Shown here: positions 1 through 64,000 of the stretch, piece after piece | Position numbering within the stretch: the first letter of the stretch is position 1 | Layout of the letters: each line of letters begins with the position of its first letter | Made by a program: the position numbers and the translations under genes | Notes under the pieces: model-generated | Told to the model about the DNA's origin: nothing | The model's database searches: none | Seen by the model: the letters and a program-made list of their open reading frames with translations, nothing else | Source: Amycolatopsis benzoatilytica AK 16/65 | GTDB lineage: Bacteria > Actinomycetota > Actinomycetes > Mycobacteriales > Pseudonocardiaceae | Length of the DNA: 64,000 nucleotides | Reading direction: 5' to 3' | Assembly (NCBI RefSeq): GCF_000383915.1 | Contig: NZ_KB912942.1 | Coordinates: 5,234,367 to 5,298,366, forward strand

Positions 1-2849
1 GGCCAGGTGAAGTTCAAGCCGTCACTGGACACCGTGCTGCCCGGCTTCGCCCCGGCCTGGGCCAGCGCATCCGCCGAGTAGCTCCAGCCGCCCCCGTCGA
101 AGTTGCCCGCTGCCGAATTCGAATCCGGCGAAAGGCCGGTGTTGTCCACTGTGGCCAGCCAGCTGCCCGGCTTCGCGACCAGCACCGTCAACACCGTCTG
201 CACGTCGGCCAGGCCCGGCGAGGAGAACGTGACCGGGATCCGGCGCGGGCCGTCCGCGGTGCCGGCCGGGACGCTCACCGTCACCGCGGCATGTCCCTTG
301 CCCGCTGCGGGCACCTGGATGGACCCGGTCGCAGGGGACAGCGTGATGCCGTCCACGCTGCCCGCGGAGTAGGTCCAGGTCTTCGCGGTGCCGGACAGAT
401 CCTGCACCCCGACCGAAACCGAAGCAGTCGTGCCGGCGGGCACCACCGCGCGGGCCGGGTCCGCGAAGGACAGACTCGGCTTTTCCTGTTCCCGGAACGA
501 CGGCGGTGCATCGGACGGAGAAGAGCCCCAAGCGGTCTCGGTCGTCGAGCGGGTGAAGTCGAGCTGGCCGCCCTGCGAGATCAGCCCTTCGGGCAGCCAC
601 GCCTTGCTGGCCGCGCTGCCGTTGACCTTCAGGCTGCCGACGTACTCGCCGGTGCCGGGCGCGTTCACGGTGATCTTCTTGCCCGCGCCGGTGGTCAGTT
701 CCGTGTGCGGGAACCGAGGTGTGGTCAGGACCGTTTCGGCGCGGCCCGGGATCTCCGGGTAGATGCCGAGGGCCGACCACACGTACCAGGCCGACATCTG
801 GCCCAGGTCGTCGTTGCCGATCAGGCCCTCCGGACGCGGGTTGTACAGCTCGTCCATCGCCCGGCGCACGATGTTCTGCGTCTTCGCCGGCGCGCCGGCG
901 AACGAGTACACGTACGGCGCGTTCGAGTTCGGCTCGTTGCCCAGGAACGCGTACGGCTCATGGGTTCCGGCGTTCAGCTTCGTGAAGAAGGTGTCCAATC
1001 GCGACTGGACAGCGGTGTTGCCGCCGAACGCGGTGGTCAGACCGCCGAGGTCGTAGGGGACCATCCAGTCGTACTGCGCGCCGTTGCCTTCGACCCAGCC
1101 CTGCGAGCTCGACGGGTCGTAGTTCGCGGAGAACGAGCCGTCGGAGTTGCGCGGCTGCAGATGCCCGGTACCGGGGTTGTAGAGGTTCTGCCAGTTCTGC
1201 GCGCGCTTCATGAACGTGGTGTAGGTGGCTCCGTCGCCGAGCCGTTTCGCGAACTGGGCGATGGCGAAGTCCGCGCTGGTGTACTCCAGCGTGTCCGCCG
1301 CCGCACCCGGCACGTAGCCGAGCTTCTGGTAGTCGGCCAGACCTGGCCGTTCCACGTAACCCTGCGTCGGCTGGGTTGCGCCCTTGATCATGAGCAGCAA
1401 TGCCTTCTGCGCGTCGAAGTCACGCGCGCCGTAGGCGTAGGCGCTGGAAACGATGATGTGGTACGGATCCCCGTTCATCACGCCGGTGTAGTCGTTCGCC
1501 ACCGTCCAGCGGTCCCACGAGCCGCCTTGTTCGGCGTAGGCCATCATCGAGCGCACCAGGTCGGAAGTCTGGTGCGGATCGATGGTGGCCAGCAGCGGGA
1601 CCTCGGACCGGTAGATGTCCCAGCCGGAGATGTTGGTGTACATCGCGTGCCCGCGCTCGGCCTGGTGGATGCGGCCGTCGAAGCCCGGGTACCGGCCGTC
1701 CGCATCGGAAAACACGTTCGGCTGGATCAGCGCGTGATACAGCGACGTGTAGAACGTCGTCGTGTCGGCGTCGCTGCCCCCGCTGACCTGGATCTTGCCG
1801 AGCTGGTCGTTCCACGCCTGGCGAGCCGAGGCAGCGACCACGTCGAACGGCTTCTTCCCGTCGTTCTCCGCCTTCAGATTCGCCTTCGCCCCGTCGACGG
1901 ACACAAAGGACAGCCCGACCTGGACGTTGACCTGCGCGCCGTTCAGATTCGGGAACGTCACGTACCCGCCGCTGCCCGGGCCGCTGACCGTGGTGTCCTG
2001 CGGCTTCGAAAACGCCGGCCGGGCCAGCGAGGAGCCGATTCCGTTGAGCTGCGCGACTTTCGCCTTCGCGCCACCGGTCTCCGCGGTCTTGCCCGGCGTC
2101 ACCGCGCCGTTCTTCCAGGTGCCGACCGAGGCGAACGGGGTGTCGAACTTCGCCGAGAAGTAGACCCGGTAGGAGTCCTTCGCGCCGCAGAACCGGCCGC
2201 TGGTCGCCCAGCCGCTGATGGTGTCCTTGCCGATGGTGATCGACGCGTCGTCGGTGCCGTTGACCGAGCCGGAAGTGTTGACGAGCAAGGTGGACGCCGC
2301 GCCCGCCGGGTAGGTGAACCGGCCGGAACCGGTGCGCTGGGTCGCGCTCAGCTCGACCTTCGCGCCGTTGTCGAGCGCGACGTCGTACTTGCCGGCGGTC
2401 GCGTGCTCGTTCTTGTGGTCGAACGTCGAGGTGTAATGGCCCGGATCGGTCGCGGGCGACGTGCTGACCTCGCCGACGTAGGGCATGAACGGGATGTCTT
2501 GATACGTCGTGCAGCCCGCGCCGGAAAGGTGCGTCAGGCTGAACCCGGTGAGTGTGTTGTCGTCGTAGAAATAGCCGCCCGGCTGGGATTTCTTGGTGTC
2601 CGGGCTCCACTGGACCATGCCGAACGGGGCCACCGCGCCGGGGAAGGTGTTGCCCGCCCCGCCGCCGGTGCCGTGGTCCGCGCCGCCGGGCCGGGTGCCG
2701 ACGAACGGGTTCACCCATTTCGCCAGGTCAGCGGTCTTGCCGACGGCCGGCGCGGCCGTCGCCAGTGCGGGGGCGGCCGCCGCCACCACCGCGGAAGTCA
2801 CCAAGATCAGTCCGGCTCTCCAGCGCGCTCGCGCCATCGCCATCGCCAT
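1..2849 (-). CDS. Secreted GH92 family alpha-mannosidase (3' end outside window)
   Basis: Exo-acting, calcium-dependent alpha-mannosidase of glycoside hydrolase family 92, predicted to be exported and to release mannose from mannosides. At least 949 residues are visible. The start at 2849 gives a short MAMAMARAR n-region, a hydrophobic stretch and an Ala-rich cleavage site near residue 33; GGAG lies 5 bp upstream. Two more in-frame ATGs (2843, 2837) are possible starts. Family signatures are the EGN/QYDW/VPYD block near residue 585 (usually VPHD, so slightly variant) and GNDDLGQMSAWYVWSALG near residue 680. After about residue 790 comes a beta-sandwich of NEW3 type, then the start of a further C-terminal, probably sugar-binding, domain cut by the window edge. 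It is divergent from a LacI regulator and next to mannose-6-phosphate isomerase, which fits mannose release. Confidence 0.93.
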   Translation of the reverse strand, partial: MAMAMARARWRAGLILVTSAVVAAAAPALATAAPAVGKTADLAKWVNPFVGTRPGGADHGTGGGAGNTFPGAVAPFGMVQWSPDTKKSQPGGYFYDDNTLTGFSLTHLSGAGCTTYQDIPFMPYVGEVSTSPATDPGHYTSTFDHKNEHATAGKYDVALDNGAKVELSATQRTGSGRFTYPAGAASTLLVNTSGSVNGTDDASITIGKDTISGWATSGRFCGAKDSYRVYFSAKFDTPFASVGTWKNGAVTPGKTAETGGAKAKVAQLNGIGSSLARPAFSKPQDTTVSGPGSGGYVTFPNLNGAQVNVQVGLSFVSVDGAKANLKAENDGKKPFDVVAASARQAWNDQLGKIQVSGGSDADTTTFYTSLYHALIQPNVFSDADGRYPGFDGRIHQAERGHAMYTNISGWDIYRSEVPLLATIDPHQTSDLVRSMMAYAEQGGSWDRWTVANDYTGVMNGDPYHIIVSSAYAYGARDFDAQKALLLMIKGATQPTQGYVERPGLADYQKLGYVPGAAADTLEYTSADFAIAQFAKRLGDGATYTTFMKRAQNWQNLYNPGTGHLQPRNSDGSFSANYDPSSSQGWVEGNGAQYDWMVPYDLGGLTTAFGGNTAVQSRLDTFFTKLNAGTHEPYAFLGNEPNSNAPYVYSFAGAPAKTQNIVRRAMDELYNPRPEGLIGNDDLGQMSAWYVWSALGIYPEIPGRAETVLTTPRFPHTELTTGAGKKITVNAPGTGEYVGSLKVNGSAASKAWLPEGLISQGGQLDFTRSTTETAWGSSPSDAPPSFREQEKPSLSFADPARAVVPAGTTASVSVGVQDLSGTAKTWTYSAGSVDGITLSPATGSIQVPAAGKGHAAVTVSVPAGTADGPRRIPVTFSSPGLADVQTVLTVLVAKPGSWLATVDNTGLSPDSNSAAGNFDGGGWSYSADALAQAGAKPGSTVSSDGLNFTW

Positions 2850-2902
2850 CGCCTCTCCAGTTGTCCGGCGCGACCCGGGCTGCCCTCGGTCGAGGCATCG
2901 AT

Positions 2903-2914
2903 GACAACCTTGTC
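2903..2914. promoter_or_regulatory. Candidate LacI operator upstream of the GH92 gene
   Basis: GACAACCTTGTC, an inverted repeat of GACAA/TTGTC around a 2-bp centre, 54 bp upstream of the GH92 start. The same motif (GACAACGTTGTC) recurs at the start of the divergent lacI gene. The even-length GACAAnnTTGTC palindrome resembles LacI-family operators. Binding by the adjacent regulator is inference. Confidence 0.55.
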
Positions 2915-3057
2915 GCGCTCCGTCGATGCGGGACACCTTGGGCACTGGCTCACGAGGTCGTCAAGACTACGGTGGGAGCCTGTCCAGTTCCAGACAGCGA
3001 TGTCCACCATCCGCACCAGCACGTTCGTCGGCCACCGGCGCGATCGCGGGCGGCCCA

Positions 3058-3087
3058 TTGACAGCGCACCGGGAAATGGTGTCCAAT
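3058..3087 (+). promoter_or_regulatory. Candidate promoter of lacI-type gene
   Basis: TTGACA at 3058-3063 and TCCAAT at 3082-3087 with an 18-bp spacer would start transcription near 3094. That is just before the ATG at 3098 and the operator at 3100-3111, so a bound repressor would sit on the initial transcribed region. Confidence 0.45.
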
Positions 3088-3097
3088 CCCGGGCATT

Positions 3098-4150
3098 ATG
3101 ACAACGTTGTCTCACTCCGGCCGGGACGCGGACGGCGTCCCCCGCCCCGCGAGCAGGCGGGCCACGATGAGCGACGTCGCCCGGCTGGCCGGCGTCAGCA
3201 TCAAGACCGTGTCCCGGGTCGTCAACGACGAACCCGCGGTGCACCCGGACACCGCCGAGCGGGTGGTGGCCGCGATCGAGCAGCTCGGGTTCCGCCGGAA
3301 CCTGGGTGCGCGCAACCTGCGCCGCGGCTCGACCACCGGCACCATCGGCCTGGTCGTGGAGGACGTCGGCAACCCGTTCTACTCCGAGCTGAACCGCGCG
3401 GTGGAGCGGATCGCCACCTCCTTCGGCAGGCACGTGCTGACCGGGTCGTCCGGCGAGAACTCCGACCGCGAACGCGAACTGGCGCTGGAATTCTGCGCGC
3501 GCCGGGTGGACGGGCTGCTGATCGTGCCCGCCGGGCTGCAGCACGGGTACCTGGTGCCGGAAATGCGCGCGGGCACCCCGGTGGTGTTCCTCGACCGGCC
3601 GGCCGGCGACATCGTCGCGGACACGGTGCTGGTGGACAACCTCGGCGGCACCGTCGAAGCGGTCGGCCACCTTGTCCGGCACGGGCACCGGCGGATCGCG
3701 TTCCTCGGCGACAGCCCGGACATCTTCACCGCGTCCGAGCGGCTCCGCGGCTTCCGGGAAGGCTGTGTGCGCAACGGGATCTCCTACGACGAGAGCCTCG
3801 TGGTGATGCAGACGCCGACGCCGGAGACGGTCGGGCAGGCGGTGCGCAAGCTGGTCGAAGGACCGGCTCCGGCCACCGCCGTGATCGCCGGCAACAACCG
3901 GGTCGCGGTGCACCTGCTGCGCGCGCTCGCGCACGCCGAGCACCGGCCCGCGCTGGTGAGCTTCGACGATTTCGAACTGGCGGATCTGCTCGACCCGCCG
4001 GTCACCGTGATCGCCCATGACGTCAGCGCCCTCGGACACGCGGCGGCAGAGCTGCTGTTCGCTCGCATCCAAGGGGATCAGTCCGCACCGAGAAAGGTAG
4101 TTCTGCCCGTGCACCTAGTCGCCCGCGGTTCCGGAGAGGCCGCCCTGTGA
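3098..4150 (+). CDS. LacI family transcriptional regulator
   Basis: Sugar-responsive repressor with an N-terminal LacI helix-turn-helix at about residues 24-48 (DVARLAGVSIKTVSRVVND) and a periplasmic-binding-protein-like effector domain to the C-terminus; 350 residues from 3098. The start is ambiguous. The ATG at 3098 has no Shine-Dalgarno and overlaps a GACAACGTTGTC palindrome, but a nearby promoter would make it almost leaderless and it gives a complete headpiece. The alternative ATG at 3167 leaves only two residues before DVA. It ends in a GTGA overlap with the isomerase gene. It probably controls the GH92 gene, itself and the downstream sugar uptake genes. Confidence 0.92.
   Translation: MTTLSHSGRDADGVPRPASRRATMSDVARLAGVSIKTVSRVVNDEPAVHPDTAERVVAAIEQLGFRRNLGARNLRRGSTTGTIGLVVEDVGNPFYSELNRAVERIATSFGRHVLTGSSGENSDRERELALEFCARRVDGLLIVPAGLQHGYLVPEMRAGTPVVFLDRPAGDIVADTVLVDNLGGTVEAVGHLVRHGHRRIAFLGDSPDIFTASERLRGFREGCVRNGISYDESLVVMQTPTPETVGQAVRKLVEGPAPATAVIAGNNRVAVHLLRALAHAEHRPALVSFDDFELADLLDPPVTVIAHDVSALGHAAAELLFARIQGDQSAPRKVVLPVHLVARGSGEAAL
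3100..3111. promoter_or_regulatory. Candidate LacI autoregulatory operator
   Basis: Perfect 12-bp palindrome GACAACGTTGTC starting at the G of the lacI ATG and about 6 bp downstream of the predicted transcription start. It matches the site at 2903-2914, and both are preceded by AT. Confidence 0.6.
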
Positions 4151-5184
4151 CCCAGCATCTCGAACCGGTCCGGCTCCCGGCCAACCAGCCGCCGCAGTTC
4201 TACCGCGGCGGCGACGCGATCGCCGCCCTGCGCGGCGCCACCGGCACCGGCACCAAGTTCGGTCCGGAGGACTGGGTCGGTTCCGTCACCACCATGTTCG
4301 GCCAGGAGACCAACGGCCTCACCAAGCTGCCCGGCGGGAGCTGGCTGCGCGACTCGGTCGTCGCCGACCCCGAGGCGTGGCTGGGCGCGGCGCACGTCGC
4401 CAAGCTCGGCGACTCCACCGGCCTGCTGGTGAAGCTGCTCGACGCCGGGCAACGGCTCCCGGTGCACTTCCATCCGACGGACTCCTTCGCCCGCAAGCAC
4501 TTCGACTCGCACTTCGGCAAGACCGAGGCGTGGATCGTGGTCGGCACCTATGGCGAGGACCCGCGGGTGTACCCCGGTTTCCGGGAAACGCTGAGCAAGG
4601 ACACCGTCGCGGAGTGGACGCGGGAGCAGGACGCGCCGAGCATGCTGGGCGCGCTCAACAGCATCCCGGTGCGGGCCGGCGACACGGTCTACATCCCGGC
4701 CGGGCTGCCGCACGCGATCGGCGAAGGCGTGTTCGTGGTGGAGCTGCAGCAGCCGACGGACTTCAGCCTGACCCTGGAATGGCGCGATTTCCTCGCGTCG
4801 CCGGAAAAGGGCCACCTCGGCATCGGCTTCGACACCGCCATCGAAACCCTGGACACCTCCGGCTGGGACGACGAGCGGCTCGCGACGATCGTCAAGCACA
4901 CCGCGGGGGATGACGCACAGACGGTGGACTTGCTGGCTCCCGGTTCCGCGGAGTTCTTCCGGGCCGACCGGATCCAGCTGACCGGTGGCGCGTTCGCCCT
5001 GGACCCGTCGTTCAGCGTGCTCGTCGCGCTCGACGGCGCCGGCACGCTGCGCACCGAGCGCGGCGGCGAGTTCCCGGTGGCCAAGGGCGACACCTACGTG
5101 GTGCCGTTCGCGGCGGGCCAGACCGAGCTGTCCGGTTCGCTGACCGTCATCCGCTGCCGTCCGCCCGCCCCCGAAGGGAGTTAG
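4147..5184 (+). CDS. manA: Class I mannose-6-phosphate isomerase-like cupin protein
   Basis: Predicted to interconvert mannose 6-phosphate and fructose 6-phosphate, feeding mannose into glycolysis. It is a 345-residue two-cupin protein. The metal-binding region carries HFHPTD near residue 104 and a following GKTEAWIV segment; GLPHAIGEGVFVVELQQPTD supplies the second part of the site. The GTG start is inside a 4-bp overlap with lacI, so the genes are translationally coupled. Transport genes follow after 5 bp. No sugar kinase is encoded next to it, so phosphorylation must come from elsewhere. Substrate choice rests on family membership and on the GH92 neighbour. Confidence 0.82.
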   Translation: MTQHLEPVRLPANQPPQFYRGGDAIAALRGATGTGTKFGPEDWVGSVTTMFGQETNGLTKLPGGSWLRDSVVADPEAWLGAAHVAKLGDSTGLLVKLLDAGQRLPVHFHPTDSFARKHFDSHFGKTEAWIVVGTYGEDPRVYPGFRETLSKDTVAEWTREQDAPSMLGALNSIPVRAGDTVYIPAGLPHAIGEGVFVVELQQPTDFSLTLEWRDFLASPEKGHLGIGFDTAIETLDTSGWDDERLATIVKHTAGDDAQTVDLLAPGSAEFFRADRIQLTGGAFALDPSFSVLVALDGAGTLRTERGGEFPVAKGDTYVVPFAAGQTELSGSLTVIRCRPPAPEGS

Positions 5185-5189
5185 CGCCG

Positions 5190-5954
5190 ATGAGCGAGAT
5201 CCTGCTCGACGCGGTGGACCTGACCAAGCACTACGGATCGGTGGAAGCCCTGCGCGGCGCGTCTTTCCAGGCGCGCGCGGGCGAGGTGACCGCCTTGATC
5301 GGCGACAACGGCGCGGGCAAATCCACGCTCGTGAAGTGCCTGTCCGGGGCCGAACAGCCGACGTCGGGCCGGATCTTGCTCGACGGCGCGGAGATCCAGC
5401 TGGACTCGCCGGTGACCGCGCGCAGGCTCGGCATCGAAACCGTCTACCAGGATCTCGCCGTCGCGCCGGAGCTGGACCCGGCGGCAAATCTGTTCCTGGG
5501 CCGGGAAATCCCGCGCAAGGGCCTGCTGGGCAAGCTCGGCATGCTGGACAAGGCGGAGATGCGCCGGCAGGCGGTCGCCGAATTCGACCGGCTCGGCGTC
5601 ACGTTGCAAAGCACCGACGTGCCGATCGGGTCGCTCTCCGGCGGGCAGCGGCAAAGCGTCGCGGTCGCCCGGTCGGTGGTGTGGGCGTCGAAGGTCGTGT
5701 TCATGGACGAGCCGACCGCGGCACTGGGGGTGGTGCAGCGCGAACGCGTGCTGGAGGTGATCAAGAAGGTTCGGGACAAGGGCATCGCGGTGGTGCTGAT
5801 CAGCCACAACATGCCCGAGGTGCTGTCGGTTTCGGACCGGATCGAGGTGCTGCGGCTGGGCAAGCGGGTCGCCCGGTTCGCCGGGGCGGACACGAAGCTC
5901 GAGGACCTGGTCGCGGCGATGACCGGTGCCCTGGTGCAGGAGGAGGCGGCCTGA
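5190..5954 (+). CDS. Sugar ABC transporter ATP-binding protein
   Basis: ATPase of a monosaccharide (CUT2/ribose-type) importer. Walker A is GDNGAGKST near residue 37, the signature is LSGGQRQSVAVAR near 150, Walker B is VVFMDEPTAALG near 170. At 254 residues it has one nucleotide-binding domain; classical RbsA-type proteins have two in about 500 residues, so it probably works as a homodimer. The stop overlaps the permease ATG (ATGA). It belongs to the lacI-manA operon. Confidence 0.93.
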   Translation: MSEILLDAVDLTKHYGSVEALRGASFQARAGEVTALIGDNGAGKSTLVKCLSGAEQPTSGRILLDGAEIQLDSPVTARRLGIETVYQDLAVAPELDPAANLFLGREIPRKGLLGKLGMLDKAEMRRQAVAEFDRLGVTLQSTDVPIGSLSGGQRQSVAVARSVVWASKVVFMDEPTAALGVVQRERVLEVIKKVRDKGIAVVLISHNMPEVLSVSDRIEVLRLGKRVARFAGADTKLEDLVAAMTGALVQEEAA

Positions 5955-6997
5955 TGAGCGCTCCCGCGAAGGACATTCAGACCACTGTGGACGGCGGATT
6001 CAGCAAGCGTCCACTGGGGAAACGGCTCATCGGGGCCAACACGTTCTGGATCGCTCTCGTGCTGATAGCTCTGATCGCGGTATTCACCGCCATCGCGCCG
6101 GCCGAGTTCGCGACGCTGTTCACCTTCCAGACACTGCTGATCGAAACTTCTGTGCTGCTGGTGCTTTCGGTCGGCATGACGTTCGTGATCATCACCTCCG
6201 GCATCGACCTGTCGGTCGGGTCAGTGCTGATCTTCTCCGGCATGGTCGCCGGGAAGATCATGGAAGCGCTCAGCGGCGGCGATGCCTCGCACACCGGCTG
6301 GGGTGTGATCACAGTGGGGCTCGTCGCAGCAATAATCGCAGGCACGATCTGGGGCTTCGTCAACGGATTCCTGATCGCGGTGGCGGGCATCCCGCCGCTG
6401 ATCGTCACGCTCGGCACGATGGGTGCCGCCCTGGGCGCGTCCTACCTGCTCAACGGCGGTTCGGACGTGCGCAGTGTGCCCACCGAACTGAACAAGACCC
6501 TCGGCTACGGCACATCGTTCGGCGGGATCCCGAACCTGGTGCTGGTGGCCGTGGTGATCACGCTGATCGGCGCGTGGCTGCTGCACACCACGCGATTCGG
6601 CCGCTACACGTTCGCCGTCGGTTCGAACGCCGAGGCGGCACGCCGCTCGGGCATCGGCGTGACCGCGCACCTGCTCAAGGTGTACCTGCTCACTGGCTTC
6701 CTGGCCGGCATCGCAGGTTTCCTGTCGCTGGCTTACTACGCGTCGACCACGATTTCGGCGCACACCAACGACAACCTCAACGCCATCTCCGCGACGGTGA
6801 TGGGCGGCACGAGCCTCTTCGGCGGCGTCGGCTCGATGCTGGGCACGGTGATCGGGGTCTTCATCCCGGCGGTGCTGAAGAAGGGCTTCAACATCACGCA
6901 CGTGCAGGACTTCTGGCAGATGATCGCGGTCGGCGCGGTCCTGATCGCGGCGGTGTGGTTCGACCAGCGCCGCCGCCGCAAGCGCAACTCCCGCTGA
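5954..6997 (+). CDS. Sugar ABC transporter permease (RbsC-like)
   Basis: Integral membrane component of the same CUT2-type importer, 347 residues from the ATG that overlaps the ATPase stop. An N-terminal cytoplasmic segment is followed by many hydrophobic helices with typical RbsC landmarks: TFVIITSGIDLSVGS near residue 76, GIPPLIVTLGTMG near 145, and a C-terminal GGTSLFGGVGS motif. The basic tail QRRRRKRNSR ends the protein. It pairs with the lipoprotein encoded next. Confidence 0.93.
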   Translation: MSAPAKDIQTTVDGGFSKRPLGKRLIGANTFWIALVLIALIAVFTAIAPAEFATLFTFQTLLIETSVLLVLSVGMTFVIITSGIDLSVGSVLIFSGMVAGKIMEALSGGDASHTGWGVITVGLVAAIIAGTIWGFVNGFLIAVAGIPPLIVTLGTMGAALGASYLLNGGSDVRSVPTELNKTLGYGTSFGGIPNLVLVAVVITLIGAWLLHTTRFGRYTFAVGSNAEAARRSGIGVTAHLLKVYLLTGFLAGIAGFLSLAYYASTTISAHTNDNLNAISATVMGGTSLFGGVGSMLGTVIGVFIPAVLKKGFNITHVQDFWQMIAVGAVLIAAVWFDQRRRRKRNSR

Positions 6998-7030
6998 ATC
7001 GGTTCCCCTGAGTACAAAGAGGTGCTTACG

Positions 7031-8032
7031 ATGAAACTGAGCAGGACTTTCCTCGCGGCCGGGACTCTCGCGTCCGCGGCGCTGCTGGTCGCCGCATGCG
7101 GGTCCGGGCAGGTGGGACAGAGCGGATCCGGAGACAGCTCGGCTGGCAACTCCGCGAACAGCAAGAAGCTGGCGCTGGTGCCGGGGGTGCAGGCCGAACC
7201 GTTCTACATCTCGATGCAGTGCGGCGCGCAGGAAGAAGCGAAGAAGCTCGGCTACGAGCTGACCACGCAGGCACCGCAGAAGTTCGACGCGGCTATGCAG
7301 ACGTCGATCGTGAACGCGATGGGCTCCAACCCGCCGGCCGCGCTGCTCATCGCGCCGACCGACGACCAGGCGATGCTCGCGCCTATCCAGCAGGTCAAGA
7401 ACCGGGGCACGAAGATCGTCGAGGTGGACACCTCGCTCAAGGACCAGAGCGTCGCGGTGTCGTCGATCTCCTCGGACAACGCCGAGGGCGGCAAGCTGGC
7501 CGCGCAGACCATGGCGAAACTGGCCGGCGACAAACCGGGTTCGGTGCTGATCCTGGACACCATCGCGGGAACATCCACCACCGCGGCCCGTGCGAAGGGT
7601 TTCGAGGATGAGTTGAAGAACCACCCGAACCTCAAGTCGGCGGGCATCCAGTTCACGCAGAACGAGCCGGACCAGGCCGCTTCGAAGGTGACCGCGGCGC
7701 TCGCCTCGACCCCGGACCTGGTGGGGATCTTCGCGACCAACCTGAACACCGGCGAAGGCGCGGCGACCGGTCTGCGCAACGCGGGCAAGATCGGCAAGGT
7801 GAACCTGGTCGGCTTCGACGCCAGCCCGTCCGAAGTGGACGGCCTGAAGAAGGGCGAATACCAGGCGCTGATCGCACAGGACCCGGCGCAGATCGGCACC
7901 CAGGGCGTGGACCAGGCGGTGGCCGCGCTGACCAGCAAGCCGGTGCAGCGGAACCTGACCGCGCAGCTGCACTCGATCACCAAGGACGATCTGGACGCCA
8001 ACTCGAAGTACTTCTACAAGCAGAGCTGCTAA
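7031..8032 (+). CDS. Sugar ABC transporter substrate-binding lipoprotein
   Basis: Periplasmic-binding-protein-type receptor of the importer, 333 residues. The ATG at 7031 is chosen over the upstream GTG at 7022 because AAAGAGG lies about 9 bp before it. The signal peptide ends in a lipobox LVAAC with the lipidated Cys at residue 23, followed by a Ser/Gly linker. The body matches the ribose/galactose-binding fold (ALLIAPTDDQAM, GSVLILDTIAGTSTTAARAKGF). Ligand is unknown; mannose or a mannoside is inferred from the neighbourhood. Confidence 0.9.
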   Translation: MKLSRTFLAAGTLASAALLVAACGSGQVGQSGSGDSSAGNSANSKKLALVPGVQAEPFYISMQCGAQEEAKKLGYELTTQAPQKFDAAMQTSIVNAMGSNPPAALLIAPTDDQAMLAPIQQVKNRGTKIVEVDTSLKDQSVAVSSISSDNAEGGKLAAQTMAKLAGDKPGSVLILDTIAGTSTTAARAKGFEDELKNHPNLKSAGIQFTQNEPDQAASKVTAALASTPDLVGIFATNLNTGEGAATGLRNAGKIGKVNLVGFDASPSEVDGLKKGEYQALIAQDPAQIGTQGVDQAVAALTSKPVQRNLTAQLHSITKDDLDANSKYFYKQSC

Positions 8033-8114
8033 CCTCCGGCGTGCCGGCTAAGAGCAGGTCTCGCCTGGCTCTGTCGTGATGCCTGGGCGGCCGACGGCCA
8101 GTTTGCCTTTCTGT

Positions 8115-8165
8115 CCGTGAAGGGCCCCTTGAGGGCATCCAAGTCCCTGAAGGGGCCCTTCACGG
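8115..8165. repeat. Dispersed GTGAAGGG palindrome, copy 1
   Basis: Inverted repeat beginning CCGTGAAGGGCCCCTT and ending AAGGGGCCCTTCACGG, with inner arms GAGGG/CCCTG and the asymmetric core CATCCAAGT. It lies 82 bp after the sugar-operon stop. Related elements are at 10468, 15826 and 38415. It may form a strong hairpin but has no T-tract. Confidence 0.8.
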
Positions 8166-8210
8166 CCGGACCAGCAGACGGTTCGGCGTGCACCACCTGA
8201 GACAATCTCC

Positions 8211-8240
8211 AAGGGGACTTTCCGCACGGAAAGTCCCCTT
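8211..8240. terminator. Perfect hairpin upstream of the histidine kinase gene
   Basis: AAGGGGACTTTCCG and CGGAAAGTCCCCTT are perfect 14-bp arms around a 2-nt loop. It sits between the sugar ABC operon and the LytS-type kinase gene. The A at the left end and T at the right end make it a plausible bidirectional terminator; an operator role cannot be excluded because TAGGAT (8256-8261), a possible -10 box, follows. Confidence 0.5.
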
Positions 8241-8293
8241 AGTCGCGTTTACAGCTAGGATCTACTCCCCCAGCGCCGGGAGGGAGGCTGCCG

Positions 8294-9346
8294 ATGACCG
8301 AGCGCGCGCTCTCGCTGCGCCGTTCGCCGCCCGATGCCTCGGACGTGCTGGTCGCGGCGCGGCGGATCAGCGACGACCTCAAGGACGGCCTGACCAGCGC
8401 TCGGGCCCGGCGCGCGGCGACCGGTCTGCGGCGGCTCTTCGGCATCCCAGGCGCCGGGCTGGTCGACGTCTCCGCCACGTCGGTGTGGTCCGGGCCGTTG
8501 CCGCCGGACAAGCTGGTGGTGCCCGTCATCGTGGAGGTGCTGCAGAGCGAGGAGCCGGTGCACACCGACGATCTCTTCGCGCTGCCGCTGCACGTCCACG
8601 ACGAACTGGCCGGGGCGTTGGTGCTGGTCAAACCGGTGAAGGCGAAGATCGCCCAGCGGGCGGCCGAGTTCGTAGTGGAGGCGCTGGAGCGGGCACGGCT
8701 CGAAGCGTCCGCCGACCAGGCCGCGCAGGCCGAGCTGCGAGCGCTGCGCGCGGAGATGTCGCCGCATTTCGTGTACAACGCGTTGACGGTGATCGCCTCA
8801 CTGGTCCGTTCCGACCCGGACCGGGCTCGCGACCTGATGCTCGATTTCGCCGACTACACCCGCTACAGCCTGTCCCGGCACGGCGAGTACACCGTGGTGG
8901 CCGAGGAGTTCCGCGCGGTGGAAACGTACCTCGCGCTGCAGCGGGCGGTGCTGGGCGAACGGTTGAAGGTGCAAGTGCGGGTCGCGCCGGAGGTGCTTGC
9001 GGTGGCGGTGCCGTACCTGGTACTCGAACCCCTCGTGGAAAACGCGATCCGGCACGGCATCGAGCCGCGTTCGGGCGCCGGGCTGGTCCAGGTGCACGGG
9101 CAGGCGGAAGGGAACGACTGCGTGATCAGCGTCGAGGACGACGGGGTCGGCATGGAACCCGCGCGGGCGGCGGACATCCTCGCCGGCCGCGGCGACGGCA
9201 CCGGACTCGGACTGGCCAATGTGGACAGACGATTGCGCACCGTCTACGGGGCCTGGTACGGGCTGACGGTGGAAACCGCGGTCGGCGCGGGTACCCGGGT
9301 GATCCTTCGGGTGCCGCGGTTCCAGCCGGGGGTGCTGCCGTCGTGA
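8294..9346 (+). CDS. LytS/BtsS-type sensor histidine kinase
   Basis: Sensor kinase of the His_kinase (LytS) family, 350 residues, cytosolic by appearance with no membrane helices. An N-terminal GAF-like region (about 35-140) leads to an autophosphorylation box SPHFVYNALT with His158, then an HATPase domain with LVENAIRHG near 240, DDGVGM near 280 and GTGLGLANVDRRL near 303. The Shine-Dalgarno GGAGG is 6 bp before the ATG. Its stop overlaps the LytTR regulator start by 4 bp. With the symporters downstream it resembles systems that sense extracellular carboxylates such as pyruvate or acetate. The stimulus is inference. Confidence 0.9.
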   Translation: MTERALSLRRSPPDASDVLVAARRISDDLKDGLTSARARRAATGLRRLFGIPGAGLVDVSATSVWSGPLPPDKLVVPVIVEVLQSEEPVHTDDLFALPLHVHDELAGALVLVKPVKAKIAQRAAEFVVEALERARLEASADQAAQAELRALRAEMSPHFVYNALTVIASLVRSDPDRARDLMLDFADYTRYSLSRHGEYTVVAEEFRAVETYLALQRAVLGERLKVQVRVAPEVLAVAVPYLVLEPLVENAIRHGIEPRSGAGLVQVHGQAEGNDCVISVEDDGVGMEPARAADILAGRGDGTGLGLANVDRRLRTVYGAWYGLTVETAVGAGTRVILRVPRFQPGVLPS

Positions 9347-10098
9347 CCGGGCTGCGGGTGCTGGCGGTCGACGACCTCGCGCCGGCGTTGGACGAGCTGT
9401 GCCGGATGCTGCGCGAAGCCCCCGAAGTCGGCGAGGTGGTCGGGGCGAGCGACGCGCTGAAGGCGCTGAAGCTGTTGCAGGCCGACCATTACCACGCGGT
9501 CTTCCTGGACATTTCCATGCCCGGCCTGGACGGGCTGGAGCTGGCGTCGCTGCTGGCCAAGCTGTCCGAGCCGCCGGTGATCGTGTTCGTCACCGCGCAC
9601 GACGGGCACGCGGTGACCGCGTACGGCATCGGCGCGGTGGACTACCTGCTCAAGCCGGTGCGGACGGAACGGCTGTCCGCCGCGCTGGCGAAGGTGACCC
9701 GGCTGGCGCCGAGCGTCCGCCGCCAGCCCTCGCCGGACGCGATGGCCGCGCTGCCGGTCGACTCCGGCGGCCGGACCCGCTACGTCCGCCGCGACGACGT
9801 GCTGTTCGCCGAAGCCAACGGCGACTACGTCCGGCTGCACACCCGGACCGCCGTGCATCCGGTGCGAATGCCGATCTCGCGACTCGAAGAATATTGGGAA
9901 GGCACCGGATTCACCCGGGTGCACCGCGGATTCCTGCTCTCGGTGCGGGCGGTGCTGGAGTTGCGCAGCGACACGACCGGCGGCTTGCTGGCGCACACCG
10001 AGGCCGGCGACGTGCCGGTGAGCCGAAGGCACGCGAGGGACCTGCGAGACCGGCTGCTGGAGGCGGCGCAGCGCGGGCAGCTCGGCGGCCCGCGGTGA
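9343..10098 (+). CDS. LytTR family response regulator
   Basis: Partner of the preceding kinase, 251 residues from a GTG in a 4-bp overlap. The receiver domain has VDD near residue 7 and the phosphoacceptor Asp56 in FLDISMPG, followed by VDYLLKPV. The C-terminal half is a LytTR DNA-binding domain (NGDYVRLHT, FTRVHRGFLLSV). It likely activates the transporter genes that follow; LytTR sites were not identified. Confidence 0.93.
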   Translation: MTGLRVLAVDDLAPALDELCRMLREAPEVGEVVGASDALKALKLLQADHYHAVFLDISMPGLDGLELASLLAKLSEPPVIVFVTAHDGHAVTAYGIGAVDYLLKPVRTERLSAALAKVTRLAPSVRRQPSPDAMAALPVDSGGRTRYVRRDDVLFAEANGDYVRLHTRTAVHPVRMPISRLEEYWEGTGFTRVHRGFLLSVRAVLELRSDTTGGLLAHTEAGDVPVSRRHARDLRDRLLEAAQRGQLGGPR

Positions 10099-10445
10099 GC
10101 CGCAGCAAACGCGTCGCGGTCACTAGCCCGCAGACCCGGCTCGCCCGCTCCCGGCGGCAGGAGCGGGGCCGCTGGCGGATGCCGCGGCTGCGGACGCCCG
10201 AGGCGGAACGCGCCACCGAGCTGTACCGGAGCCAGCGGCGGCGCGGGATCCCGGCGCTGGTCGCGATGTTCGCGCTGGTGCTGGGGCTGCCGGTGGTGTT
10301 CTCGCTCGCGCCCGGCCTCGACGCGGTGCGGATGTGGGGGATCCCGGTGTCGTGGCTGGTGATCGCGGTCCTGCCGTACCCGGTGCTGGCCGCGCTCGCC
10401 TGGTGGCAGCTGCGGCGCGCGGAAAAGACCGAGGACGACCAGTGA
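10095..10445 (+). CDS. Small two-helix membrane protein
   Basis: Unrecognised protein of 116 residues from a GTG overlapping the response-regulator stop by 4 bp. The first 50 residues are Arg-rich and cytoplasmic. Two hydrophobic helices (about 52-72 and 81-103) and a short charged tail follow. Translational coupling to the two-component genes and position before a symporter suggest an accessory role in the same transport system, comparable to the small subunits that accompany SSS transporters; this is inference. Confidence 0.75.
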   Translation: MSRSKRVAVTSPQTRLARSRRQERGRWRMPRLRTPEAERATELYRSQRRRGIPALVAMFALVLGLPVVFSLAPGLDAVRMWGIPVSWLVIAVLPYPVLAALAWWQLRRAEKTEDDQ

Positions 10446-10467
10446 CCAGCGCCGCCGACCGCCGGTG

Positions 10468-10522
10468 GTGCGTGAAGGGAACATTGAGGGACTCTGATTC
10501 CCTCGATGTTCCCTTCACGCAC
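10468..10522. repeat. Dispersed GTGAAGGG palindrome, copy 2 (divergent)
   Basis: Arms GTGCGTGAAGGGAACAT and ATGTTCCCTTCACGCAC enclose GAGGG/CCCTC and a core ACTCTGATT. The outer GTGAAGGG/CCCTTCAC matches the other copies, while the next bases are AACAT instead of CCCCTT. It lies between the small membrane protein and the first symporter. Confidence 0.75.
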
Positions 10523-10579
10523 CGGCAACTCCCGGGAGAAGCCCGAGGGGTGCGCGGGGCCGGGCACGGGAGCAGCTGA

Positions 10580-12292
10580 GTGGACATCGCGCTGGCGGTC
10601 GCCCCGGTAGTCCTCGTCACGCTCCTCATCGGCGTGCGCGGGGTCGCCGCCATGCGCACCACGTCGGACTTCCTCGTCGCGTCGCGCCGGATCTCGCCGT
10701 TCGTGAACTCCGCCGCGGTCTCCGGCGAATACCTTTCCGCCGCGTCGTTCCTGGGCGTAGCGGGCCTGGTGGTGAAGGACGGCATCGGCGCGCTCTGGTA
10801 CCCGGTCGGCTTCACTGCGGGCTATGTGGCGATGCTGGTCCTCGTCGCCGCCCCGATGCGCCGCTCCGGCGCGCTCACCGTTCCGGACTTCGCCGAGGCC
10901 CGGCTCGCTTCCCGGCCGCTGCGCCGGCTCGCCGCGGTAGTCGTGCTGGTGATCGGAACCATTTACGTGGTCCCGCAGTTCCGCACCGCCGGTCTGGTGC
11001 TCACCGCGGTCGGCGGGACACCGTACTGGGTCGGCGTGGTCATCGCGGGCACCGCGGTCAGCGTCACCCTCGCGCTCGGCGGGATGCGCGCCGCGACGTA
11101 CGTCCAGGCGTTCCAGTTCTTCCTGAAGCTCTTGCTGTTCCTCGTCCCCGCGCTGTGGCTGGTCGTCCAGGCCGGTGCCGCCACCCGGGACTCGAGCCTG
11201 AACCCGGTCGAGTTCACCCGTTTCTCCCACGCCACGCCGGTCCAGTTCGACCACGACGTCACTCTGACCCTCCGCGAGCCCACCGTCGTCGACGGCCGCG
11301 GGCCGTTGCCTCCCGGACAAATGGTGGTGCACAAGGGAGAACAGCTCACCTTCGCAGCCGGTGCGCAGGTCCCCGGCGTCAGCGGGGAAGTGGCGCTCGG
11401 CGGTCCGGACTGGCAGCGTCCGCTGCTGGAAATCGACAAGGGGCATCCGTTGCTCGGCACCTGGGCCGTCCTGATCGCCACCGTGCTGGGCACGATGGGC
11501 CTCCCGCACGTCCTGATGCGCTTCCACACCAGCCCGGACGGCCGCGCCGCGCGCCGCACCGCCGCGATCACCGTGGCGTTGCTCGGCGTCTTCTATCTCT
11601 TCCCCGGCATCTACGGTGTCCTTGGCCGGGTGCTGGTGCCGCAGCTGTATCTCTCCGGCGATACGGACACAGTCGTCGTCGCGCTGCCGTCCCAGGTCGA
11701 CCACAGCTGGGCCGGGCAGCTGTTCACCGCGTTGCTCACCGCGGGCGCGTTCGCCGCGTTCCTGGCGACCTCGCTCGGCTTGCTGCTCGTGATGTCCGGC
11801 GCGCTCGCCTACGACCTGATGCCGGGCGGGCTGCGCCGGCTGCGGGCGACCGTGGTGTTCGTCGCCATCGCGATGGTCGTGCTGGCGCTGCCGTCCGCCC
11901 GCCTCGATGCGGGAGTCCTGGTGACGTGGGGGTTCACCGTCGCCGCGTCCACGTTCTGCCCGCTGCTCGTGCTCGGCATCTGGTGGCAGCGGCTGACCGC
12001 GGCCGGCGCGATCGCCGGCGTCGTCACCGGACTGGCGGCGTCGTCCGGGTCCATTCTTTTCGCGCTCGCCGGCCCGCCGATGCGCGGTTGGGCGGCGATC
12101 TTGGTGTCGCAACCGGCACCCTGGTCGGTACCGCTGGCATTCGGAGTAATGATCGCGGTGTCGCTGCGCGGGCGCCCGCCTTCCTGGGCCGGGGACGCGA
12201 TGTTGCGCCTGCACCTCGACGAACGCCCTTCGTCCACGCCCGGTGACCGTTCGTCGACCGTTCGTCGTGCGGCTCGGCGTTTGAGCCGCTGA
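10580..12292 (+). CDS. Sodium:solute symporter (ActP/MctP-like), first copy
   Basis: SSS-family secondary transporter, 570 residues, GTG start. The family landmark SGEYLSAASFLGVAGLV is near residue 50, and GLPHVLMRFHT near 310 is shared with cation/acetate symporters. About 13 membrane helices are interrupted by a long hydrophilic insert (about residues 200-290) before the GLPHV helix, predicted to be extracytoplasmic. The C-terminus is Arg-rich. It probably imports a short-chain carboxylate such as acetate or pyruvate. A second, more canonical homologue lies downstream. Confidence 0.88.
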   Translation: MDIALAVAPVVLVTLLIGVRGVAAMRTTSDFLVASRRISPFVNSAAVSGEYLSAASFLGVAGLVVKDGIGALWYPVGFTAGYVAMLVLVAAPMRRSGALTVPDFAEARLASRPLRRLAAVVVLVIGTIYVVPQFRTAGLVLTAVGGTPYWVGVVIAGTAVSVTLALGGMRAATYVQAFQFFLKLLLFLVPALWLVVQAGAATRDSSLNPVEFTRFSHATPVQFDHDVTLTLREPTVVDGRGPLPPGQMVVHKGEQLTFAAGAQVPGVSGEVALGGPDWQRPLLEIDKGHPLLGTWAVLIATVLGTMGLPHVLMRFHTSPDGRAARRTAAITVALLGVFYLFPGIYGVLGRVLVPQLYLSGDTDTVVVALPSQVDHSWAGQLFTALLTAGAFAAFLATSLGLLLVMSGALAYDLMPGGLRRLRATVVFVAIAMVVLALPSARLDAGVLVTWGFTVAASTFCPLLVLGIWWQRLTAAGAIAGVVTGLAASSGSILFALAGPPMRGWAAILVSQPAPWSVPLAFGVMIAVSLRGRPPSWAGDAMLRLHLDERPSSTPGDRSSTVRRAARRLSR

Positions 12293-12364
12293 CGGTTCCG
12301 CCGCCCCGACGCCGTCCCTACTGTGTCGCGCACCACATCCGCAGCGTCGCGAGGGAGAGATTCC

Positions 12365-12715
12365 ATGAGCGCAGGCGATTCGTCCGGCGCCCCGCCGGAC
12401 CCGACCTGGGAACAGGTGCACGACAGCGCCGAGTTCCGTGAACTCCGGGGCCGGCTCCGCCGGTTCGTGTTCCCGATGGCCGGACTGTTCCTCGCCTGGT
12501 ACCTGCTCTACGTTCTGCTGGCCGACTACGCGCACGGCTTCATGAGCACGAAGATCACCGGCAATTTCACCGTCGGGCTGCTGTTCGGCTTGCTGCAGTT
12601 CGTGTCCACCTTCCTGATCACGTGGCTGTACGTGCGCTACGCCAACAAGAAGCTGGACCCGCTGGCCGAGCGGATCAGGAACGACGTCGAAAACCCGGCA
12701 GTGGAGGCGGCATGA
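12365..12715 (+). CDS. DUF485 membrane protein
   Basis: Small partner protein of acetate-type SSS symporters, 116 residues. An N-terminal cytoplasmic segment (TWEQVHDSAEFRELR) is followed by two membrane helices (about 37-60 and 70-95) with the family-typical FVFPMAGLFLAWYLLYVLLADY. The Shine-Dalgarno GAGGGAG precedes the ATG at 12365. Its stop overlaps the ATG of the micro-ORF by 4 bp. DUF485 genes commonly precede actP-like genes, as here, but the fit is interrupted by the micro-ORF. Confidence 0.9.
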   Translation: MSAGDSSGAPPDPTWEQVHDSAEFRELRGRLRRFVFPMAGLFLAWYLLYVLLADYAHGFMSTKITGNFTVGLLFGLLQFVSTFLITWLYVRYANKKLDPLAERIRNDVENPAVEAA

Positions 12716-12864
12716 GCACACAATCGCGACAGCCCGCTCGTGACGCCGACTGGGTGCGGGTATCCCGCGGCGACACCGGCGGCGGCATCAGCACACAATC
12801 GCGACAGCCCGCTCGTGACGCCGACTGGGTGCGGGTATCCCGCGAAACACAGGAGGCGGCGTGA
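12712..12864 (+). CDS. Micro-ORF, 50 residues, internally duplicated
   Basis: Short ORF joined to both neighbours by 4-bp overlaps: its ATG is in the DUF485 stop (ATGA) and its TGA is in the symporter GTG (GTGA). The protein is almost entirely two copies of a 25-residue unit containing STQSRQPARDADWVRVSR; the second copy ends ETQEAA. There are no hydrophobic segments. The DADWVRVSRE part loosely resembles the N-terminus of DUF485 proteins (D-x-x-W-x-x-V-x-x-S-x-E), so it may be a decayed copy of that segment. Alternatively it is only a coupling spacer. I do not recognise it. Confidence 0.5.
   Translation: MSTQSRQPARDADWVRVSRGDTGGGISTQSRQPARDADWVRVSRETQEAA
12715..12844 (+). repeat. 55-bp direct repeat, period 75 bp
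   Basis: Bases 12715-12769 and 12790-12844 are identical over 55 bp. The 75-bp period is exactly 25 codons, so the duplication keeps the micro-ORF open. Identity at the nucleotide level suggests a recent event or conversion between copies. Confidence 0.95.
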
Positions 12865-14492
12865 AAACCCTGGCCGCGAGCGTGGAGGGCAGCAGCCCGA
12901 CGCTCAACATCACCATCTTCGCGCTGTTCGTGGTGATCACGCTGGTGATCGTGTTCCGCGCGAGCCGCAACACGAAGACCGCGTCCGACTACTACGCGGC
13001 CGGCCGTGCGTTCACCGGCCCGCAGAACGGCATCGCGATCTCCGGCGACTACCTTTCCGCTGCGTCGTTCCTTGGCATCGCCGGCGCGATCGCGGTGTAC
13101 GGCTACGACGGCTTCCTCTACTCGATCGGCTTCCTGGTGGCGTGGCTGGTCGCGCTGCTGCTGGTCGCGGAACTGCTGCGCAACACCGGCAAGTTCACGA
13201 TGGGCGACGTGCTCGCCTTCCGGATGAAGCAACGTCCGGTGCGCGCCGCGGCCGCGGTGTCCACCCTGGTGGTCTCGTTCTTCTACCTGCTGGCCCAGAT
13301 GGCCGGCGCGGGCGGCCTGGTCGCGCTGCTGCTGGGCATCGAGGGCAAGGCCGCGCAGTCGGTGGTCATCGTCGTGGTCGGCCTCATCATGATCGCCTAC
13401 GTGCTCATCGGCGGCATGAAGGGCACCACCTGGGTGCAGATCATCAAGGCGGCGCTGCTGATCGTCGGCGCGCTGGCGATGACGCTGTGGGTGCTCGGCA
13501 AGTACGGCTTCAACTTCTCCGCGCTGTTGCAGGGCGCGGTCGACAAGGCGGGCCACGCCGGAGAAGCGCTGCTCGGGCCGGGCAAGCAGTACGGCGCGAA
13601 CGGCACCACGAAGCTGGACTTCTTCTCCCTCGGCATCGCTCTGGTGCTCGGCACCGCTGGCCTGCCGCACGTGCTGATGCGCTTCTACACCGTGCCGACC
13701 GCGCGCGAGGCGCGTCGTTCGGTGGTGTGGGCGATCGTGCTGATCGGCGTGTTCTACCTGTTCACTCTGGTGCTCGGTTATGGCGCTGGAGCGCTGGTCG
13801 GCCCGGACGCGATCAAGAAGGCGCCCGGCGGCGTCAACTCGGCGGCCCCGCTGCTCGCGCTCAACCTGGGCGGCCCGGTGCTGCTTGGCCTGATCTCGGC
13901 GATCGCGTTCGCGACGATCCTCGCCGTGGTCGCCGGGCTGACGATCACCGCGTCCGCCTCGTTCGCCCACGACGTGTACGCGAACGTGGTGAAGAAGGGC
14001 AAGGCCACCACCGGTTCGGAGGTCAAGGTCGCCCGGATCACCGCCGTGGTGATCGGCGTCGTGGCGATCCTCGGCGGCATCCTGGCCAACGGCCAGAACG
14101 TCGCGTTCCTGGTGGCGCTGGCGTTCGCGGTGGCGGCGTCCGCGAACCTGCCGACGATCCTGTACTCGCTGTTCTGGAAGCGGTTCAACACCCAGGGCGC
14201 GCTGTGGAGCATCTACGGCGGCCTGATCATCACTATCGTGCTGATCGTGTTCTCGCCCGCGGTGTCCGGCAAGCCGGTCGACCCGAAGACCGGCAAGAGC
14301 GCCTCGATGCTGCAGGGCGTCGACTTCCACTGGTTCCCGCTCGACAACCCCGGCCTGGTGTCCATTCCGATCGCGTTCTTCCTCGGCTGGCTCGGCACGA
14401 TGCTGTCGAAGGAGCACGACAAGGCGAAGTTCGCCGAGATGGAGGTCCGGGCCCTCACCGGCGCGGGTGCGGAGAAGGCCGTGCAGCACTGA
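12861..14492 (+). CDS. Sodium:solute symporter (ActP-like cation/acetate symporter), second copy
   Basis: SSS-family transporter, 543 residues, GTG start inside the micro-ORF stop. SGDYLSAASFLGIAGAI near residue 58 and GLPHVLMRFYTVPTAREARRS near 265 mark the ActP-like group. ITASASFAHDVYANVVK near 360 is also typical. Thirteen hydrophobic segments are visible. With DUF485 it forms the classical acetate/short-chain monocarboxylate uptake pair. Together with the first symporter the locus encodes two parallel carriers, probably under the LytTR regulator. A strong terminator follows. Confidence 0.92.
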   Translation: MKTLAASVEGSSPTLNITIFALFVVITLVIVFRASRNTKTASDYYAAGRAFTGPQNGIAISGDYLSAASFLGIAGAIAVYGYDGFLYSIGFLVAWLVALLLVAELLRNTGKFTMGDVLAFRMKQRPVRAAAAVSTLVVSFFYLLAQMAGAGGLVALLLGIEGKAAQSVVIVVVGLIMIAYVLIGGMKGTTWVQIIKAALLIVGALAMTLWVLGKYGFNFSALLQGAVDKAGHAGEALLGPGKQYGANGTTKLDFFSLGIALVLGTAGLPHVLMRFYTVPTAREARRSVVWAIVLIGVFYLFTLVLGYGAGALVGPDAIKKAPGGVNSAAPLLALNLGGPVLLGLISAIAFATILAVVAGLTITASASFAHDVYANVVKKGKATTGSEVKVARITAVVIGVVAILGGILANGQNVAFLVALAFAVAASANLPTILYSLFWKRFNTQGALWSIYGGLIITIVLIVFSPAVSGKPVDPKTGKSASMLQGVDFHWFPLDNPGLVSIPIAFFLGWLGTMLSKEHDKAKFAEMEVRALTGAGAEKAVQH

Positions 14493-14503
14493 TTTCCGGA
14501 AAG

Positions 14504-14546
14504 AACCGCCGGGCGTCGCGTTCCCTCGCGACGCCCGGCGGTTTTT
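14504..14546. terminator. Bidirectional terminator between symporter and PEP-mutase-like gene
   Basis: Arms AACCGCCGGGCGTCGCG and CGCGACGCCCGGCGGTT with loop TTCCCT, then a T-run. The run ends at the stop of the convergent gene, so it can serve both strands. Confidence 0.9.
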
Positions 14547-15286
14547 CAATACGGCAGCTTGCCTTGCGCGATTTCGCCGAGCACGCCTTCCAGCTTGCTC
14601 CGCAGATACCGCCACAGCCCGGCGCCGAGCGAAATCCGGGCTACCCCCAGTTCGGCAAGCCCGGAAATCCCCGGCCCGCCCGGCAGCGCGGAAACGTTCA
14701 CCGCACCCCCGGCCTGCCGGACGAACTCCGCGATCAACTCGGCGGGCCGCAAGAAGATCGGGTACACGCAGTCCGCCCCCGCCTCCCGGTAGGCACGCCC
14801 CCGCGCGACCGCCTCGTCGAAGACCGATTCCTGATCCGGCTGCCCGAGAAACAGGTCGATCCGGGCGTTGATCACCAATTCGTCCCCGGCCGCCGCCCGG
14901 ATCCCCGCGATCCGCTCCGCCTGCGCGTCGACCGGGTGAAGCCCCTCGCCGGCGTAATCGGTGTCCTCGAAATTCAGCCCGACCGCACCGATTTCCCGCA
15001 ACCGGGCGACAAGTTCCGCAGGCGGCAACCGGTACCCGCCCTCAGCGTCGACAGTCACCGGCGCCGACACCGCGTCCACGATCCGCCGAGCTGCCGCGAA
15101 CATGTCGTCGGCCGGCGCCTTCTCCCCGTCCGGCAGCCCGAGCACCGCCGCGACGGCCGCGGAACTGGTAGCCACCACCGGAAAACCGGCGGCTTCGATC
15201 GCTTTGGCGGAATCCGCGTCCCACGCGTTCGGCAGCACCAACGGCGTGCCGGGCACGTGCAGCGCCCGCAACTCCGCCGCGCTCAT
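14546..15286 (-). CDS. Isocitrate lyase/PEP mutase family protein
   Basis: TIM-barrel protein of the PEP mutase/isocitrate lyase superfamily, 246 residues. It is a short member lacking the full lyase C-terminus. It shows LPNAWDADSAKAIEAAGF near residue 18, the metal/substrate region TVDAEGGY near 78 and NFEDTDY near 105. The usual isocitrate lyase KKCGH motif is not present, so C-C or C-P bond cleavage of a 2-oxo or acylpyruvate-like compound is possible but not assignable. The ATG overlaps the upstream AhpD-like stop (ATGA), giving a two-gene operon. Confidence 0.85.
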   Translation of the reverse strand: MSAAELRALHVPGTPLVLPNAWDADSAKAIEAAGFPVVATSSAAVAAVLGLPDGEKAPADDMFAAARRIVDAVSAPVTVDAEGGYRLPPAELVARLREIGAVGLNFEDTDYAGEGLHPVDAQAERIAGIRAAAGDELVINARIDLFLGQPDQESVFDEAVARGRAYREAGADCVYPIFLRPAELIAEFVRQAGGAVNVSALPGGPGISGLAELGVARISLGAGLWRYLRSKLEGVLGEIAQGKLPY

Positions 15287-15741
15287 GCCGCCCGCTCCGG
15301 CAGCTCGGCGTGGCTGGCCACCATGAGCCGGTTCCAGGTATTGATCGCGACCACCGACCACGCGAGCGCCCGGTACTGCTCCTCGGAAAACACCTGGGCC
15401 GCCGCGGCGTAAACGTCCTCGGGCACGTCCTTGTTTTCTGAGATGAGCGTCATCGCCTCGGTGTAGGCGAGTGCGGCCCGCTCCTGCTCGGTGAACAGGT
15501 CCGTCTCGCGCCACCCCTCCAACACGAAAAGCCGCCGCGGCGACTCCCCGACGGCGACGGCTTCCGCGGAGTGCATGTCCAGGCAGTACGCGCACCCATT
15601 GAGCTGCGAAGCGCGGATCTTGACCAGCTCGACGAGCTTCGGGTCCAGCCCCGCTTCGTTCCCGGCTTTCCTGATTTCGCCCTGCAGCTGGCGCATGGCC
15701 TGGTACAGGCCACCAGAGGCAAGCGCGATCCTCTTCGTCAT
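15283..15741 (-). CDS. AhpD/carboxymuconolactone decarboxylase family protein
   Basis: Predicted thiol peroxidase-like protein, 152 residues. The redox motif CAYC with a His three residues later (GCAYCLDMHSAEA, about residues 50-61) is the AhpD-type active site. It heads a two-gene minus-strand operon with the PEP-mutase-like gene. Substrate unknown; a role in peroxide detoxification is a family-level inference. Confidence 0.9.
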   Translation of the reverse strand: MTKRIALASGGLYQAMRQLQGEIRKAGNEAGLDPKLVELVKIRASQLNGCAYCLDMHSAEAVAVGESPRRLFVLEGWRETDLFTEQERAALAYTEAMTLISENKDVPEDVYAAAAQVFSEEQYRALAWSVVAINTWNRLMVASHAELPERAA

Positions 15742-15825
15742 GCCTTCACGCTAACGGCGACTGGCCTAGCTGACTGGTCCAGTTCATGCCATGCGCGCTG
15801 GGCCAGTGTCCCCCTGCGGCAAAAG

Positions 15826-15876
15826 CCGTGAAGGGCCCCTTGCCGGAATCCAAGTCCCGCAAGGGGCCCTTCACGG
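15826..15876. repeat. Dispersed GTGAAGGG palindrome, copy 3
   Basis: CCGTGAAGGGCCCCTTGCCG and CGCAAGGGGCCCTTCACGG flank the asymmetric core GAATCCAAGTC. It lies between the AhpD-like promoter region and the 3' end of the cyclophilin gene. The core is the reverse complement of that in copy 4. Confidence 0.85.
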
Positions 15877-15899
15877 ACCGATGGAGCTTGCTCAGCCGC

Positions 15900-16640
15900 T
15901 TACCGCGCGCAGAACAAGCACAACGGCAACACCAGCTCCAGATCCGTCTTCCGCACCGGCTTCCCGTCCACCGGCACGGTTCCCGGCGGAGTGTCCGCGT
16001 CCGGCTGGATCCCGCCGGCCGCGACCCGGTCCAGCGTCCGCAGCCCGGCCTCCCCGACCGTCCCGAACACCGTGTAGTTGGGCCGCAGGCTGGAATCCCC
16101 GTACACCACGAAGAACTGCGAGCCGTTGGTGTCCGGCCCCGCGTTCGCCATCGCCAGCAGGCCGCGCCCGTAGGTCCGCCGCTGCCCGGTCGGGTCGTTC
16201 GGCGCGGGCGGCAAGCCGACTGGCAGCTCGTCCTTGAACTTGTACCCCGGGCCGCCTTCCCCGGTGGCTGAAGGGTCCCCGCACTGCAGCACCTTCAACG
16301 TCGGGTACGCCGTCAACCGGTGGCAGGTGGTCCGGTTGTAGAACCCGCTCTTCGCCAGGTGCAGGAAACTCTGCACCGTGCAGGGCGCCTCGGCCCGGTC
16401 GAGTTTGAGCGGCAGCAAGCCCTGGTTGGACAACACCGCGACATCCACCGATCCGCGATCGGGCGTGTGCCGCGGGTCCGGCGGCAGCGACACCGGCCGC
16501 ACCGCGGGATCGTCCGGGGTTTCGGTGTACTGGCAGGGCCCCGACGTCGCCTTCGGCGGCGCGCTCTCCGCCGCGGAGGCCGGCGCGGCCACCGCCACCA
16601 GCGAGAACGCGGCCAGCACCGACACGAGCAACTTCTTCAT
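15900..16640 (-). CDS. Secreted cyclophilin-type peptidyl-prolyl isomerase
   Basis: Cyclophilin, 246 residues, predicted to be exported. The ATG at 16640 gives the signal peptide MKKLLVSVLAAFSLVAVAAP with cleavage after ASA; GGAAGG precedes it, so a longer upstream frame is rejected. The cyclophilin core has SGFYNRTTCHRLTAYP, then GDPSATGEGGPGYKFKDE, LLAMANAGPDTNGSQFFV and NYTVFGTV. Several Cys residues occur, including one in place of the usual Phe before His-Arg (CHR). It acts on proteins outside the membrane. Confidence 0.92.
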   Translation of the reverse strand: MKKLLVSVLAAFSLVAVAAPASAAESAPPKATSGPCQYTETPDDPAVRPVSLPPDPRHTPDRGSVDVAVLSNQGLLPLKLDRAEAPCTVQSFLHLAKSGFYNRTTCHRLTAYPTLKVLQCGDPSATGEGGPGYKFKDELPVGLPPAPNDPTGQRRTYGRGLLAMANAGPDTNGSQFFVVYGDSSLRPNYTVFGTVGEAGLRTLDRVAAGGIQPDADTPPGTVPVDGKPVRKTDLELVLPLCLFCAR

Positions 16641-16842
16641 CCGCTTTCCTTCCCCCCATCGGAGGAACGAAGTATAGGGAAGCGTTCTTGCCCGCGCCCC
16701 CGGCGAAAGTCGCAACCTCGCGCGCCGCTGACCAGTTCCTGACCAGGGCGGAGGTCCGCAGTTCGGTCGGGACGCGACGAAACCGCCCAAAGCTGGTGAT
16801 CGGCTGCGCCGGTTCTCATCGGCACAGCCACTCAGCAGGACT

Positions 16843-17805
16843 CTAGCTCTTCAGCTCCGCGATCAACCGGTCCGCCGCCGCGAACGGATCCAGCTCCCGT
16901 GCCGCCACCAGGTCGGCCAGCTCCGCCAGCCGGCTCCCGTGCCGCAGGTCCGCCAGCTCCGCGTGCAACCGCCGCAGCGCGATAGCGGCGACCTCGCCCC
17001 GCGCCCGGGCGGCCCGCCGACGGGCCAGTTCCCCATGTGCGGCAAGCCATTCGTGGTGTGCGCGCAGGGCCGCCACCACCTCGTCGACGCCCTCGCCCTT
17101 CGCCGCCACCGTGCGCACGATCGGCTGCCGCCAGCTCGGCCCGCGCAACTCCCGGCGCGCCAACGCGATCATGTTCTTCAAGTCGTGCACCGTCGCGTCC
17201 GCGCCGTCGCGGTCGGCCTTGTTGACCACGAACACGTCCGCGATCTCCAGCACGCCCGCCTTCGCCGCCTGGATCCCGTCGCCCATCCCCGGCGCGAGCA
17301 GGACCACCGTGGTGTCCGCCAGTTTCACAACGTCCACTTCGGACTGTCCAACCCCGACGGTCTCGATCAGCACGACGTCGAATCCGGCCGCGTCGAGCAC
17401 CCGCACCGCCTGCGGGGTCGCCCAGGACAGGCCGCCGAGATGCCCGCGGGTGGCCATCGAGCGGATGAACACGCCCGGGTCGGTGGCGTGCTCGGTCATC
17501 CGGATCCGGTCGCCGAGCAGCGCGCCGCCGGAGAACGGGGACGACGGGTCGATCGCCAGCACCCCGACCCGCAGCCCCTCCCCGCGCAAGGCGGTGAGCA
17601 GCGCGGACGTCGACGTCGACTTGCCGACGCCGGGCGGGCCGGTCAACCCGACGACGCGGGCACGGCCGGTGTAGGGGGTCAGCGCGCGGGCGATGTCCGC
17701 CACCCGCGGAGAGGAATCCTCGACTAGCGAAATGAGCCGGGCGACCGCGCGCGGTTGGCCTTCCCGCGCGCGGCCGACCAGTTCGTCGAGGTCGGGGCCG
17801 GCCAA
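16843..17805 (-). CDS. meaB: Methylmalonyl-CoA mutase-associated GTPase MeaB
   Basis: G-protein chaperone that loads and protects adenosylcobalamin on methylmalonyl-CoA mutase. It has 320 residues with P-loop GPPGVGKST near 56, LAIDPSSPFSGGALLGDRIRM near 83, a DxxGVGQSE switch-like segment near 150 and NKAD near 195. The start is a TTG immediately after the thiolase stop, with no clear Shine-Dalgarno, implying coupled translation. Methylmalonyl-CoA mutase itself is not in the window; the epimerase is two genes away. Confidence 0.95.
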   Translation of the reverse strand: MAGPDLDELVGRAREGQPRAVARLISLVEDSSPRVADIARALTPYTGRARVVGLTGPPGVGKSTSTSALLTALRGEGLRVGVLAIDPSSPFSGGALLGDRIRMTEHATDPGVFIRSMATRGHLGGLSWATPQAVRVLDAAGFDVVLIETVGVGQSEVDVVKLADTTVVLLAPGMGDGIQAAKAGVLEIADVFVVNKADRDGADATVHDLKNMIALARRELRGPSWRQPIVRTVAAKGEGVDEVVAALRAHHEWLAAHGELARRRAARARGEVAAIALRRLHAELADLRHGSRLAELADLVAARELDPFAAADRLIAELKS

Positions 17806-17806
17806 A

Positions 17807-18994
17807 TTACGCCGACGGGACGCGGATCAGCAGCGCGTCGCCCTGTCCGCCGCCGCCGCACAGGGCAGCCGCGCCCAGGCCGCCGCCGCGCCGGCGCAGC
17901 TCGTGCACCAGGTGCACGGCGAGCCGGGCGCCGGACGCGCCGATCGGGTGGCCCAGCGCGATCGCGCCGCCGTTCACGTTCACCTTCGCCGGGTCCAGGC
18001 CGAGCTTCTCGCTCGACACCAGGCCAACCGAGGCGAACGCCTCGTTGATCTCGACCAGGTCCAGGTCGGACACGTCCAGCTTGGCCTTCTTCAGCGCGGC
18101 GCGGATCGCGTTCGACGGCTGCTCCTGCAGGCTCGCGTCCGGTCCGGCGACGACGCCGTGCGCGCCGATCTCGGCCAGCGGCGTGAGGCCCAGCTCGGCC
18201 GCCTTCTCCGGGCTGGCCACGATCACCGCGGCCGCGCCGTCGGAGATCTGCGAGGACGAAGCGGCGGTGATGGTGCCGTCCGAGGCGAATGCCGGGCGCA
18301 GCTTCGCCAGGCCCTCGACGGTGGTGTCCGCGCGGACGCCCTCGTCGGTGTCGAACATGACCGGGTCGCCCTTGCGCTGCGGGATCGGCACCGGCGCGAT
18401 CTCCTCACGGAAGAACCCGGCCTCGATCGCGGCGGCGGCGCGCTGGTGCGAACGCGCGGAGAACTCGTCCTGCTGCTCGCGGGTGACGCTGTAGCGGGCG
18501 TTGTGCTTCTCCGTCGAGACGCCCATCGCGACCTGGTCGAACGCGCAGAACAGGCCGTCGTAGGCCATGTGGTCGACCAGCGTGGCGTCGCCGTACTTGA
18601 AGCCGGACCGGGACTTCGGCAGCAGGTGCGGAGCCTGGGTCATCGACTCCTGGCCGCCCGCGACGACGAGGTCGAACTCGCCCGCGCGGATCAGCTGGTC
18701 GGCGAGCGCGATGGCGTCGAGGCCGGACAGGCAGACCTTGTTGATGGTCAGCGCCGGCACGTCCATCGGGATGCCCGCGTTGACCGCCGCCTGGCGCGCC
18801 GGAATCTGGCCCGCGCCCGCGGTGAGCACCTGGCCCATGATCGTGTACTGGACCTGCTCCGGCGAGACGCCGGCCTGTTCCAGCGCGGCCTTGATCGCGA
18901 TCCCGCCCAGCTGGGCTCCCGAGAAGTCCTTCAACGAGCCGAGCAGCCGCCCGATCGGGGTGCGGGCAGCGCCCAGGATCACGGAACCGGACAC
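17807..18994 (-). CDS. Acetyl-CoA C-acetyltransferase (thiolase)
   Basis: Thiolase II-type enzyme forming or cleaving acetoacetyl-CoA, 395 residues. GTG at 18994 is preceded by GGAGG at 5-bp spacing. Active-site parts are [13 protein letters not shown] near residue 88, [15 protein letters not shown] near 345 and [11 protein letters not shown] near 380. It supplies acetoacetyl-CoA for the ethylmalonyl-CoA route represented by ccr nearby, or for ketone-body/PHB metabolism. It is in an operon with meaB and divergent from the epimerase gene. Confidence 0.95.
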
Positions 18995-19121
18995 GACGTC
19001 CTCCAAAGCTTCGATGCACTGGCAGTGTTTCCACGATACGGCCTGCGCGGGCTCCCCGGCGCGTCTTGATGGAGCCAGTGTGAGGGGGCGCACGCGCTCT
19101 TCCCGGCGCGGGGCAGCGGCT

Positions 19122-19127
19122 TATCCT
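19122..19127 (+). promoter_or_regulatory. -10 box of a leaderless epimerase transcript
   Basis: TATCCT ends 7 nt before the A of the ATG at 19134, placing the start codon exactly at +1. No Shine-Dalgarno is present. The -35 region is weak. Confidence 0.5.
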
Positions 19128-19133
19128 CCCGGT

Positions 19134-19598
19134 ATGGACACCGAGCCCACCGCATCCGCGCTCAAGCCGTTCGTCACCGCGATCGACCACGTCGGCATCG
19201 CCGTGCCCGACCTCGACGCCGCGATCGCGTTCCACCGGGACCACTTCGGCCTGGAACTCGCGCACGAGGAGGTGAACGACGAGCAGGGCGTGCGCGAAGC
19301 GATGCTGCGCGCCCCGGGCGCCGCCGGCACCGAGACGATGATCCAGCTGCTGGCGCCCTCCCGCGAGGATTCGACCATCGCGAAGTTCATCGGCCGCAAC
19401 GGGCCGGGCCTGCAGCAGCTCGCCTACCGGGTGTCCGATGTGGACGCCGCGGCGGCCGCGCTGCGGGCGCAGGGGCTGCGGCTGCTGTATGACGAGGCGA
19501 AGCGCGGGACGTCGAACAGCCGGGTGAACTTCGTGCACCCGAAGGACGCCGGCGGGGTGCTGGTCGAGCTGGTCGAGCCGGCGGCGACCGGGCACTGA
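19134..19598 (+). CDS. mce: Methylmalonyl-CoA epimerase
   Basis: VOC-fold metalloenzyme interconverting (R)- and (S)-methylmalonyl-CoA in propionate metabolism; 154 residues. AIDHVGIAVPDLDAAI near residue 18 supplies the first metal His. QQLAYRVSDVDAA near 92 (usually HHIAY; here the His positions are replaced by Gln-Gln) and FVHPKDAGGVLVELVEP at the C-terminus complete the fold. The replacement of the second His motif is worth noting for metal binding. It is divergent from the thiolase-meaB operon and followed by a repeat array. Confidence 0.88.
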   Translation: MDTEPTASALKPFVTAIDHVGIAVPDLDAAIAFHRDHFGLELAHEEVNDEQGVREAMLRAPGAAGTETMIQLLAPSREDSTIAKFIGRNGPGLQQLAYRVSDVDAAAAALRAQGLRLLYDEAKRGTSNSRVNFVHPKDAGGVLVELVEPAATGH

Positions 19599-19615
19599 CG
19601 CACCCACCCCGACCA

Positions 19616-19784
19616 CCCCAATGCCACATTGGGTGCGTTGAGCCACCCCAATGTGGCATTGGGTGCATCCCAGGCACCCAATGTGGCATTCGGTGCATCC
19701 CAGGCACCCAATGTGGCATTCGGTGCATCCCAGGCACCCAATGTGGCATTCGGTGCGTTGAGCGCACCCAATGCCACATTGGGG
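19616..19784. repeat. Array of six palindromic units, exact 30-bp period
   Basis: Six hairpin cores spaced exactly 30 bp apart, with their central ATG at 19621, 19651, 19681, 19711, 19741 and 19771. Inner units read CCCAATGTGGCATTCGGTGC. The first and last read CCCAATGCCACATTGGG, a perfect 7-bp-arm palindrome. Linkers are near-identical (GTTGAGC or ATCCCAGG). It fills the space between the convergent epimerase and TetR genes. A second, four-unit array occurs at 47594. Not a CRISPR: linkers are conserved, not unique. Confidence 0.95.
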
Positions 19785-19815
19785 CGCTGCAGGTTCGGAG
19801 CCGCCGAGCGCGGGG

Positions 19816-19915
19816 GGCGCGTGAGGGAGCGGGGCGGCGCGTGAGGGAGCGGGGCGGCGCGTGAGGAACCGGAGTGGCGCGTCAGGAACCGGCGGGGCGC
19901 ATCAGGAAGCGGGGG
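19816..19915. repeat. Five 20-bp tandem repeats at the TetR 3' end
   Basis: Units start at 19816, 19836, 19856, 19876 and 19896. Units 1 and 2 are identical (GGCGCGTGAGGGAGCGGGGC) and the others degenerate progressively. The last unit contains the TetR stop codon, so the series looks like repeated copying of the gene's 3' end. The remaining non-coding bases between 19599 and 19901 show nothing else. Confidence 0.85.
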
Positions 19916-20495
19916 TGGGCGGCGCGCCCTTCGACGCCTTTGCCGACAGCGCGTTCGCCACGAACGTCAGTTCCCCGTCGAATTCCGCCGGCTGGTCGTC
20001 GCCCGAGTGCCGGGCGGTCGCGTGCCGGTGGCTGACCGCCCGGGCCAGCAGCCCGGACGCGTTGTCGATGTCCGGCCCGGCCAGCCGCCCGCCGGCCGCG
20101 GCCACGATCACCGACCGCATCAGCCGGACCAGCTGCTGGTAGCGGTCGGACAGCGCCTCGCGCACCACGTGGTGCGTGTCGGCCTCGCGCCACAGCAGGT
20201 GCGAGAGGCCCAGCGAACCGGTGAACCGGCGGTCGAGTTCGCCGACCAGCCGGCGCAGGGAACCCGCCAGGTCGCCGGGGACGACGACCGCAGCGGGTTC
20301 GATGCGTTCGTCCGGCAGCCGGTCGACCAATGCGGCCAGCAGGTCGGACTTGCGGCGGAAGTAGTAGTGGACCAGGCCCTTCGGGACCCCGGCGCGCTCC
20401 GCGATGCGGGACGTCGGGGTCGCTTCGAAGCCGGACTCGGCGAACAGCTCCTCCGCCGCGCACAGGATCCGTTCCTTCGCCGAGTCGTCGGTCAT
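19902..20495 (-). CDS. TetR family regulator
   Basis: 197-residue repressor-type protein. The HTH is at about residues 5-50 (ERILCAAEELFAESGFEATPTSRIAERAGVPKGLVHYYFRRKSDLL in total, quoted here only by its ends). Both the body, with HHVVREALSDRYQQLVRLMR, and the C-terminal effector domain are complete. Its 3' end lies in the 20-bp tandem repeats. The SPW-repeat membrane protein gene lies 88 bp upstream in the same direction. No target is evident. Confidence 0.9.
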   Translation of the reverse strand: MTDDSAKERILCAAEELFAESGFEATPTSRIAERAGVPKGLVHYYFRRKSDLLAALVDRLPDERIEPAAVVVPGDLAGSLRRLVGELDRRFTGSLGLSHLLWREADTHHVVREALSDRYQQLVRLMRSVIVAAAGGRLAGPDIDNASGLLARAVSHRHATARHSGDDQPAEFDGELTFVANALSAKASKGAPPTPAS

Positions 20496-20583
20496 CTCCG
20501 CCTTCCTCCCCTCCGCCGCCCTCGCCGGGGCGGCTTCGCCGCGCTCTGCTTGTCCTGTCCTCGCCGGGGAATCCCCGGCTTCG

Positions 20584-20952
20584 TCAGTGCTGCCCGGCCG
20601 TGCGGTGGGCGGCGTTGGCCTCCGGCATCGCGGCCGCGCCGGCGATGATCGTCAGCGCCCCGGCGACCCAGGACGTCCACGACGCCCCGTTGAACTGCGT
20701 GTACCCCATCACCCACGGCGCGATGAACAGCAACGCGCCAAGGACGATCTGCACGCCCTCGCTGTAAACCATGCTCGGCGCCGCGAGCGACACCAAGCCG
20801 TCGATAGCGATCAGCGCACCGAGGACCACCATCGTCCACATCATCGTGGTGTTCGTGCTCAGCCAAAGGGGTGAAAGAGCGGCGACAACACCGATGACGA
20901 CTTCCGCCCAGTCATAGGGCCGCATCCAGGCGCGCGTCGAGACTTCACTCAT
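20584..20952 (-). CDS. SPW repeat membrane protein
   Basis: 122-residue integral membrane protein with four hydrophobic helices arranged as two repeats. Each repeat contains a PLW/APWV-type motif (AALSPLWLS near residue 25, LFIAPWVMG near 78), typical of the SPW family. Function is unknown for the family. It could be co-transcribed with the TetR gene downstream. Confidence 0.85.
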   Translation of the reverse strand: MSEVSTRAWMRPYDWAEVVIGVVAALSPLWLSTNTTMMWTMVVLGALIAIDGLVSLAAPSMVYSEGVQIVLGALLFIAPWVMGYTQFNGASWTSWVAGALTIIAGAAAMPEANAAHRTAGQH

Positions 20953-21012
20953 TCGTGCTCACCTCCGCCGGAAAAGAGCCGTTCAGGGAGATTTCCCACT
21001 TCCACTGTGCGC

Positions 21013-21034
21013 CTTGACTGGCCAGCCGGTCAAG
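21013..21034. promoter_or_regulatory. Inverted repeat upstream of ccr
   Basis: CTTGAC and GTCAAG separated by 10 bp, in the 193-bp gap between the SPW gene and ccr. Its left arm contains TTGACT, a possible -35 hexamer on the plus strand. A regulator site is plausible but unassigned. Confidence 0.35.
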
Positions 21035-21145
21035 ATTCCGTACGTCACACTTCGACTCGTGGACCGGGGGTTCGGCCCGTACAGTGAGGCCCCCGGTTAC
21101 CGACGAGTAATTTCGGCTCCCGCGGCCGACCCCCTGGAGGTCTCG

Positions 21146-22486
21146 ATGACGCACCTCGACCAGATCCAGCAGGCGATCCTGAGCGGCCGCCTCGAAGAGC
21201 TCGCCGACCTCCCCGTCCCCGAGCGCTACCGCGGCGTGACCGTGCACGCCGACGAGGTCGACATGTTCGAGGGCCTCGAAAGCCGCGACAAGGACCCGCG
21301 CCGGTCGCTGCACCTGGACGAGGTGCCGACGCCGGAGCTGGGCCCGGGCGAGGCGCTGGTCGCCGTCATGGCCAGCGCGATCAACTACAACACTGTCTGG
21401 ACCTCGATCTTCGAGCCGATCCCGACGTTCAAGTTCCTGCAGCGCTACGGCAGGGTCTCGCCGCTGGCCAAGCGGCACGACCTGCCGTATCACGTGGTCG
21501 GCTCCGACCTTTCCGGCGTCGTGCTGCGCACCGGCGCGGGCGTGCACAACTGGAAGCCGGGCGACGAGGTCGTCGCGCACTGCCTGAACGTCGAGCTGGA
21601 AGGCCCGGACGGGCACAACGACACGATGCTCGACACCGAGCAGCGGATCTGGGGCTTCGAGACCAACTTCGGCGGACTGGCCGAGATCGCGCTGGTCAAG
21701 GCGAACCAGCTGATGCCGAAGCCGGCGCACCTCACCTGGGAGGAGTCCGCTTCCCCGGGCCTGGTGAACTCCACCGCCTACCGGCAGCTCGTGTCGCGCA
21801 ACGGCGCGGACATGAAGCAGGGCGACGTCGTCCTCGTCTGGGGCGCCTCGGGCGGCCTCGGCTCGTACGCGACGCAGTACGCGCTCAACGGCGGCGCGAT
21901 TCCGGTGTGCGTGGTCTCCAGCCCGGAGAAGGCGGAGATCTGCCGGAAGCTCGGCGCGGAGCTGATCATCGACCGCACCGCCGAGGGGTACCGGTTCTGG
22001 AAGAACGAGAACGAGCAGGACCCCAAGGAATGGCAGCGGTTCGGCGCGAAGATCCGCGAGCTGACCGGCGGCGAGGACCCGGACATCGTGTTCGAGCACC
22101 CGGGCCGGGAGACCTTCGGCGCGTCCGTCTACGCCGCGCGCAAAGGCGGCACCATCGTCACCTGCGCGTCCACCTCGGGGTACATGCACCAGTACGACAA
22201 CCGGTATCTGTGGATGAACCTGAAGCGGATCATCGGCTCGCACTTCGCGAACTACCGCGAATCGTGGGAGGCCAACCGGCTGATCGCGAAGGGCCTGATC
22301 CACCCGACGCTGTCGAAGACGTACTCGCTGGAAGAGACCGGCCAAGCCGCCCTGGACGTGCACCGCAACGCTCACCAGGGCAAGGTCGGCGTGCTCGCGC
22401 TCGCCCCGGAAGAAGGGCTCGGCGTGCGCGACGAGGAGATGCGAGCGAAGCACCTCGACGCGATCAACGCCTTCCGCGGCGCCTGA
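21146..22486 (+). CDS. ccr: Crotonyl-CoA carboxylase/reductase
   Basis: NADPH-dependent reductive carboxylation of crotonyl-CoA to ethylmalonyl-CoA, key to the ethylmalonyl-CoA pathway and to extender-unit supply for polyketides. It is a medium-chain dehydrogenase of 446 residues. The ATG at 21146 has GGAGG 6 bp upstream; an upstream in-frame extension is rejected. ASAINYNTVWTSIFEPIPTF near residue 80, VVGSDLSGVVLRTG near 120, the nucleotide site LVWGASGGLGSYATQYAL near 230 and the Ccr-specific EHPGRETFGASVYAARKGG near 315 are visible. A terminator follows. It sits close to thiolase, epimerase and meaB, fitting one acyl-CoA network. Confidence 0.97.
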   Translation: MTHLDQIQQAILSGRLEELADLPVPERYRGVTVHADEVDMFEGLESRDKDPRRSLHLDEVPTPELGPGEALVAVMASAINYNTVWTSIFEPIPTFKFLQRYGRVSPLAKRHDLPYHVVGSDLSGVVLRTGAGVHNWKPGDEVVAHCLNVELEGPDGHNDTMLDTEQRIWGFETNFGGLAEIALVKANQLMPKPAHLTWEESASPGLVNSTAYRQLVSRNGADMKQGDVVLVWGASGGLGSYATQYALNGGAIPVCVVSSPEKAEICRKLGAELIIDRTAEGYRFWKNENEQDPKEWQRFGAKIRELTGGEDPDIVFEHPGRETFGASVYAARKGGTIVTCASTSGYMHQYDNRYLWMNLKRIIGSHFANYRESWEANRLIAKGLIHPTLSKTYSLEETGQAALDVHRNAHQGKVGVLALAPEEGLGVRDEEMRAKHLDAINAFRGA

Positions 22487-22507
22487 GGGCGGACCTCCCG
22501 CCCCTCC

Positions 22508-22540
22508 GGTCCGGCCGCTCGGCGCACGAGCGGCCGGACC
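22508..22540. terminator. Terminator after ccr
   Basis: GGTCCGGCCGCTCG and CGAGCGGCCGGACC, perfect 14-bp arms around GCGCA, 21 bp after the ccr stop. There is no T-tract, as is common in actinobacteria. Confidence 0.75.
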
Positions 22541-22589
22541 CCGTGGGTGCTCACCCGTCCGTGACCGCGGAGCAGCTACGGTGGGGGCT

Positions 22590-23909
22590 ATGAGCCTTGG
22601 CGATGAACGCGAACTCGTGCCGCTGGGAGCCGGCTTCGACGTGGCGAAGCGGGGGTACAGCCGGGCACAGGTCGACGACCACCTGGAACGGCTTGACGGC
22701 GATCTGAAGATGCTCACCGCCGACCGCGACGCCGCCATCGCCCAGGCGGGCGATCTCGCCCGGCAGCTGGAAGTCGCGCGCGGCGAGATCGCCGACCTGC
22801 GCGGTCAGGTGGACCGGCTCGCGCAGCCGCCGACGAGCGTCGAGGGACTGTCCGAGCGCCTGCAGCGGATGCTGCGGCTGGCGCAGGACGAGGCCGCCGA
22901 CACGCGCGCCCGCGCCGAGGCCGAGGCCGGCCACATCCGGGCGAAGGCGGAGACCGACGCGAGCGCCATGCGCGCCCGCTACGAGCAGCTGCTCACCGAA
23001 CTCGACCTGCGCCGCAAGGAAATGGAAGCCGAGCACCGCAAGGTGCTGGAGGACGCGCGCGCCGAGGCGAAGCGGATCACCGACGAGGGCGAGGCCGAGC
23101 GCAAGAAGCTCGACGGCGAGTCCGAGGCCCGCCGCACCCAGGTCGAGGAAGACTTCGAGATCGCCATGGCCACCCGCCGCGCCGAGGCGATGCGGGTACT
23201 GGCCGAGCAGGAAGCCGCCAGCAAGGCCGAGGCCGAGCGCCGGGTCCGCGAGGCGGCCGAGGACGCCGCCGCGATCCGCGCGAAGGTGCTCGAGGAGGAG
23301 ACGGCCGCGAAGGCCGACATCGACCGCCGCCAGCGCGAATCCGTCGCGGACGCGAACAAGCGCCGCCAGGACTCGATCACCGAGGCGAACGCCCGGCTGG
23401 CCGAGGCAGCCGACGAGGCCCGCCGCCGCGTCCGCACCGCCACCGACGAGTCGAACCGGCGGATCACCCAGGCCAACGAGCGGGTCGAGGCGCTGCGCAC
23501 GGTCCGGGCCAGCCTGGCCGAGCAGGTCCGCTCCGCGCGGACGGTGCTGGCCGAGGCGCAGCACGTGCTGGGCGAGATGGACGGGGCGGTGCCCGCGGAC
23601 ATCAAGGCTGCGGCCGACGCGACTCCGAAGCCCGGGGGCGGCAAGAACACAGGTGCGGGCTCGGCTCCGGCCGGGTCCGGCGCGGCCAGCAGCGGTTCGG
23701 CGAGCGGCGGCGGCGCGCAGGCCGCGCAGAACTCCGGCGGCAACGCCACCGCGACCGCGGTCAAGACCGCTGCCGCAGGTCAGAGCGCTCCTGGCGGGGC
23801 AGCGCAGCCAGCCCGCGGCGATGTCGAGCAGACCATCCGGCTGCGCACCTCCGACGTGCCCAAGCCGCAGCCGCAACCGCGTCCGGCGGGAAAACCGACT
23901 GGCGAGTAA
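22590..23909 (+). CDS. DivIVA-domain long coiled-coil protein (polar growth/cytoskeletal type)
   Basis: 439 residues. An N-terminal DivIVA-like segment (FDVAKRGYSRAQVDDHLERL, about 15-35) is followed by a continuous Ala/Glu/Arg-rich coiled coil (about 35-335), with many AEAER and RRR heptad-like stretches. The tail is Gly/Ser/Ala/Pro-rich low-complexity sequence. The ATG at 22590 sits one base after the position expected for +1 from TACGGT (22577-22582), so the mRNA may be nearly leaderless. By domain plan and by neighbours it resembles the Streptomyces Scy/FilP-type proteins that organise hyphal tips. That equivalence is inference. Confidence 0.85.
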   Translation: MSLGDERELVPLGAGFDVAKRGYSRAQVDDHLERLDGDLKMLTADRDAAIAQAGDLARQLEVARGEIADLRGQVDRLAQPPTSVEGLSERLQRMLRLAQDEAADTRARAEAEAGHIRAKAETDASAMRARYEQLLTELDLRRKEMEAEHRKVLEDARAEAKRITDEGEAERKKLDGESEARRTQVEEDFEIAMATRRAEAMRVLAEQEAASKAEAERRVREAAEDAAAIRAKVLEEETAAKADIDRRQRESVADANKRRQDSITEANARLAEAADEARRRVRTATDESNRRITQANERVEALRTVRASLAEQVRSARTVLAEAQHVLGEMDGAVPADIKAAADATPKPGGGKNTGAGSAPAGSGAASSGSASGGGAQAAQNSGGNATATAVKTAAAGQSAPGGAAQPARGDVEQTIRLRTSDVPKPQPQPRPAGKPTGE

Positions 23910-23967
23910 CCTTCCCCCGCGAAGGGGCCGCGCCGCCCCGCTGACCCATCTCGCCGGGAGGTTGTGC

Positions 23968-24417
23968 ATGGCTGTCTATCGGACTGTGGTGGTGGGCACG
24001 GACGGATCCGACTCGTCCTTCGCCGCGGTGGACAAGGCCGCTGGGGTGGCCGCGGCCGCCGGGGCGTCCCTGGTCGTCGTGTGCGCCTACCACCCCGCCA
24101 GCCGTCATGACGTGGAACTCGCCCAGGACCAGCTGGGCGAGGAGGCTTACCAAGTGGTCGGCTCCGCGCCCGCGGAGGACACCCTGCAGTCCGCGCGGGA
24201 CCGGGCGATCCGGGCCGGTGCGGAGAAGGTCGACACACTGGCCGTCGAAGGCGAGCCGGTGGACACCCTGCGCAAGGTCGTGAAGGACCGCGAGGCGGAC
24301 CTGCTGGTGGTCGGCAACCGCGGCCTCAACACGCTCGCCGGCCGGATACTGGGCTCGGTGCCGTCGGAGGTGGCCCGCAAGTCGGGTGTCGACGTGCTGA
24401 TCGTGCACACCACCTGA
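23968..24417 (+). CDS. Universal stress protein (UspA family)
   Basis: 149-residue single Usp domain. The N-terminal strand VVVGTDGSDSS is near residue 8, and the ATP-binding motif GNRGLNTLAGRILGSVPSEV near 115 fits G-2x-G-9x-G-S, so nucleotide binding is likely. GGGAGG precedes the ATG. The gene ends 4 bp before the cyclase start, so both are probably co-transcribed. Confidence 0.93.
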   Translation: MAVYRTVVVGTDGSDSSFAAVDKAAGVAAAAGASLVVVCAYHPASRHDVELAQDQLGEEAYQVVGSAPAEDTLQSARDRAIRAGAEKVDTLAVEGEPVDTLRKVVKDREADLLVVGNRGLNTLAGRILGSVPSEVARKSGVDVLIVHTT

Positions 24418-24421
24418 CCTC

Positions 24422-25528
24422 GTGGCCGATTCTTCCCGGGACCTGCAGCAACGACTGGAACGCACCCTCCTCGGCGGACCGCGCCGCTACACGCGGCTCG
24501 AAGTCGCCGAACGGGCCGGCGTGCCCGAAGAACGGTCACGCCGGCTCTGGCGGGCACTGGGCTTCGCCACCGTGGAGGACGGCGAGCGGGTCTTCACCGA
24601 CGCGGACGTCGAGGCGATGCGGATCGCCGACGGACTGGTGAGCTCCGGTCTGGTCGCGCCGGGCATGGAGGTCGCGGTCACGCGTGCGCTCGGCCAGCAC
24701 CTGTCGCGGCTGGCCGAGTGGCAGGTGCACATGCTGTGGCAGCTGATCACCGACAACCCGGAGCTGGCGCGCAACGACCGCCAGGTGACCCGGCTCGTGG
24801 AACGGCTGCTGCCGGAACTGGAGCAGGTGCAGAACTACGTCTGGCGGCGGCACCTGGCCGCGTTCGCCGGGCGGGCGTTCGCCAGCCCGGAGGAGGACCT
24901 GGAGACGCGGTCGCTGGTCGTCGGGTTCGTCGACATGGTCGGCTACACCCGGTTCACCCGCCAAGCCGACGAGGAACAGCTGACCCAGGTCCTCGACGGC
25001 TTCGAAACGCTGGCCACCGAGATCATCGCCGAGCACCACGGCCGGGTGGTGAAGATGATCGGCGACGAGGTCTTCTTCGTCGCCGACACTCCCGAGGACG
25101 GCGCCGAGATCGCGTTGACGCTGGCCGAACGGACCGGCGAGGACGACGACCTGCCCGCGGTCCGGGCGGGCCTGGCTTCGGGACGGGTGCTGTCGCGGTT
25201 CGGCGACGTGTACGGGTCGGTGGTGAACCTCGCCGCGCGGCTGACGTCGGTGGCGCGGCCGGGAACCGTGCTGGTCGACCGGGAACTGGCCGGCGAGCTG
25301 GAATCGTTGCCGCAGTTCGACCTTCGCACCCGGCGGCCGATCGCGGTGCGCGGCTACAACCGGCTGCGGCCGTCCGCGCTGCGGCGGGCCAAGGAAAAGC
25401 CGACCGGCCGGTTCGCCTCCTCGCAGGAGCTGGCCGCGGAAATGATGGGTCTCGCCGAACCCGCCGCCGAGACTCCGGAGCCGGACGATTTCCCCGCTGC
25501 TTCGCGCAAGCGTCGCCGCCGGCGCTGA
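24422..25528 (+). CDS. Class III adenylate cyclase, Rv1264-like
   Basis: Cytosolic cAMP-forming enzyme of 368 residues, GTG start 4 bp after the Usp gene. An N-terminal regulatory domain (about 1-155) of the Ad_Cy_reg type found in mycobacterial Rv1264 begins with a MerR-like helix pair. The catalytic domain spans about 165-320: metal Asp171 in FVDMVGYT, Lys211 and metal Asp215 in VVKMIGDE, then GDVYGSVVNLAARL with the Asp, Asn and Arg expected for an active homodimeric cyclase. The tail ends in KRRRRR. Rv1264 is pH-responsive; whether this enzyme is so is inference. Confidence 0.93.
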   Translation: MADSSRDLQQRLERTLLGGPRRYTRLEVAERAGVPEERSRRLWRALGFATVEDGERVFTDADVEAMRIADGLVSSGLVAPGMEVAVTRALGQHLSRLAEWQVHMLWQLITDNPELARNDRQVTRLVERLLPELEQVQNYVWRRHLAAFAGRAFASPEEDLETRSLVVGFVDMVGYTRFTRQADEEQLTQVLDGFETLATEIIAEHHGRVVKMIGDEVFFVADTPEDGAEIALTLAERTGEDDDLPAVRAGLASGRVLSRFGDVYGSVVNLAARLTSVARPGTVLVDRELAGELESLPQFDLRTRRPIAVRGYNRLRPSALRRAKEKPTGRFASSQELAAEMMGLAEPAAETPEPDDFPAASRKRRRRR

Positions 25529-25534
25529 CCCGTG

Positions 25535-26611
25535 TCAGGCGTCGAAGTCGACCGTCACCCGCTCCGAAACCGGGTGCGACTGGCAGGTCAGCACGAACCC
25601 GGCGTCCACTTCGGACTTTTCCAGCGCGAAGTTGCGGCGCATGTCCACCGATCCTTCGGTGACCTTCGCTCGGCAAGTGCCGCACACGCCGCCCTTGCAC
25701 GCGAACGGCAGGTCCGGCCGGAACCGCTGGGCGCCGTCCAGCACGGACGAATCGCGGGGCAGGTTCATCGTCGTGGAGCGGCTGTCGAGGACCAGCGTCA
25801 CTTCCGAGGACGCTCCGGCGATCGCCGGGTCTACGTGCTTGACCGGCTCCGGCGGCACCTCGTCCACGTAGAACAGTTCCTGGTGGACCCGTTCCGCCGG
25901 GACGCCCAGCGATCCCAGGAGTTCCTGTGCGGAAGTGACCATGCCGAACGGGCCGCACAGCCAGAAGTGGTCTGCCTCCTCGACCGGCACGATCGACCCG
26001 AACAGCGCACCCAGCTTGTCCGCGTCGAGGCGGCCGGTGAACAGCTCCGCTTCGCGCGGTTCGCGGGACAGGACGTGCACGAGTTCCAGGCGCGCCGGGT
26101 AGCGGTCCTTCAGGTCGGCCAGATCGTCGGCGAACATCACGGTGTCGGTGCGGCGGTTGCCGTACAGCACGGTCACCGTCGCGTCCGGCGTGGCCAGCAG
26201 CGAGGCCGCGATGGAGAGCACCGGGGTGATGCCGGAACCGGCGGCGATCAGCACGTGGTGGCCGCCCGCGGCCAGGTCCGGGGTGAACGAGCCGGTCGGC
26301 GCCGAGACCTCGACGGTGTCGCCCGGGCGGACCTCGTTGACCAGCCAGGTCGAGAAAACGCCCTCCGGGACCAACCGCACGCCGACGCGCGGCCGCTCCC
26401 CCGCCGGGGCGCAGATGGAGTACGAACGGCGCTCGTCGCGGCCGTCCACCATGCGGCGCAGGGTGAGCGACTGCCCGGGCGCGAAGGCGTAGGTTCCGGC
26501 GAGCTCTTCCGGCACGTCGAAGGTGACGGCGACGGCGTCGTCGCAGAGCCGTTCGACGTCGGCCACCCGCAGCGGGTGGAACCCGGTGCGGCGGGAAACG
26601 GTGGCGGTCAC
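25535..26611 (-). CDS. paaE: Phenylacetyl-CoA epoxidase reductase subunit PaaE
   Basis: Electron-transfer subunit of the 1,2-phenylacetyl-CoA epoxidase, passing electrons from NADPH to the di-iron subunit PaaA. It has 358 residues: an FNR-like FAD domain (RRSYSICAP near 60), a nucleotide domain (AAGSGITPVLSIAASLL near 120) and a C-terminal plant-type 2Fe-2S ferredoxin with CKGGVCGTC near 305 and a fourth Cys in LTCQS. Its GTG directly follows the paaD stop (TGAGTG). Last gene of the minus-strand paa operon. Confidence 0.97.
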   Translation of the reverse strand: MTATVSRRTGFHPLRVADVERLCDDAVAVTFDVPEELAGTYAFAPGQSLTLRRMVDGRDERRSYSICAPAGERPRVGVRLVPEGVFSTWLVNEVRPGDTVEVSAPTGSFTPDLAAGGHHVLIAAGSGITPVLSIAASLLATPDATVTVLYGNRRTDTVMFADDLADLKDRYPARLELVHVLSREPREAELFTGRLDADKLGALFGSIVPVEEADHFWLCGPFGMVTSAQELLGSLGVPAERVHQELFYVDEVPPEPVKHVDPAIAGASSEVTLVLDSRSTTMNLPRDSSVLDGAQRFRPDLPFACKGGVCGTCRAKVTEGSVDMRRNFALEKSEVDAGFVLTCQSHPVSERVTVDFDA

Positions 26612-27136
26612 TCAGATCTCCTTGACGTGTTCGAACGGCTCCCAGCAAGACCGGCAGCGCCGCAACGCTTTGCACGCGGTCGCGCTGAACCGGGACTGCT
26701 CTTCGGTGTCGAGCGAGCCGCAGCGCGGGCACGCGACCCGGCGCACGGAAGGCCCCAGCGTCAACGGAATCGGCCCGGACCGGCGCGGCGCGGCTCCCGG
26801 CGGCGCGATCCCGGCTTCGGCGAGCTTGCGGCGGCCGTTCTCGCTGATCCAGTCCGACGTCCACGCCGGCTCCAGCACGGTGCGGATGTCGATGTCGGTG
26901 TAGCCCGCGCCGCGCAACGCGTGCTCCAGGTCGTCGCGCATGGTGTCCATCGCCGGGCAGCCGGTGTAGGTCGGGGTGATCGACACCGTCACCCGGCCGT
27001 CCTTTTCGGACACTTCGCGCAGCACGCCCAGATCCGCGAGCGTCAGCATCGGCAGCTCGGGATCGGTGACGGTGGACGCCACCGCGATCGCGGTGGCGGA
27101 CGCCGCCTCCGCGGGAGGACGCACGCCGGCGGTCAC
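26612..27136 (-). CDS. paaD: Phenylacetyl-CoA epoxidase subunit PaaD
   Basis: Fe-S-assembly-like (MIP18/DUF59 family) subunit of the epoxidase complex, 174 residues. GTG at 27136 lies in a 4-bp overlap with the paaC stop. The MIP18 core has TVTDPELPMLTLADLGVL near residue 20 and TPTYTGCPAMDTM near 55. The C-terminus has a zinc-ribbon-like pair (CPRCGS near 135, CRSCWEPF near 160). It is required for epoxidase maturation in characterised systems. Confidence 0.95.
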   Translation of the reverse strand: MTAGVRPPAEAASATAIAVASTVTDPELPMLTLADLGVLREVSEKDGRVTVSITPTYTGCPAMDTMRDDLEHALRGAGYTDIDIRTVLEPAWTSDWISENGRRKLAEAGIAPPGAAPRRSGPIPLTLGPSVRRVACPRCGSLDTEEQSRFSATACKALRRCRSCWEPFEHVKEI

Positions 27137-27990
27137 CAGGTCGCTCCCGGCATCGCGCGCGCCACGCTCTGCAGCTCGGCCAGCAGGAAGCCCATCTGCT
27201 CGGTGTGCACACCGTCGCGCCCGGTCCGCCCGGACACCCCGGCGACCGTGCCGGTTTCCGGCCGGGACAGCGTCGCCGCGGCCACGGCCCGGTCCACGAT
27301 CTCGTCGAACTCCGGCCGCAGCGAAGCAGCGTCGACCAGCTCGTCCGGATGCGTCGTGAACAGTTCCGCCACGTACGGCCACACCGCGGCCAGGCCCTCC
27401 GCCATCCGCTCGTGCGACAGCGGAGTCCCGTCGCCGAGCCGCACCAGCCACTGCGCCGAGTAGTCGCGGTGGTAGGCCAGTTCTTTCACGCCCTTGGCCG
27501 CGATCGCCGCCAGCACCGGGTCCGCGCTGGACTCCAGCCGCTGGAACAGCGCGAGCCGCCAGGTCGAGAACACGAACAGCCGCGCGATCAGGTGGCCGAA
27601 GTGGCCGCCGCCCAGCTCCGCCAGCCGCACGTTCCGGAACTCGTTCTCCGCGCGCAGGAATGCGAGGGTGTCCTCGGACCGGCCGGTGCCGTCGGCCTTG
27701 CCGGCGCGGGCCAGCAGCAGCCGGGCCTGGCCGAGCAGGTCGAGGGCGATGTTCGCGATCGCGACCTCGTCTTCCAGCTCGGGCGCGCCCGCGACCCATT
27801 CCTGCAGCCGGTGCGAGAAAATCAGCGCGTCGTCGCCGAGCATCAGGCAGTACGCGGCCAGCCGCGCACTGTCCACTCCGGACGGCACCGAAGTGTCCAC
27901 GCCGGACAGCGGATCGGCGAAGCCGGTGCCGAACGCCCACCGCGAGTCGTTCTCTTCGGTGATGGATTCGTAGACGTTGTCAAAGGACAC
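27133..27990 (-). CDS. paaC: Phenylacetyl-CoA epoxidase structural subunit PaaC
   Basis: Ferritin-like non-catalytic partner of PaaA in the epoxidase core, 285 residues, GTG start. It contains LMLGDDALIFSHRLQEW near residue 49, IALDLLGQARLLL near 80 and KELAYHRDYSAQWLVRLGDG near 165. Thirteen bp separate it from paaB and it overlaps paaD by 4 bp. Confidence 0.95.
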   Translation of the reverse strand: MSFDNVYESITEENDSRWAFGTGFADPLSGVDTSVPSGVDSARLAAYCLMLGDDALIFSHRLQEWVAGAPELEDEVAIANIALDLLGQARLLLARAGKADGTGRSEDTLAFLRAENEFRNVRLAELGGGHFGHLIARLFVFSTWRLALFQRLESSADPVLAAIAAKGVKELAYHRDYSAQWLVRLGDGTPLSHERMAEGLAAVWPYVAELFTTHPDELVDAASLRPEFDEIVDRAVAAATLSRPETGTVAGVSGRTGRDGVHTEQMGFLLAELQSVARAMPGATW

Positions 27991-28003
27991 AGCAGGACAT
28001 CCC

Positions 28004-28288
28004 TTACATGTGCGGAACGTTGTCGGGAATGTCGTAGAACGTCGGGTGCCGGTACACCTTGTCCCCGCTGGGCGCGAAGAACGGGTCCTTCTCGTCCGGC
28101 GACGACGCGGTGATGTCCGAGGCGCGCACCACCCAGATCGAGACGCCCTCGTTGCGGCGGGTGTAGAGATCGCGGGCGTGGTGCAGCGCCATCTCGTCGT
28201 CCGCCGCGTGCAGCGAACCCACGTGCACGTGGTTCAGCCCGCGCTTCCCGCGGACGAACACCTCGTACAGCGGCCAGTCGTGCTTCAT
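28004..28288 (-). CDS. paaB: Phenylacetyl-CoA epoxidase subunit PaaB
   Basis: Small subunit of 94 residues bridging PaaA-PaaC dimers in the epoxidase. YEVFVRGKRGLNHVHVGSLH opens the protein, and SIWVVRASDI with DKVYRHPTFYDIPDNVPHM ends it, all typical. The ATG shares one base with the paaA stop (TGATG). Confidence 0.95.
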   Translation of the reverse strand: MKHDWPLYEVFVRGKRGLNHVHVGSLHAADDEMALHHARDLYTRRNEGVSIWVVRASDITASSPDEKDPFFAPSGDKVYRHPTFYDIPDNVPHM

Positions 28289-29223
28289 CAGGAACCCTTC
28301 TTCGCAGCATGTGCGGCAGCGGCCTCGCGAACCCAGGCCCCGTCTTCGTGCGCCTTGCGCCGGTGCGCGATCCGCTGCGCGTTGCACGGACCGTTGCCCT
28401 TGAGCACGTTCTTGAACTCGTCCCAGTCGACCGCGCCGAAGTCGTAGTGCTCCCGCTCGGCGTTCCATTTCAGGTCCGGGTCCGGGAAGGTGACCCCGAG
28501 GGCTTTCGCCTGCGGCACCGACATGTCGACGAATCGCTGGCGCAGCTCGTCGTTGGTGTGCCGCTTGACCTTCCACGCCATCGACTGCGCGGTGTTCGGC
28601 GAATCCGCGTCCGGCGGCCCGAACATCATCAGCGAGGGCCACCACCAGCGGTTCACCGCCTCCTGCACCATGTCCCGCTGCTGCTCGGTGCCGCGCATCA
28701 TGGTCATCAGCAGCTCGTAGCCCTGCCGCTGATGGAACGACTCCTCCTTGCAGATCCGGATCATCGCCCGCGCGTAGGGCCCGTACGACGAGCGGCACAG
28801 CGGCACCTGGTTGCAGATCGCCGCGCCGTCCACCAGCCAGCCGATCACGCCGACGTCGGCGAAGGTCAGCGTCGGGTAGTTGAAGATCGACGAGTACTTC
28901 TGCTTACCGGTGATGAGCTTGTCGGTCAGGTCCGCGCGGTCCGCGCCGAGCGTCGCCGCCGCGGAGTACAGGTACAACCCGTGGCCGGCCTCGTCCTGCA
29001 CCTTCGCGAGCAGGATCGCCTTGCGCCGCAACGACGGCGCGCGGGTGATCCAGTTGCCCTCCGGCTGCATCCCGATGATCTCCGAGTGCGCGTGCTGCGC
29101 GATCTGCCGGATCATCGTCTTGCGATAGCCCTCGGGCACCCAGTCTCGCGGCTCGATCCGCTGGTCGCGCTCGATGGTGTGCTCGAACAGGGCTTCCAGG
29201 TCCGGTTCCGCTACCGCAGTCAC
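28288..29223 (-). CDS. paaA: Phenylacetyl-CoA epoxidase catalytic subunit PaaA
   Basis: Di-iron oxygenase subunit that converts phenylacetyl-CoA to its 1,2-epoxide; 311 residues. Iron ligands are in KVQDEAGHG (Glu78, His81) and [11 protein letters not shown] near 160. GTG at 29223 overlaps the paaZ stop (GTGA). Second gene in the paaZABCDE operon. Confidence 0.97.
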
Positions 29224-31247
29224 GGCTGCTCCTTCGAGACGAGGGTGAGCACGTCGTACTTCGCCACCGAGTCGCCGTCGGCGTTCGTGACGTCGGCGTC
29301 CCAGCGGACTTCGCCGTACTCCTGGTCGATCCGCGGCGTGATCTGCTTGGCGGTCAAGGTGACGGTCAGCGCGTCGCCCGCCTTGACCGGCGTCAGGAAC
29401 CGCAGGTTCTCCAAGCCGTAGTTGGCCAGCACCGGCCCCGGCTCGGGCGAGACGAACAGGCCCGCGGCGAACGAGAGCACCAGATAGCCGTGCGCCACAA
29501 TGCCGCCGAACAGCGGGTTCGCCGCCGCAGCGGCCTCGTCGGTGTGCGCGTAGAAGGTGTCGCCGGTGAACTCGGCGAAGTGGTCGATGTCGGCGCGCGT
29601 GACAGTGCGCGGACCGGCCACCACGGTGTCGCCGATGTTCAGCTCTGCCAGCGACTTCCGGAACGGGTGCTCGCCTTCGACGCGCGGACCGCCTTCGACC
29701 CACCGGCCGGTGACCGCACCGAGCACCTTCGGGCTGCCCTGCACGGCGGTGCGCTGCATGTGGTGCAGCACGCCGCGGATACCGCCCATTTCCTCGCCGC
29801 CGCCCGCGCGGCCAGGCCCGCCGTGCACCAGCTGCGGCATCGGCGAACCGTGCCCGGTGGATTCCTTCGCGTCGTCGCTGTCGAGCACGAGCAGCCGGCC
29901 GTGGTACGGCGCGACGCCCAGCACGATCTCGCGGGCGAACACCGGGTCGCCGGTCACCACGGACCCGGCCAGGCTGCCGCCGCCGCGCGCCGCGAACTCG
30001 ATGACCTGCTTGACCGACGTGTACGGCATCAGCGTGGACACCGGGCCGAACGCCTCGACCTCGTGCGGCTCCGCGCGCTCTGGATCGGCCTTGAGCAGCA
30101 CCGGAGAGAGGAACGCCCCGGTCGCCGCGTCACCGTCCACGACATCGACGTGTTCCGGGTCGCCGAAGACGATGCTGCCCGCGTCGAGCAGTGCCTTGAG
30201 CGAACGGCGTACCTCTTCGCGCTGTTCCAGACTGGCCAGCGCGCCCATCCGGACGCCCTCCGCGTTCGGATTGCCGACAGTTACTTTCGCGAGCCGGGCG
30301 CTCGCCGCCTCGGCGACGTCGTCCAGCATCTCGGCCGGCACGAACGCGCGGCGGATGGCGGTGCACTTCTGGCCCGCCTTCACCGTCATCTCGGTGACCA
30401 GCTGCTTGACGAACAGGTCGAACTCCGGCGTCGACGGCCGGGCGTCCGGGGCGAGGATCGAGCAGTTCAGCGAGTCGGCCTCGGCGTTGAATCGCACCGA
30501 GTTCCGCACGATCGCCGGGTGCGCGCGCAGCTTCTGCGCGGTGGACGCAGAACCGGTGAACGACACCAGGTCCTGCGCGGTCACGTGGTCCAGCAGGTCT
30601 CCGACGCTGCCCGCGACGAACTGCACCGTGCCCTCGGGCAGGATGCCGGATTCGACGATCAGCTCCACGAGCCGCGCGGTCAGGTACGCGGTCTGGCTGG
30701 CCGGTTTGATCAGGCTGGGCACGCCGGCGAGGAACGCGGGCGCGAACTTCTCCAGCGGACCCCACACCGGGAAGTTGAAGGCGTTGATCTGGATCGCGAC
30801 GCCGTGCAGCGGCGTGGCGATGTGCTGCGCCACGAATGTGCCGCCCCGGCTCAGCGGCTCGACCGCACCGTCTACGTACACGGTGTCGTTCGGCAGCTCG
30901 CGCTTGCCCTTCGAGCCGTAGCTGAACAGCACGCCGATGCCGCCGTCGATGTCGAACTTCGAATCGCCGAGCGTCGCACCCGTGCGCGCCGACAGTGCGT
31001 ACAGCTCTTCACGGTGCTCACGCAGGTACGAAGCGAGCGACTTCAGCAGAGCAGCACGCTGATGGAACGTCAGCTTGCGCAGCGCGGGACCGCCGACCGT
31101 GCGGCCGTACTCGAGCGCACCGGCGAAATCGACTCCCTCCGAGGAAATCCGGGCCACTTCCTCCCCGGTAGCCGCGTCGTGCAGCGGAACACCCTCGCCA
31201 GGCGCCGTGTGCCATCCCCCGGAGACGTAGCTGCGGAGCAGAACCAT
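29220..31247 (-). CDS. paaZ: Bifunctional oxepin-CoA hydrolase/semialdehyde dehydrogenase PaaZ
   Basis: Ring-cleaving enzyme of phenylacetate catabolism. A MaoC-type hot-dog hydratase domain opens oxepin-CoA and an aldehyde dehydrogenase domain oxidises the resulting semialdehyde. At 675 residues it has both parts: ALDH (about 1-520, catalytic Cys295 in [26 protein letters not shown] near 155) and MaoC-like (about 535-670, [28 protein letters not shown]). First gene of the minus-strand operon, divergent from paaI with TetR-type operators between them. Confidence 0.97.
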
Positions 31248-31265
31248 GCCGACCCTCTCGCCGAA

Positions 31266-31287
31266 TTACCAACCGGACGTTCAGTAA
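31266..31287. promoter_or_regulatory. TetR-type operator at the paaZ promoter
   Basis: 22-bp site TTACC-AACCGGACGT-TCAGTAA. It shares TTACC, CCG, CG and TCAGTAA at the same positions as the site at 31377. It overlaps the expected paaZ transcription start, given the minus-strand -10 candidate TATCCT (31298-31293). Confidence 0.6.
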
Positions 31288-31333
31288 TTCGCAGGATAGC
31301 TGCTCGCCGCACTGATCGGAACCCCCGCACTGC

Positions 31334-31362
31334 TTGACACTGCCGAAGACGCCGCCTTTACT
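31334..31362 (+). promoter_or_regulatory. paaI promoter
   Basis: TTGACA (31334-31339) and TTTACT (31357-31362) with a 17-bp spacer. Transcription would begin near 31369, directly before the operator at 31377. Confidence 0.6.
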
Positions 31363-31376
31363 GGGCCCAGCGACAA

Positions 31377-31398
31377 TTACCGGCCGTTCGGTCAGTAA
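31377..31398. promoter_or_regulatory. TetR-type operator at the paaI promoter
   Basis: 22-bp site TTACC-GGCCGTTCGG-TCAGTAA, with an ACCGGCCG/CGGTCAGT dyad typical of TetR-family operators. It lies just downstream of the paaI transcription start. Confidence 0.65.
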
Positions 31399-31425
31399 GT
31401 AACCAGCTTCGGAGGACGGTCGGCC

Positions 31426-31845
31426 GTGACCCGCAATGCCGCGCACACCATGTTCGACGCCGATGAAGCGTCCCGTGCGCTCGGCATAGAACTGGTCGAA
31501 GCGGCGGGCGGGCGAGCGGTGGCCACCATGAAGGTCACCGAGACGATGGTCAACGGCCACGACATCGCCCACGGCGGGTACGTCTTCCTGCTCGCCGACA
31601 CCACGTTCGCCCTCGCCTGCAACACGCACGGGCCGGTCACCGTCGCCGCCGGCGCGGAGATCTCCTTCGTCGCGGCGGGCAAGCTGGGCGATCACCTCGT
31701 CGCGACGGCCGTCGAGCGCACCCGCTACGGCCGCAACGGCATCTACGACGTCACCGTGCACCGGGAAACCCCCGGCGGGCCCGAGGTCGTCGCCGAATTC
31801 CGCGGCCGCAGCCGCGTCATCGAGAAGACCCGGGAACCACAGTGA
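31426..31845 (+). CDS. paaI: Acyl-CoA thioesterase PaaI
   Basis: Hot-dog thioesterase that releases CoA from hydroxyphenylacetyl-CoA-type dead-end intermediates; 139 residues. NGHDIAHGGYVFLLADTTFA near residue 42 holds the conserved HGG and Asp. GGAGGA precedes the GTG start. First gene of the plus-strand paaI-paaK-tetR operon; the stop overlaps paaK (GTGA). Confidence 0.93.
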   Translation: MTRNAAHTMFDADEASRALGIELVEAAGGRAVATMKVTETMVNGHDIAHGGYVFLLADTTFALACNTHGPVTVAAGAEISFVAAGKLGDHLVATAVERTRYGRNGIYDVTVHRETPGGPEVVAEFRGRSRVIEKTREPQ

Positions 31846-33149
31846 CTGCCGAGACGTCCGAGACCGCCCAGACCGCAGATTCCGCCGAAACCCTCAGCGC
31901 CGACGAGCTGGCCGCGCTCCAGCTGGAACGGCTGCAGTGGACACTGCGACACGCGTACGAGAACGTCGCTGTCTACCGCAAGAAGTTCGACGACGCCGGC
32001 GTGCACCCGGACGACTGCCGCGAGCTGGCCGACCTGGCGAAGTTCCCCTTCACCACCAAGGCCGACCTGCGCGACAACTACCCGTTCGGCATGTTCGCGG
32101 TCCCGCAGGACCAGGTACGCCGGCTGCACGCCTCCAGCGGCACCACCGGGAAGCCGACCGTCGTCGGCTACACCGAACAGGACCTGGACACCTGGGCGAC
32201 GGTGATGGCGCGGTCGATCCGCGCGGCCGGCGGCCGGCCCGGGCACAAGCTGCACAACGCCTACGGGTACGGCCTGTTCACCGGCGGCCTCGGCGCGCAC
32301 TACGGCGCGGAAAAGCTGGGCTGCACCGTGATTCCGGCCTCCGGCGGGATGACCGCCCGGCAGGTCCAGCTGATCACCGACTTCAAGCCGGAGATCATCA
32401 TGATCACCCCGTCGTACATGCTGACGCTGCTGGACGAGTTCGAGCGTCAGGGCGTGGACCCGCGGGCGAGTTCGCTGCGGGTCGGCATCTTCGGCGCGGA
32501 GCCGTGGACCGAGCAGATGCGCACGGAGATCGAGGACCGGTTCGGACTGGACGCGGTGGACATCTACGGCTTGTCCGAGGTGATGGGCCCGGGCGTCGCG
32601 CAGGAATGCGTGGAAACCAAGGACGGCCTGCACATCTGGGAGGACCATTTCTTCCCCGAGGTGATCGACCCGTTCACCGAGCAGGTGCTGCCCGCGGGCG
32701 AGTCCGGCGAACTGCTGTTCACGTCGCTGACCAAGCAAGCGCTGCCGATCATCCGCTACCGCACCCGCGACCTGACCCGGCTGCTGCCGGGCACCGCGCG
32801 GCCGGCGTTCCGGCGGATGGAGAAGGTGACCGGCCGCAGCGACGACCTGATCATCCTGCGCGGGGTGAACGTCTTCCCGACCCAGATCGAGGAGATCGTG
32901 CTGCGGACCGCCGGGCTGAGCCCGCACTTCCAGCTGGTCCGCTCCACCCGGGGACGGCTGGACCACCTCACCGTCCGGGTCGAAGCCCGTCCGGACGCGT
33001 CCGCGGACGCCCGGACGCTCGCCGCCTCGGTGCTGGCCACCGGAGTGAAGGACGGCGTCGGCGTGACCGTGTCGGTGGAGGTCGTGGACCCGGACACGCT
33101 GGAGCGCTCGGTCGGCAAGATGCGCCGGGTGCTGGACCAGCGCTCGTGA
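31842..33149 (+). CDS. paaK: Phenylacetate-CoA ligase PaaK
   Basis: Adenylate-forming enzyme that activates phenylacetate with ATP and CoA, the entry step of the pathway; 435 residues. ATP loop SSGTTGKPTVVGY near 98, YGYGLFTGGLGAHYG near 145, IYGLSEVMGPGVAQEC near 240 and YRTRDLTRLL near 305 are the family motifs. The GTG start and the stop are both in 4-bp overlaps with neighbours. Confidence 0.97.
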   Translation: MTAETSETAQTADSAETLSADELAALQLERLQWTLRHAYENVAVYRKKFDDAGVHPDDCRELADLAKFPFTTKADLRDNYPFGMFAVPQDQVRRLHASSGTTGKPTVVGYTEQDLDTWATVMARSIRAAGGRPGHKLHNAYGYGLFTGGLGAHYGAEKLGCTVIPASGGMTARQVQLITDFKPEIIMITPSYMLTLLDEFERQGVDPRASSLRVGIFGAEPWTEQMRTEIEDRFGLDAVDIYGLSEVMGPGVAQECVETKDGLHIWEDHFFPEVIDPFTEQVLPAGESGELLFTSLTKQALPIIRYRTRDLTRLLPGTARPAFRRMEKVTGRSDDLIILRGVNVFPTQIEEIVLRTAGLSPHFQLVRSTRGRLDHLTVRVEARPDASADARTLAASVLATGVKDGVGVTVSVEVVDPDTLERSVGKMRRVLDQRS

Positions 33150-33736
33150 CCGCACCCGCCCGCCGCGGCCGTCCCGGCTACGACCTGGAGTCGCTGCTGC
33201 AGGTCGCCGTCGAGCTGTTCAACGAACGCGGCTACGACGGGACCAGCATGGAGGACCTGTCGCGCAAGCTCGGCATCACGAAATCCGCGATCTACCACCA
33301 CGTGCCGAGCAAGGAGGAACTGCTGCGGCTGGCGGTGGACCGGGCGCTGGACGGGCTGTTCGAGGTCGCGGACCGGACCGAGGCGCTGGACGGCCGCGCG
33401 ATCGACCGACTGGAGCATCTGGTGCGCGGCAGCGTGCTGGTCCTCGCGGACCGGCTGCCGTTCGTGACGCTGCTGCTTCGGGTGCGGGGCAACACGAAGG
33501 CCGAACGAGCGGCGCTGGCCCGGCGGCGCGAGTTCGACCGGCTGGTGACGGATCTGGTGAAGCAGGCGGAGGTAGAAGGCGACGTCCGGCCGGACCTCGA
33601 CCCGGCGGTCGCCGCGCGCCTGCTGTTCGGCACGGTGAACTCGCTCATCGAGTGGTACCGGCCGAGGCGCGGGTCCTCGCCGGAGGAACTCGCGGACGCG
33701 GTGTGCAAGATGGCGTTCGACGGGTTGCGCGCCTGA
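33146..33736 (+). CDS. TetR family regulator of the paa genes
   Basis: 196 residues with an N-terminal HTH (LLQVAVELFNERGYDGTSM, KLGITKSAIYHHVPSKEELL, about 15-60) and a TetR-type effector domain. GTG overlaps the paaK stop by 4 bp. Its place in the paa cluster and the two TetR-type operators in the paaZ/paaI promoter region make it the likely PaaR-type repressor, probably released by phenylacetyl-CoA; the ligand is inference from other paa regulators. Confidence 0.9.
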   Translation: MTAPARRGRPGYDLESLLQVAVELFNERGYDGTSMEDLSRKLGITKSAIYHHVPSKEELLRLAVDRALDGLFEVADRTEALDGRAIDRLEHLVRGSVLVLADRLPFVTLLLRVRGNTKAERAALARRREFDRLVTDLVKQAEVEGDVRPDLDPAVAARLLFGTVNSLIEWYRPRRGSSPEELADAVCKMAFDGLRA

Positions 33737-33772
33737 GTTTTACCGGCTGCGGCCCCGCGGTTGCCTGCCGAG

Positions 33773-34090
33773 TCAGTCGCGGGGTTGCCGGAGGCCGTCC
33801 GAACGGGCTTTCACGGCAATGGACTGCAGGGCGGACAGGTGCTCGGCCAGGGTGTCGCGGCCGCTGTCGGTCAGGTTGAGCCAGGTGCGCGGCCGCTTGC
33901 CCACGTAGCCCTTGCGGACGTCGACGTAGTCGTTTCGGGAAAGGGTGGAGATCTGTTTGGACAGCGCGGAATCGGAGAGCTGCACCGAGTCGCGCACGAA
34001 CCCGAACTCCGCCCATTCCGCGGCGGAGAGCAGCGCCACGATCGCCAGTCTCGTCGGGTCCAACAGGAGCTGGTCGAGCTCGGCCACCAC
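33773..34090 (-). CDS. Winged-helix transcriptional regulator
   Basis: 105-residue single winged-helix protein of the HTH_27 (MarR/ArsR-like) type. LLLDPTRLAIVALLSAAEWAE is near residue 8, SDSALSKQISTLSRNDYVDV forms the recognition helix near 39, and KGYVGKRPRTWLNLTDSGR the wing. Its GTG directly follows the stop of the upstream membrane protein gene (TGAGTG), so the two are co-translated. Confidence 0.88.
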   Translation of the reverse strand: MVAELDQLLLDPTRLAIVALLSAAEWAEFGFVRDSVQLSDSALSKQISTLSRNDYVDVRKGYVGKRPRTWLNLTDSGRDTLAEHLSALQSIAVKARSDGLRQPRD

Positions 34091-34561
34091 TCAGTCCTTG
34101 TCTTGCCGGCGAAGCAGCCACAGCTGGAACCTGGGGCCGAGAAAGATGATATAGAGCCCGGCTAAGACGCCGTAGCAGATGGTGCCGTGCGGGATGTGGA
34201 GCAGCGGGATGGCAACGCCCGCGACGATCGACAGGCCCACGATAGGGGCGAGGCGCCACCCGGTGGGAGGCAGAGCCCGGCTCGACACCGCGACCGGCTG
34301 GCCGAGCAGGCTGCTTCCGATCCTGGTGCGCAGCAGGACGACCAGCAGCAATCCGACGGCCAGCACGACCCAGGTCAGCCAGGACCGCGTCGCGGGGAAC
34401 AGGTCGATGGCCACCGTGTAGCCGACCACGACCAGACCGGCGACGATCGAGTTCCACCGGCTGCCCAGCGCGGACGCGACCACCCGCTGCCTGCTCTCGT
34501 TTGCACTGCGCAGCGCCGCCGCCGCCTCTTCCGGCGTCGGCGTGTTCATCGGTTCGCTCAC
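34091..34561 (-). CDS. Membrane protein paired with a winged-helix regulator
   Basis: 156 residues. A soluble N-terminus (about 1-33) is followed by two pairs of hydrophobic helices (about 34-75 and 102-145) and a basic C-terminal tail. GTG at 34561 has AAGGAG 8 bp upstream. Pairs of this kind (small membrane protein plus HTH_27 regulator) are common in actinobacteria but have no assigned role. The AT-rich promoter has repeated motifs that may be the regulator's own operators. Confidence 0.8.
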   Translation of the reverse strand: MSEPMNTPTPEEAAAALRSANESRQRVVASALGSRWNSIVAGLVVVGYTVAIDLFPATRSWLTWVVLAVGLLLVVLLRTRIGSSLLGQPVAVSSRALPPTGWRLAPIVGLSIVAGVAIPLLHIPHGTICYGVLAGLYIIFLGPRFQLWLLRRQDKD

Positions 34562-34592
34562 AGCTGCCACTCCTTCGCGCCGGACGCCCCTC

Positions 34593-34653
34593 AGGCAAGT
34601 AGTTGCCTGATAAGAAAGTAACTTGTACTTTCCGCTTAGGCAAGTACGTTCCT
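34593..34653. promoter_or_regulatory. AT-rich promoter with repeated and palindromic motifs
   Basis: AGGCAAGTAGTTGCCT (34593-34608) and AGGCAAGTACGTTCCT (34638-34653) flank a palindrome AAAGTA-ACTTG-TACTTT (34615-34631). On the minus strand TTGCCT at 34645-34640 could be a -35 box with the palindrome covering the -10. It probably regulates the membrane protein/winged-helix pair. Confidence 0.45.
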
Positions 34654-34725
34654 GTGCGGCTGATCTTCCGCGTCGGCCGGCGGCCAGTGCCCGGGCAGCG
34701 CTTCGGGACGAGTCTCGGGCCGGAC

Positions 34726-35754
34726 TCACCTCCGGTCCCGCTGCGCGGGCATGGTCGCCACGAAGCCCGTGCTGCGCCCCAGATCGTCCAGCAGCCAGCC
34801 CATTCGCTTCACCGTCCGCAGAATCAGCGCGGAATCGAGCACCGACAGCGGAGCCAGGCCCTGTTCCAGGTGTTCCTGCATCCGCATCGACTCCTCGATC
34901 GACCGCATCCACGTCGTCACCAGAAGATTGGCCGGACCGGGCAGGCTCGCCACCTGGCGCAGCGCCGGGTTGGCGCGCAGCCGGTCCACGCAGGTGGACA
35001 CGTGCGCTACCGGGACCTGGCACCACCAGTTCACGACGATCGGCGACGGGGTGAGGCCCTGCGCGATCTCGCAGCGGAAGGTCAGCGCGTCCGCGCTGAG
35101 CAGGTGGCCGAGCTGACGGCGGACCGTCGACACCGGCCGCCCGGTGATGCGCGCCAGGTCTGCGGCGCTGCGACGGCCGTCTTCGCCGAGCGCGATGGTC
35201 AGCGGCGCGTACGGCTCCTTCCACGGTTCGACCGCGGCAGGCCGGCCACTGCCGGCTGGAGGCAGCTGAGACACCGCCTGCACCCGGGTCCGGTCCAGCG
35301 CGCCCACCCGCCACGAACTGCCTTCGACGTGCAGCCGAGACGCCAGGTGCGACCGGGTGTTGAGCACCCCGGGCAGGCTCGGAATCGCGTCCAGCAGCAG
35401 CGTGGACAGGTCGCGCATGCCAAGTCCGAACACGGTCAGCACCAGGCTGTACTCGCGCGAAGCCTCCTCGATGCTGGCGACTGACGGCCACGTGCGCAGT
35501 TCCCGGATCAGGTCCCGGACCTGGCCGCTGGCGCAGCGGATCTCCACATACGCGGCTTGGATCTGGGGCAGCGCCGAGACGTGCGGGTACGCGGTCACCC
35601 AGGCCGCGCCGCCCTCGCGCAGCCGTTCCCATCGCCGGGCGAGGGTGACCGGCGACGAGCTGAGCGCGTCGGCCAGGTGAGCCCAGCTGGCGCGGGGCCG
35701 CAGCTGCAGCGCGTGGATGAGCGAAAAATCCTCCTCTTCGAGGGTTTCGAGCAC
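34726..35754 (-). CDS. Lrp/AsnC family regulator with two AsnC-type HTHs
   Basis: 342 residues, about twice the usual Lrp length. The first HTH is near 8-60 (LIHALQLRPRASWAHLADAL), then a RAM-like ligand region, then a second HTH near 185-220 (LGEDGRRSAADLARITGRPV, TVRRQLGHLLSAD) and a second ligand region. GTG at 35754 with GGAG upstream is preferred. It is divergent from an M20 amidohydrolase/MHS transporter operon and likely controls it, responding to an amino acid or N-acyl amino acid. Confidence 0.88.
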   Translation of the reverse strand: MLETLEEEDFSLIHALQLRPRASWAHLADALSSSPVTLARRWERLREGGAAWVTAYPHVSALPQIQAAYVEIRCASGQVRDLIRELRTWPSVASIEEASREYSLVLTVFGLGMRDLSTLLLDAIPSLPGVLNTRSHLASRLHVEGSSWRVGALDRTRVQAVSQLPPAGSGRPAAVEPWKEPYAPLTIALGEDGRRSAADLARITGRPVSTVRRQLGHLLSADALTFRCEIAQGLTPSPIVVNWWCQVPVAHVSTCVDRLRANPALRQVASLPGPANLLVTTWMRSIEESMRMQEHLEQGLAPLSVLDSALILRTVKRMGWLLDDLGRSTGFVATMPAQRDRR

Positions 35755-35796
35755 GTTTTCTTCTCCAACCAGCTGATCAACAAGCGATTCCGGCGA

Positions 35797-35820
35797 TTTT
35801 AGCCCGAGATCAGCCCTAAA
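35797..35820. promoter_or_regulatory. Palindromic AT-rich site in the AsnC/M20 divergent region
   Basis: TTTTAG and CTAAA lie 13 bp apart in the 120-bp gap between the AsnC-type gene and the amidohydrolase gene. The AT-rich character and position suit an Lrp-type site. Confidence 0.35.
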
Positions 35821-35874
35821 TTCGCACACTCGACCACCAAGACGCCCGTTCCCCGACGAAGAGGAGCCGAGCCG

Positions 35875-37101
35875 GTGGACCTCCACGACGACGCCCGCAG
35901 CCAGCAGGACGATCTGGCCCAGTTGCGCCGCGAACTGCACCGCGAACCCGAGATCGGCCTGGACCTGCCCCGTACCCAGGAACGCGTGCTGCGCGAACTC
36001 GACGGGCTCGGGCTGGAGATCTCCACCGGAACCGGTACGACGTCGGTGACCGCGGTGCTTCGCGGCGAAGGCCCGGCGCGCGATTCCGCTCAGCCGCGCA
36101 CGGTCTTGTTGCGGGCAGACATGGACGCGCTTCCGGTCCAGGAGGCGACCGGGCTCGACTTCGCCGCCACCAACGGCGCGATGCACGCGTGCGGCCACGA
36201 TTTGCACACCACGTCGCTGATCGGCGCGGCTCGGCTGCTGCGCACTCACCGCGACCGGCTCAACGGCGACGTCGTGCTGATGTTCCAGCCCGGGGAAGAA
36301 GGTTGGGACGGCGCAGGAGTGATGCTGCAGGAAGGCGTGCTCGACGCCGCGGGCCAGCGGGCCGATGCCGCGTACGGACTGCACGTCTTCTCGGCGATGC
36401 TGCCCAGCGGCCAGTTCGCCAGCCGCCCCGGCACGCTGATGTCCGCCTCGCACAAGCTGCTCGTGACCGTGCACGGCGAAGGCGGCCACGGCTCGATGCC
36501 GCACCGCGCCAAGGACCCGATTTCCGCCGCCGCGGCGATGATCACCGCGCTGCAGACGATGATCACGCGACGGCTGGACATCTTTGACCCGGCAGTGCTG
36601 ACCGTCGGCGTGATTCGCGGTGGCACCAAACGCAATGTCATCCCGGCGACCGCGGAGTTCGAAGCCACCGTCCGCTGTTTCTCCGACGAGACGGCCGCTC
36701 TCCTCGACACGACGATCCGCGAGACGATCGACGGGGTCGCGCGGGCGAACGGCGTGACTGCCGACGTCACGTTCGAGAACGAATATCCCGTGACTGTCAC
36801 CGATGTCGACGAGACCGCGTTCGGCGCCGAGGTCGTCCGCGAAGCGATCGGCGAGGAGTTCTACACCGAGCTGCCGAACCCGGTGGCCGGCTCCGAAGAC
36901 TTCTCCCGCGTGCTCGCCGCGGTGCCCGGCACATTCCTCGGCCTCGGCGCACTGCTGCCTGGTCTCGACCCGCAGGCCGCGCCCAACAATCACAGCCCGT
37001 ACGCCGATTTCGACCCATCGGTGCTCTCCCGCGCCGCCACCGTCTACGCCGAGCTCGCTGTCCGCCGTCTCGACCGCTTCGCCGAAGGAGCCTCCCGATG
37101 A
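35875..37101 (+). CDS. M20D family amidohydrolase (hippurate hydrolase-like)
   Basis: Metal-dependent hydrolase of N-acyl amino acids or related amides; 408 residues, GTG start. Metal-site motifs are LLRADMDALPVQE near residue 80, HACGHDLHTTSLIGAA near 103, QPGEEGWDGAGVML near 140, GGHGSMPHRAKDP near 203 and NPVAGSEDFSRVL near 340. The stop overlaps the transporter ATG. Together they would import and hydrolyse a substrate sensed by the divergent AsnC-type regulator. Confidence 0.92.
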   Translation: MDLHDDARSQQDDLAQLRRELHREPEIGLDLPRTQERVLRELDGLGLEISTGTGTTSVTAVLRGEGPARDSAQPRTVLLRADMDALPVQEATGLDFAATNGAMHACGHDLHTTSLIGAARLLRTHRDRLNGDVVLMFQPGEEGWDGAGVMLQEGVLDAAGQRADAAYGLHVFSAMLPSGQFASRPGTLMSASHKLLVTVHGEGGHGSMPHRAKDPISAAAAMITALQTMITRRLDIFDPAVLTVGVIRGGTKRNVIPATAEFEATVRCFSDETAALLDTTIRETIDGVARANGVTADVTFENEYPVTVTDVDETAFGAEVVREAIGEEFYTELPNPVAGSEDFSRVLAAVPGTFLGLGALLPGLDPQAAPNNHSPYADFDPSVLSRAATVYAELAVRRLDRFAEGASR

Positions 37102-38411
37102 CCACAAACGTCATCCCGGACCGCCGCCGGACTCTGTTCGGACTCGGTGCCGGCAACGCGATGGAATGGTTCGACTGGAACATCTATGCCACCTTCGCGT
37201 CCTTCTTCGCTTCGCAGTTCTTCAACGCGCACAGCGCGGTTTCGGCGTTGCTGAGCACCCTCGCGGTCTTCGCGGTCGGCTTTGCCGCGCGACCGCTCGG
37301 CGGCCTGGTCTTCGGCTGGATCTCCGACCGCAAGGGCCGTCAGCTTTCGATGGCGCTGACCGTCGCGATAGCCGCCGGCGGCAGCCTGGTCATCGGGTTC
37401 TCCCCCACCTACGGCCAGATCGGCGTCGGCGCGTCGGTGATCCTGGTGGTGGCCCGGCTGGCGCAGGGTCTCGCGCACGGCGGGGAACTGCCTTCGGCGC
37501 AGACCTACATCGCCGAGGTCGCCCCGGCGTCCCGGCGCGGGCTGTGGTCGAGCCTGATCTACTTCTCCGGTACCTGCGGCGTGCTCGCCGGGACGCTGAT
37601 GGGCGCGGTGCTGTCCGGCGTGCTGACGCACGAGCAGATGCTCTCGTTCGGCTGGCGGATCCCGTTCGTGGTCGGCGGGATCTTCGGCTTGTACTCGCTC
37701 TACGTGCGGCTGCGGATGCGGGAAACCGGCGTGTTCCTGGCCGAGGCCGGCACCGCGAAGAAGGCGGAAAAGGGCCGGATCTGGCAGGCGATCAAGCAGA
37801 ACCCGAAGCTGCTCGCCCAGGTGGTCGGGCTGACTGTCGGGGCCACCGTGATCTACTACATGTGGGCCGTCGCCGCGCCGTCGTACGCGATCACGGTGCG
37901 CGGGGTGAACCCGACCGGCGCGCTGTGGGCGGGCGTGTTCGCGAACCTGGTCTTCCTGATCGCGTTGCCGCTGTGGGGGATGCTGTCCGACCGCATCGGC
38001 CGCAAACCGGTCCTGTTCCTCGCCACCGGCGGTCTGCTCGTACTGAGTTACCCGCTGAACGCGATGGTCGGACACGAGGCGTGGCAGCTGTTCCTGGCGA
38101 TGTCGATCGCACTGGTCTTCATGGCCGGCTTCTCGTCGGTCGGCCCTGCGGTGTACGCGGAGATCTTCCCGACCCGTATCCGGACTGTCGGCGTGGGCGT
38201 CCCGTACTCGATCGCAGTCGCGGCTTTCGGCGGCACGGCACCGTATCTGCAGACGCTGTTCGCCGAGCAGGGGCACCCGACGCTGTTCGTCGCCTACGGC
38301 ATGGTGCTGGCAGTGATCAGCACGGCGGTGATCTTCACGCTCCCGGAGACGCGCGGGGTGGACCTGCGCTCGGGTGCGAGCACACCTGCCGAAGAACGGG
38401 CTGCTGCCTGA
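37098..38411 (+). CDS. MFS transporter, metabolite:H+ symporter (MHS) family
   Basis: 437 residues with 12 hydrophobic segments. GNAMEWFDWNIYATFASFFA near residue 17 is the MHS signature, and GWISDRKGRQLSM near 75 is the MFS loop 2-3 motif. FPTRIRTVGVGVPYSI near 355 is also characteristic. Likely imports a carboxylate or N-acyl amino acid. Second gene of the M20 operon (ATGA overlap). Confidence 0.92.
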   Translation: MTTNVIPDRRRTLFGLGAGNAMEWFDWNIYATFASFFASQFFNAHSAVSALLSTLAVFAVGFAARPLGGLVFGWISDRKGRQLSMALTVAIAAGGSLVIGFSPTYGQIGVGASVILVVARLAQGLAHGGELPSAQTYIAEVAPASRRGLWSSLIYFSGTCGVLAGTLMGAVLSGVLTHEQMLSFGWRIPFVVGGIFGLYSLYVRLRMRETGVFLAEAGTAKKAEKGRIWQAIKQNPKLLAQVVGLTVGATVIYYMWAVAAPSYAITVRGVNPTGALWAGVFANLVFLIALPLWGMLSDRIGRKPVLFLATGGLLVLSYPLNAMVGHEAWQLFLAMSIALVFMAGFSSVGPAVYAEIFPTRIRTVGVGVPYSIAVAAFGGTAPYLQTLFAEQGHPTLFVAYGMVLAVISTAVIFTLPETRGVDLRSGASTPAEERAAA

Positions 38412-38414
38412 GCC

Positions 38415-38469
38415 GTCCGTGAAGGGCCCCTTGCCGGACTTGGATTCCGGCAAGGGGCCCTTCACGGAC
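38415..38469. repeat. Dispersed GTGAAGGG palindrome, copy 4 (perfect 24-bp arms)
   Basis: The left arm runs 38415-38438 and the right arm 38446-38469, perfect inverted copies around the loop CTTGGAT. The outer part is GTCCGTGAAGGGCCCCTT. The core is inverted relative to copy 3. It lies between the convergent MFS and hypothetical genes and may act as a terminator. Confidence 0.9.
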
Positions 38470-38508
38470 CTGCTCCTCGGCAGCGCAGGCAGCTGCCGGC
38501 CAGCCGAG

Positions 38509-38760
38509 TTAGTCGACCGCCCCCGACTGCCACCGCAGCGCCTCCCGCAACTGCCCGATCAGCGCCTCGTCGTCCTCCTCGCTCGGGTCCGCGCCGAGCG
38601 GCACCCACTGCTCGGCGACCAGCGTTCCGTCGGCGTAGCTGCTGATCAGGATGCCCTGATAAGACACCCCGGGGCTCTCGTCCACCCGGACGTGCCGGTG
38701 CTGCAGCCGCACGCCGACCCAGCGGCCGGGCCGCCGCGGGCAGTGGTCGGTCCCGTTCAT
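38509..38760 (-). CDS. Hypothetical protein, 83 residues
   Basis: Not recognised. From the ATG at 38760 (GGAG 4 bp upstream) it encodes a small soluble protein with a beta-rich middle (GVRLQHRHVRVDES, GILISSYADGTLVAEQWVPL) and an acidic helix (EEDDEALIGQLREALRW). A longer frame upstream is possible but lacks a good ribosome site. Confidence 0.6.
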   Translation of the reverse strand: MNGTDHCPRRPGRWVGVRLQHRHVRVDESPGVSYQGILISSYADGTLVAEQWVPLGADPSEEDDEALIGQLREALRWQSGAVD

Positions 38761-38875
38761 CGCGCTCCGCTCGCCCCTGTCCCCCGGCTGTTTGGTCGCG
38801 AACCGGGCCTCTGGAGTTACTCGCCGGTTGTTCCGGTTCCGTAACAGCACCCTCTCCCCCGGGCGGCCCGGCGTG

Positions 38876-38905
38876 TTGACAACCGGCTCGCCCGGCGGCG
38901 AGGCT
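38876..38905 (+). promoter_or_regulatory. Promoter of a leaderless TetR gene
   Basis: TTGACA (38876-38881), 18-bp spacer, GAGGCT (38900-38905). The ATG at 38912 falls at +1. Confidence 0.5.
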
Positions 38906-38911
38906 GGCCGG

Positions 38912-39514
38912 ATGAGCGGACCCCGGCGCCGGCTGGACCCCGCCGAGCGCCGGGCGGAAATCCTCGCCGCGGCCCGGCGGTGCTTCGGCGCGGGCAGCTA
39001 TTCCTCGGTGTCCACTTCGGACATCGCAGCCGCCGCCGGGGTGGCCCGGCCGCTGATCAACCACTACTTCGGCGGCAAGCGCGAGCTGTACCTGGAAGTG
39101 GTGCGGCAAATGACGATCGTGCCCGCCCCGGTCGTCGACGCGCTGCCGGACGGGCCGGTCCGGCTGCGCCTGGAAGTCGGCCTGGACCGGTGGATCGACA
39201 TCGCCGAACGCCACCGCGAAGCCTGGCTGACCGTGCTCGACGCGGCGCACGACCCGGAGGTCGAGCAGATCATGCTGGAGGCGGACGAGATCGCCGCCGA
39301 CCGGGTGCTCGCCGCCGCGCTGCTCCCGGCGGACGGGCATCCGCAGCTGCGCGCGATGATCCGCGCGTACGGCGGCATGCTGCGCGCCGCGTCGCGCGAA
39401 TGGCTCGTGCGCGGCGCGCTGGACCGGGACGAACTACGCACGTTCCTGGTGGAAACGCTGGTACAGCTGCTGGAGACCACCTATCCGGCAGTGGTCGCGC
39501 AGCGGACTTCCTGA
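38912..39514 (+). CDS. TetR family regulator
   Basis: 200 residues. The HTH is near 10-55 (AARRCFGAGSYSSVSTSDIA, GVARPLINHYFGGKRELYL) followed by an all-helical effector domain with HREAWLTVLDAAHDPEVEQI. The ATG at 38912 is supported by its position exactly at +1 of a TTGACA promoter. Divergent from the hypothetical gene. Target unknown. Confidence 0.9.
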   Translation: MSGPRRRLDPAERRAEILAAARRCFGAGSYSSVSTSDIAAAAGVARPLINHYFGGKRELYLEVVRQMTIVPAPVVDALPDGPVRLRLEVGLDRWIDIAERHREAWLTVLDAAHDPEVEQIMLEADEIAADRVLAAALLPADGHPQLRAMIRAYGGMLRAASREWLVRGALDRDELRTFLVETLVQLLETTYPAVVAQRTS

Positions 39515-39669
39515 ATACGGCGACCCCGCCGTCCCGGTGACCAGCAGGCTGGTGCCGACGAGGAAGCCCGCGAAGACGACCCACCAAGGCGCTTTCCGAC
39601 CAGCGGCACCGCAAAACCAGCGCCCCGGATCGGCCCGCTGAACGCCCCCGGTGAGCAACGACGGGTCCG

Positions 39670-40695
39670 CTAACGCTTCCCCTGGGCACGGCGGGCGTAC
39701 GCGGCCGGTGTGGTTCCGGTCCAGCGCTTGAACGCGTAGATGAAGCTCGATGCCTCGGCATAGCCCAGCCGCAGCGCGACATCGTCGACCGACAGCGCGC
39801 CGGTGTCCAGCAGTTCCTCGGCGAGCGTCTGCCGGACTTCGTCGAGCAGCTGCCGGTAGCCGGTGCCCGCCTCGGTCAGCCGGCGTCGCAGCGTCCGGGT
39901 GCTGAGGGTGAGCTGACGCGCGATCTCGTCCATCCCGGCGTCCGCGCCGCCGAGCCGCACCAGCCGCTCCCGCACCAGCTGCGGCACGCCGGACCGGGCA
40001 CGCCGACGGGCGACCAGCGCGTCGCATTGCGCGGCGCACAACGCCACGGTCTGCTCGTTCGCCTGCGGGAGCGGACGATTGAGCAGATCCGGCTCGAATG
40101 TCGCGCGGTGCTCGGCCGCGCCGAAAAACGGCACCGTCCCGAAGGCGGTCCGATAAGACTCCACATAGGACGAACCCTGGAAGGTGAATTCCAGTTGCCG
40201 CAGCGAGATCCCGGGCAGCAGGTCCTGCATCACGGTGTAGATCGCGGACAGGTCGCGCAGCACGAGGAACCGCGCGACGTCGGCGGGCACCCGGGAATCG
40301 TCGAGCACCAGGCCGAGGCCGGCGTCGCTCAGCTCGACGTGCGGAATGCAGAAGGTGAACGACAAGTCCAAGTAGCGCAAGGCGAACACCATCGCGTCGC
40401 GCATCGTCGGACTGCTGATGCAGGCGAACCCGAAGATCCCGAACGTCGTTACCCGGTACCGGCAGCCAAGACTCAGCGCGACGTCGTCGCCGGAACCGAC
40501 CGCCGACAGCAGCGCCCGCACGACAGCCAGTTCCTGGCGCGCGTCGAGCTGCCGGTCCGGCGCACGGAGTTCCGCGACCGGCACGCCCGGCAGCTCCGCT
40601 CCGCGCTCCGCGGCGAACTGGTGCATCAGCAGCACGCTCGCGGTGCCGCGCGGATAGTCCCAATCGCGGATCGAAGGCGCGGCCAGCTCGCTCAT
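39670..40695 (-). CDS. AraC family regulator (OruR/ArgR-like, Arabinose_bd type)
   Basis: 341 residues with an N-terminal ligand-binding domain (about 15-210, RVTTFGIFGFACISSPTMRDA near 82) and a C-terminal AraC double HTH (MDEIARQLTLSTRTLRRRLT near 257, DVALRLGYAEASSFIYAFKRW near 305). CATAAT (40708-40703) ends 8 nt before the ATG, so the transcript is nearly leaderless. Divergent from the DNA-glycosylase-like gene. Effector unknown. Confidence 0.92.
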   Translation of the reverse strand: MSELAAPSIRDWDYPRGTASVLLMHQFAAERGAELPGVPVAELRAPDRQLDARQELAVVRALLSAVGSGDDVALSLGCRYRVTTFGIFGFACISSPTMRDAMVFALRYLDLSFTFCIPHVELSDAGLGLVLDDSRVPADVARFLVLRDLSAIYTVMQDLLPGISLRQLEFTFQGSSYVESYRTAFGTVPFFGAAEHRATFEPDLLNRPLPQANEQTVALCAAQCDALVARRRARSGVPQLVRERLVRLGGADAGMDEIARQLTLSTRTLRRRLTEAGTGYRQLLDEVRQTLAEELLDTGALSVDDVALRLGYAEASSFIYAFKRWTGTTPAAYARRAQGKR

Positions 40696-40765
40696 GGCCG
40701 GAATTATGGATCAGGTCGCGGTCGCGGCGCCGCGCGAACGCGGAAAAACTGTCGGTGCTGCCGGT

Positions 40766-40771
40766 TAGGCT
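40766..40771 (+). promoter_or_regulatory. -10 box of a leaderless glycosylase-like gene
   Basis: TAGGCT ends 7 nt before the GTG at 40778, placing the start codon at +1. Confidence 0.5.
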
Positions 40772-40777
40772 CCCGCC

Positions 40778-41869
40778 GTGCGCCTTTCCCGCCGCGCCCT
40801 CAACCGCGCCACACTCGAGCGTCAGCTGCTGCTGAAGCCGGCCGAGATGCCGGTGCTCGACGCGGTCGCGCATCTCGCCGGGCTGCAGGCGCAGGCACCG
40901 TTCCCGCCGTATTACGCCTTGTGGTGCCGGTTGCGGGGATTCCAGCAAGAGGAGTTGTCCAGGCTGCTGCTGGACCGCAGCGTGGTGCGGATGGTGCTGA
41001 TGCGCGGCACCGTGCACCTGGTGCCCGCCGCGGACGCGCTCGCCTGGCGGCCGCTCGTGCAGATCGTGATGGACCGCGCCCTGACCGCGGTCAACCAGCA
41101 TCGCGAACCGCTGTCGAAGGTCGACCACGGGGCGGTCGCGAAGACCACCGCCGAGCTGTTGCGCGAACGGCCGCATTCGAGCGACCAGCTGGGCAAAGCG
41201 CTCGCCGAGCGGTACCCGGCGGCCCCGGCCGCGTCGCTGATGTTCCTGGCCCGCGCGGTGCTGCCGCTGGTGCAGATCCCGCCCCGCGGGGTGTGGGGCA
41301 AGGCCGGGCAGCCGACCTACCAGGTCGCCGACCACTGGCTGGAAGGCGTCGCCGCACCGGATCCTTCGCCGGCCGCCCTGGTCCGCCGCTATCTCGCCGC
41401 GTTCGGCCCGGCGACCGTCGCCGACGTCCAGACCTGGGCCGGCGTCACCAAGCTGGCCGAGGTCGTCGAGCGGATGGACCTGCGCACCTACACCGACCCG
41501 GACGGCCGCACGCTGTACGACCTGCCGGAGGCCACGCTGCCGGACGAGGACACGCCGGTGCCGCCTCTGCTGCTCGGCCCGTTCGACCAGACGATTCTGT
41601 CCTATGCCGACCGCACCCGGGTGGTCACCGACGAGCATCGCAAACGGGTGATCACGGTGAACGGGCTGGTCAAGGGCACGCTGCTGATCGACGGCCACGT
41701 ACGCGGGAGCTGGGAGACCAGCACCGCCCGGGGAGCGGCGAAGCTGGTGCTGACGCCGTTCGAACGACTCGCGAAGCGTGACGCTGCGGCGCTGGAGAAG
41801 GCTGGCCGGAATCTGCTGGCCTGGGCCGAACCGGAGAAGACCCACGAGGTGCGGCTGACGAGCGGGTGA
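40778..41869 (+). CDS. AlkZ-like HTH_42 (winged-helix DNA glycosylase superfamily) protein
   Basis: 363 residues of the HTH_42/AlkZ-YcaQ superfamily, whose characterised members excise bulky or crosslinking N-alkyl adducts from DNA. HLAGLQAQAP places Gln37 and Gln39 in a Q-x-Q motif; as I recall, Gln37 and Gln39 are the catalytic residues of AlkZ. MRGTVHLVPAADA near 75 and PLLLGPFDQTILSYADR near 265 are family features. No drug-biosynthesis genes adjoin it, so it is probably a general-repair paralogue rather than a self-resistance gene. Activity is inference. Confidence 0.85.
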   Translation: MRLSRRALNRATLERQLLLKPAEMPVLDAVAHLAGLQAQAPFPPYYALWCRLRGFQQEELSRLLLDRSVVRMVLMRGTVHLVPAADALAWRPLVQIVMDRALTAVNQHREPLSKVDHGAVAKTTAELLRERPHSSDQLGKALAERYPAAPAASLMFLARAVLPLVQIPPRGVWGKAGQPTYQVADHWLEGVAAPDPSPAALVRRYLAAFGPATVADVQTWAGVTKLAEVVERMDLRTYTDPDGRTLYDLPEATLPDEDTPVPPLLLGPFDQTILSYADRTRVVTDEHRKRVITVNGLVKGTLLIDGHVRGSWETSTARGAAKLVLTPFERLAKRDAAALEKAGRNLLAWAEPEKTHEVRLTSG

Positions 41870-42037
41870 AGGACGCGGACGGACTCCGGCGACCGCGCGA
41901 ACCGGCCGCACGGAGCCAGCAGGCACGACTGCCCCACGCAGCGGCGCGCCGCTGGATGAGCTGCGGCCGCCAGCCAGATGGCCGGAATTCTCGATCGGCT
42001 GGCCGTTCCTGACCTTCCCCGCCGCCGCCCGGCTGCG

Positions 42038-42043
42038 TAATTT
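42038..42043 (+). promoter_or_regulatory. -10 box of a leaderless monooxygenase gene
   Basis: TAATTT ends 7 nt before the ATG at 42050, which would be +1. There is no Shine-Dalgarno. Confidence 0.5.
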
Positions 42044-42049
42044 CAGGTC

Positions 42050-43510
42050 ATGAACGACACCGCCAGTACGACGCCGTCCGTGCTGATCGTGGGCACCGGG
42101 TTCGGCGGGATCGGTGCCGCGATCGAGCTGAAGCGCGCCGGGTTCGCCGACGTCACCATCCTCGAACGCGCCGCCGAACCGGGCGGGGTGTGGCGGGAGA
42201 ACACCTACCCCGGCGCGGCCTGCGACGTTCCCTCGCCGCTCTACTCGTTCTCCTTCGAACCCAACCCGGACTGGCCGAAGCGGTACGCGATGCAGCCGGA
42301 CATCCACGCCTACCTCAAGCGCGTGATCGAGAAGTACGGCATCGGCCCGCACATCCGGTACGGCCGCGAAGTCACCTCCGCCGCATACGCCGACGGTCGC
42401 TGGCGCGTCGAGACTGCGCAGGGCGAGACCTTCGTGGCGGACGTCTTCGTGCCCGCGGTCGGGCAGCTGTCCCGGCCCGCGCTGCCCTCGATCCCGGGCC
42501 GCGAGAGCTTCGCCGGCACGGCGTTCCACTCCGCCCAGTGGAACCACGATATCCCGTTGGCGGGCAGGAAGATCGCCGTGATCGGCACCGGGGCGAGCGC
42601 GATCCAGTTCGTGCCGGAGATCCGGAAGCAGGCCGCGCACGTCACCGTTTTCCAGCGCACGCCGCCGTACATCATGGCCAAGAACGACGGTCGCTACGCG
42701 GACTGGCAGAAACGCGTCTTCCGCCGTCTGCCCAAGACGCAATGGCTCGGCCGCGCGCGGATCTTCCTGCTCGCCGAGTACGCGACCTACGCGATGACCC
42801 GGCATCCGGTGCTGGCCAAGATCTTCGAGCTGCGCACCGCCCAGCTGCGCCGCCGCCACCTCAAGTCCGCCGCTCTCCGGAAGAAGGTCACCCCGGACTA
42901 TCCGCTGGGCTGCAAGCGGATCCTGTTCACCAACGACTACCTGCCCGCGCTCGCGCAGCCGAACGTGTCCGTCGAAACGGCCCCGATCAAGGAAATCACC
43001 CCGCGCGGGGTGCGCACCGCGGACGGGGTGGAGCACGAAGTCGACGTGCTGATCTACGGCACCGGTTTCAAAGCCACCGAGTTCCTCGGCCCGATGCAGG
43101 TGTTCGGCCGCGACGGCCAGCCGCTGTCCGAGGCCTGGCGCGGCGGCGCCCGCGCGTACCTGGGCCTGACGGTGCCCGGCTTCCCGAACCTGTTCTGCAT
43201 GTACGGCCCGAACACCAACCTCGGCGCCGGTTCGATCATCTACATGATCGAACGCCAAGCCCGGTACCTCCGGCAGGCGGTCGAGCACCTCGCCCGCCCC
43301 GGCGTGGCGTCGCTCGAAGTGCGCGCCGAGGTCGAAGAGCGCTACGACCGCGAGGTGCAGGCCCGGCTCGGGCACAGCGTGTGGAGCGGCTGCACCAGCT
43401 GGTACCGGCAGGAAAACGGCCGGGTGAGCACCAACTGGCCCGGGCTGGTCGTCGAGTACGACCGCCGGACCCGGGTGCTCGACCCGGCCGACTACGTCAT
43501 CCGCTCCTGA
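42050..43510 (+). CDS. Flavin-containing Baeyer-Villiger-type monooxygenase
   Basis: NADPH- and FAD-dependent monooxygenase, 486 residues, close to the usual 500. FAD site GTGFGGIGAAIELKRAG near residue 12; BVMO fingerprint F-x-G-x-x-x-H-x-x-x-W as FAGTAFHSAQW at 154-164; NADPH site VIGTGASAIQFVPEI near 178; and DVLIYGTGFKATEFL near 330. It could turn ketones into esters or lactones. No pathway partners are adjacent, so the substrate is open. Confidence 0.92.
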   Translation: MNDTASTTPSVLIVGTGFGGIGAAIELKRAGFADVTILERAAEPGGVWRENTYPGAACDVPSPLYSFSFEPNPDWPKRYAMQPDIHAYLKRVIEKYGIGPHIRYGREVTSAAYADGRWRVETAQGETFVADVFVPAVGQLSRPALPSIPGRESFAGTAFHSAQWNHDIPLAGRKIAVIGTGASAIQFVPEIRKQAAHVTVFQRTPPYIMAKNDGRYADWQKRVFRRLPKTQWLGRARIFLLAEYATYAMTRHPVLAKIFELRTAQLRRRHLKSAALRKKVTPDYPLGCKRILFTNDYLPALAQPNVSVETAPIKEITPRGVRTADGVEHEVDVLIYGTGFKATEFLGPMQVFGRDGQPLSEAWRGGARAYLGLTVPGFPNLFCMYGPNTNLGAGSIIYMIERQARYLRQAVEHLARPGVASLEVRAEVEERYDREVQARLGHSVWSGCTSWYRQENGRVSTNWPGLVVEYDRRTRVLDPADYVIRS

Positions 43511-43547
43511 GCGGCTAGGCCGGAGAGAACCGGCCTAGCCGCTCAGG
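43506..43547. terminator. Bidirectional terminator between monooxygenase and chitinase
   Basis: CCTGAGCGGCTAGGCCGG and its perfect 18-bp complement around AGAGAA. It begins in the monooxygenase stop region and ends 4 bp before the chitinase stop, so it serves both convergent genes. Confidence 0.88.
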
Positions 43548-43551
43548 AGGG

Positions 43552-45051
43552 TCAGGGAAGGTCCTTCAGCCCCGCGCTGACCGTGTTCGCGAAGCCGTAT
43601 CCGTTCGACGCGTCCCAGTTGATCGACCAGGTCATCGCGCCGCGCAGGTCCGGATAGGCCGCCGAGGGCTTGAACGAGCCGCAGCCGGAACCCTTGGCCA
43701 TGCAGTTCATCGCCGACACGACGTTCGACGGCGGCTGGTAACCGCCGCCCGCCGCGGAACCGGACGACGGCAGGCCGAAGGCGACCTGGTCGGCGCGCAG
43801 GCCGCCCTGCAGCTGGATGCAGGAGAGCGCGGTGAGGAAGTCGACCGTGCCTTGCGAGTAGACGCTTCCGTTGCAGCCGTTCATCGCGCCCGAGTTGTAG
43901 TACTGCATGTTGACGACAGTGAGGATGTCCTTGATGTTCAGCGCCAGCTGGAAGTAGCCGCCCTGGGCGGACTGCATGTCGATGGTCTGCGGTGCCATCG
44001 TGATCACCGAACCGCCGCCGGCGTGAATGCCGCGCAGCGCCTGTGCCATGTAGGTGGCGTTGATGCCGTTCTCGAGGTCGATGTCGACGCCGTCGAACCC
44101 GTAGGTCGAGATCAGCTGCTTCACCGAGTTGGCGAAGTTGTCCGCCGACGAGCTGTCGCCGACGCTGATCGTGCCCTTCTCGCCGCCGACCGAGATGATC
44201 ACCTTCTGGCCGCGCGCCTGCACGGTCTTGATGTCCGCGCGGAACTGCGCGTCGGTGTAGCCGCCGAGCTTGGACGACAGGCCCGGATCGAGCGTGAAGC
44301 TCACCGCGCCGGGCGTGCTGGTGGCGTCGGCGAAGGCGACCGCGATGACGTTGTAGGTGGTCGGTACGTCCGCCAGTTTCAACGTCTTCGCGCCGTTGTC
44401 GAAGTTCTGCCAGTAGCCGGTGAGGATGTGCTTCGGCAGGCCGCTCTCCACCGGCGGCGGCGTGGTCGTGGTCGGCGTCGACGAACTGGCGGACGTGGTG
44501 GGAACGGTCGGCGGGGCCGAGGTGGTGGGCGAGGTGGTGGGCGGGGTGCCCGGACCGTCGAGGCTGACGTCGTCGGCGAGGTAGGCGGGCTGGCCGTACC
44601 AGCCGTGCAGGTACACGGTCAGGCTGGTGGACGAGCCGGTGGTGAAGCTCAGGCTGAGCTGCTGCCACCCGCTGCCGCCGGGAGTCCACGTGCTCTGCTC
44701 GACCGAGCCGGAGACGCCCAGGTAGACGTAGCTGCCCTGGACCCAGGCGGACAGTTTGTACGCGGTGTTCGCCTGCACAGTGACCTGCTGCGAGCACTGT
44801 CCGGTGTCGGACGAGGACGGCGCGGCGCTCAGCGAATGGCTGCCGTCGTGCGCCTGGGTGGCGACCACCGAAGCCGTTCCGGTGCAGGTCCAGCCGTCGA
44901 GCGAACCGCTCTCGAAGCCGGGGTTGGCGAGGATGTTGGCGGCCGATGCGGTGCCGGAGCCCAGCGAGAGCGTGACGCCGAGCGCCAGCGCTACCGAGGC
45001 CAGCAGGGACAACAGCGCAGGCAGGCGCCGTCGGGACGGGTGTGGGGACAC
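43552..45051 (-). CDS. Secreted GH18 chitinase with N-terminal carbohydrate-binding domain
   Basis: 499 residues. Signal peptide (about 1-38, ending GTASA), a CBM-like beta-sandwich (about 39-170, [20 protein letters not shown]), a Thr/Pro/Ser linker (about 170-205) and a GH18 barrel (about 208-499). The catalytic DxxDxDxE is FDGVDIDLE near 319-326, with Glu as acid. MQYYNSG near 377 and a C-terminal MTWSINWD are typical. Degrades chitin outside the cell. Upstream a DasR-like site overlaps the promoter, suggesting N-acetylglucosamine-responsive control. Confidence 0.94.
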
Positions 45052-45091
45052 GGTCGGACCTCCGCGGGGGCAGTGAGGCAGATCACCTCAA

Positions 45092-45107
45092 AGTGGACTA
45101 GACCAAT
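45092..45107. promoter_or_regulatory. DasR-responsive element (dre) upstream of the chitinase
   Basis: AGTGGACTAGACCAAT, 14 of 16 matches to the Streptomyces dre consensus (A[C/G]TGGTCTAGACCA[G/C]T). It sits 41 bp upstream of the chitinase GTG and next to TTGACT (45118-45113, minus strand), a possible -35. Confidence 0.75.
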
Positions 45108-45207
45108 GCGGAAGTCAAGGAACTTTCGGCGGGCCATCCGCGACCCGCCGGGCGGGCAGCGGCAGAATGCAGACCCAGAGCCACCCGAGACGAAGCAGGA
45201 GCCTGGT

Positions 45208-47589
45208 TTGAGCGTGCAGTCGGTCGAGCAGCGGATCGCCGAAGAGCTGGGGGTGCGCGAAGGGCAGGTCAAGGCCGCCGTCACGCTCCTCGACGAGGGG
45301 TCGACGGTGCCGTTCATCGCCCGGTACCGCAAAGAGGTCACCGGAGAGCTGGACGACGCCCAGCTGCGGACGCTCGAAGAGCGCCTGCGCTACCTCCGCG
45401 AGCTGGACGAACGCCGGGCCGCGGTGCTCGACTCGATCCGGAGCCAGGGCAAGCTGGACGACGAGCTCGAAGCGCAGATCCTCGCCGCGGACACCAAATC
45501 GCGGCTGGAGGACATCTACCTGCCCTACAAGCCCAAGCGGCGCACCAAGGCACAGATCGCCCGCGAAGCCGGCCTGGAGCCGCTGGCCGACGGACTGCTG
45601 AACGACCCCGCGACGGACCCGCAGGCGGCCGCCGCGGTGTTCGTGGACGCGGACAAGGGCGTCGCCGACACGCAGGCCGCACTGGACGGCGCACGCGCGA
45701 TCCTGGTCGAGCGGTTCGCCGAGGACGCCGACCTGATCGGCGAGCTGCGCGAGAAGATGTGGGCCGAGGGCCACCTGGCGTCCAAGGTCCGCGCGGGCAA
45801 GGAGACCGACGGGGCCAAGTTCTCCGACTACTTCGCCTTCTCCGAGCCCTACACCAAGCTCCCCTCGCACCGGATCCTCGCCATGCTGCGCGGCGAGAAG
45901 GAAGAAGTCCTCGACCTGTCGATGGAGCCGTCCGAACCGGTCGCCGAGGACGCCCCGCCGCGGGTCGGCCCGACCGAGTACGAGCAGCGCATCGCCGCCC
46001 GGTTCGGCATCAGCCAGCAGGACCGGCCTGCCGACAAGTGGCTCGGCGACACCGTGCGCTGGGCCTGGCGCACGAAGATCCTCCTGCACCTGGGCATCGA
46101 CCTGCGGATGCGGCTGCGCCAGTCGGCCGAGGACGACGCCGTGCGCGTGTTCGCCGCGAACCTGCGCGACCTGCTGCTGGCCGCCCCGGCCGGCACCCGC
46201 GCGACGATGGGCCTCGACCCGGGCTTCCGCACCGGCGTGAAGGTGGCCGTGGTCGACGCGACCGGCAAGGTCGTCGACACCCACGTGATCTACCCGCACC
46301 AGCCGGCGAACAAGTGGGACCAGTCGATCGCCGAACTGGCCGTGCTGGCCAAGAAGCACAACGTCGACCTGATCTCGATCGGCAACGGCACCGCGTCGCG
46401 GGAGACCGACAAACTGGCCATCGAGCTGATCAAGAAGCACCCGGAGCTCAAGCTCACCAAGGCGGTCGTGTCCGAGGCGGGCGCGTCCGTGTACTCCGCT
46501 TCGGCGTTCGCTTCGCAGGAACTGCCCGGCATGGACGTCTCGCTGCGCGGCGCGGTCTCGATCGCCCGCCGGCTGCAGGACCCACTGGCCGAGCTGGTGA
46601 AGATCGACCCGAAGTCGATCGGCGTCGGCCAGTACCAGCACGACCTGTCCGAGGTGTCGCTGTCGCGGTCGCTGGACGCGGTGGTCGAGGACTGCGTGAA
46701 CGCGGTCGGCGTGGACGTGAACACCGCGTCCGCTCCCCTGCTGACCCGCGTTTCGGGCATCACCACGTCGCTGGCCGAGAACATCGTGGCGCACCGCGAC
46801 AGCAACGGCCCGTTCCGTTCCCGCACCGCGCTCAAGGACGTCGCCCGCCTGGGCCCGAAGGCGTTCGAGCAGTGCGCCGGCTTCCTCCGCATCCCGGACG
46901 GCGACGACCCGCTCGACGCGTCCTCGGTGCACCCGGAGTCCTACCCGGTGGTCCGGCGGATCCTCGACCGCACCGGCACCGGCATCCGCGAGCTGATCGG
47001 CAACGAGCGCACCCTGAAGACGCTGAAGCCGGCCGAGTTCGTCGACGAGACATTCGGCCTGCCGACCGTCACCGACATCCTGTCCGAGCTGGAGAAGCCG
47101 GGCCGCGACCCGCGTCCGGCGTTCAAGACCGCGACCTTCGCCGAGGGCGTGGAGAAGATCGCCGACCTGAAGCCGGGGATGCGCCTGGAGGGCGTCGTCA
47201 CGAACGTGGCCGCGTTCGGCGCGTTCATCGACGTCGGCGTGCACCAGGACGGCCTGGCGCACGTTTCGGCGCTGTCGAAGAACTTCGTGAAGGACCCGCG
47301 CGAGGTGGTGAAGCCCGGCGACATCGTGAAGGTGAAGGTGCTCGAGGTCGACGTGCCGCGCAAGCGGATCTCGCTGACGCTGCGGCTGGACGACGAGCCG
47401 GGCGCCGGGAACAACCGCGGTGGCGGTGGGGGCCGGGACCGTGGCCAGGGCAGCGGCGGCCAGGGCGGCCAGGGCGGTCAGCGGCGGAATCCGCAGCAGC
47501 GCGGGGGCGGCGGCGGCCGGGATCGTCGTGACTCCGGAGGCAGCGGCTCGATGGCGGACGCGCTTCGTCGGGCCGGGTTCGGCAAGTAG
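45208..47589 (+). CDS. tex: Tex family transcription accessory protein
   Basis: RNA-binding Tex protein, 793 residues. It has the N-terminal helical Tex region ([17 protein letters not shown] near 31), a YqgF/RNase H-like domain (about 330-430, [17 protein letters not shown]), helix-hairpin-helix repeats (about 490-560) and an S1 domain near 650-725 ([20 protein letters not shown]). The tail is Gly/Arg-rich. TTG at 45208 is chosen because AGGAG lies 6 bp upstream; the GTG at 45214 is the alternative. It is followed by a palindrome array. Confidence 0.96.
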
Positions 47590-47593
47590 GACA

Positions 47594-47702
47594 CCCCAAT
47601 GCCACATTGGGTGCGTCAGACGCACCCAATGTGGCATTCGGTGCGTTCAGCGCACCCAATGTGGCATTCGGTGCGTTCAGCGCACCCAATGCCACATTGG
47701 GG
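47594..47702. repeat. Array of four palindromic units, exact 30-bp period
   Basis: Same family as the array at 19616. Cores are at 47599, 47629, 47659 and 47689 (central ATG). The first and last cores are CCCAATGCCACATTGGG; the two inner cores read CCCAATGTGGCATTCGGTGC. The linkers GTTCAGCG and GTCAGACG are conserved. It lies between convergent tex and the acyl-CoA dehydrogenase gene. Confidence 0.95.
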
Positions 47703-47736
47703 CAGCGTCGGACGGCGCGCTGACGGGTAGCGCGCG

Positions 47737-49452
47737 TCAGGGATTCATCTCGTAGGCGCCGGACAGATCCCGCACCAGCGCCCACACCCGGTCGAACCGC
47801 TCGCCGTCCACCACCGGCTTGCGCAGGCCGGACAGCACCAGCTCCTGTTGCTTCTCCGTCGAGCTCGGCTTGCCGTGCAGATCGACCGCGGCGAGGCTGA
47901 AGTCCTGAACCAGCACCGCGAACAGCTGGTCGATCAGGTCGTCGGCGACGCCGGTCAGCTCGGCTTGCTCCAGGATCAGCTGGCCGTACACCACGAGGGT
48001 GAACAGCTCGGTCAGCGCGAGCCCGAAGTCCAGGTCCTTCTGCTGCGCCTCGTCCGGCGTGGCCTCCGACAGCAGCCGCACCAGCACACCGGCCTGTTCG
48101 GCGAACAGCGCGACGTTCGGGATGTGCTTGGCGTTTTCGTAGGCCGGTTTCCAGTCGTGGAACCGGATCTTCGACAGCCCGCGCGCCGGGCCTTGGCGGA
48201 ACAGGAAGTCGTCGTCGGCCGCGTCGTCGCGGGTCGGGACCGGCGCGTACTCCTCCGGCGCGAACAGGTACGCGGGCATGAACTTCGCGATCAGCGCGAG
48301 GTTCACCGCGACGGTGCCCTCCAGTTTGGGCAGCCCGTCGATGTCGTTCTTCGCCATCGCCAGGTACGTGTCGGCCTCGAATCCCTTGGCCGCCACCACA
48401 TCCGCGACCAGGCCGATCACCTTCTGCGCCTCGGTGGTGACCTTCATCTTGGTGATCGGGTTGTACAGCAGGTAGCGGCGGTCCTGCTGGTTCGCCGAGC
48501 GGAAGTAGTCGACCGCACGGTCGGAGAACAGCTTCATCCCGTTCAGCCGCGCGTACGCCTCGACGAATTCACGGCGCACGTGCGGGAAATCGGTGACCGG
48601 GTTGCCGTACAGGATCCGGTTGTGCGCGTGCGTGATCGCCTCGTACAGCGAGTGCGTCGCCATTCCGATGCCGCCGAAGCACAGGTTGAACTTGCCGATG
48701 TTGACCGTGTTCAGCGCGGCGCTGAACGCTTCCGGTCCAGTGTGGAGGATGTCCTCGGCGCGCACCGGGTAGTCCTCCAGCCGGAACTCCGCCACGTACA
48801 TCTGCGACGGCACGACGTTCTTCACCACGTGGTAGTTCGGATGCTCGGAATCGGCGTAGAAGAACACGTACTGCTCGGGTCCTTCGACGCCCTCGATCCG
48901 GCCGAACACCGAAACCGTGCGGGCGCAGTTCCCGTTGCCGATGTAGTACTTCGACCCGGTGGCGCGGTAGCCGCCCTCGCCGTCCGGGGTGAGCACGAGG
49001 TCGGACGAGTAGATGTCCGCCCCGTGCTCCTTTTCGGACAGCCCGAACGCGCCGACGCCGCCCGCGTCCAGCGCCTCGGCGGCGCGTTTGCGGGCGGCTG
49101 CGTTCGCGCTCTGCCACACCGGGCCGAGGCCGAGGATGGTGACTTGCCACGGGTACCAGTAGTTCAGGCCGTAGAAGCCGAGGATCTCCGACAGCGCCGC
49201 GACCCGGCTGGTGTCCCAGCGCTTGTCCGGATTCCCCGCCGAGTCCGAGGCCGGGGTGAGGAAGGTCGAGAACAGGCCTTCCCGCCCGGCGAACTCGAGG
49301 AAGTCGGCGTAGAACTCGCGTTCGTGGTACGCCTCGGTCAGGCGCCGCTTGCCGCGCGCTTCGAACCAGTCGATCGTCGCCCGCAGCAGGCGCTGGGTCT
49401 CCGGGTCGAACTTCCGGGCGTCGTAGTCCCGCGGGTTCAGCAGCGCGCTCAT
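47737..49452 (-). CDS. Acyl-CoA dehydrogenase
   Basis: FAD-dependent acyl-CoA dehydrogenase-like protein, 571 residues, longer than the usual 380-400 and so of the large-type group. FGLSEKEHGADIYSSDL near residue 135, YIGNGNCARTVSVFGRI near 170 and the C-terminal helical domain (IGLVADVVAAKGFEADTYL near 345) are visible. GGAG 5 bp before the ATG supports the start. It is downstream of a serine hydrolase gene with a 12-bp gap; the two are probably co-transcribed. Substrate unknown. Confidence 0.88.
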   Translation of the reverse strand: MSALLNPRDYDARKFDPETQRLLRATIDWFEARGKRRLTEAYHEREFYADFLEFAGREGLFSTFLTPASDSAGNPDKRWDTSRVAALSEILGFYGLNYWYPWQVTILGLGPVWQSANAAARKRAAEALDAGGVGAFGLSEKEHGADIYSSDLVLTPDGEGGYRATGSKYYIGNGNCARTVSVFGRIEGVEGPEQYVFFYADSEHPNYHVVKNVVPSQMYVAEFRLEDYPVRAEDILHTGPEAFSAALNTVNIGKFNLCFGGIGMATHSLYEAITHAHNRILYGNPVTDFPHVRREFVEAYARLNGMKLFSDRAVDYFRSANQQDRRYLLYNPITKMKVTTEAQKVIGLVADVVAAKGFEADTYLAMAKNDIDGLPKLEGTVAVNLALIAKFMPAYLFAPEEYAPVPTRDDAADDDFLFRQGPARGLSKIRFHDWKPAYENAKHIPNVALFAEQAGVLVRLLSEATPDEAQQKDLDFGLALTELFTLVVYGQLILEQAELTGVADDLIDQLFAVLVQDFSLAAVDLHGKPSSTEKQQELVLSGLRKPVVDGERFDRVWALVRDLSGAYEMNP

Positions 49453-49464
49453 CGCATCTCCAGG

Positions 49465-50793
49465 TCAGCCGTGGTTACCGCCCGGTAACCTTAGCGCGGT
49501 GCGGCCGCCGAATTCCAGCGCGTCCACCCGGCCGTGGCCGTCGCGCCGGAAACGGGCGCTCGGCCTGCGGGTGTCCGTGGCCCGGGCGAGCAGGTCTTCG
49601 CCGACGAAGACGACCTCGAACGGCGGCGGCGAGACGATGTCCGAGCTGTCGCTGTCGAGCAGCATCTGGGCCCAGAGCGAGCCGTCCCGCTCGGTGACTT
49701 CGAGGGCGAGCGCACCGGTCTCGAACTTGCCGAGGAATTCGCCCGGTTCGACCGCCACCGCCGGCGCGCTTTCCAGGCTCGGCAGCCCGGCGAGGTGCTC
49801 CAGGCACCAGTCGACGATCCGCGGGCCGAGCGCACTGCCGCCCACGCTGTTGGTGAGCACGGTGACCGCGAGGTCCTCGCTCGGCGCCAGCTGGAATTCG
49901 GACAACTGCAGGTTGCTGACGTTGCCGCCGTGCCGCACCAGCTGGGTGCCGCCGTGGCGCTGCCGCAGCCAGGACAGCCCGACCTCCTCGATCGCCAGCG
50001 CCGCCGGACGCTGCGCGGCCTGCATCAGTTTCCGGGTCTCGTCGCTGAGCACCTTGCCGCCGGACAGCTGGAACCGAGCCCACTTCAGCTGGTCACGGGC
50101 AGTGGACCAGAGCCCGCCAGCCGGCGCGTCGCTCCGCGAAAGCCCGACCAGGTGCGCGACCGCCGGGCCGTCCTCGCGCATCGCGTGGCCGACCGCGTGA
50201 CGGCGGGTGAGCACCTCCCACGGCTGGAAGAACGAATCCGTCATTTCCAGCGGGGCCAGCAGCCGGGTGCGGACGAACTCCTCGTACGGGAGCCCGGAGA
50301 CCGCTTCGACAAGCCGGCCGGCCAGCAGGAAGCCGGCGTTGCAGTAGGAGAAGACCTCGCCGACCGGGAAGATCTGCGGCAGTTCGTCGAACTTCCGCAC
50401 CGCGCGGGCGAGCGCGTCGTCGCCCCAGCCGGTGTCGACCTCGATGTCGCCGAGAAAGCCGGAGCTGTGCGTGAGGAGATGCCGCAGCGTCACGGTTTCG
50501 CGGGCGACCGGGTCGGACAGCCGCAGCTCCGGCAGGTAGCCCGCGATCGGCGCGTCCAGTTCGAGCACGCCGTCCTCGACCAGCACCAGTGCCGCGGTGG
50601 CGGCGAACGTCTTGCTGGTGGAGCCGATCATGAACAGCGTGTCGTCGTCCACCGGCAGCTGGGTGTCCACACTGGACACTCCGGCGGTGAGCAGCGTTTC
50701 CTCGCCGCGGTAAGCGATTCCGACCGATACGCCGGGCACCGCGGCTTCCCGCGCCCAGTCGCCGAGCAGTCCCCGGAGTTCGTCTGCACTCAT
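49465..50793 (-). CDS. Beta-lactamase/DD-peptidase-like serine hydrolase
   Basis: 442 residues of the class C beta-lactamase/esterase family. The nucleophile motif is MIGSTSKTF (Ser58-x-x-Lys61), the second motif YCNAG near 149. RHGGNVSNLQLSEF near 293 is the third. No signal peptide, so probably a cytosolic esterase or peptidase. A C-terminal beta-domain follows the catalytic part (about 345-442). First gene of an operon with acyl-CoA dehydrogenase. Confidence 0.9.
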   Translation of the reverse strand: MSADELRGLLGDWAREAAVPGVSVGIAYRGEETLLTAGVSSVDTQLPVDDDTLFMIGSTSKTFAATAALVLVEDGVLELDAPIAGYLPELRLSDPVARETVTLRHLLTHSSGFLGDIEVDTGWGDDALARAVRKFDELPQIFPVGEVFSYCNAGFLLAGRLVEAVSGLPYEEFVRTRLLAPLEMTDSFFQPWEVLTRRHAVGHAMREDGPAVAHLVGLSRSDAPAGGLWSTARDQLKWARFQLSGGKVLSDETRKLMQAAQRPAALAIEEVGLSWLRQRHGGTQLVRHGGNVSNLQLSEFQLAPSEDLAVTVLTNSVGGSALGPRIVDWCLEHLAGLPSLESAPAVAVEPGEFLGKFETGALALEVTERDGSLWAQMLLDSDSSDIVSPPPFEVVFVGEDLLARATDTRRPSARFRRDGHGRVDALEFGGRTALRLPGGNHG

Positions 50794-51072
50794 GCCGCCA
50801 CTGTCGCACCCGGCGCCTGGCCGGGACTGGTGGGAACGGACGAAGATCGCCGGCCCGCTTCGTCGGTTCGCGCATGGCGGCCTGCGGGCGATATCACGTA
50901 GCCCTGCCGATCTTGGCCCGCTACACTGGACGACGCGGTCCGCTCAGTTCTGCCTCGGGCCGCGCTTCACTGTTGTCGACGACCACGCGCCGCAGCCGTC
51001 CGAGGCCGCGCCGGGCAGGACAACCGCCGCAACGTACGGAGATACCGGACGCCTCTGCGCGTCCATACCGCC

Positions 51073-52614
51073 ATGACGACTTTCACTGAACTCGGCCTGC
51101 CCAAACCCCTGGTCGACGCCCTCGCGCAGCAGGGTGTCACCGAGCCGTTCCCGATCCAGGCCGCGACGCTGCCGCACACGCTCGCCGGCCGCGACGTGCT
51201 CGGCCGCGGCCGCACCGGCTCCGGCAAGACCTACGGCTTCGTGCTGCCCGTGCTGGCCCGCCTGGCGGCCGGCCCGACCCGGCGCCGGCCCGGCCGCCCG
51301 CGCGCGCTGATCCTCGCGCCGACCCGTGAGCTGGCCACCCAGATCGAGGCCGCGATCGTGCCGCTGGCGCGCCCGCTGGGCCTCAAGGCCACCACGATCT
51401 TCGGCGGCGTGAGCGCGAACCCGCAGATCACCCGCCTGCGCGACGGCGTCGACATCGTCGTCGCCTGCCCCGGACGGCTCGCCGATCACATGCGCTCCGG
51501 CGAGGCGAAGCTGGACAAGATCGAAATCACCGTCCTCGACGAGGCCGACCACATGGCCGACCTGGGCTTCCTGCCCGAGGTCCGGCGCATCATGGCGGCG
51601 ACCCCGGAGCGCGGCCAGCGCCTGCTGTTCTCCGCGACCCTGGACAACGGCATCGACGTGCTGGCCAAGCAGTTCATGAACGACCCGGTGCTGCACAGCG
51701 TCGACTCGGCGCAGTCGCCGGTCTCCACCATGACGCACCACGTGCTGCACCTGGAGGAGACGCACCGGCTCCCGGTCCTGGTCGATCTGACCGCCGCGCC
51801 GGGCCGCACTCTGGTGTTCACCCGCACCAAGCACCGCGCGAAGGCGCTCACCCGGAAGCTCATCGCCAACGGCGTCCCCGCGGTCGAGCTGCACGGCAAC
51901 CTGGGCCAGAACGCTCGCACCCGGAACTTGGAGGCATTCTCCTCCGGCACCGCGAAGACCCTGGTGGCCACGGACATCGCGGCCCGCGGCATCCACGTGG
52001 ACGACGTGACCCTGGTGATCCACGCGGACCCGCCGGTCGAGCACAAGGCGTACCTGCACCGCTCCGGCCGTACCGCCCGAGCGGGCGCGTCCGGCACCGT
52101 CGTCACGCTGATGACCGACGAGCAGGTCTCCGACGTCCGGGCGCTGACCCGCAAGGCCGGGATCTCCCCGACCACCACGCGGATCTCGCCGTCGCACCCG
52201 CTGCTGTCCGAACTGGCCCCCGGCGACCGGTCCTTCACTGCCTCGCCGCGCCGCCCGGTCGTGGACGACCGGCCGTCCAAGGTGACCGCTACCGGTGCCG
52301 CGCCTGGTGCTGGCCGTCGCCGCGGAGCCCCTTCGGAAAACCGCGGCGGGCAGGGGGCGCGGGCCGCTTCGCAGGCGCGTCGCGCCGCCGGGACGCGAGG
52401 TGGCCCTCGACAGGGCGCGGAGCCGCGAGGCGCTCGCGCCGGGTCTGCTGAGCGGCAGCCCCGCCGGGAAGACCAGCCCCGCGCTTCGAACACGGGCGGT
52501 CGCCGCGCCGCCGATGGCAGCCGCGCTTCCGGCAACGCCCGCCGCGCGTCCGGCGGACAGCCGTCACGGGGCCGCCGCAACGGCAGCTCCGCTGGCGGAC
52601 GCCGGGATTCCTGA
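51073..52614 (+). CDS. DEAD-box RNA helicase
   Basis: ATP-dependent RNA unwinding protein, 513 residues. Q motif (LPKPLVDALAQQGVTEPFPI), Walker A GRTGSGKT near 45, PTRELATQ near 88, DEAD in VLDEADHMADLGF near 155, SAT near 186 and HRSGRTARAG near 330 are all intact. After about residue 385 a disordered, Arg/Gly-rich tail is typical of RNA-binding extensions. A possible -10 (TACACT, 50922-50927) would leave a leader of about 140 nt before the ATG; nothing else is seen between 50794 and 51072. Confidence 0.95.
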   Translation: MTTFTELGLPKPLVDALAQQGVTEPFPIQAATLPHTLAGRDVLGRGRTGSGKTYGFVLPVLARLAAGPTRRRPGRPRALILAPTRELATQIEAAIVPLARPLGLKATTIFGGVSANPQITRLRDGVDIVVACPGRLADHMRSGEAKLDKIEITVLDEADHMADLGFLPEVRRIMAATPERGQRLLFSATLDNGIDVLAKQFMNDPVLHSVDSAQSPVSTMTHHVLHLEETHRLPVLVDLTAAPGRTLVFTRTKHRAKALTRKLIANGVPAVELHGNLGQNARTRNLEAFSSGTAKTLVATDIAARGIHVDDVTLVIHADPPVEHKAYLHRSGRTARAGASGTVVTLMTDEQVSDVRALTRKAGISPTTTRISPSHPLLSELAPGDRSFTASPRRPVVDDRPSKVTATGAAPGAGRRRGAPSENRGGQGARAASQARRAAGTRGGPRQGAEPRGARAGSAERQPRREDQPRASNTGGRRAADGSRASGNARRASGGQPSRGRRNGSSAGGRRDS

Positions 52615-52660
52615 ACCGGGGCACGTCCAGGCAGGCGCACCAGGCAGACCGGGTGCCGGG

Positions 52661-53260
52661 TCACCGCACTGGGAACACCAGATGGGTGACCCGGTCTCCT
52701 TGGACGCAAGCGGTCGGGTTGCCGAGCAGGACGTCCGGCGACGAGAGCCGGCCGAAGAAGGGCCGGTTCCCCTCGCCCATCACCACCGGCACGAGGTCGA
52801 TGGCTACCTCGTCGAGCAGTCCCAGGTCCAGGCACTGCTGGGCGATGGTGCCGCCGGTGACCGCGACGACCCGGTCGCCGGCGAGCTCCTGCGCGGCCGC
52901 GACCGCCGCCTCGACGCCGTCGGTGACGAAGGTGAACGGCGCGTCGGGATGGGCCTCGATCCAGTCTTGCGGGACCCGGTGCGTCACGACGACGACCGGG
53001 ACGTCCATGCTGTGCCGGCCCTGCCAGCCCTGAGTCACGTCGAACAGCGTCCGGCCGCAGATCAGCGCTCCCACTGACGACACCCAGTTCCGCCAGTGCT
53101 GCGCGCTCGCCGGGTTGAGGTGCACGGTGAAGTCGCCGGCCGGGGTCGGGATCGCGACCTCGCCGTTCTGCAGCCAGTCGAACAACCGGCCGATGCTGTT
53201 GTCCTGCTTGGCGACGTACCCGTCGAGGGACATGATGGCGTTCGCTACTACCTTGCCCAT
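52661..53260 (-). CDS. Dihydrofolate reductase/RibD C-terminal-like protein
   Basis: 199-residue NADPH-binding fold of the DHFR-like RibD C-terminal family. NAIMSLDGYVAKQDNSIGRL near residue 7, GRTLFDVTQGW near 68 and AVTGGTIAQQCLDLGLLDEV near 128 are family landmarks. AGGAG precedes the ATG at 53260. Real substrate unknown; not an essential FolA by its divergent sequence. Confidence 0.88.
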   Translation of the reverse strand: MGKVVANAIMSLDGYVAKQDNSIGRLFDWLQNGEVAIPTPAGDFTVHLNPASAQHWRNWVSSVGALICGRTLFDVTQGWQGRHSMDVPVVVVTHRVPQDWIEAHPDAPFTFVTDGVEAAVAAAQELAGDRVVAVTGGTIAQQCLDLGLLDEVAIDLVPVVMGEGNRPFFGRLSSPDVLLGNPTACVQGDRVTHLVFPVR

Positions 53261-53593
53261 GGCTTCTGTCTCCTGACTTGTGCTTCCGTGCTTGCCATCC
53301 CGTCGAACGAGACCAGCGGATTTCGACACGGCTCCCCAGCCGCCTTCCGAGCGGGTACTTTTCGGCGCGCCGCCCGGTAACGCGTGCGCGCAACGCCAGG
53401 CGGCTTCGATCGCGTCCCGAGGTGCGGATTGGCGCCCTTCGCCGGGCCGGGCCGGTCCGGTCCGGGACGCCTTCGCCAGGTGCACCCGAATGAGTGACAG
53501 CGGTACCGAACACCTGTTCTATACACTGGTGGCAGGCGTTTCCCGCTGTTTGACAACTCCATCAAAGACCGAAACCGGACGGCGTCGGCTACC
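53261..53593. other. 333-bp intergenic region
   Basis: Between the DHFR-like gene (leaving on the minus strand) and the cold-shock-domain gene (plus strand). Short open frames on both strands have no ribosome site or recognisable product. The only features seen are the ribosome site of the DHFR-like gene, a LexA-like site at 53508-53519 and a TTGACA near 53547 that lacks a partner -10 at normal spacing. Confidence 0.6.
53508..53519. promoter_or_regulatory. LexA-like (SOS box) candidate
   Basis: GAACACCTGTTC, preceded by C and followed by TATACA. GAAC-N4-GTTC is the core of actinobacterial LexA sites. GTGACA (53494-53499) and TATACA (53520-53525) would bracket it but with a 20-bp spacer, longer than standard. 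Confidence 0.45.
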
Positions 53594-53842
53594 GTGATCA
53601 CGGTGGAGCATCAGGGAAAAGTCGTGCGCTGGGACCGGGAGCGCGGCCTCGGCGTGCTCGAATCGTCCACTGTAGAAGGCCCAGTGTGGGCCCATTACTC
53701 GATGATCGACGAGAACAGCCGCGGCGTGCGCGAAGCTGGCGGGTTCCGCGCATTGGCCGTCGGCGACGAGGTGCGGTTCACCGTCGAGCAGGCGGAACAA
53801 GACGGGTACCACTGGCGCGCGATCTGGATCTGCACCGTCTGA
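53594..53842 (+). CDS. Cold-shock-domain (CspA-like) small protein
   Basis: 82 residues. GKVVRWDRERGLGVLES and VWAHYSMI align with the RNP1/RNP2 strands of a cold-shock domain, but the usual KGFGFI is changed to RGLGVL, so nucleic-acid binding may be altered. The GTG start lacks a strong ribosome site. It overlies no other gene and is convergent with the YdcF gene without any gap. Confidence 0.8.
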   Translation: MITVEHQGKVVRWDRERGLGVLESSTVEGPVWAHYSMIDENSRGVREAGGFRALAVGDEVRFTVEQAEQDGYHWRAIWICTV

Positions 53843-54835
53843 TCAGCGCGCGTACCAGAACAGCAAGAACGGTCCGCCGGCCAGCACGAGCAGCACCAGT
53901 GCGTTCGTCTTCCGGTACTGCAGCAACAACGCCACGAATTCCCGCAGAAACGCGCTCGGCACGAAATAGGACGCCGTCTTCGCGCCGATCACGTTCAGCT
54001 TCAAGCCCAGCTTCCGGGCGAGCACCGCGGTGCGGAACACGTGGTAGTTGTTCGTCACGGCCAGCACCGCGCCGGAAAAGCCGCGCCGGTCCAGCACCGC
54101 GACGCTGAAGCGCAGATTCTCGCCGGTGGTCGTCGCCCGGTCCTCCAGCAGCACTTGATCCGCGGGGACGCCGGCCTCGACCAGGTAGCGCGCCATGGCG
54201 TCGGCTTCCGAGGTCAGTTCGTCCGGGCCCTGCCCGCCGGACACCACCAGCAGCGCCCCTGGCGACCGCTGGTGCACCTGCACCGCCCGGTCGAGCCGGC
54301 TGGCCAGCAAGGGCGGCACCCGGTCGCCAAGCAGGCCGGAACCGAGCACGATGACCGCGTCGGCCCGGGCGAGGCGGTTCACCCGGCTGTACAGGATCGA
54401 GTACAGCATCAACGCCACGAACAGGAAGGCCAGATAACCCGTCACCAGCAGCACCGTCGCGGCCAGCACGAGCAGCCACGGCGGGTCGTTGAGCGCCAGC
54501 GCGCTCACCGAGAGGACGAAAACCGCCAGCAAGCCCAGGCCGGCCAGCAGCGAGAGCAGGTTCGCCAGCCGCCGCCCTTCCCGGCGCAGCATCACCACGC
54601 CGTTGGCGATCAGCGCCCACGGCAGCACCAACGCGGCCAGAGCGCCGGCGATCGCGACGCCGGCGATCACCGCCAGCTGCGCCCATTCGGAGTGCCGCAG
54701 CAAAGACAGCAGCCACAGCCCGGTGAATCCGAGCGCGATCGCGAACCAGATCGCGTTGCCCACCCGCCTCGGCTCGCGCGCGAACCGCACCACGAACACG
54801 AGCACGGAAGCCGCTGCGAACACTCCGGGGATCAT
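53843..54835 (-). CDS. YdcF family (DUF218) membrane protein
   Basis: 330 residues. About five N-terminal hydrophobic helices (1-150) precede a DUF218 domain of the SanA/ElyC/YdcF type: AVIVLGSGLLGDRVPPLLASRL near 160, LLVVSGGQGPDELTSEADAM near 195, VLLEDRATTTGENLRFS near 228 and VTNNYHVFRTAVLARKLGL near 258. Members act in the cell envelope; exact role unknown. Confidence 0.9.
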   Translation of the reverse strand: MIPGVFAAASVLVFVVRFAREPRRVGNAIWFAIALGFTGLWLLSLLRHSEWAQLAVIAGVAIAGALAALVLPWALIANGVVMLRREGRRLANLLSLLAGLGLLAVFVLSVSALALNDPPWLLVLAATVLLVTGYLAFLFVALMLYSILYSRVNRLARADAVIVLGSGLLGDRVPPLLASRLDRAVQVHQRSPGALLVVSGGQGPDELTSEADAMARYLVEAGVPADQVLLEDRATTTGENLRFSVAVLDRRGFSGAVLAVTNNYHVFRTAVLARKLGLKLNVIGAKTASYFVPSAFLREFVALLLQYRKTNALVLLVLAGGPFLLFWYAR

Positions 54836-54929
54836 GATCGAACATTCTGACCGGCCTGCCTGGGCAGCGCTCGTCAGGCGCGGTCGCCGCGCCGGGCCGT
54901 TCCGAGGAGGAGACCGGAAGACTTCTCCC

Positions 54930-55814
54930 TCACAGCGACGCGGTCAGCCCCCGAGCCCGCAGCACCGACCGCTCCAGCGGGCGGAACACGATCAGCTCGA
55001 TCGCCACCCCGACGAACAAGATCAAGAAGATCGCCGCGATCACCTTGGGCATCGAGTTGTACGACGAGCCGTCGTTCAGATACGTCCCCAGCCCGACGCC
55101 GAGGCTCGGCGAGCGCGCGATCAGCTCCGCCGCCATCAGCGACCGCCACGAAAACGCCCAGCCCTGCTTCAAGCCGGCGAGAAACCCGGGCAACGCTGCC
55201 GGCAGCAGGATGTGCCGCGCCGCCGCCAGCCGGCCGGCGCCCATCACCTGGCCGACCCGCGGCAGGATCGGCGGAATCTGGTCGATCCCGGACACCAGGC
55301 CGTTCGCGATCGACGGGACCGAGCCCAGCAGCACGACGAAGTAGATCGCCGCGTCGTTGATGCCGAACCAGATCACCGCGGCGGGCACCCACGCGACCGA
55401 GGGCAGGCTCTGCAACCCGCTCAGCAGCGGTCCGATCGCGGCCCGCACCAGGCGCACCTTGGCCACCAGGATGCCCAGCGGCGTGCCGATCACCACTCCG
55501 GCGGCGAAGCCGAGCGCGGCGCGGTGCACGGACGTCCAGATGAAGCCGAACACCGAACCGTCGGTGACCGTGCTCCAGAATTCCGCCCACACGTCCAGTG
55601 GCGCGGGCAGAGTGGTTTCCGGCCAGAACGCGGCTGCCCACAGGATCTGCCAGATGAGCACCAGCAGCACGAGCGCGCCGAGCGGCGGCAGGAAGCCGCG
55701 CGCGAAGCGGCGGCGCAGCGACGGCGGTCGCGCGGCGGTGGGCGCGTCGAGCCGGTCCAGGCCGGCGCCGACGGCTTCGTCGAGGTCGGGGGCCGCCTGG
55801 TCAGGCTGCGGCAT
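54930..55814 (-). CDS. ABC transporter permease (SsuC/TauC/NrtB type)
   Basis: 294 residues with six or so hydrophobic segments. It has GTPLGILVAKVRLVRAAIGP near 105 and the EAA loop region AARHILLPAALPGFLAGLKQ near 200. It overlaps the ATPase gene by 14 bp. Third gene of the minus-strand sulfonate/nitrate/taurine-type operon. Confidence 0.92.
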   Translation of the reverse strand: MPQPDQAAPDLDEAVGAGLDRLDAPTAARPPSLRRRFARGFLPPLGALVLLVLIWQILWAAAFWPETTLPAPLDVWAEFWSTVTDGSVFGFIWTSVHRAALGFAAGVVIGTPLGILVAKVRLVRAAIGPLLSGLQSLPSVAWVPAAVIWFGINDAAIYFVVLLGSVPSIANGLVSGIDQIPPILPRVGQVMGAGRLAAARHILLPAALPGFLAGLKQGWAFSWRSLMAAELIARSPSLGVGLGTYLNDGSSYNSMPKVIAAIFLILFVGVAIELIVFRPLERSVLRARGLTASL

Positions 55815-56586
55815 GGGTGCTGATCACCTCTCGCAGATCGGCCGTGATCTCCTCGGCCAGCAGTTCCGCGGCAGCGGACGCGACGTCGGTCCACTCGCGC
55901 ACCACACGGCCGGGGCGCGACGAAAGCAGCACCACCCGCTGGCCCAGCCGCACGGCCTCGCGGACGTCGTGTGTCACGAACAGCACCGATGTGCCGGTGC
56001 TGCGCCACACCCGCAACAGTTCGCTCTGCAGCACGTCGCGCGTGATCGCGTCCAGCGCGGCGAACGGCTCGTCCATCAGCAGCAACGCGTTGCCGTCGTC
56101 GCCGCCGACGCGATGGGTGGCCGCCAGCGCCCGCGCCAGCGCGACCCGCTGCCGCATCCCACCGGACAGCTCGTGCGGTCGCTTGCGGGCGGCGTCGCCC
56201 AGCCGGACCAGGTCCAGCAGCTCGGCCGCCTTGTCGCGCCGCTCCGCGCGGCCGAAGCCGGCCAGCCGCAGCGGCAGCTCCACATTGCGGGACGCGGTGA
56301 GCCACGGCATCAACGCGGCCTCCTGGAACATCACCGCGGGCCGCGAAGTGGTGAGCGTAATCCGGCCGGCCGAGGGCCGGTCCAGGCCCGCGACCAGGTT
56401 CAGCAGCGTGCTCTTGCCGCAGCCGGACGCGCCGAGCAGGCAGACGAACTCGCCCGGCGCGACGGTCAGGTCGACACCGTCGAGCGCGGTCACCGCGCCA
56501 CCGGCGGAGCCGAACACCTTGCCGACGCGGTCGAGGTGCACGGCCGCGACGGTGGCGGCGACGGGTCCGGGCAGGGTGGTGGTCAT
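55801..56586 (-). CDS. ABC transporter ATP-binding protein (SsuB/TauB type)
   Basis: 261-residue ATPase: Walker A GASGCGKST near 53, signature LSGGMRQRVALARAL near 140, Walker B LLMDEPFAALD near 168, and FVTHDVREAVRLGQRVVLL near 200. Energises uptake through the overlapping permease. Confidence 0.94.
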   Translation of the reverse strand: MTTTLPGPVAATVAAVHLDRVGKVFGSAGGAVTALDGVDLTVAPGEFVCLLGASGCGKSTLLNLVAGLDRPSAGRITLTTSRPAVMFQEAALMPWLTASRNVELPLRLAGFGRAERRDKAAELLDLVRLGDAARKRPHELSGGMRQRVALARALAATHRVGGDDGNALLLMDEPFAALDAITRDVLQSELLRVWRSTGTSVLFVTHDVREAVRLGQRVVLLSSRPGRVVREWTDVASAAAELLAEEITADLREVISTHAAA

Positions 56587-56611
56587 CGAGGATCGCCTTC
56601 CGGTCGGGACG

Positions 56612-57667
56612 TCACTTGGCCAGCTCGGGCGCGTTCACGGTAGGCAGCTGCTGTGCCTTGAGGACTTCGTTGAGTGGGCCGAAGTCGGCGAACCCCTTCA
56701 GGTCCACGACCTGGTCGACCACGCCCGCGGTTACCGAGTCCTTGGCCAGCTGCGGGAACTGAGCGGGCACCGGGTCGGCGGTCAGCTCGATGTTCGCGAA
56801 CGCGCGGTCGAGCACGGCTGGGCTGAGCGAGCTGCCGGACAGCTCCTTGAGCGCCGCGTTGACGACGGTCTTCGCCTCGGCCGGGTTCCGCTTCGCCCAG
56901 TCGATCGCCTGCAGCTCGCCCTTCAGCAGCGCGCGCACGGTGTCCGGGTGCTGCTTGAGAAACTCGCTACGCACGATCGCCACGGTGCTCGGGAACCGGC
57001 CGTCCGGCCACAGCGACTTCTCGTCGACCAGCACCTTCGCGCCCGCGTCCGCGACCAGCCGCGAGGACCACGGCTCGGGCAGCCAGCCGCCGTCGACCTC
57101 GCCCTTGCGGAACGCGTCGAGCGTCTTCGGGTTGTCCAGGTTCGTCACGTTCACCTGGCCGGTCAGGTGCTTCCCGGCCAGGAACTTCTTGAGCGCGACG
57201 TCCTGGGTGTTGGCCAGCTGCGGCGTCGCGATCGTCTTGCCCTTGAGCTGGTCGACCGAGGTGATGTCCGGTTTCACCACCAGCTGGGCGCCGCCGGTGA
57301 CCGCGCCGGCCACCAGCTGAATCGCGCCCTTGGACTTGGTGAACGCGTTGATGGCCGGCCCGGAGCCGATGAACGCGACGTCCAGCGAGCCGCCGAGCAG
57401 CGCGTTCACCTCGGCCGGGCCGGCGTTGAAGGTCTGCGTGGCGAGCTTCGTCCCGCCCAGGTTCTGTGCGAAGAAATCCTTCTTGACCCCGATCAGAGCG
57501 GGCGTGTGCGTGACGTTCGGGAAGAAGCCGACGCGGACCTCGCCGGCCGCGCCCTCGTTCGTCGCGGCCTCGCCGCGGTCCGCGCGGGAACACCCGGCGA
57601 GCGCTCCGAGCACCGTGAGCGCGGTCAGCGCGGAAGCGATCGATCGAGTTCGCCGAAATGTACGCAC
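56612..57667 (-). CDS. ABC transporter substrate-binding lipoprotein (SsuA/TauA type)
   Basis: 351 residues from the GTG at 57667, which has GGAAAGGG 5 bp upstream; a longer frame is rejected. The lipobox LAGC has the lipidated Cys at residue 26. RVGFFPNVTHTPALIG near 43 and FNAGPAEVNALLGGSLDVAF near 77 are typical of sulfonate/nitrate/taurine receptors. Ligand unknown; an aliphatic sulfonate is the family's usual one. First gene of the operon. Confidence 0.9.
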   Translation of the reverse strand: MRTFRRTRSIASALTALTVLGALAGCSRADRGEAATNEGAAGEVRVGFFPNVTHTPALIGVKKDFFAQNLGGTKLATQTFNAGPAEVNALLGGSLDVAFIGSGPAINAFTKSKGAIQLVAGAVTGGAQLVVKPDITSVDQLKGKTIATPQLANTQDVALKKFLAGKHLTGQVNVTNLDNPKTLDAFRKGEVDGGWLPEPWSSRLVADAGAKVLVDEKSLWPDGRFPSTVAIVRSEFLKQHPDTVRALLKGELQAIDWAKRNPAEAKTVVNAALKELSGSSLSPAVLDRAFANIELTADPVPAQFPQLAKDSVTAGVVDQVVDLKGFADFGPLNEVLKAQQLPTVNAPELAK

Positions 57668-57780
57668 AATAGCCCTTTCCCGGTAAGCAGAACGGAGCGA
57701 GAATGGCACGTTCACCCACCGGGTTGCCTACGCATCCGCATCCCGGGAAATTGCGCGGAATTACTTGACAGCCGCGGGGC

Positions 57781-58806
57781 TCACCTGCTTGTCAGGAGCG
57801 AGACGTCGCCGAACTCGTGCCACAGATACCCGCGCTCCACCGCGGCGTCGTAGGCCCGCTGCACGAGCTTCGGACCCACGACCGCTTCCAGGAGCAGCAG
57901 GTGGGACGCCTCGGGCGCGTGCAGGCCGGTGAGCAATCCGTCCACCGCGCGAGCCGGCCGGTCCGGGCCGAGGACCAGTTCGGTCCACCCGGCCGCGGCG
58001 GTCGCCAGGCCGCCTGGGTCCGTCGCGGATTCGAGCGCCCGCACCGCGGTAGTCCCGACACCGATGACGCGTCCGCCCTGGTCCCGCACCCAATTGACGA
58101 GCGCCGCAGTGGTTGCTGGAACGCGGAACCGTTCGGCGGATGGCGGTTCTCCCGCCTCGGGCGACGAGACGCCGGTGTGCAGCAGCACCGGGGCGAACAG
58201 GATGCCGCGTGCGACGAGCCGGGTCACCAGCTCAGTGGTGAACGGCCGGGCAGCGCTCGGCATTTCCGCCGATCCCGGATCCAGCGCGAACACGGTCTGG
58301 TAGTTCGGCAGCGGCCAGGCGCGCGGAACGTAGCCGTAGCGAATCGGGCGACCGACTTTGGCCAGATAGCGCGCGACGTCGCCTTCCAGGTCGATTTTCG
58401 CGCGCCACAACCGTTTAGCCCCGGCGACCGATGGCTCGATCAAAGTAATTGCCGCGCCCGCGGGCAATGCCAATTGTTCTCCGGGGTGCCCGTCGAGCAG
58501 CGGGCCGCCCGGGGCGCGCAGTTCCGTCACCCAGGTACCGTCGTCGAGTTCAGTGGAAAAATGCACGGTGACCACCTGGTCGCCGCGAATCGCGTCGACC
58601 GCGGCGGGCAGCGTGCCGGAGGTGTTGACCACCAGCAGATCGCCGGGCCGCAGGAAAGAATCCAGGTCCCGGAAAACCGTGTGCCGGATGTTCGCCGGAT
58701 CGGCCGCGAGCAAGCGGACCTCGTCACGGGCCAAGCCGCGGGCCTCCGGCGGTGCGGAGGCGCTGCGGTCGGCGGTCAGGTCGAATCGAGTGCGCGGGAC
58801 GGTCAT
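57781..58806 (-). CDS. QueA-like S-adenosylmethionine:tRNA ribosyltransferase-isomerase homologue
   Basis: 341 residues aligned over the whole QueA fold. FLRPGDLLVVNTSGTLPAA near 50 stands where canonical QueA has GDLLV-N-T-(K/R)-V-PAR, so the Arg-containing substrate loop is changed. VGRPIRYGYV near 130, FAPVLLHTGVSSPE near 205 and GVGTTAVRALESA near 247 match family blocks. No other queuosine gene is nearby. It may modify something other than tRNA queuosine precursor. ATGA overlap with the SDR upstream. Confidence 0.78.
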   Translation of the reverse strand: MTVPRTRFDLTADRSASAPPEARGLARDEVRLLAADPANIRHTVFRDLDSFLRPGDLLVVNTSGTLPAAVDAIRGDQVVTVHFSTELDDGTWVTELRAPGGPLLDGHPGEQLALPAGAAITLIEPSVAGAKRLWRAKIDLEGDVARYLAKVGRPIRYGYVPRAWPLPNYQTVFALDPGSAEMPSAARPFTTELVTRLVARGILFAPVLLHTGVSSPEAGEPPSAERFRVPATTAALVNWVRDQGGRVIGVGTTAVRALESATDPGGLATAAAGWTELVLGPDRPARAVDGLLTGLHAPEASHLLLLEAVVGPKLVQRAYDAAVERGYLWHEFGDVSLLTSR

Positions 58807-59477
58807 GACCGCACCCGCAGGTCCGCCGCCCGGTACCGGCCGCTCGGCGGGCGTTCGGCCAGCAGCCGCAGGAAAGCCGGCACCGCGGTCTCCGGCAGCG
58901 GCCGGTCCGAAATGTCCTCGCCGGGGAAGGCGGCCTGGTGCATGGCCGTGCGCAGGTCACCGGGGTCGACGGCATACACCGCGACCTTCGGGTTCTCGAC
59001 GCCGAGCACGGCGCTGACCTGGTCCAGCGCGGCTTTCGCCGAGCCGTAGCCGCCCCAGCCCTCGTACGGCTCCGCCGCGGCGTCGGAGCTGATGTTCACC
59101 AGCACGCCGTGCGCTGCGGTGAGCGCGGGCAGAAGCAGCCGGGTGAGCGCCAGTGGAGCGAAGACGTTGGTGCGGAAGACAGTTTCCAGCTCGTCCGGCG
59201 GATACTCGGCCAACGGCGGCAACGGGCTCGCGCCGAGCGTGCTGGCATTGTTCACGAGCAGGTCGAGCCGCGGGCCGGCGGCTTCCGCGAGCCGCGCGCG
59301 GTGCGACGGGTCGGTCACGTCGCCGGGCACCGCGGTGAACCCGAGCTCCGCGGCGGCGGCGCGCAGCGGTTCCGGGTCGCGCGCGGTGCCCAGCACTGTC
59401 CAATCGCGACGGACGAGGGCCGCGGCGAGCGCCCGGCCCAGACCGGCGGAGGCGCCGGTGACTACTGCTGCTGGCAT
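58803..59477 (-). CDS. SDR family oxidoreductase
   Basis: NAD(P)-dependent short-chain dehydrogenase, 224 residues. Cofactor motif VTGASAGLGRALAAAL near 5, NNAS near 75 and NISSD plus YGSAK (Tyr-x-x-x-Lys) near 125-145 are intact. GGAGGG lies 3 bp before the ATG at 59477, so a longer upstream frame is rejected. A SoxR/MerR-like box lies about 35 bp upstream, suggesting redox-stress induction together with the QueA-like gene. Confidence 0.9.
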   Translation of the reverse strand: MPAAVVTGASAGLGRALAAALVRRDWTVLGTARDPEPLRAAAAELGFTAVPGDVTDPSHRARLAEAAGPRLDLLVNNASTLGASPLPPLAEYPPDELETVFRTNVFAPLALTRLLLPALTAAHGVLVNISSDAAAEPYEGWGGYGSAKAALDQVSAVLGVENPKVAVYAVDPGDLRTAMHQAAFPGEDISDRPLPETAVPAFLRLLAERPPSGRYRAADLRVRS

Positions 59478-59510
59478 GGTCCCTCCAGAGATAGGCACCT
59501 GCCAGCGTGC

Positions 59511-59534
59511 GACCTCAACCTTACTTGAGGTCAA
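59511..59534 (-). promoter_or_regulatory. SoxR/MerR-type operator-promoter of the SDR gene
   Basis: Minus strand: -35 TTGACC (59534-59529) followed by an 8-bp-arm palindrome (GACCTCAA-N6-TTGAGGTC), then CACGCT (59509-59504) at a 19-bp spacer, the elongated spacing typical of MerR-family promoters. The 18-bp core matches the E. coli soxS SoxR box at 15 of 18 positions. It overlaps the 3' end of the permease gene. Confidence 0.6.
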
Positions 59535-60894
59535 CCGTACGGCGGCCGCGTAGCAGCAAATACGCCACGAGCGAAACGACGAACCCGGCGTAGTAGGCGA
59601 GGTCCGCGCCGTGCAGTGCGGCGGCGACCGGCCCGGTGTAGACGGTCGTGTTCATGAACGGCACCGCAGCCGCGAAGCCGACCACGAACGCGACCAGCGC
59701 GGCCCAGCTCCGCACCGGACGCCGCAACTCGGCCAGCACGTCGACGTCGCGGCCACCGCGGGTGCGGCGCAGCCAGTCCGGTGCCACGACGCCGAGGAAC
59801 GGCGGGATCCAGTAGCTGACCACCAGCAGCACATTCTGGAATTTCGCGGCCAGATCGCCGGTGTGCATCCACAGGATCAGCGCGAACGCCAGCACCGTCA
59901 CGACCACCGCCGAGACCGGCCGCCGCACCCGCACGCCGACGGTCTGCAGGGCCAGCGAGCCGCTGTAATCGTTCATCGCGTTGGACGAGACCGCGGCCAG
60001 CGCGATCACCAGCAACGCCACCGCGCCGAGCACTCCCCCGCCGAGCAGCGTCGCCACCCCGGCCGCGGTCTGGTCGCCCAGCGCGGTGCCGAGCGCGAGG
60101 CCGATACCCTCGCCGAGCGCGTACGACGCGGTCAGGCCGAGCAGGGTGAACCAGAAAACACCGCTCGGCCGGGTCGAGGCGGGCAGATAACGGCTGAAAT
60201 CCGAGGCATACGGCGCCCAGGAAATCGCGAGGCTGAGCGTGATCGTGGAAAACAGCACGACCGCGCCGGCGAAATCGCCGCCGGTCGCGGAATCGGTGAA
60301 GGCGATCGGGTGATCGAGCACCACTTTGACGGCGAGCGCGACGAATGCGACCACCAGCACCACGCTCATCACCGCCTGCACCCGGTGGATCACCGCGTAG
60401 CCGAACACGCCGAGCGTGCACTGCAGCACCAGTACCACGAGCACCGCGGCCCAAAACGGCATGCCGGTCAGCTGTGCCAGCGCTTCACCGCCGAACAGCC
60501 CGACCAGCGCGTCCCAGGCGATCGAGCCGAGCCACTGCACCAGGCCGGGCACCACCACGCCGCGGCCGAACGGAAGCCGGGCGAGCGGCAGCTGGCCGGT
60601 GCCGGTGTGCGGGCCCCAGGTGGACAGCCAGGCAACCGGCAGCGAGCCGATCACGGTGCCGATCAGCGCGACGACGAAGCCAGTGGTGAAGCCGAGTCCG
60701 AGCGTCGCGCCGAGAGTGCCGGTGAACACCGCCGTCATGGTCAGGTTCGGCGCGAACCACACCCCGGCCAGCCGCCACGGGCGGCCGAACCGGTTGGCCT
60801 CCGGAATCGGGGTGATTCCGTGCGTTTCGATCGCGAAATCCCCTGCTCCAGACGGCATCCGGCCGCCGAACACCTCGGCGTCGATCCCGTTCAT
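59521..60894 (-). CDS. NCS1 family purine/cytosine permease
   Basis: 457 residues with 12 hydrophobic segments. THGITPIPEANRFGRPWRLA near residue 24 and WFAPNLTMTAVFTGTLGATL near 46 are NCS1 landmarks, as is ISWAPYASDFSRYLP near 225. Probable importer of cytosine, allantoin or a related nucleobase. AAAGGG lies upstream of the ATG. Its 3' end overlaps the SDR operator. Confidence 0.9.
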   Translation of the reverse strand: MNGIDAEVFGGRMPSGAGDFAIETHGITPIPEANRFGRPWRLAGVWFAPNLTMTAVFTGTLGATLGLGFTTGFVVALIGTVIGSLPVAWLSTWGPHTGTGQLPLARLPFGRGVVVPGLVQWLGSIAWDALVGLFGGEALAQLTGMPFWAAVLVVLVLQCTLGVFGYAVIHRVQAVMSVVLVVAFVALAVKVVLDHPIAFTDSATGGDFAGAVVLFSTITLSLAISWAPYASDFSRYLPASTRPSGVFWFTLLGLTASYALGEGIGLALGTALGDQTAAGVATLLGGGVLGAVALLVIALAAVSSNAMNDYSGSLALQTVGVRVRRPVSAVVVTVLAFALILWMHTGDLAAKFQNVLLVVSYWIPPFLGVVAPDWLRRTRGGRDVDVLAELRRPVRSWAALVAFVVGFAAAVPFMNTTVYTGPVAAALHGADLAYYAGFVVSLVAYLLLRGRRTVDLK

Positions 60895-60995
60895 GCGTTG
60901 CCCTTTCTCCTGGCTGACACGTGAGTCTGGGCCTCCGCTCGCCCGCGCGCCAATATTGTGTGGCGTTCCCGACCCGGCGGCGGCACGATCGGCGG

Positions 60996-62219
60996 GTGGG
61001 GGATCAGCCGCGCACACCGCTGCGCCATCGTCAATTCGCCGTTTTCTTCACCGGTCGCCTGATTTCGCTGCTGGGCAGTGCCATGACCCCGGTCGCGCTC
61101 GCCTTCGCCGTGCTGGACAGCAGCCACCGCACGACCGACCTGGGGGTGGTGCTCGCCGCCGGGATAGTGCCGATGCTGGCTTTCCTGCTGGTCGGCGGCG
61201 CGGTCGGCGACCGGTTCCCGCGCAACCGGGTGCTGCGGCTGTCGAACTTCGGCGCGGGCGCGGCCCAGCTGGCAGCCGCGACCATCCTGCTGACCGGCAA
61301 CTACTCGCTCGCCGCAATGGCCGCCACCGAGTTCGCCGGCGGCATCTGCACCGCGTTCACCACCCCGGTGCTGCGCGGGATCGTGCCGCAGATCGTCCCG
61401 GCCGAATCGCTGCGCCAGGCGAACTCGCTGCTGTCCACCGGCCGGAACCTCACCAAGATCGCCGGTCCGGCGGCAGCCGGGGTGCTGGTCGGCACCGTGG
61501 GCGGCAGCTGGGCGATCGCCGCGGACGGGGCATCGTTCCTGCTCGCCGCGCTGCTATACCAGACGATCCGGCTGCCCGCCGCGGAGCCGGCCGGGCAGGC
61601 GGCCGGGGTGTTGCACAGCGTGCGGACCGGCTGGCGCGAGTTCTGGCAGATCGGCTGGCTGTGGCGGGTGGTGACGGCGTTCAGCGTCTACAACATCGCC
61701 TTCACCGGCTGCTGGCTCGTGCTCGGCCCGGGCATCGCACAGCAAACCATCGGAGCGGCCGGCTGGGGCGTCGCGCTGAGCATGCGCGCGGTCGGCGGGC
61801 TGCTGGCCGGGCTGGCGATGTACCGGTTCGCGCCGCGTCGGCTGCTGCCAGCGGGGCAAACGTTTGCGGCGCTGACCGCGCTGCCATTGCTCGCGCTCGG
61901 ACTGCACGCGAGCTTCGCGGTGCTGGTGGCGACCACGTTCGTGTCCGGGTTCAGCCAGGGCTCGATGAGCGTCGCCTGGGACACCACGATGCAGGAGAAC
62001 ATTCCCGGGCACCTGATGTCCCGGATGGCCGCCTTCGACGACTTCGGCTCCTACGCGGGCATCCCGATCGGCGAACTGCTCGCCGGTCCGCTGGCCGCCG
62101 CGTTCACGCCGCAGTCGGTGGTGCTGGCCGGCGGGATCGTGCTCGCGATCGCCGCGCTTTCGCCGCTGCGCTCCGCCGAGGTCCGCGCGCTGCGGCATCC
62201 CCCGGCGCCCGTCCCCTGA
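60996..62219 (+). CDS. MFS transporter (drug/siderophore exporter type)
   Basis: 407 residues with 12 hydrophobic segments of the MFS_3/enterobactin-exporter-like type. LAGGIVPM-like loops, RNLTKIAGPAAAGVLVG near 160 and FSQGSMSVAWDTTMQENIPG near 315 are characteristic. GTG at 60996 falls at the +1 expected from CACGAT (60984-60989), so it may be leaderless. Divergent from the NCS1 permease. Substrate unknown. Confidence 0.88.
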   Translation: MGDQPRTPLRHRQFAVFFTGRLISLLGSAMTPVALAFAVLDSSHRTTDLGVVLAAGIVPMLAFLLVGGAVGDRFPRNRVLRLSNFGAGAAQLAAATILLTGNYSLAAMAATEFAGGICTAFTTPVLRGIVPQIVPAESLRQANSLLSTGRNLTKIAGPAAAGVLVGTVGGSWAIAADGASFLLAALLYQTIRLPAAEPAGQAAGVLHSVRTGWREFWQIGWLWRVVTAFSVYNIAFTGCWLVLGPGIAQQTIGAAGWGVALSMRAVGGLLAGLAMYRFAPRRLLPAGQTFAALTALPLLALGLHASFAVLVATTFVSGFSQGSMSVAWDTTMQENIPGHLMSRMAAFDDFGSYAGIPIGELLAGPLAAAFTPQSVVLAGGIVLAIAALSPLRSAEVRALRHPPAPVP

Positions 62220-62226
62220 CGGCGAA

Positions 62227-62255
62227 GGGCCTGCCAGGGAAACCCTGGCAGGCCC
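62227..62255. terminator. Terminator between MFS and sedolisin genes
   Basis: GGGCCTGCCAGGG and CCCTGGCAGGCCC, perfect 13-bp arms with loop AAA, between convergent genes. Confidence 0.85.
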
Positions 62256-62273
62256 TCGGTCAGCGACCGCCGG

Positions 62274-64000
62274 TCAGACCAGCAGCAGGAACGCGACGCC
62301 GTTGGGCGAGCCGAGGCCCGTCACGTCGTCGTAGCCCTTGGTGGTGTGGATCGTCAGGTTCGGGTAGTCGAGCACCCGGGCGGAGGTCTTGAGCCCAGCC
62401 TTGTCGTCGACCCCGTTCGCGAAGTCCACGCGCTGGACCGCACCGTCCACGTGCTGCACGTCGTAGATCGCCGACGTGTGCGACGTCAGCTGGTACAGCA
62501 CCGGGTTGATGAACCCGTGGTGGAAGTGGTCGAGGCTGTCGGCGACCGCCATCACGCCGGCGAACACCGGCGAGGCGAGGCTGGTGCCGCCGATCCGGTA
62601 CTGGTCGTAGTAGACGCCGTCCGGGAAGGTCTGCGTCTGGCCCACCAGGAACCCGGTGTTCGGGTCGGCGATCGCGGAGATGTCCGGGACCACGCGGCCC
62701 TTCGCACCACCGGTCTGGTTCTTCGTGGACAGTGCGTCCGGCACGACTCCCTTCTGGTAGAAGGGCTGGCCGAACAGCCGGCTCGTGCCGCCGCCCGCGC
62801 CGCCGAAGAACGCGCCCGGGAATGCCGGCGAGTAGGTGCCGTTGGCGAGCGTCGACTTGCCGGTCTCCCAGCCGGTCTCGAAGATCCGCTTGCCGTCCTT
62901 GCCGACCGCCAGCGAGGTTCCGCCGACCGCGGTCACCCACGGCGCCGAGGCGGAGAAGTCGGGCGACGGCGTGCCAAGCCGCGCGACCTCGTCGCCGTTG
63001 TCGCCGGAGGAGAAGTACACGCCGATGCCCTCGAGCACCGCCTGCAGCGAGATCTGGTTGAACACCTTGACCTCGGCGGCCGGGATGTCCTCGCCGGTGT
63101 CGCCGTAGGAGTTGGAGATGATGTCGGCCTTGTGGCCCGCGACGACGTAGTTCAGCGCGGTGTCCAGCGACAGGTCTTCGCAGTCCTGCCCGCCGACGTA
63201 CAGGATGTTCGCACCCGGCGCGAGACCGTGCGCGGCCTCGACGTCGAGCGTTTCCTCGCCGTACCAGCCGGACGCGTCACACTGGTCCGGCGGCTCGAGC
63301 ACCGGGTTCGGCGGGAAGATGTGCTGTTTGAACTGCCCCTTGGTGAGCGGGTGCGCCGGGTCGTTGCGCTTGGCGTACTCCGCCGCGTCGGCGTAGATGG
63401 TCGGCGACGCGAAGGCGTCGACGATGGCGATCGTGGTGCCGTGCCCGTCCGCGCCGAACTTCGCGACCTGGTCGAGGCCGTACGCCGAACGCAGCTGCGC
63501 GGGCGTGTAACCGCACGGCGCATACGGCAGCTGCTTGCCGTTGTAGGCCGGGTCGGTCGTGTCGGTCTTCTCGCCGTAATAAGCGCTGCACGGCCCGGAG
63601 TTGCGGAACCCGTTGCTGGGCGGCGCGGTCGTCGGACTGCTCTTCGCCTCGGCCTGCTTGGCCGAAGACGGGTCCGCGCCGTCAGTGTGGTTCGGCTTGA
63701 ACAGGTTGGTCGCCTGGTCGACGCCGACCACGCCGAGAACGTCGTTCGCCAGCGAGGCGGGGACCGACAGGTCCTTGTCCGCCGCGCGCAGCGTCTGGCC
63801 CTTCACCTGGTACTTGCCCAAGGTGACAGCGAACGCGCGCTGCACCTGGTCCGCGGTGCCGGTCGCCTCGACGTACGCCTTGTTCGACGGCACCTCGCCG
63901 ATGCCGAAACCGCTTGCCGACAGCCAGTTCTTGACCGCCGACACCGTCTGGTCGGTGGCCGCGAACTGATCGCGCACCTGGTCCGGCGACAGATAGTGCC
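62274..64000 (-). CDS. Sedolisin (S53) family serine protease, 5' end outside window
   Basis: Acid-acting secreted serine-carboxyl protease; 575 residues visible, with the N-terminal signal and first part of the prodomain beyond the edge. The rest of the prodomain (LGKYQVKGQTLRAADKDLSV) is followed by a low-complexity Ala/Ser/Pro linker and the catalytic domain. Catalytic Glu and Asp lie in GEETLDVEAAHGLAPGA, the oxyanion Asp in SSGDNGDE and the Ser in GGTSLASPVFAGV. A C-terminal calcium site is in YDDVTGLGSPNG. Secreted degradation of proteins is the likely job. Confidence 0.94.
   Translation of the reverse strand, partial: HYLSPDQVRDQFAATDQTVSAVKNWLSASGFGIGEVPSNKAYVEATGTADQVQRAFAVTLGKYQVKGQTLRAADKDLSVPASLANDVLGVVGVDQATNLFKPNHTDGADPSSAKQAEAKSSPTTAPPSNGFRNSGPCSAYYGEKTDTTDPAYNGKQLPYAPCGYTPAQLRSAYGLDQVAKFGADGHGTTIAIVDAFASPTIYADAAEYAKRNDPAHPLTKGQFKQHIFPPNPVLEPPDQCDASGWYGEETLDVEAAHGLAPGANILYVGGQDCEDLSLDTALNYVVAGHKADIISNSYGDTGEDIPAAEVKVFNQISLQAVLEGIGVYFSSGDNGDEVARLGTPSPDFSASAPWVTAVGGTSLAVGKDGKRIFETGWETGKSTLANGTYSPAFPGAFFGGAGGGTSRLFGQPFYQKGVVPDALSTKNQTGGAKGRVVPDISAIADPNTGFLVGQTQTFPDGVYYDQYRIGGTSLASPVFAGVMAVADSLDHFHHGFINPVLYQLTSHTSAIYDVQHVDGAVQRVDFANGVDDKAGLKTSARVLDYPNLTIHTTKGYDDVTGLGSPNGVAFLLLV

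Follow-up and report, generated by a model that had tools for sequence, protein, structure and literature searches.

Dispersed 30-bp hairpin arrays at gene 3' ends in Amycolatopsis and related genera: a REP-like family with a putative role in transcript ends

The window, a 64,000-nt stretch of the Amycolatopsis benzoatilytica AK 16/65 genome, carries two palindromic arrays that belong to a family of high-copy repeats with a strict 30-bp period. Arrays of this family lie at gene 3' ends and are enriched between convergent genes and depleted between divergent ones. On sequence, predicted folding and genomic context, we consider it somewhat probable that they are REP-like interspersed elements acting as bidirectional 3'-end or terminator structures that lack a U-tract.

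Two arrays between convergent genes

The features of the window are listed in Table 1. The first-pass annotation had described a six-unit array with an exact 30-bp period, end units carrying CCCAATGCCACATTGGG and a location between convergent genes shared with a second array. Period and end units were confirmed, and the flanking genes, called with a purpose-written script, are convergent at both sites. Inner units were said to carry CATTCGG, which is correct for units 3-5 of array 1, whereas unit 2 (19647) ends in CATTGGG. Array 1 starts 18 nt after the epimerase stop codon and ends 118 nt from that of the TetR-type regulator; for array 2 the distances are 5 nt to the Tex stop codon and 35 nt to that of the acyl-CoA dehydrogenase-like gene. 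When up to three mismatches were allowed, the core pattern matched 15 times in the window, every time within array 1 or 2. In 100 shuffles it matched 0.29 times on average and never more than 3 times, which excludes chance as the source of the arrays.

Table 1. Features of the window discussed in the text.
Feature	Position	Strand	Description
Array 1	19617..19783	.	Six 17-bp cores, 30-bp period; orientation -++++-
Array 1 units	19617 -, 19647 +, 19677 +, 19707 +, 19737 +, 19767 -		Spacing exactly 30
Array 2	47595..47701	.	Four cores, 30-bp period; orientation -++-
Array 2 units	47595 -, 47625 +, 47655 +, 47685 -		
Methylmalonyl-CoA epimerase gene	19134..19598	+	Gene call; NCBIfam TIGR03081, 131.8 bits (cut-off 114.95)
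TetR-type regulator gene	19902..20495	-	Gene call; Pfam TetR_N; convergent with epimerase
Tex gene (S1/HHH RNA-binding protein)	45214..47589	+	Gene call; Pfam Tex domains
Acyl-CoA dehydrogenase-like gene	47737..49452	-	Gene call; Pfam Acyl-CoA_dh_1; convergent with Tex
Second-family hairpins	8117-8163, 10472-10518, 15828-15874, 38419-38465		GTGAAGGG...CCCTTCAC, stem ~23 bp
Direct repeat	19812-19911		20 bp, GGGGCGGCGCGTGAGGGAGC-like, several degenerate copies

As RNA, array 1 is predicted to fold at -118.8 kcal/mol (z -8.4) and array 2 at -104.5 kcal/mol (z -11.4). No Rfam family matched the window at gathering score, and a scan of 19400-20100 returned no terminator-like site. Two main types of linker, gttgagc and atcccag, occur in array 1. 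The direct repeat of Table 1 follows immediately after this array.

Unit architecture

The 30-bp unit has the form 12+3+12+3, in which a 12-nt arm, ACGCACCCAATG, alternates with its reverse complement, CATTGGGTGCGT, with 3-nt centres between them. One centre is conserved (TGG or CCA); the other is variable and lies within the linker TGCRT-N3-AYGCA. The three-unit consensus folds into a single rod (-86.6 kcal/mol). The outer arm CCCAATG of end units is conserved at 98-100% per position, with a weak aGCGC consensus outside the end units. Arrays have one to seven units, three being commonest (79 of 120 arrays). As regards CRISPR arrays, the 13-nt linkers are palindromic and recurring and are not unique spacers. 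T content after 306 array ends was that of random sequence, giving no sign of a U-tract.

Spacing was 30 in 245 of the 251 intervals of 120 arrays (the remainder being 60 three times, 90, 29 and 21), and the cores held 430 substitutions across 471 units, so length changes are rare relative to substitutions, a rarity that has to be read with a unit finder that allowed substitutions only. Compensatory covariation found no consistent support across tests. In three-unit arrays the values for three kinds of pairing fell under the permuted one (same-unit z -7.8, facing z -4.0, mirror z -3.6), in part because orientations were mixed; outer-outer pairing gave z 1.8, two-unit facing z 1.9 and the junction classes z -1.7 (+-), 2.9 (++), 1.2 (--) and -0.5 (-+). 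The structural claim is therefore based on palindromic form, folding energy and context. Two further candidate features were discarded. The orientation of first and last units (+,- in 80 of 120 arrays) equals the prediction from independent ends, and the outer caps do not generally pair into a closing stem: their mean extension of 3.22 compares with 2.78 (sd 0.17) after swapping among 114 arrays, and L072 and L129 lead the excess.

The arrays could alternatively be palindromic 17-bp operators for a nucleoid or roadblock protein, or for gyrase, that form a barrier between converging genes. Thirty base pairs are about three helical turns, and gyrase binding has been proposed for REP/BIME elements. 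A core, CAATG-TGG-CATTG, that is almost invariant while linkers and caps differ between genera would suit such protein binding, as would the regular spacing and the inconsistent compensatory change. Nevertheless, core invariance may reflect recent copying, a search that covered PF01797 only identified no candidate protein, and arrays interchange with plain hairpins of unrelated sequence (see below), which points to structure. We regard a protein-binding array as improbable.

Distribution and copy number

The first-pass annotation listed uniqueness to the two loci of the window among the findings that would count against it; the genome of the window (G000, 8.70 Mb) contains 138 exact cores, against none for the reversed control. 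Copies are spread over the whole listed part of the chromosome (0.2-6.7 Mb) and are denser toward the side of dnaA, which lies at 7.11 Mb. With copies so distributed and placement following gene ends, a ter- or ori-specific site is unsupported, as is the chromosome-organising site envisaged in that annotation. A structured RNA, which it had also named, fits best, given the folding scores, the 3'-end placement and the interchange with ordinary hairpins.

With G000 counted, the exact core was matched in 10 of 150 genomes of the family and in 7 of 298 genomes of the order; all seven belong to the same family (7/54), and none of the 244 genomes from other families of the order matched. A looser pattern matched 52 of the 80 genomes of the genus, with at least 20 matches in 23 and at least 100 in 8; these counts are lower bounds, as the pattern misses arrays with mixed arms. 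Mixed-arm 30-bp arrays were present at all 15 places fetched from 10 genomes, the places having been picked from earlier translated or pattern matches. Thirteen of them have CCCAATG...CATTGGG outside and CGTTCGG/CCGAACG-type arms inside, and cores in which both arms are CAACG are rare. Among the matches listed, the family occurs in Amycolatopsis, Prauserella and Qaidamihabitans, the named hosts including A. nivea, A. dendrobii, A. jejuensis, Prauserella shujinwangii and Qaidamihabitans albus. Literature searches returned nothing on the family among the matches listed, where the core strings appeared only in papers unrelated by title.

Copy number within the genus ranges from 0 to 237 by the looser pattern, and among close relatives (~90% protein identity to the window) two genomes, G167 and G184, have only 9 and 11 matches, compared with more than 150 in others. 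Such variation would be expected of a selfish REP/MITE-like repeat that has no role and spreads by some enzyme or by recombination, a rival reading taken up below. An array in G167 (L139) appears decayed, and loss of an array-maintaining factor could be sought in G167 and G184.

Placement relative to genes

The catalogue comprises 134 arrays from 136 records, some of the loci being orthologous to one another. By gene context, 49 arrays were convergent, 49 tandem and 8 divergent; 4 lay within genes, and the 24 close to locus ends were left unclassed; the 424 array-free gaps of the same loci divided into 51 convergent, 232 tandem and 141 divergent (p = 1e-16). A similar pattern was seen in G000, where the first 100 listed of the 138 matches gave 13 convergent, 21 tandem and 3 divergent arrays and one inside a gene, against 11, 40 and 26 control gaps, respectively (p = 0.003). 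The region syntenic to the window, chosen independently of array content, was compared across 10 genomes using conserved gaps of at least 30 nt, and arrays were found in 8 of 46 convergent, 6 of 143 tandem and none of 88 divergent gaps. These conserved gaps contain 15 of the 22 array blocks of the region; the other seven have gene neighbours that differ from those of the window or of which at least one was left unmapped. Of 46 arrays in tandem gaps, 38 are closer to the stop codon before them (median 28.5 nt) than to the start codon that follows (111.5 nt), and in 25 of 49 convergent gaps both stop codons lie within 40 nt of the array. According to the selfish-repeat reading, copies persist at gene 3' ends because insertions are least harmful there, and depletion between divergent genes is what such harm avoidance predicts.

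The copies inside genes raise another explanation, namely that the arrays are coding minisatellites whose 30-bp period, equal to ten codons, mainly encodes the peptide repeat APNATLGASD. In-frame arrays are indeed present in nuoG, in an ABC-ATPase linker and in a glycosyltransferase/acyltransferase fusion, all in this one reading frame; in nuoG (L271-L275) the array encodes the NuoG linker in 5 of 16 aligned genomes, where it replaces a variable linker. However, only 4 of the 134 catalogued arrays (24 of them unclassed) lie inside called genes, the orientation of units changes and the four arrays give negative codon scores, which makes a primarily coding role very improbable. The NuoG of close relatives such as G157, G169 and G184 has an unrelated linker and is 14 residues shorter overall. 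Arrays within translated genes show that transcripts do not necessarily stop at an array, unless it is held open there by ribosomes.

Arrays and other hairpins in the same gaps

Were arrays to end transcripts, one would expect fewer other hairpins next to them. Between convergent genes, a strong hairpin outside the array was found in 9 of 50 gaps, compared with 32 of 54 array-free gaps (p = 2e-5), and the difference persisted after length matching (4/16 with an array, 23/36 without; p = 0.016). In tandem gaps, other hairpins were not rarer beside arrays (8/46 against 45/262).

Two orthologous sites were followed in loci fetched from 30 of 60 matched genomes each. At the Tex site, where a strong hairpin was defined as an inverted repeat above all 20 shuffles, 29 of 30 gaps contain one, the exception being L197. 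Four genomes have an array there: in G000 and G200 it is the sole repeat reaching the threshold, the G000 gap holding an additional 7-pair inverted repeat just below it, and in G169 and G159 it is accompanied by another long hairpin. The array is absent from G157, G184 and G190, which have a terminator-like hairpin flanked by A/T instead. Among the 30 gaps at the array 1 site, six have recognised units and one a decayed array, and some have a different hairpin or nothing; the called genes overlap in 15 of 30.

Harm avoidance alone predicts neither the scarcity of other hairpins in array-bearing convergent gaps nor the interchange of arrays with terminator-like hairpins at the Tex site. A selfish repeat devoid of any role seems to us unlikely, albeit the most plausible of the rival readings.

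The tandem gap after window gene 8 (10446-10579) harbours a 30-bp unit or array in 6 of 9 relatives, a diverged array or unit in G171, and gaps of 1 and 20 nt with no hairpin in G167 and G172, so that no hairpin is required after this gene. In the window, this gap contains one copy (10472-10518) of a second dispersed hairpin family, which is unrelated to the 30-bp arrays. Arms of the second family matched 336 times in G000, 605 times in G207 and 424 times in G169, and the family was matched in 22 of the 80 genomes of the genus. Its apparent strand polarity was discarded, as both arms were found and the effect came from forward-first listing.

Turnover of arrays

Comparison of unit number, as the first-pass annotation had suggested, revealed that orthologous arrays differ both in how many units they have and in how these are oriented. 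Behind window gene 8, for example, relatives have ++++-, -, ++-, +-+, + and -+-+-. In L025 and L092, whose flanks are ~95% identical, unit 2 of one is the exact reverse complement of that of the other, and linker 1 in one array equals the reverse complement of linker 2 in its counterpart, the remaining linker being mismatched. An inversion of an inner block would produce such a difference. In L052 and L089 unit order is unchanged.

The presence of whole arrays varies as well. The L063 array is missing from the orthologous divergent gap of L030, as a selfish repeat would predict, and in this single insertion pair no target duplication is visible. In A. nivea, arrays at separate loci have similar flanks of up to ~300 bp (L018, L028, L044, L048, L054, L055, L065, L088, L095, L104, L119, L123 and others), and since flanks are shared between loci these arrays are embedded in a larger repeat. 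In L140 (G157), two groups of units are separated by some hundred bases that have the ends GGTTTTCTCAGT...ACTGAGAAAACC; similar ends, ACTGAGAAAAC, adjoin arrays in L017 and L023.

Proposed role

In the reading we favour, a bidirectional 3'-end element, copies are polymers in which a 12-nt arm takes turns with its reverse complement, and an array transcribed from either side would form one or more long stems right after the stop codon, so that it could serve both flanking genes. It would most likely be a transcription terminator of the U-tract-less kind, at which RNA polymerase is presumed to stop, and/or a structure that defines the 3' end of the mRNA and shields it. Inversion and expansion may proceed through template switching or recombination between identical arms.

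More tentatively, and with appreciably less confidence, the arrays may be portable terminators: a RAYT-independent repeat would copy itself into gene 3' ends and take over bidirectional termination, the host terminator would then decay, and the array would go on to change as inner blocks invert and units are gained or lost, with the second hairpin family doing likewise in the same genomes.

If the favoured reading is right, these antibiotic-producing actinobacteria would owe part of their 3'-end architecture to mobile-like repeats with turnover from one related species to another, and terminator replacement by repeats would be directly observable. It would also raise the question of what lets a REP-like family multiply in the absence of RAYT, to which the movement of REPs has been attributed, and would offer compact two-way terminator parts.

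Comparison with known systems

REPs are described in PMC3733652 (see also PMC2817692 and PMC3116915) as short, high-copy palindromes found at 3' ends and in convergent gaps, with mixed cluster orientation and some intragenic copies. The 30-bp arrays resemble REP/BIME elements in each of these respects, being high-copy short palindromes at gene 3' ends and in convergent gaps, variable in orientation and in some cases intragenic. The RAYT transposase (PF01797) was detected in none of the 80 genomes of the genus, the search control being positive in 5 of 14 named genomes, and an unpaired GTAG tag was not conserved in the array caps or linkers read. The family thus differs from RAYT-REPs in having neither, and it forms a strict 30-bp polymer of alternating arms, whereas REPs are dimers. 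The sections of PMC3733652 on CGTC-tagged REPs describe elements with no dedicated transposase, an unpaired CGTC end tag, a stem of 8-9 and a loop of 4-5. The arrays share their placement and the absence of a dedicated transposase. However, CGTC occurs in many, not all, array linkers and lies inside the palindrome instead of forming an unpaired end tag, and the array has a loop of 3 and a core stem of 7 bp. The family is REP-like in form and placement and, by defining features, falls outside the RAYT-REP and CGTC-REP superfamilies.

Like MITEs, the arrays are short and non-coding, have inverted-repeat ends and vary in presence between relatives. MITEs are further characterised by target-site duplication and a parental transposon, and the single insertion pair (L063/L030) shows no duplication. 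Inspection by eye of the 25 largest gene clusters near arrays (870 called genes, 120 loci) recognised no transposase or parental insertion sequence.

Compared with a classical intrinsic terminator, the arrays have the hairpin and lack the U-tract. PMC8269248 reports that 353 of 535 structured 3' ends in Streptomyces clavuligerus have no U-tract, and PMC8355165 that hairpin clusters terminate transcription in G+C-rich bacteria; PMC1590033 and PMC6749651 also belong to the literature compared. The arrays resemble these U-tract-less (I-shaped) and hairpin-cluster terminators in placing one or more strong stems near stop codons with no U-tract. Known U-tract-less terminators are locus-specific, whereas the 30-bp arrays constitute one genome-wide sequence family with a fixed period.
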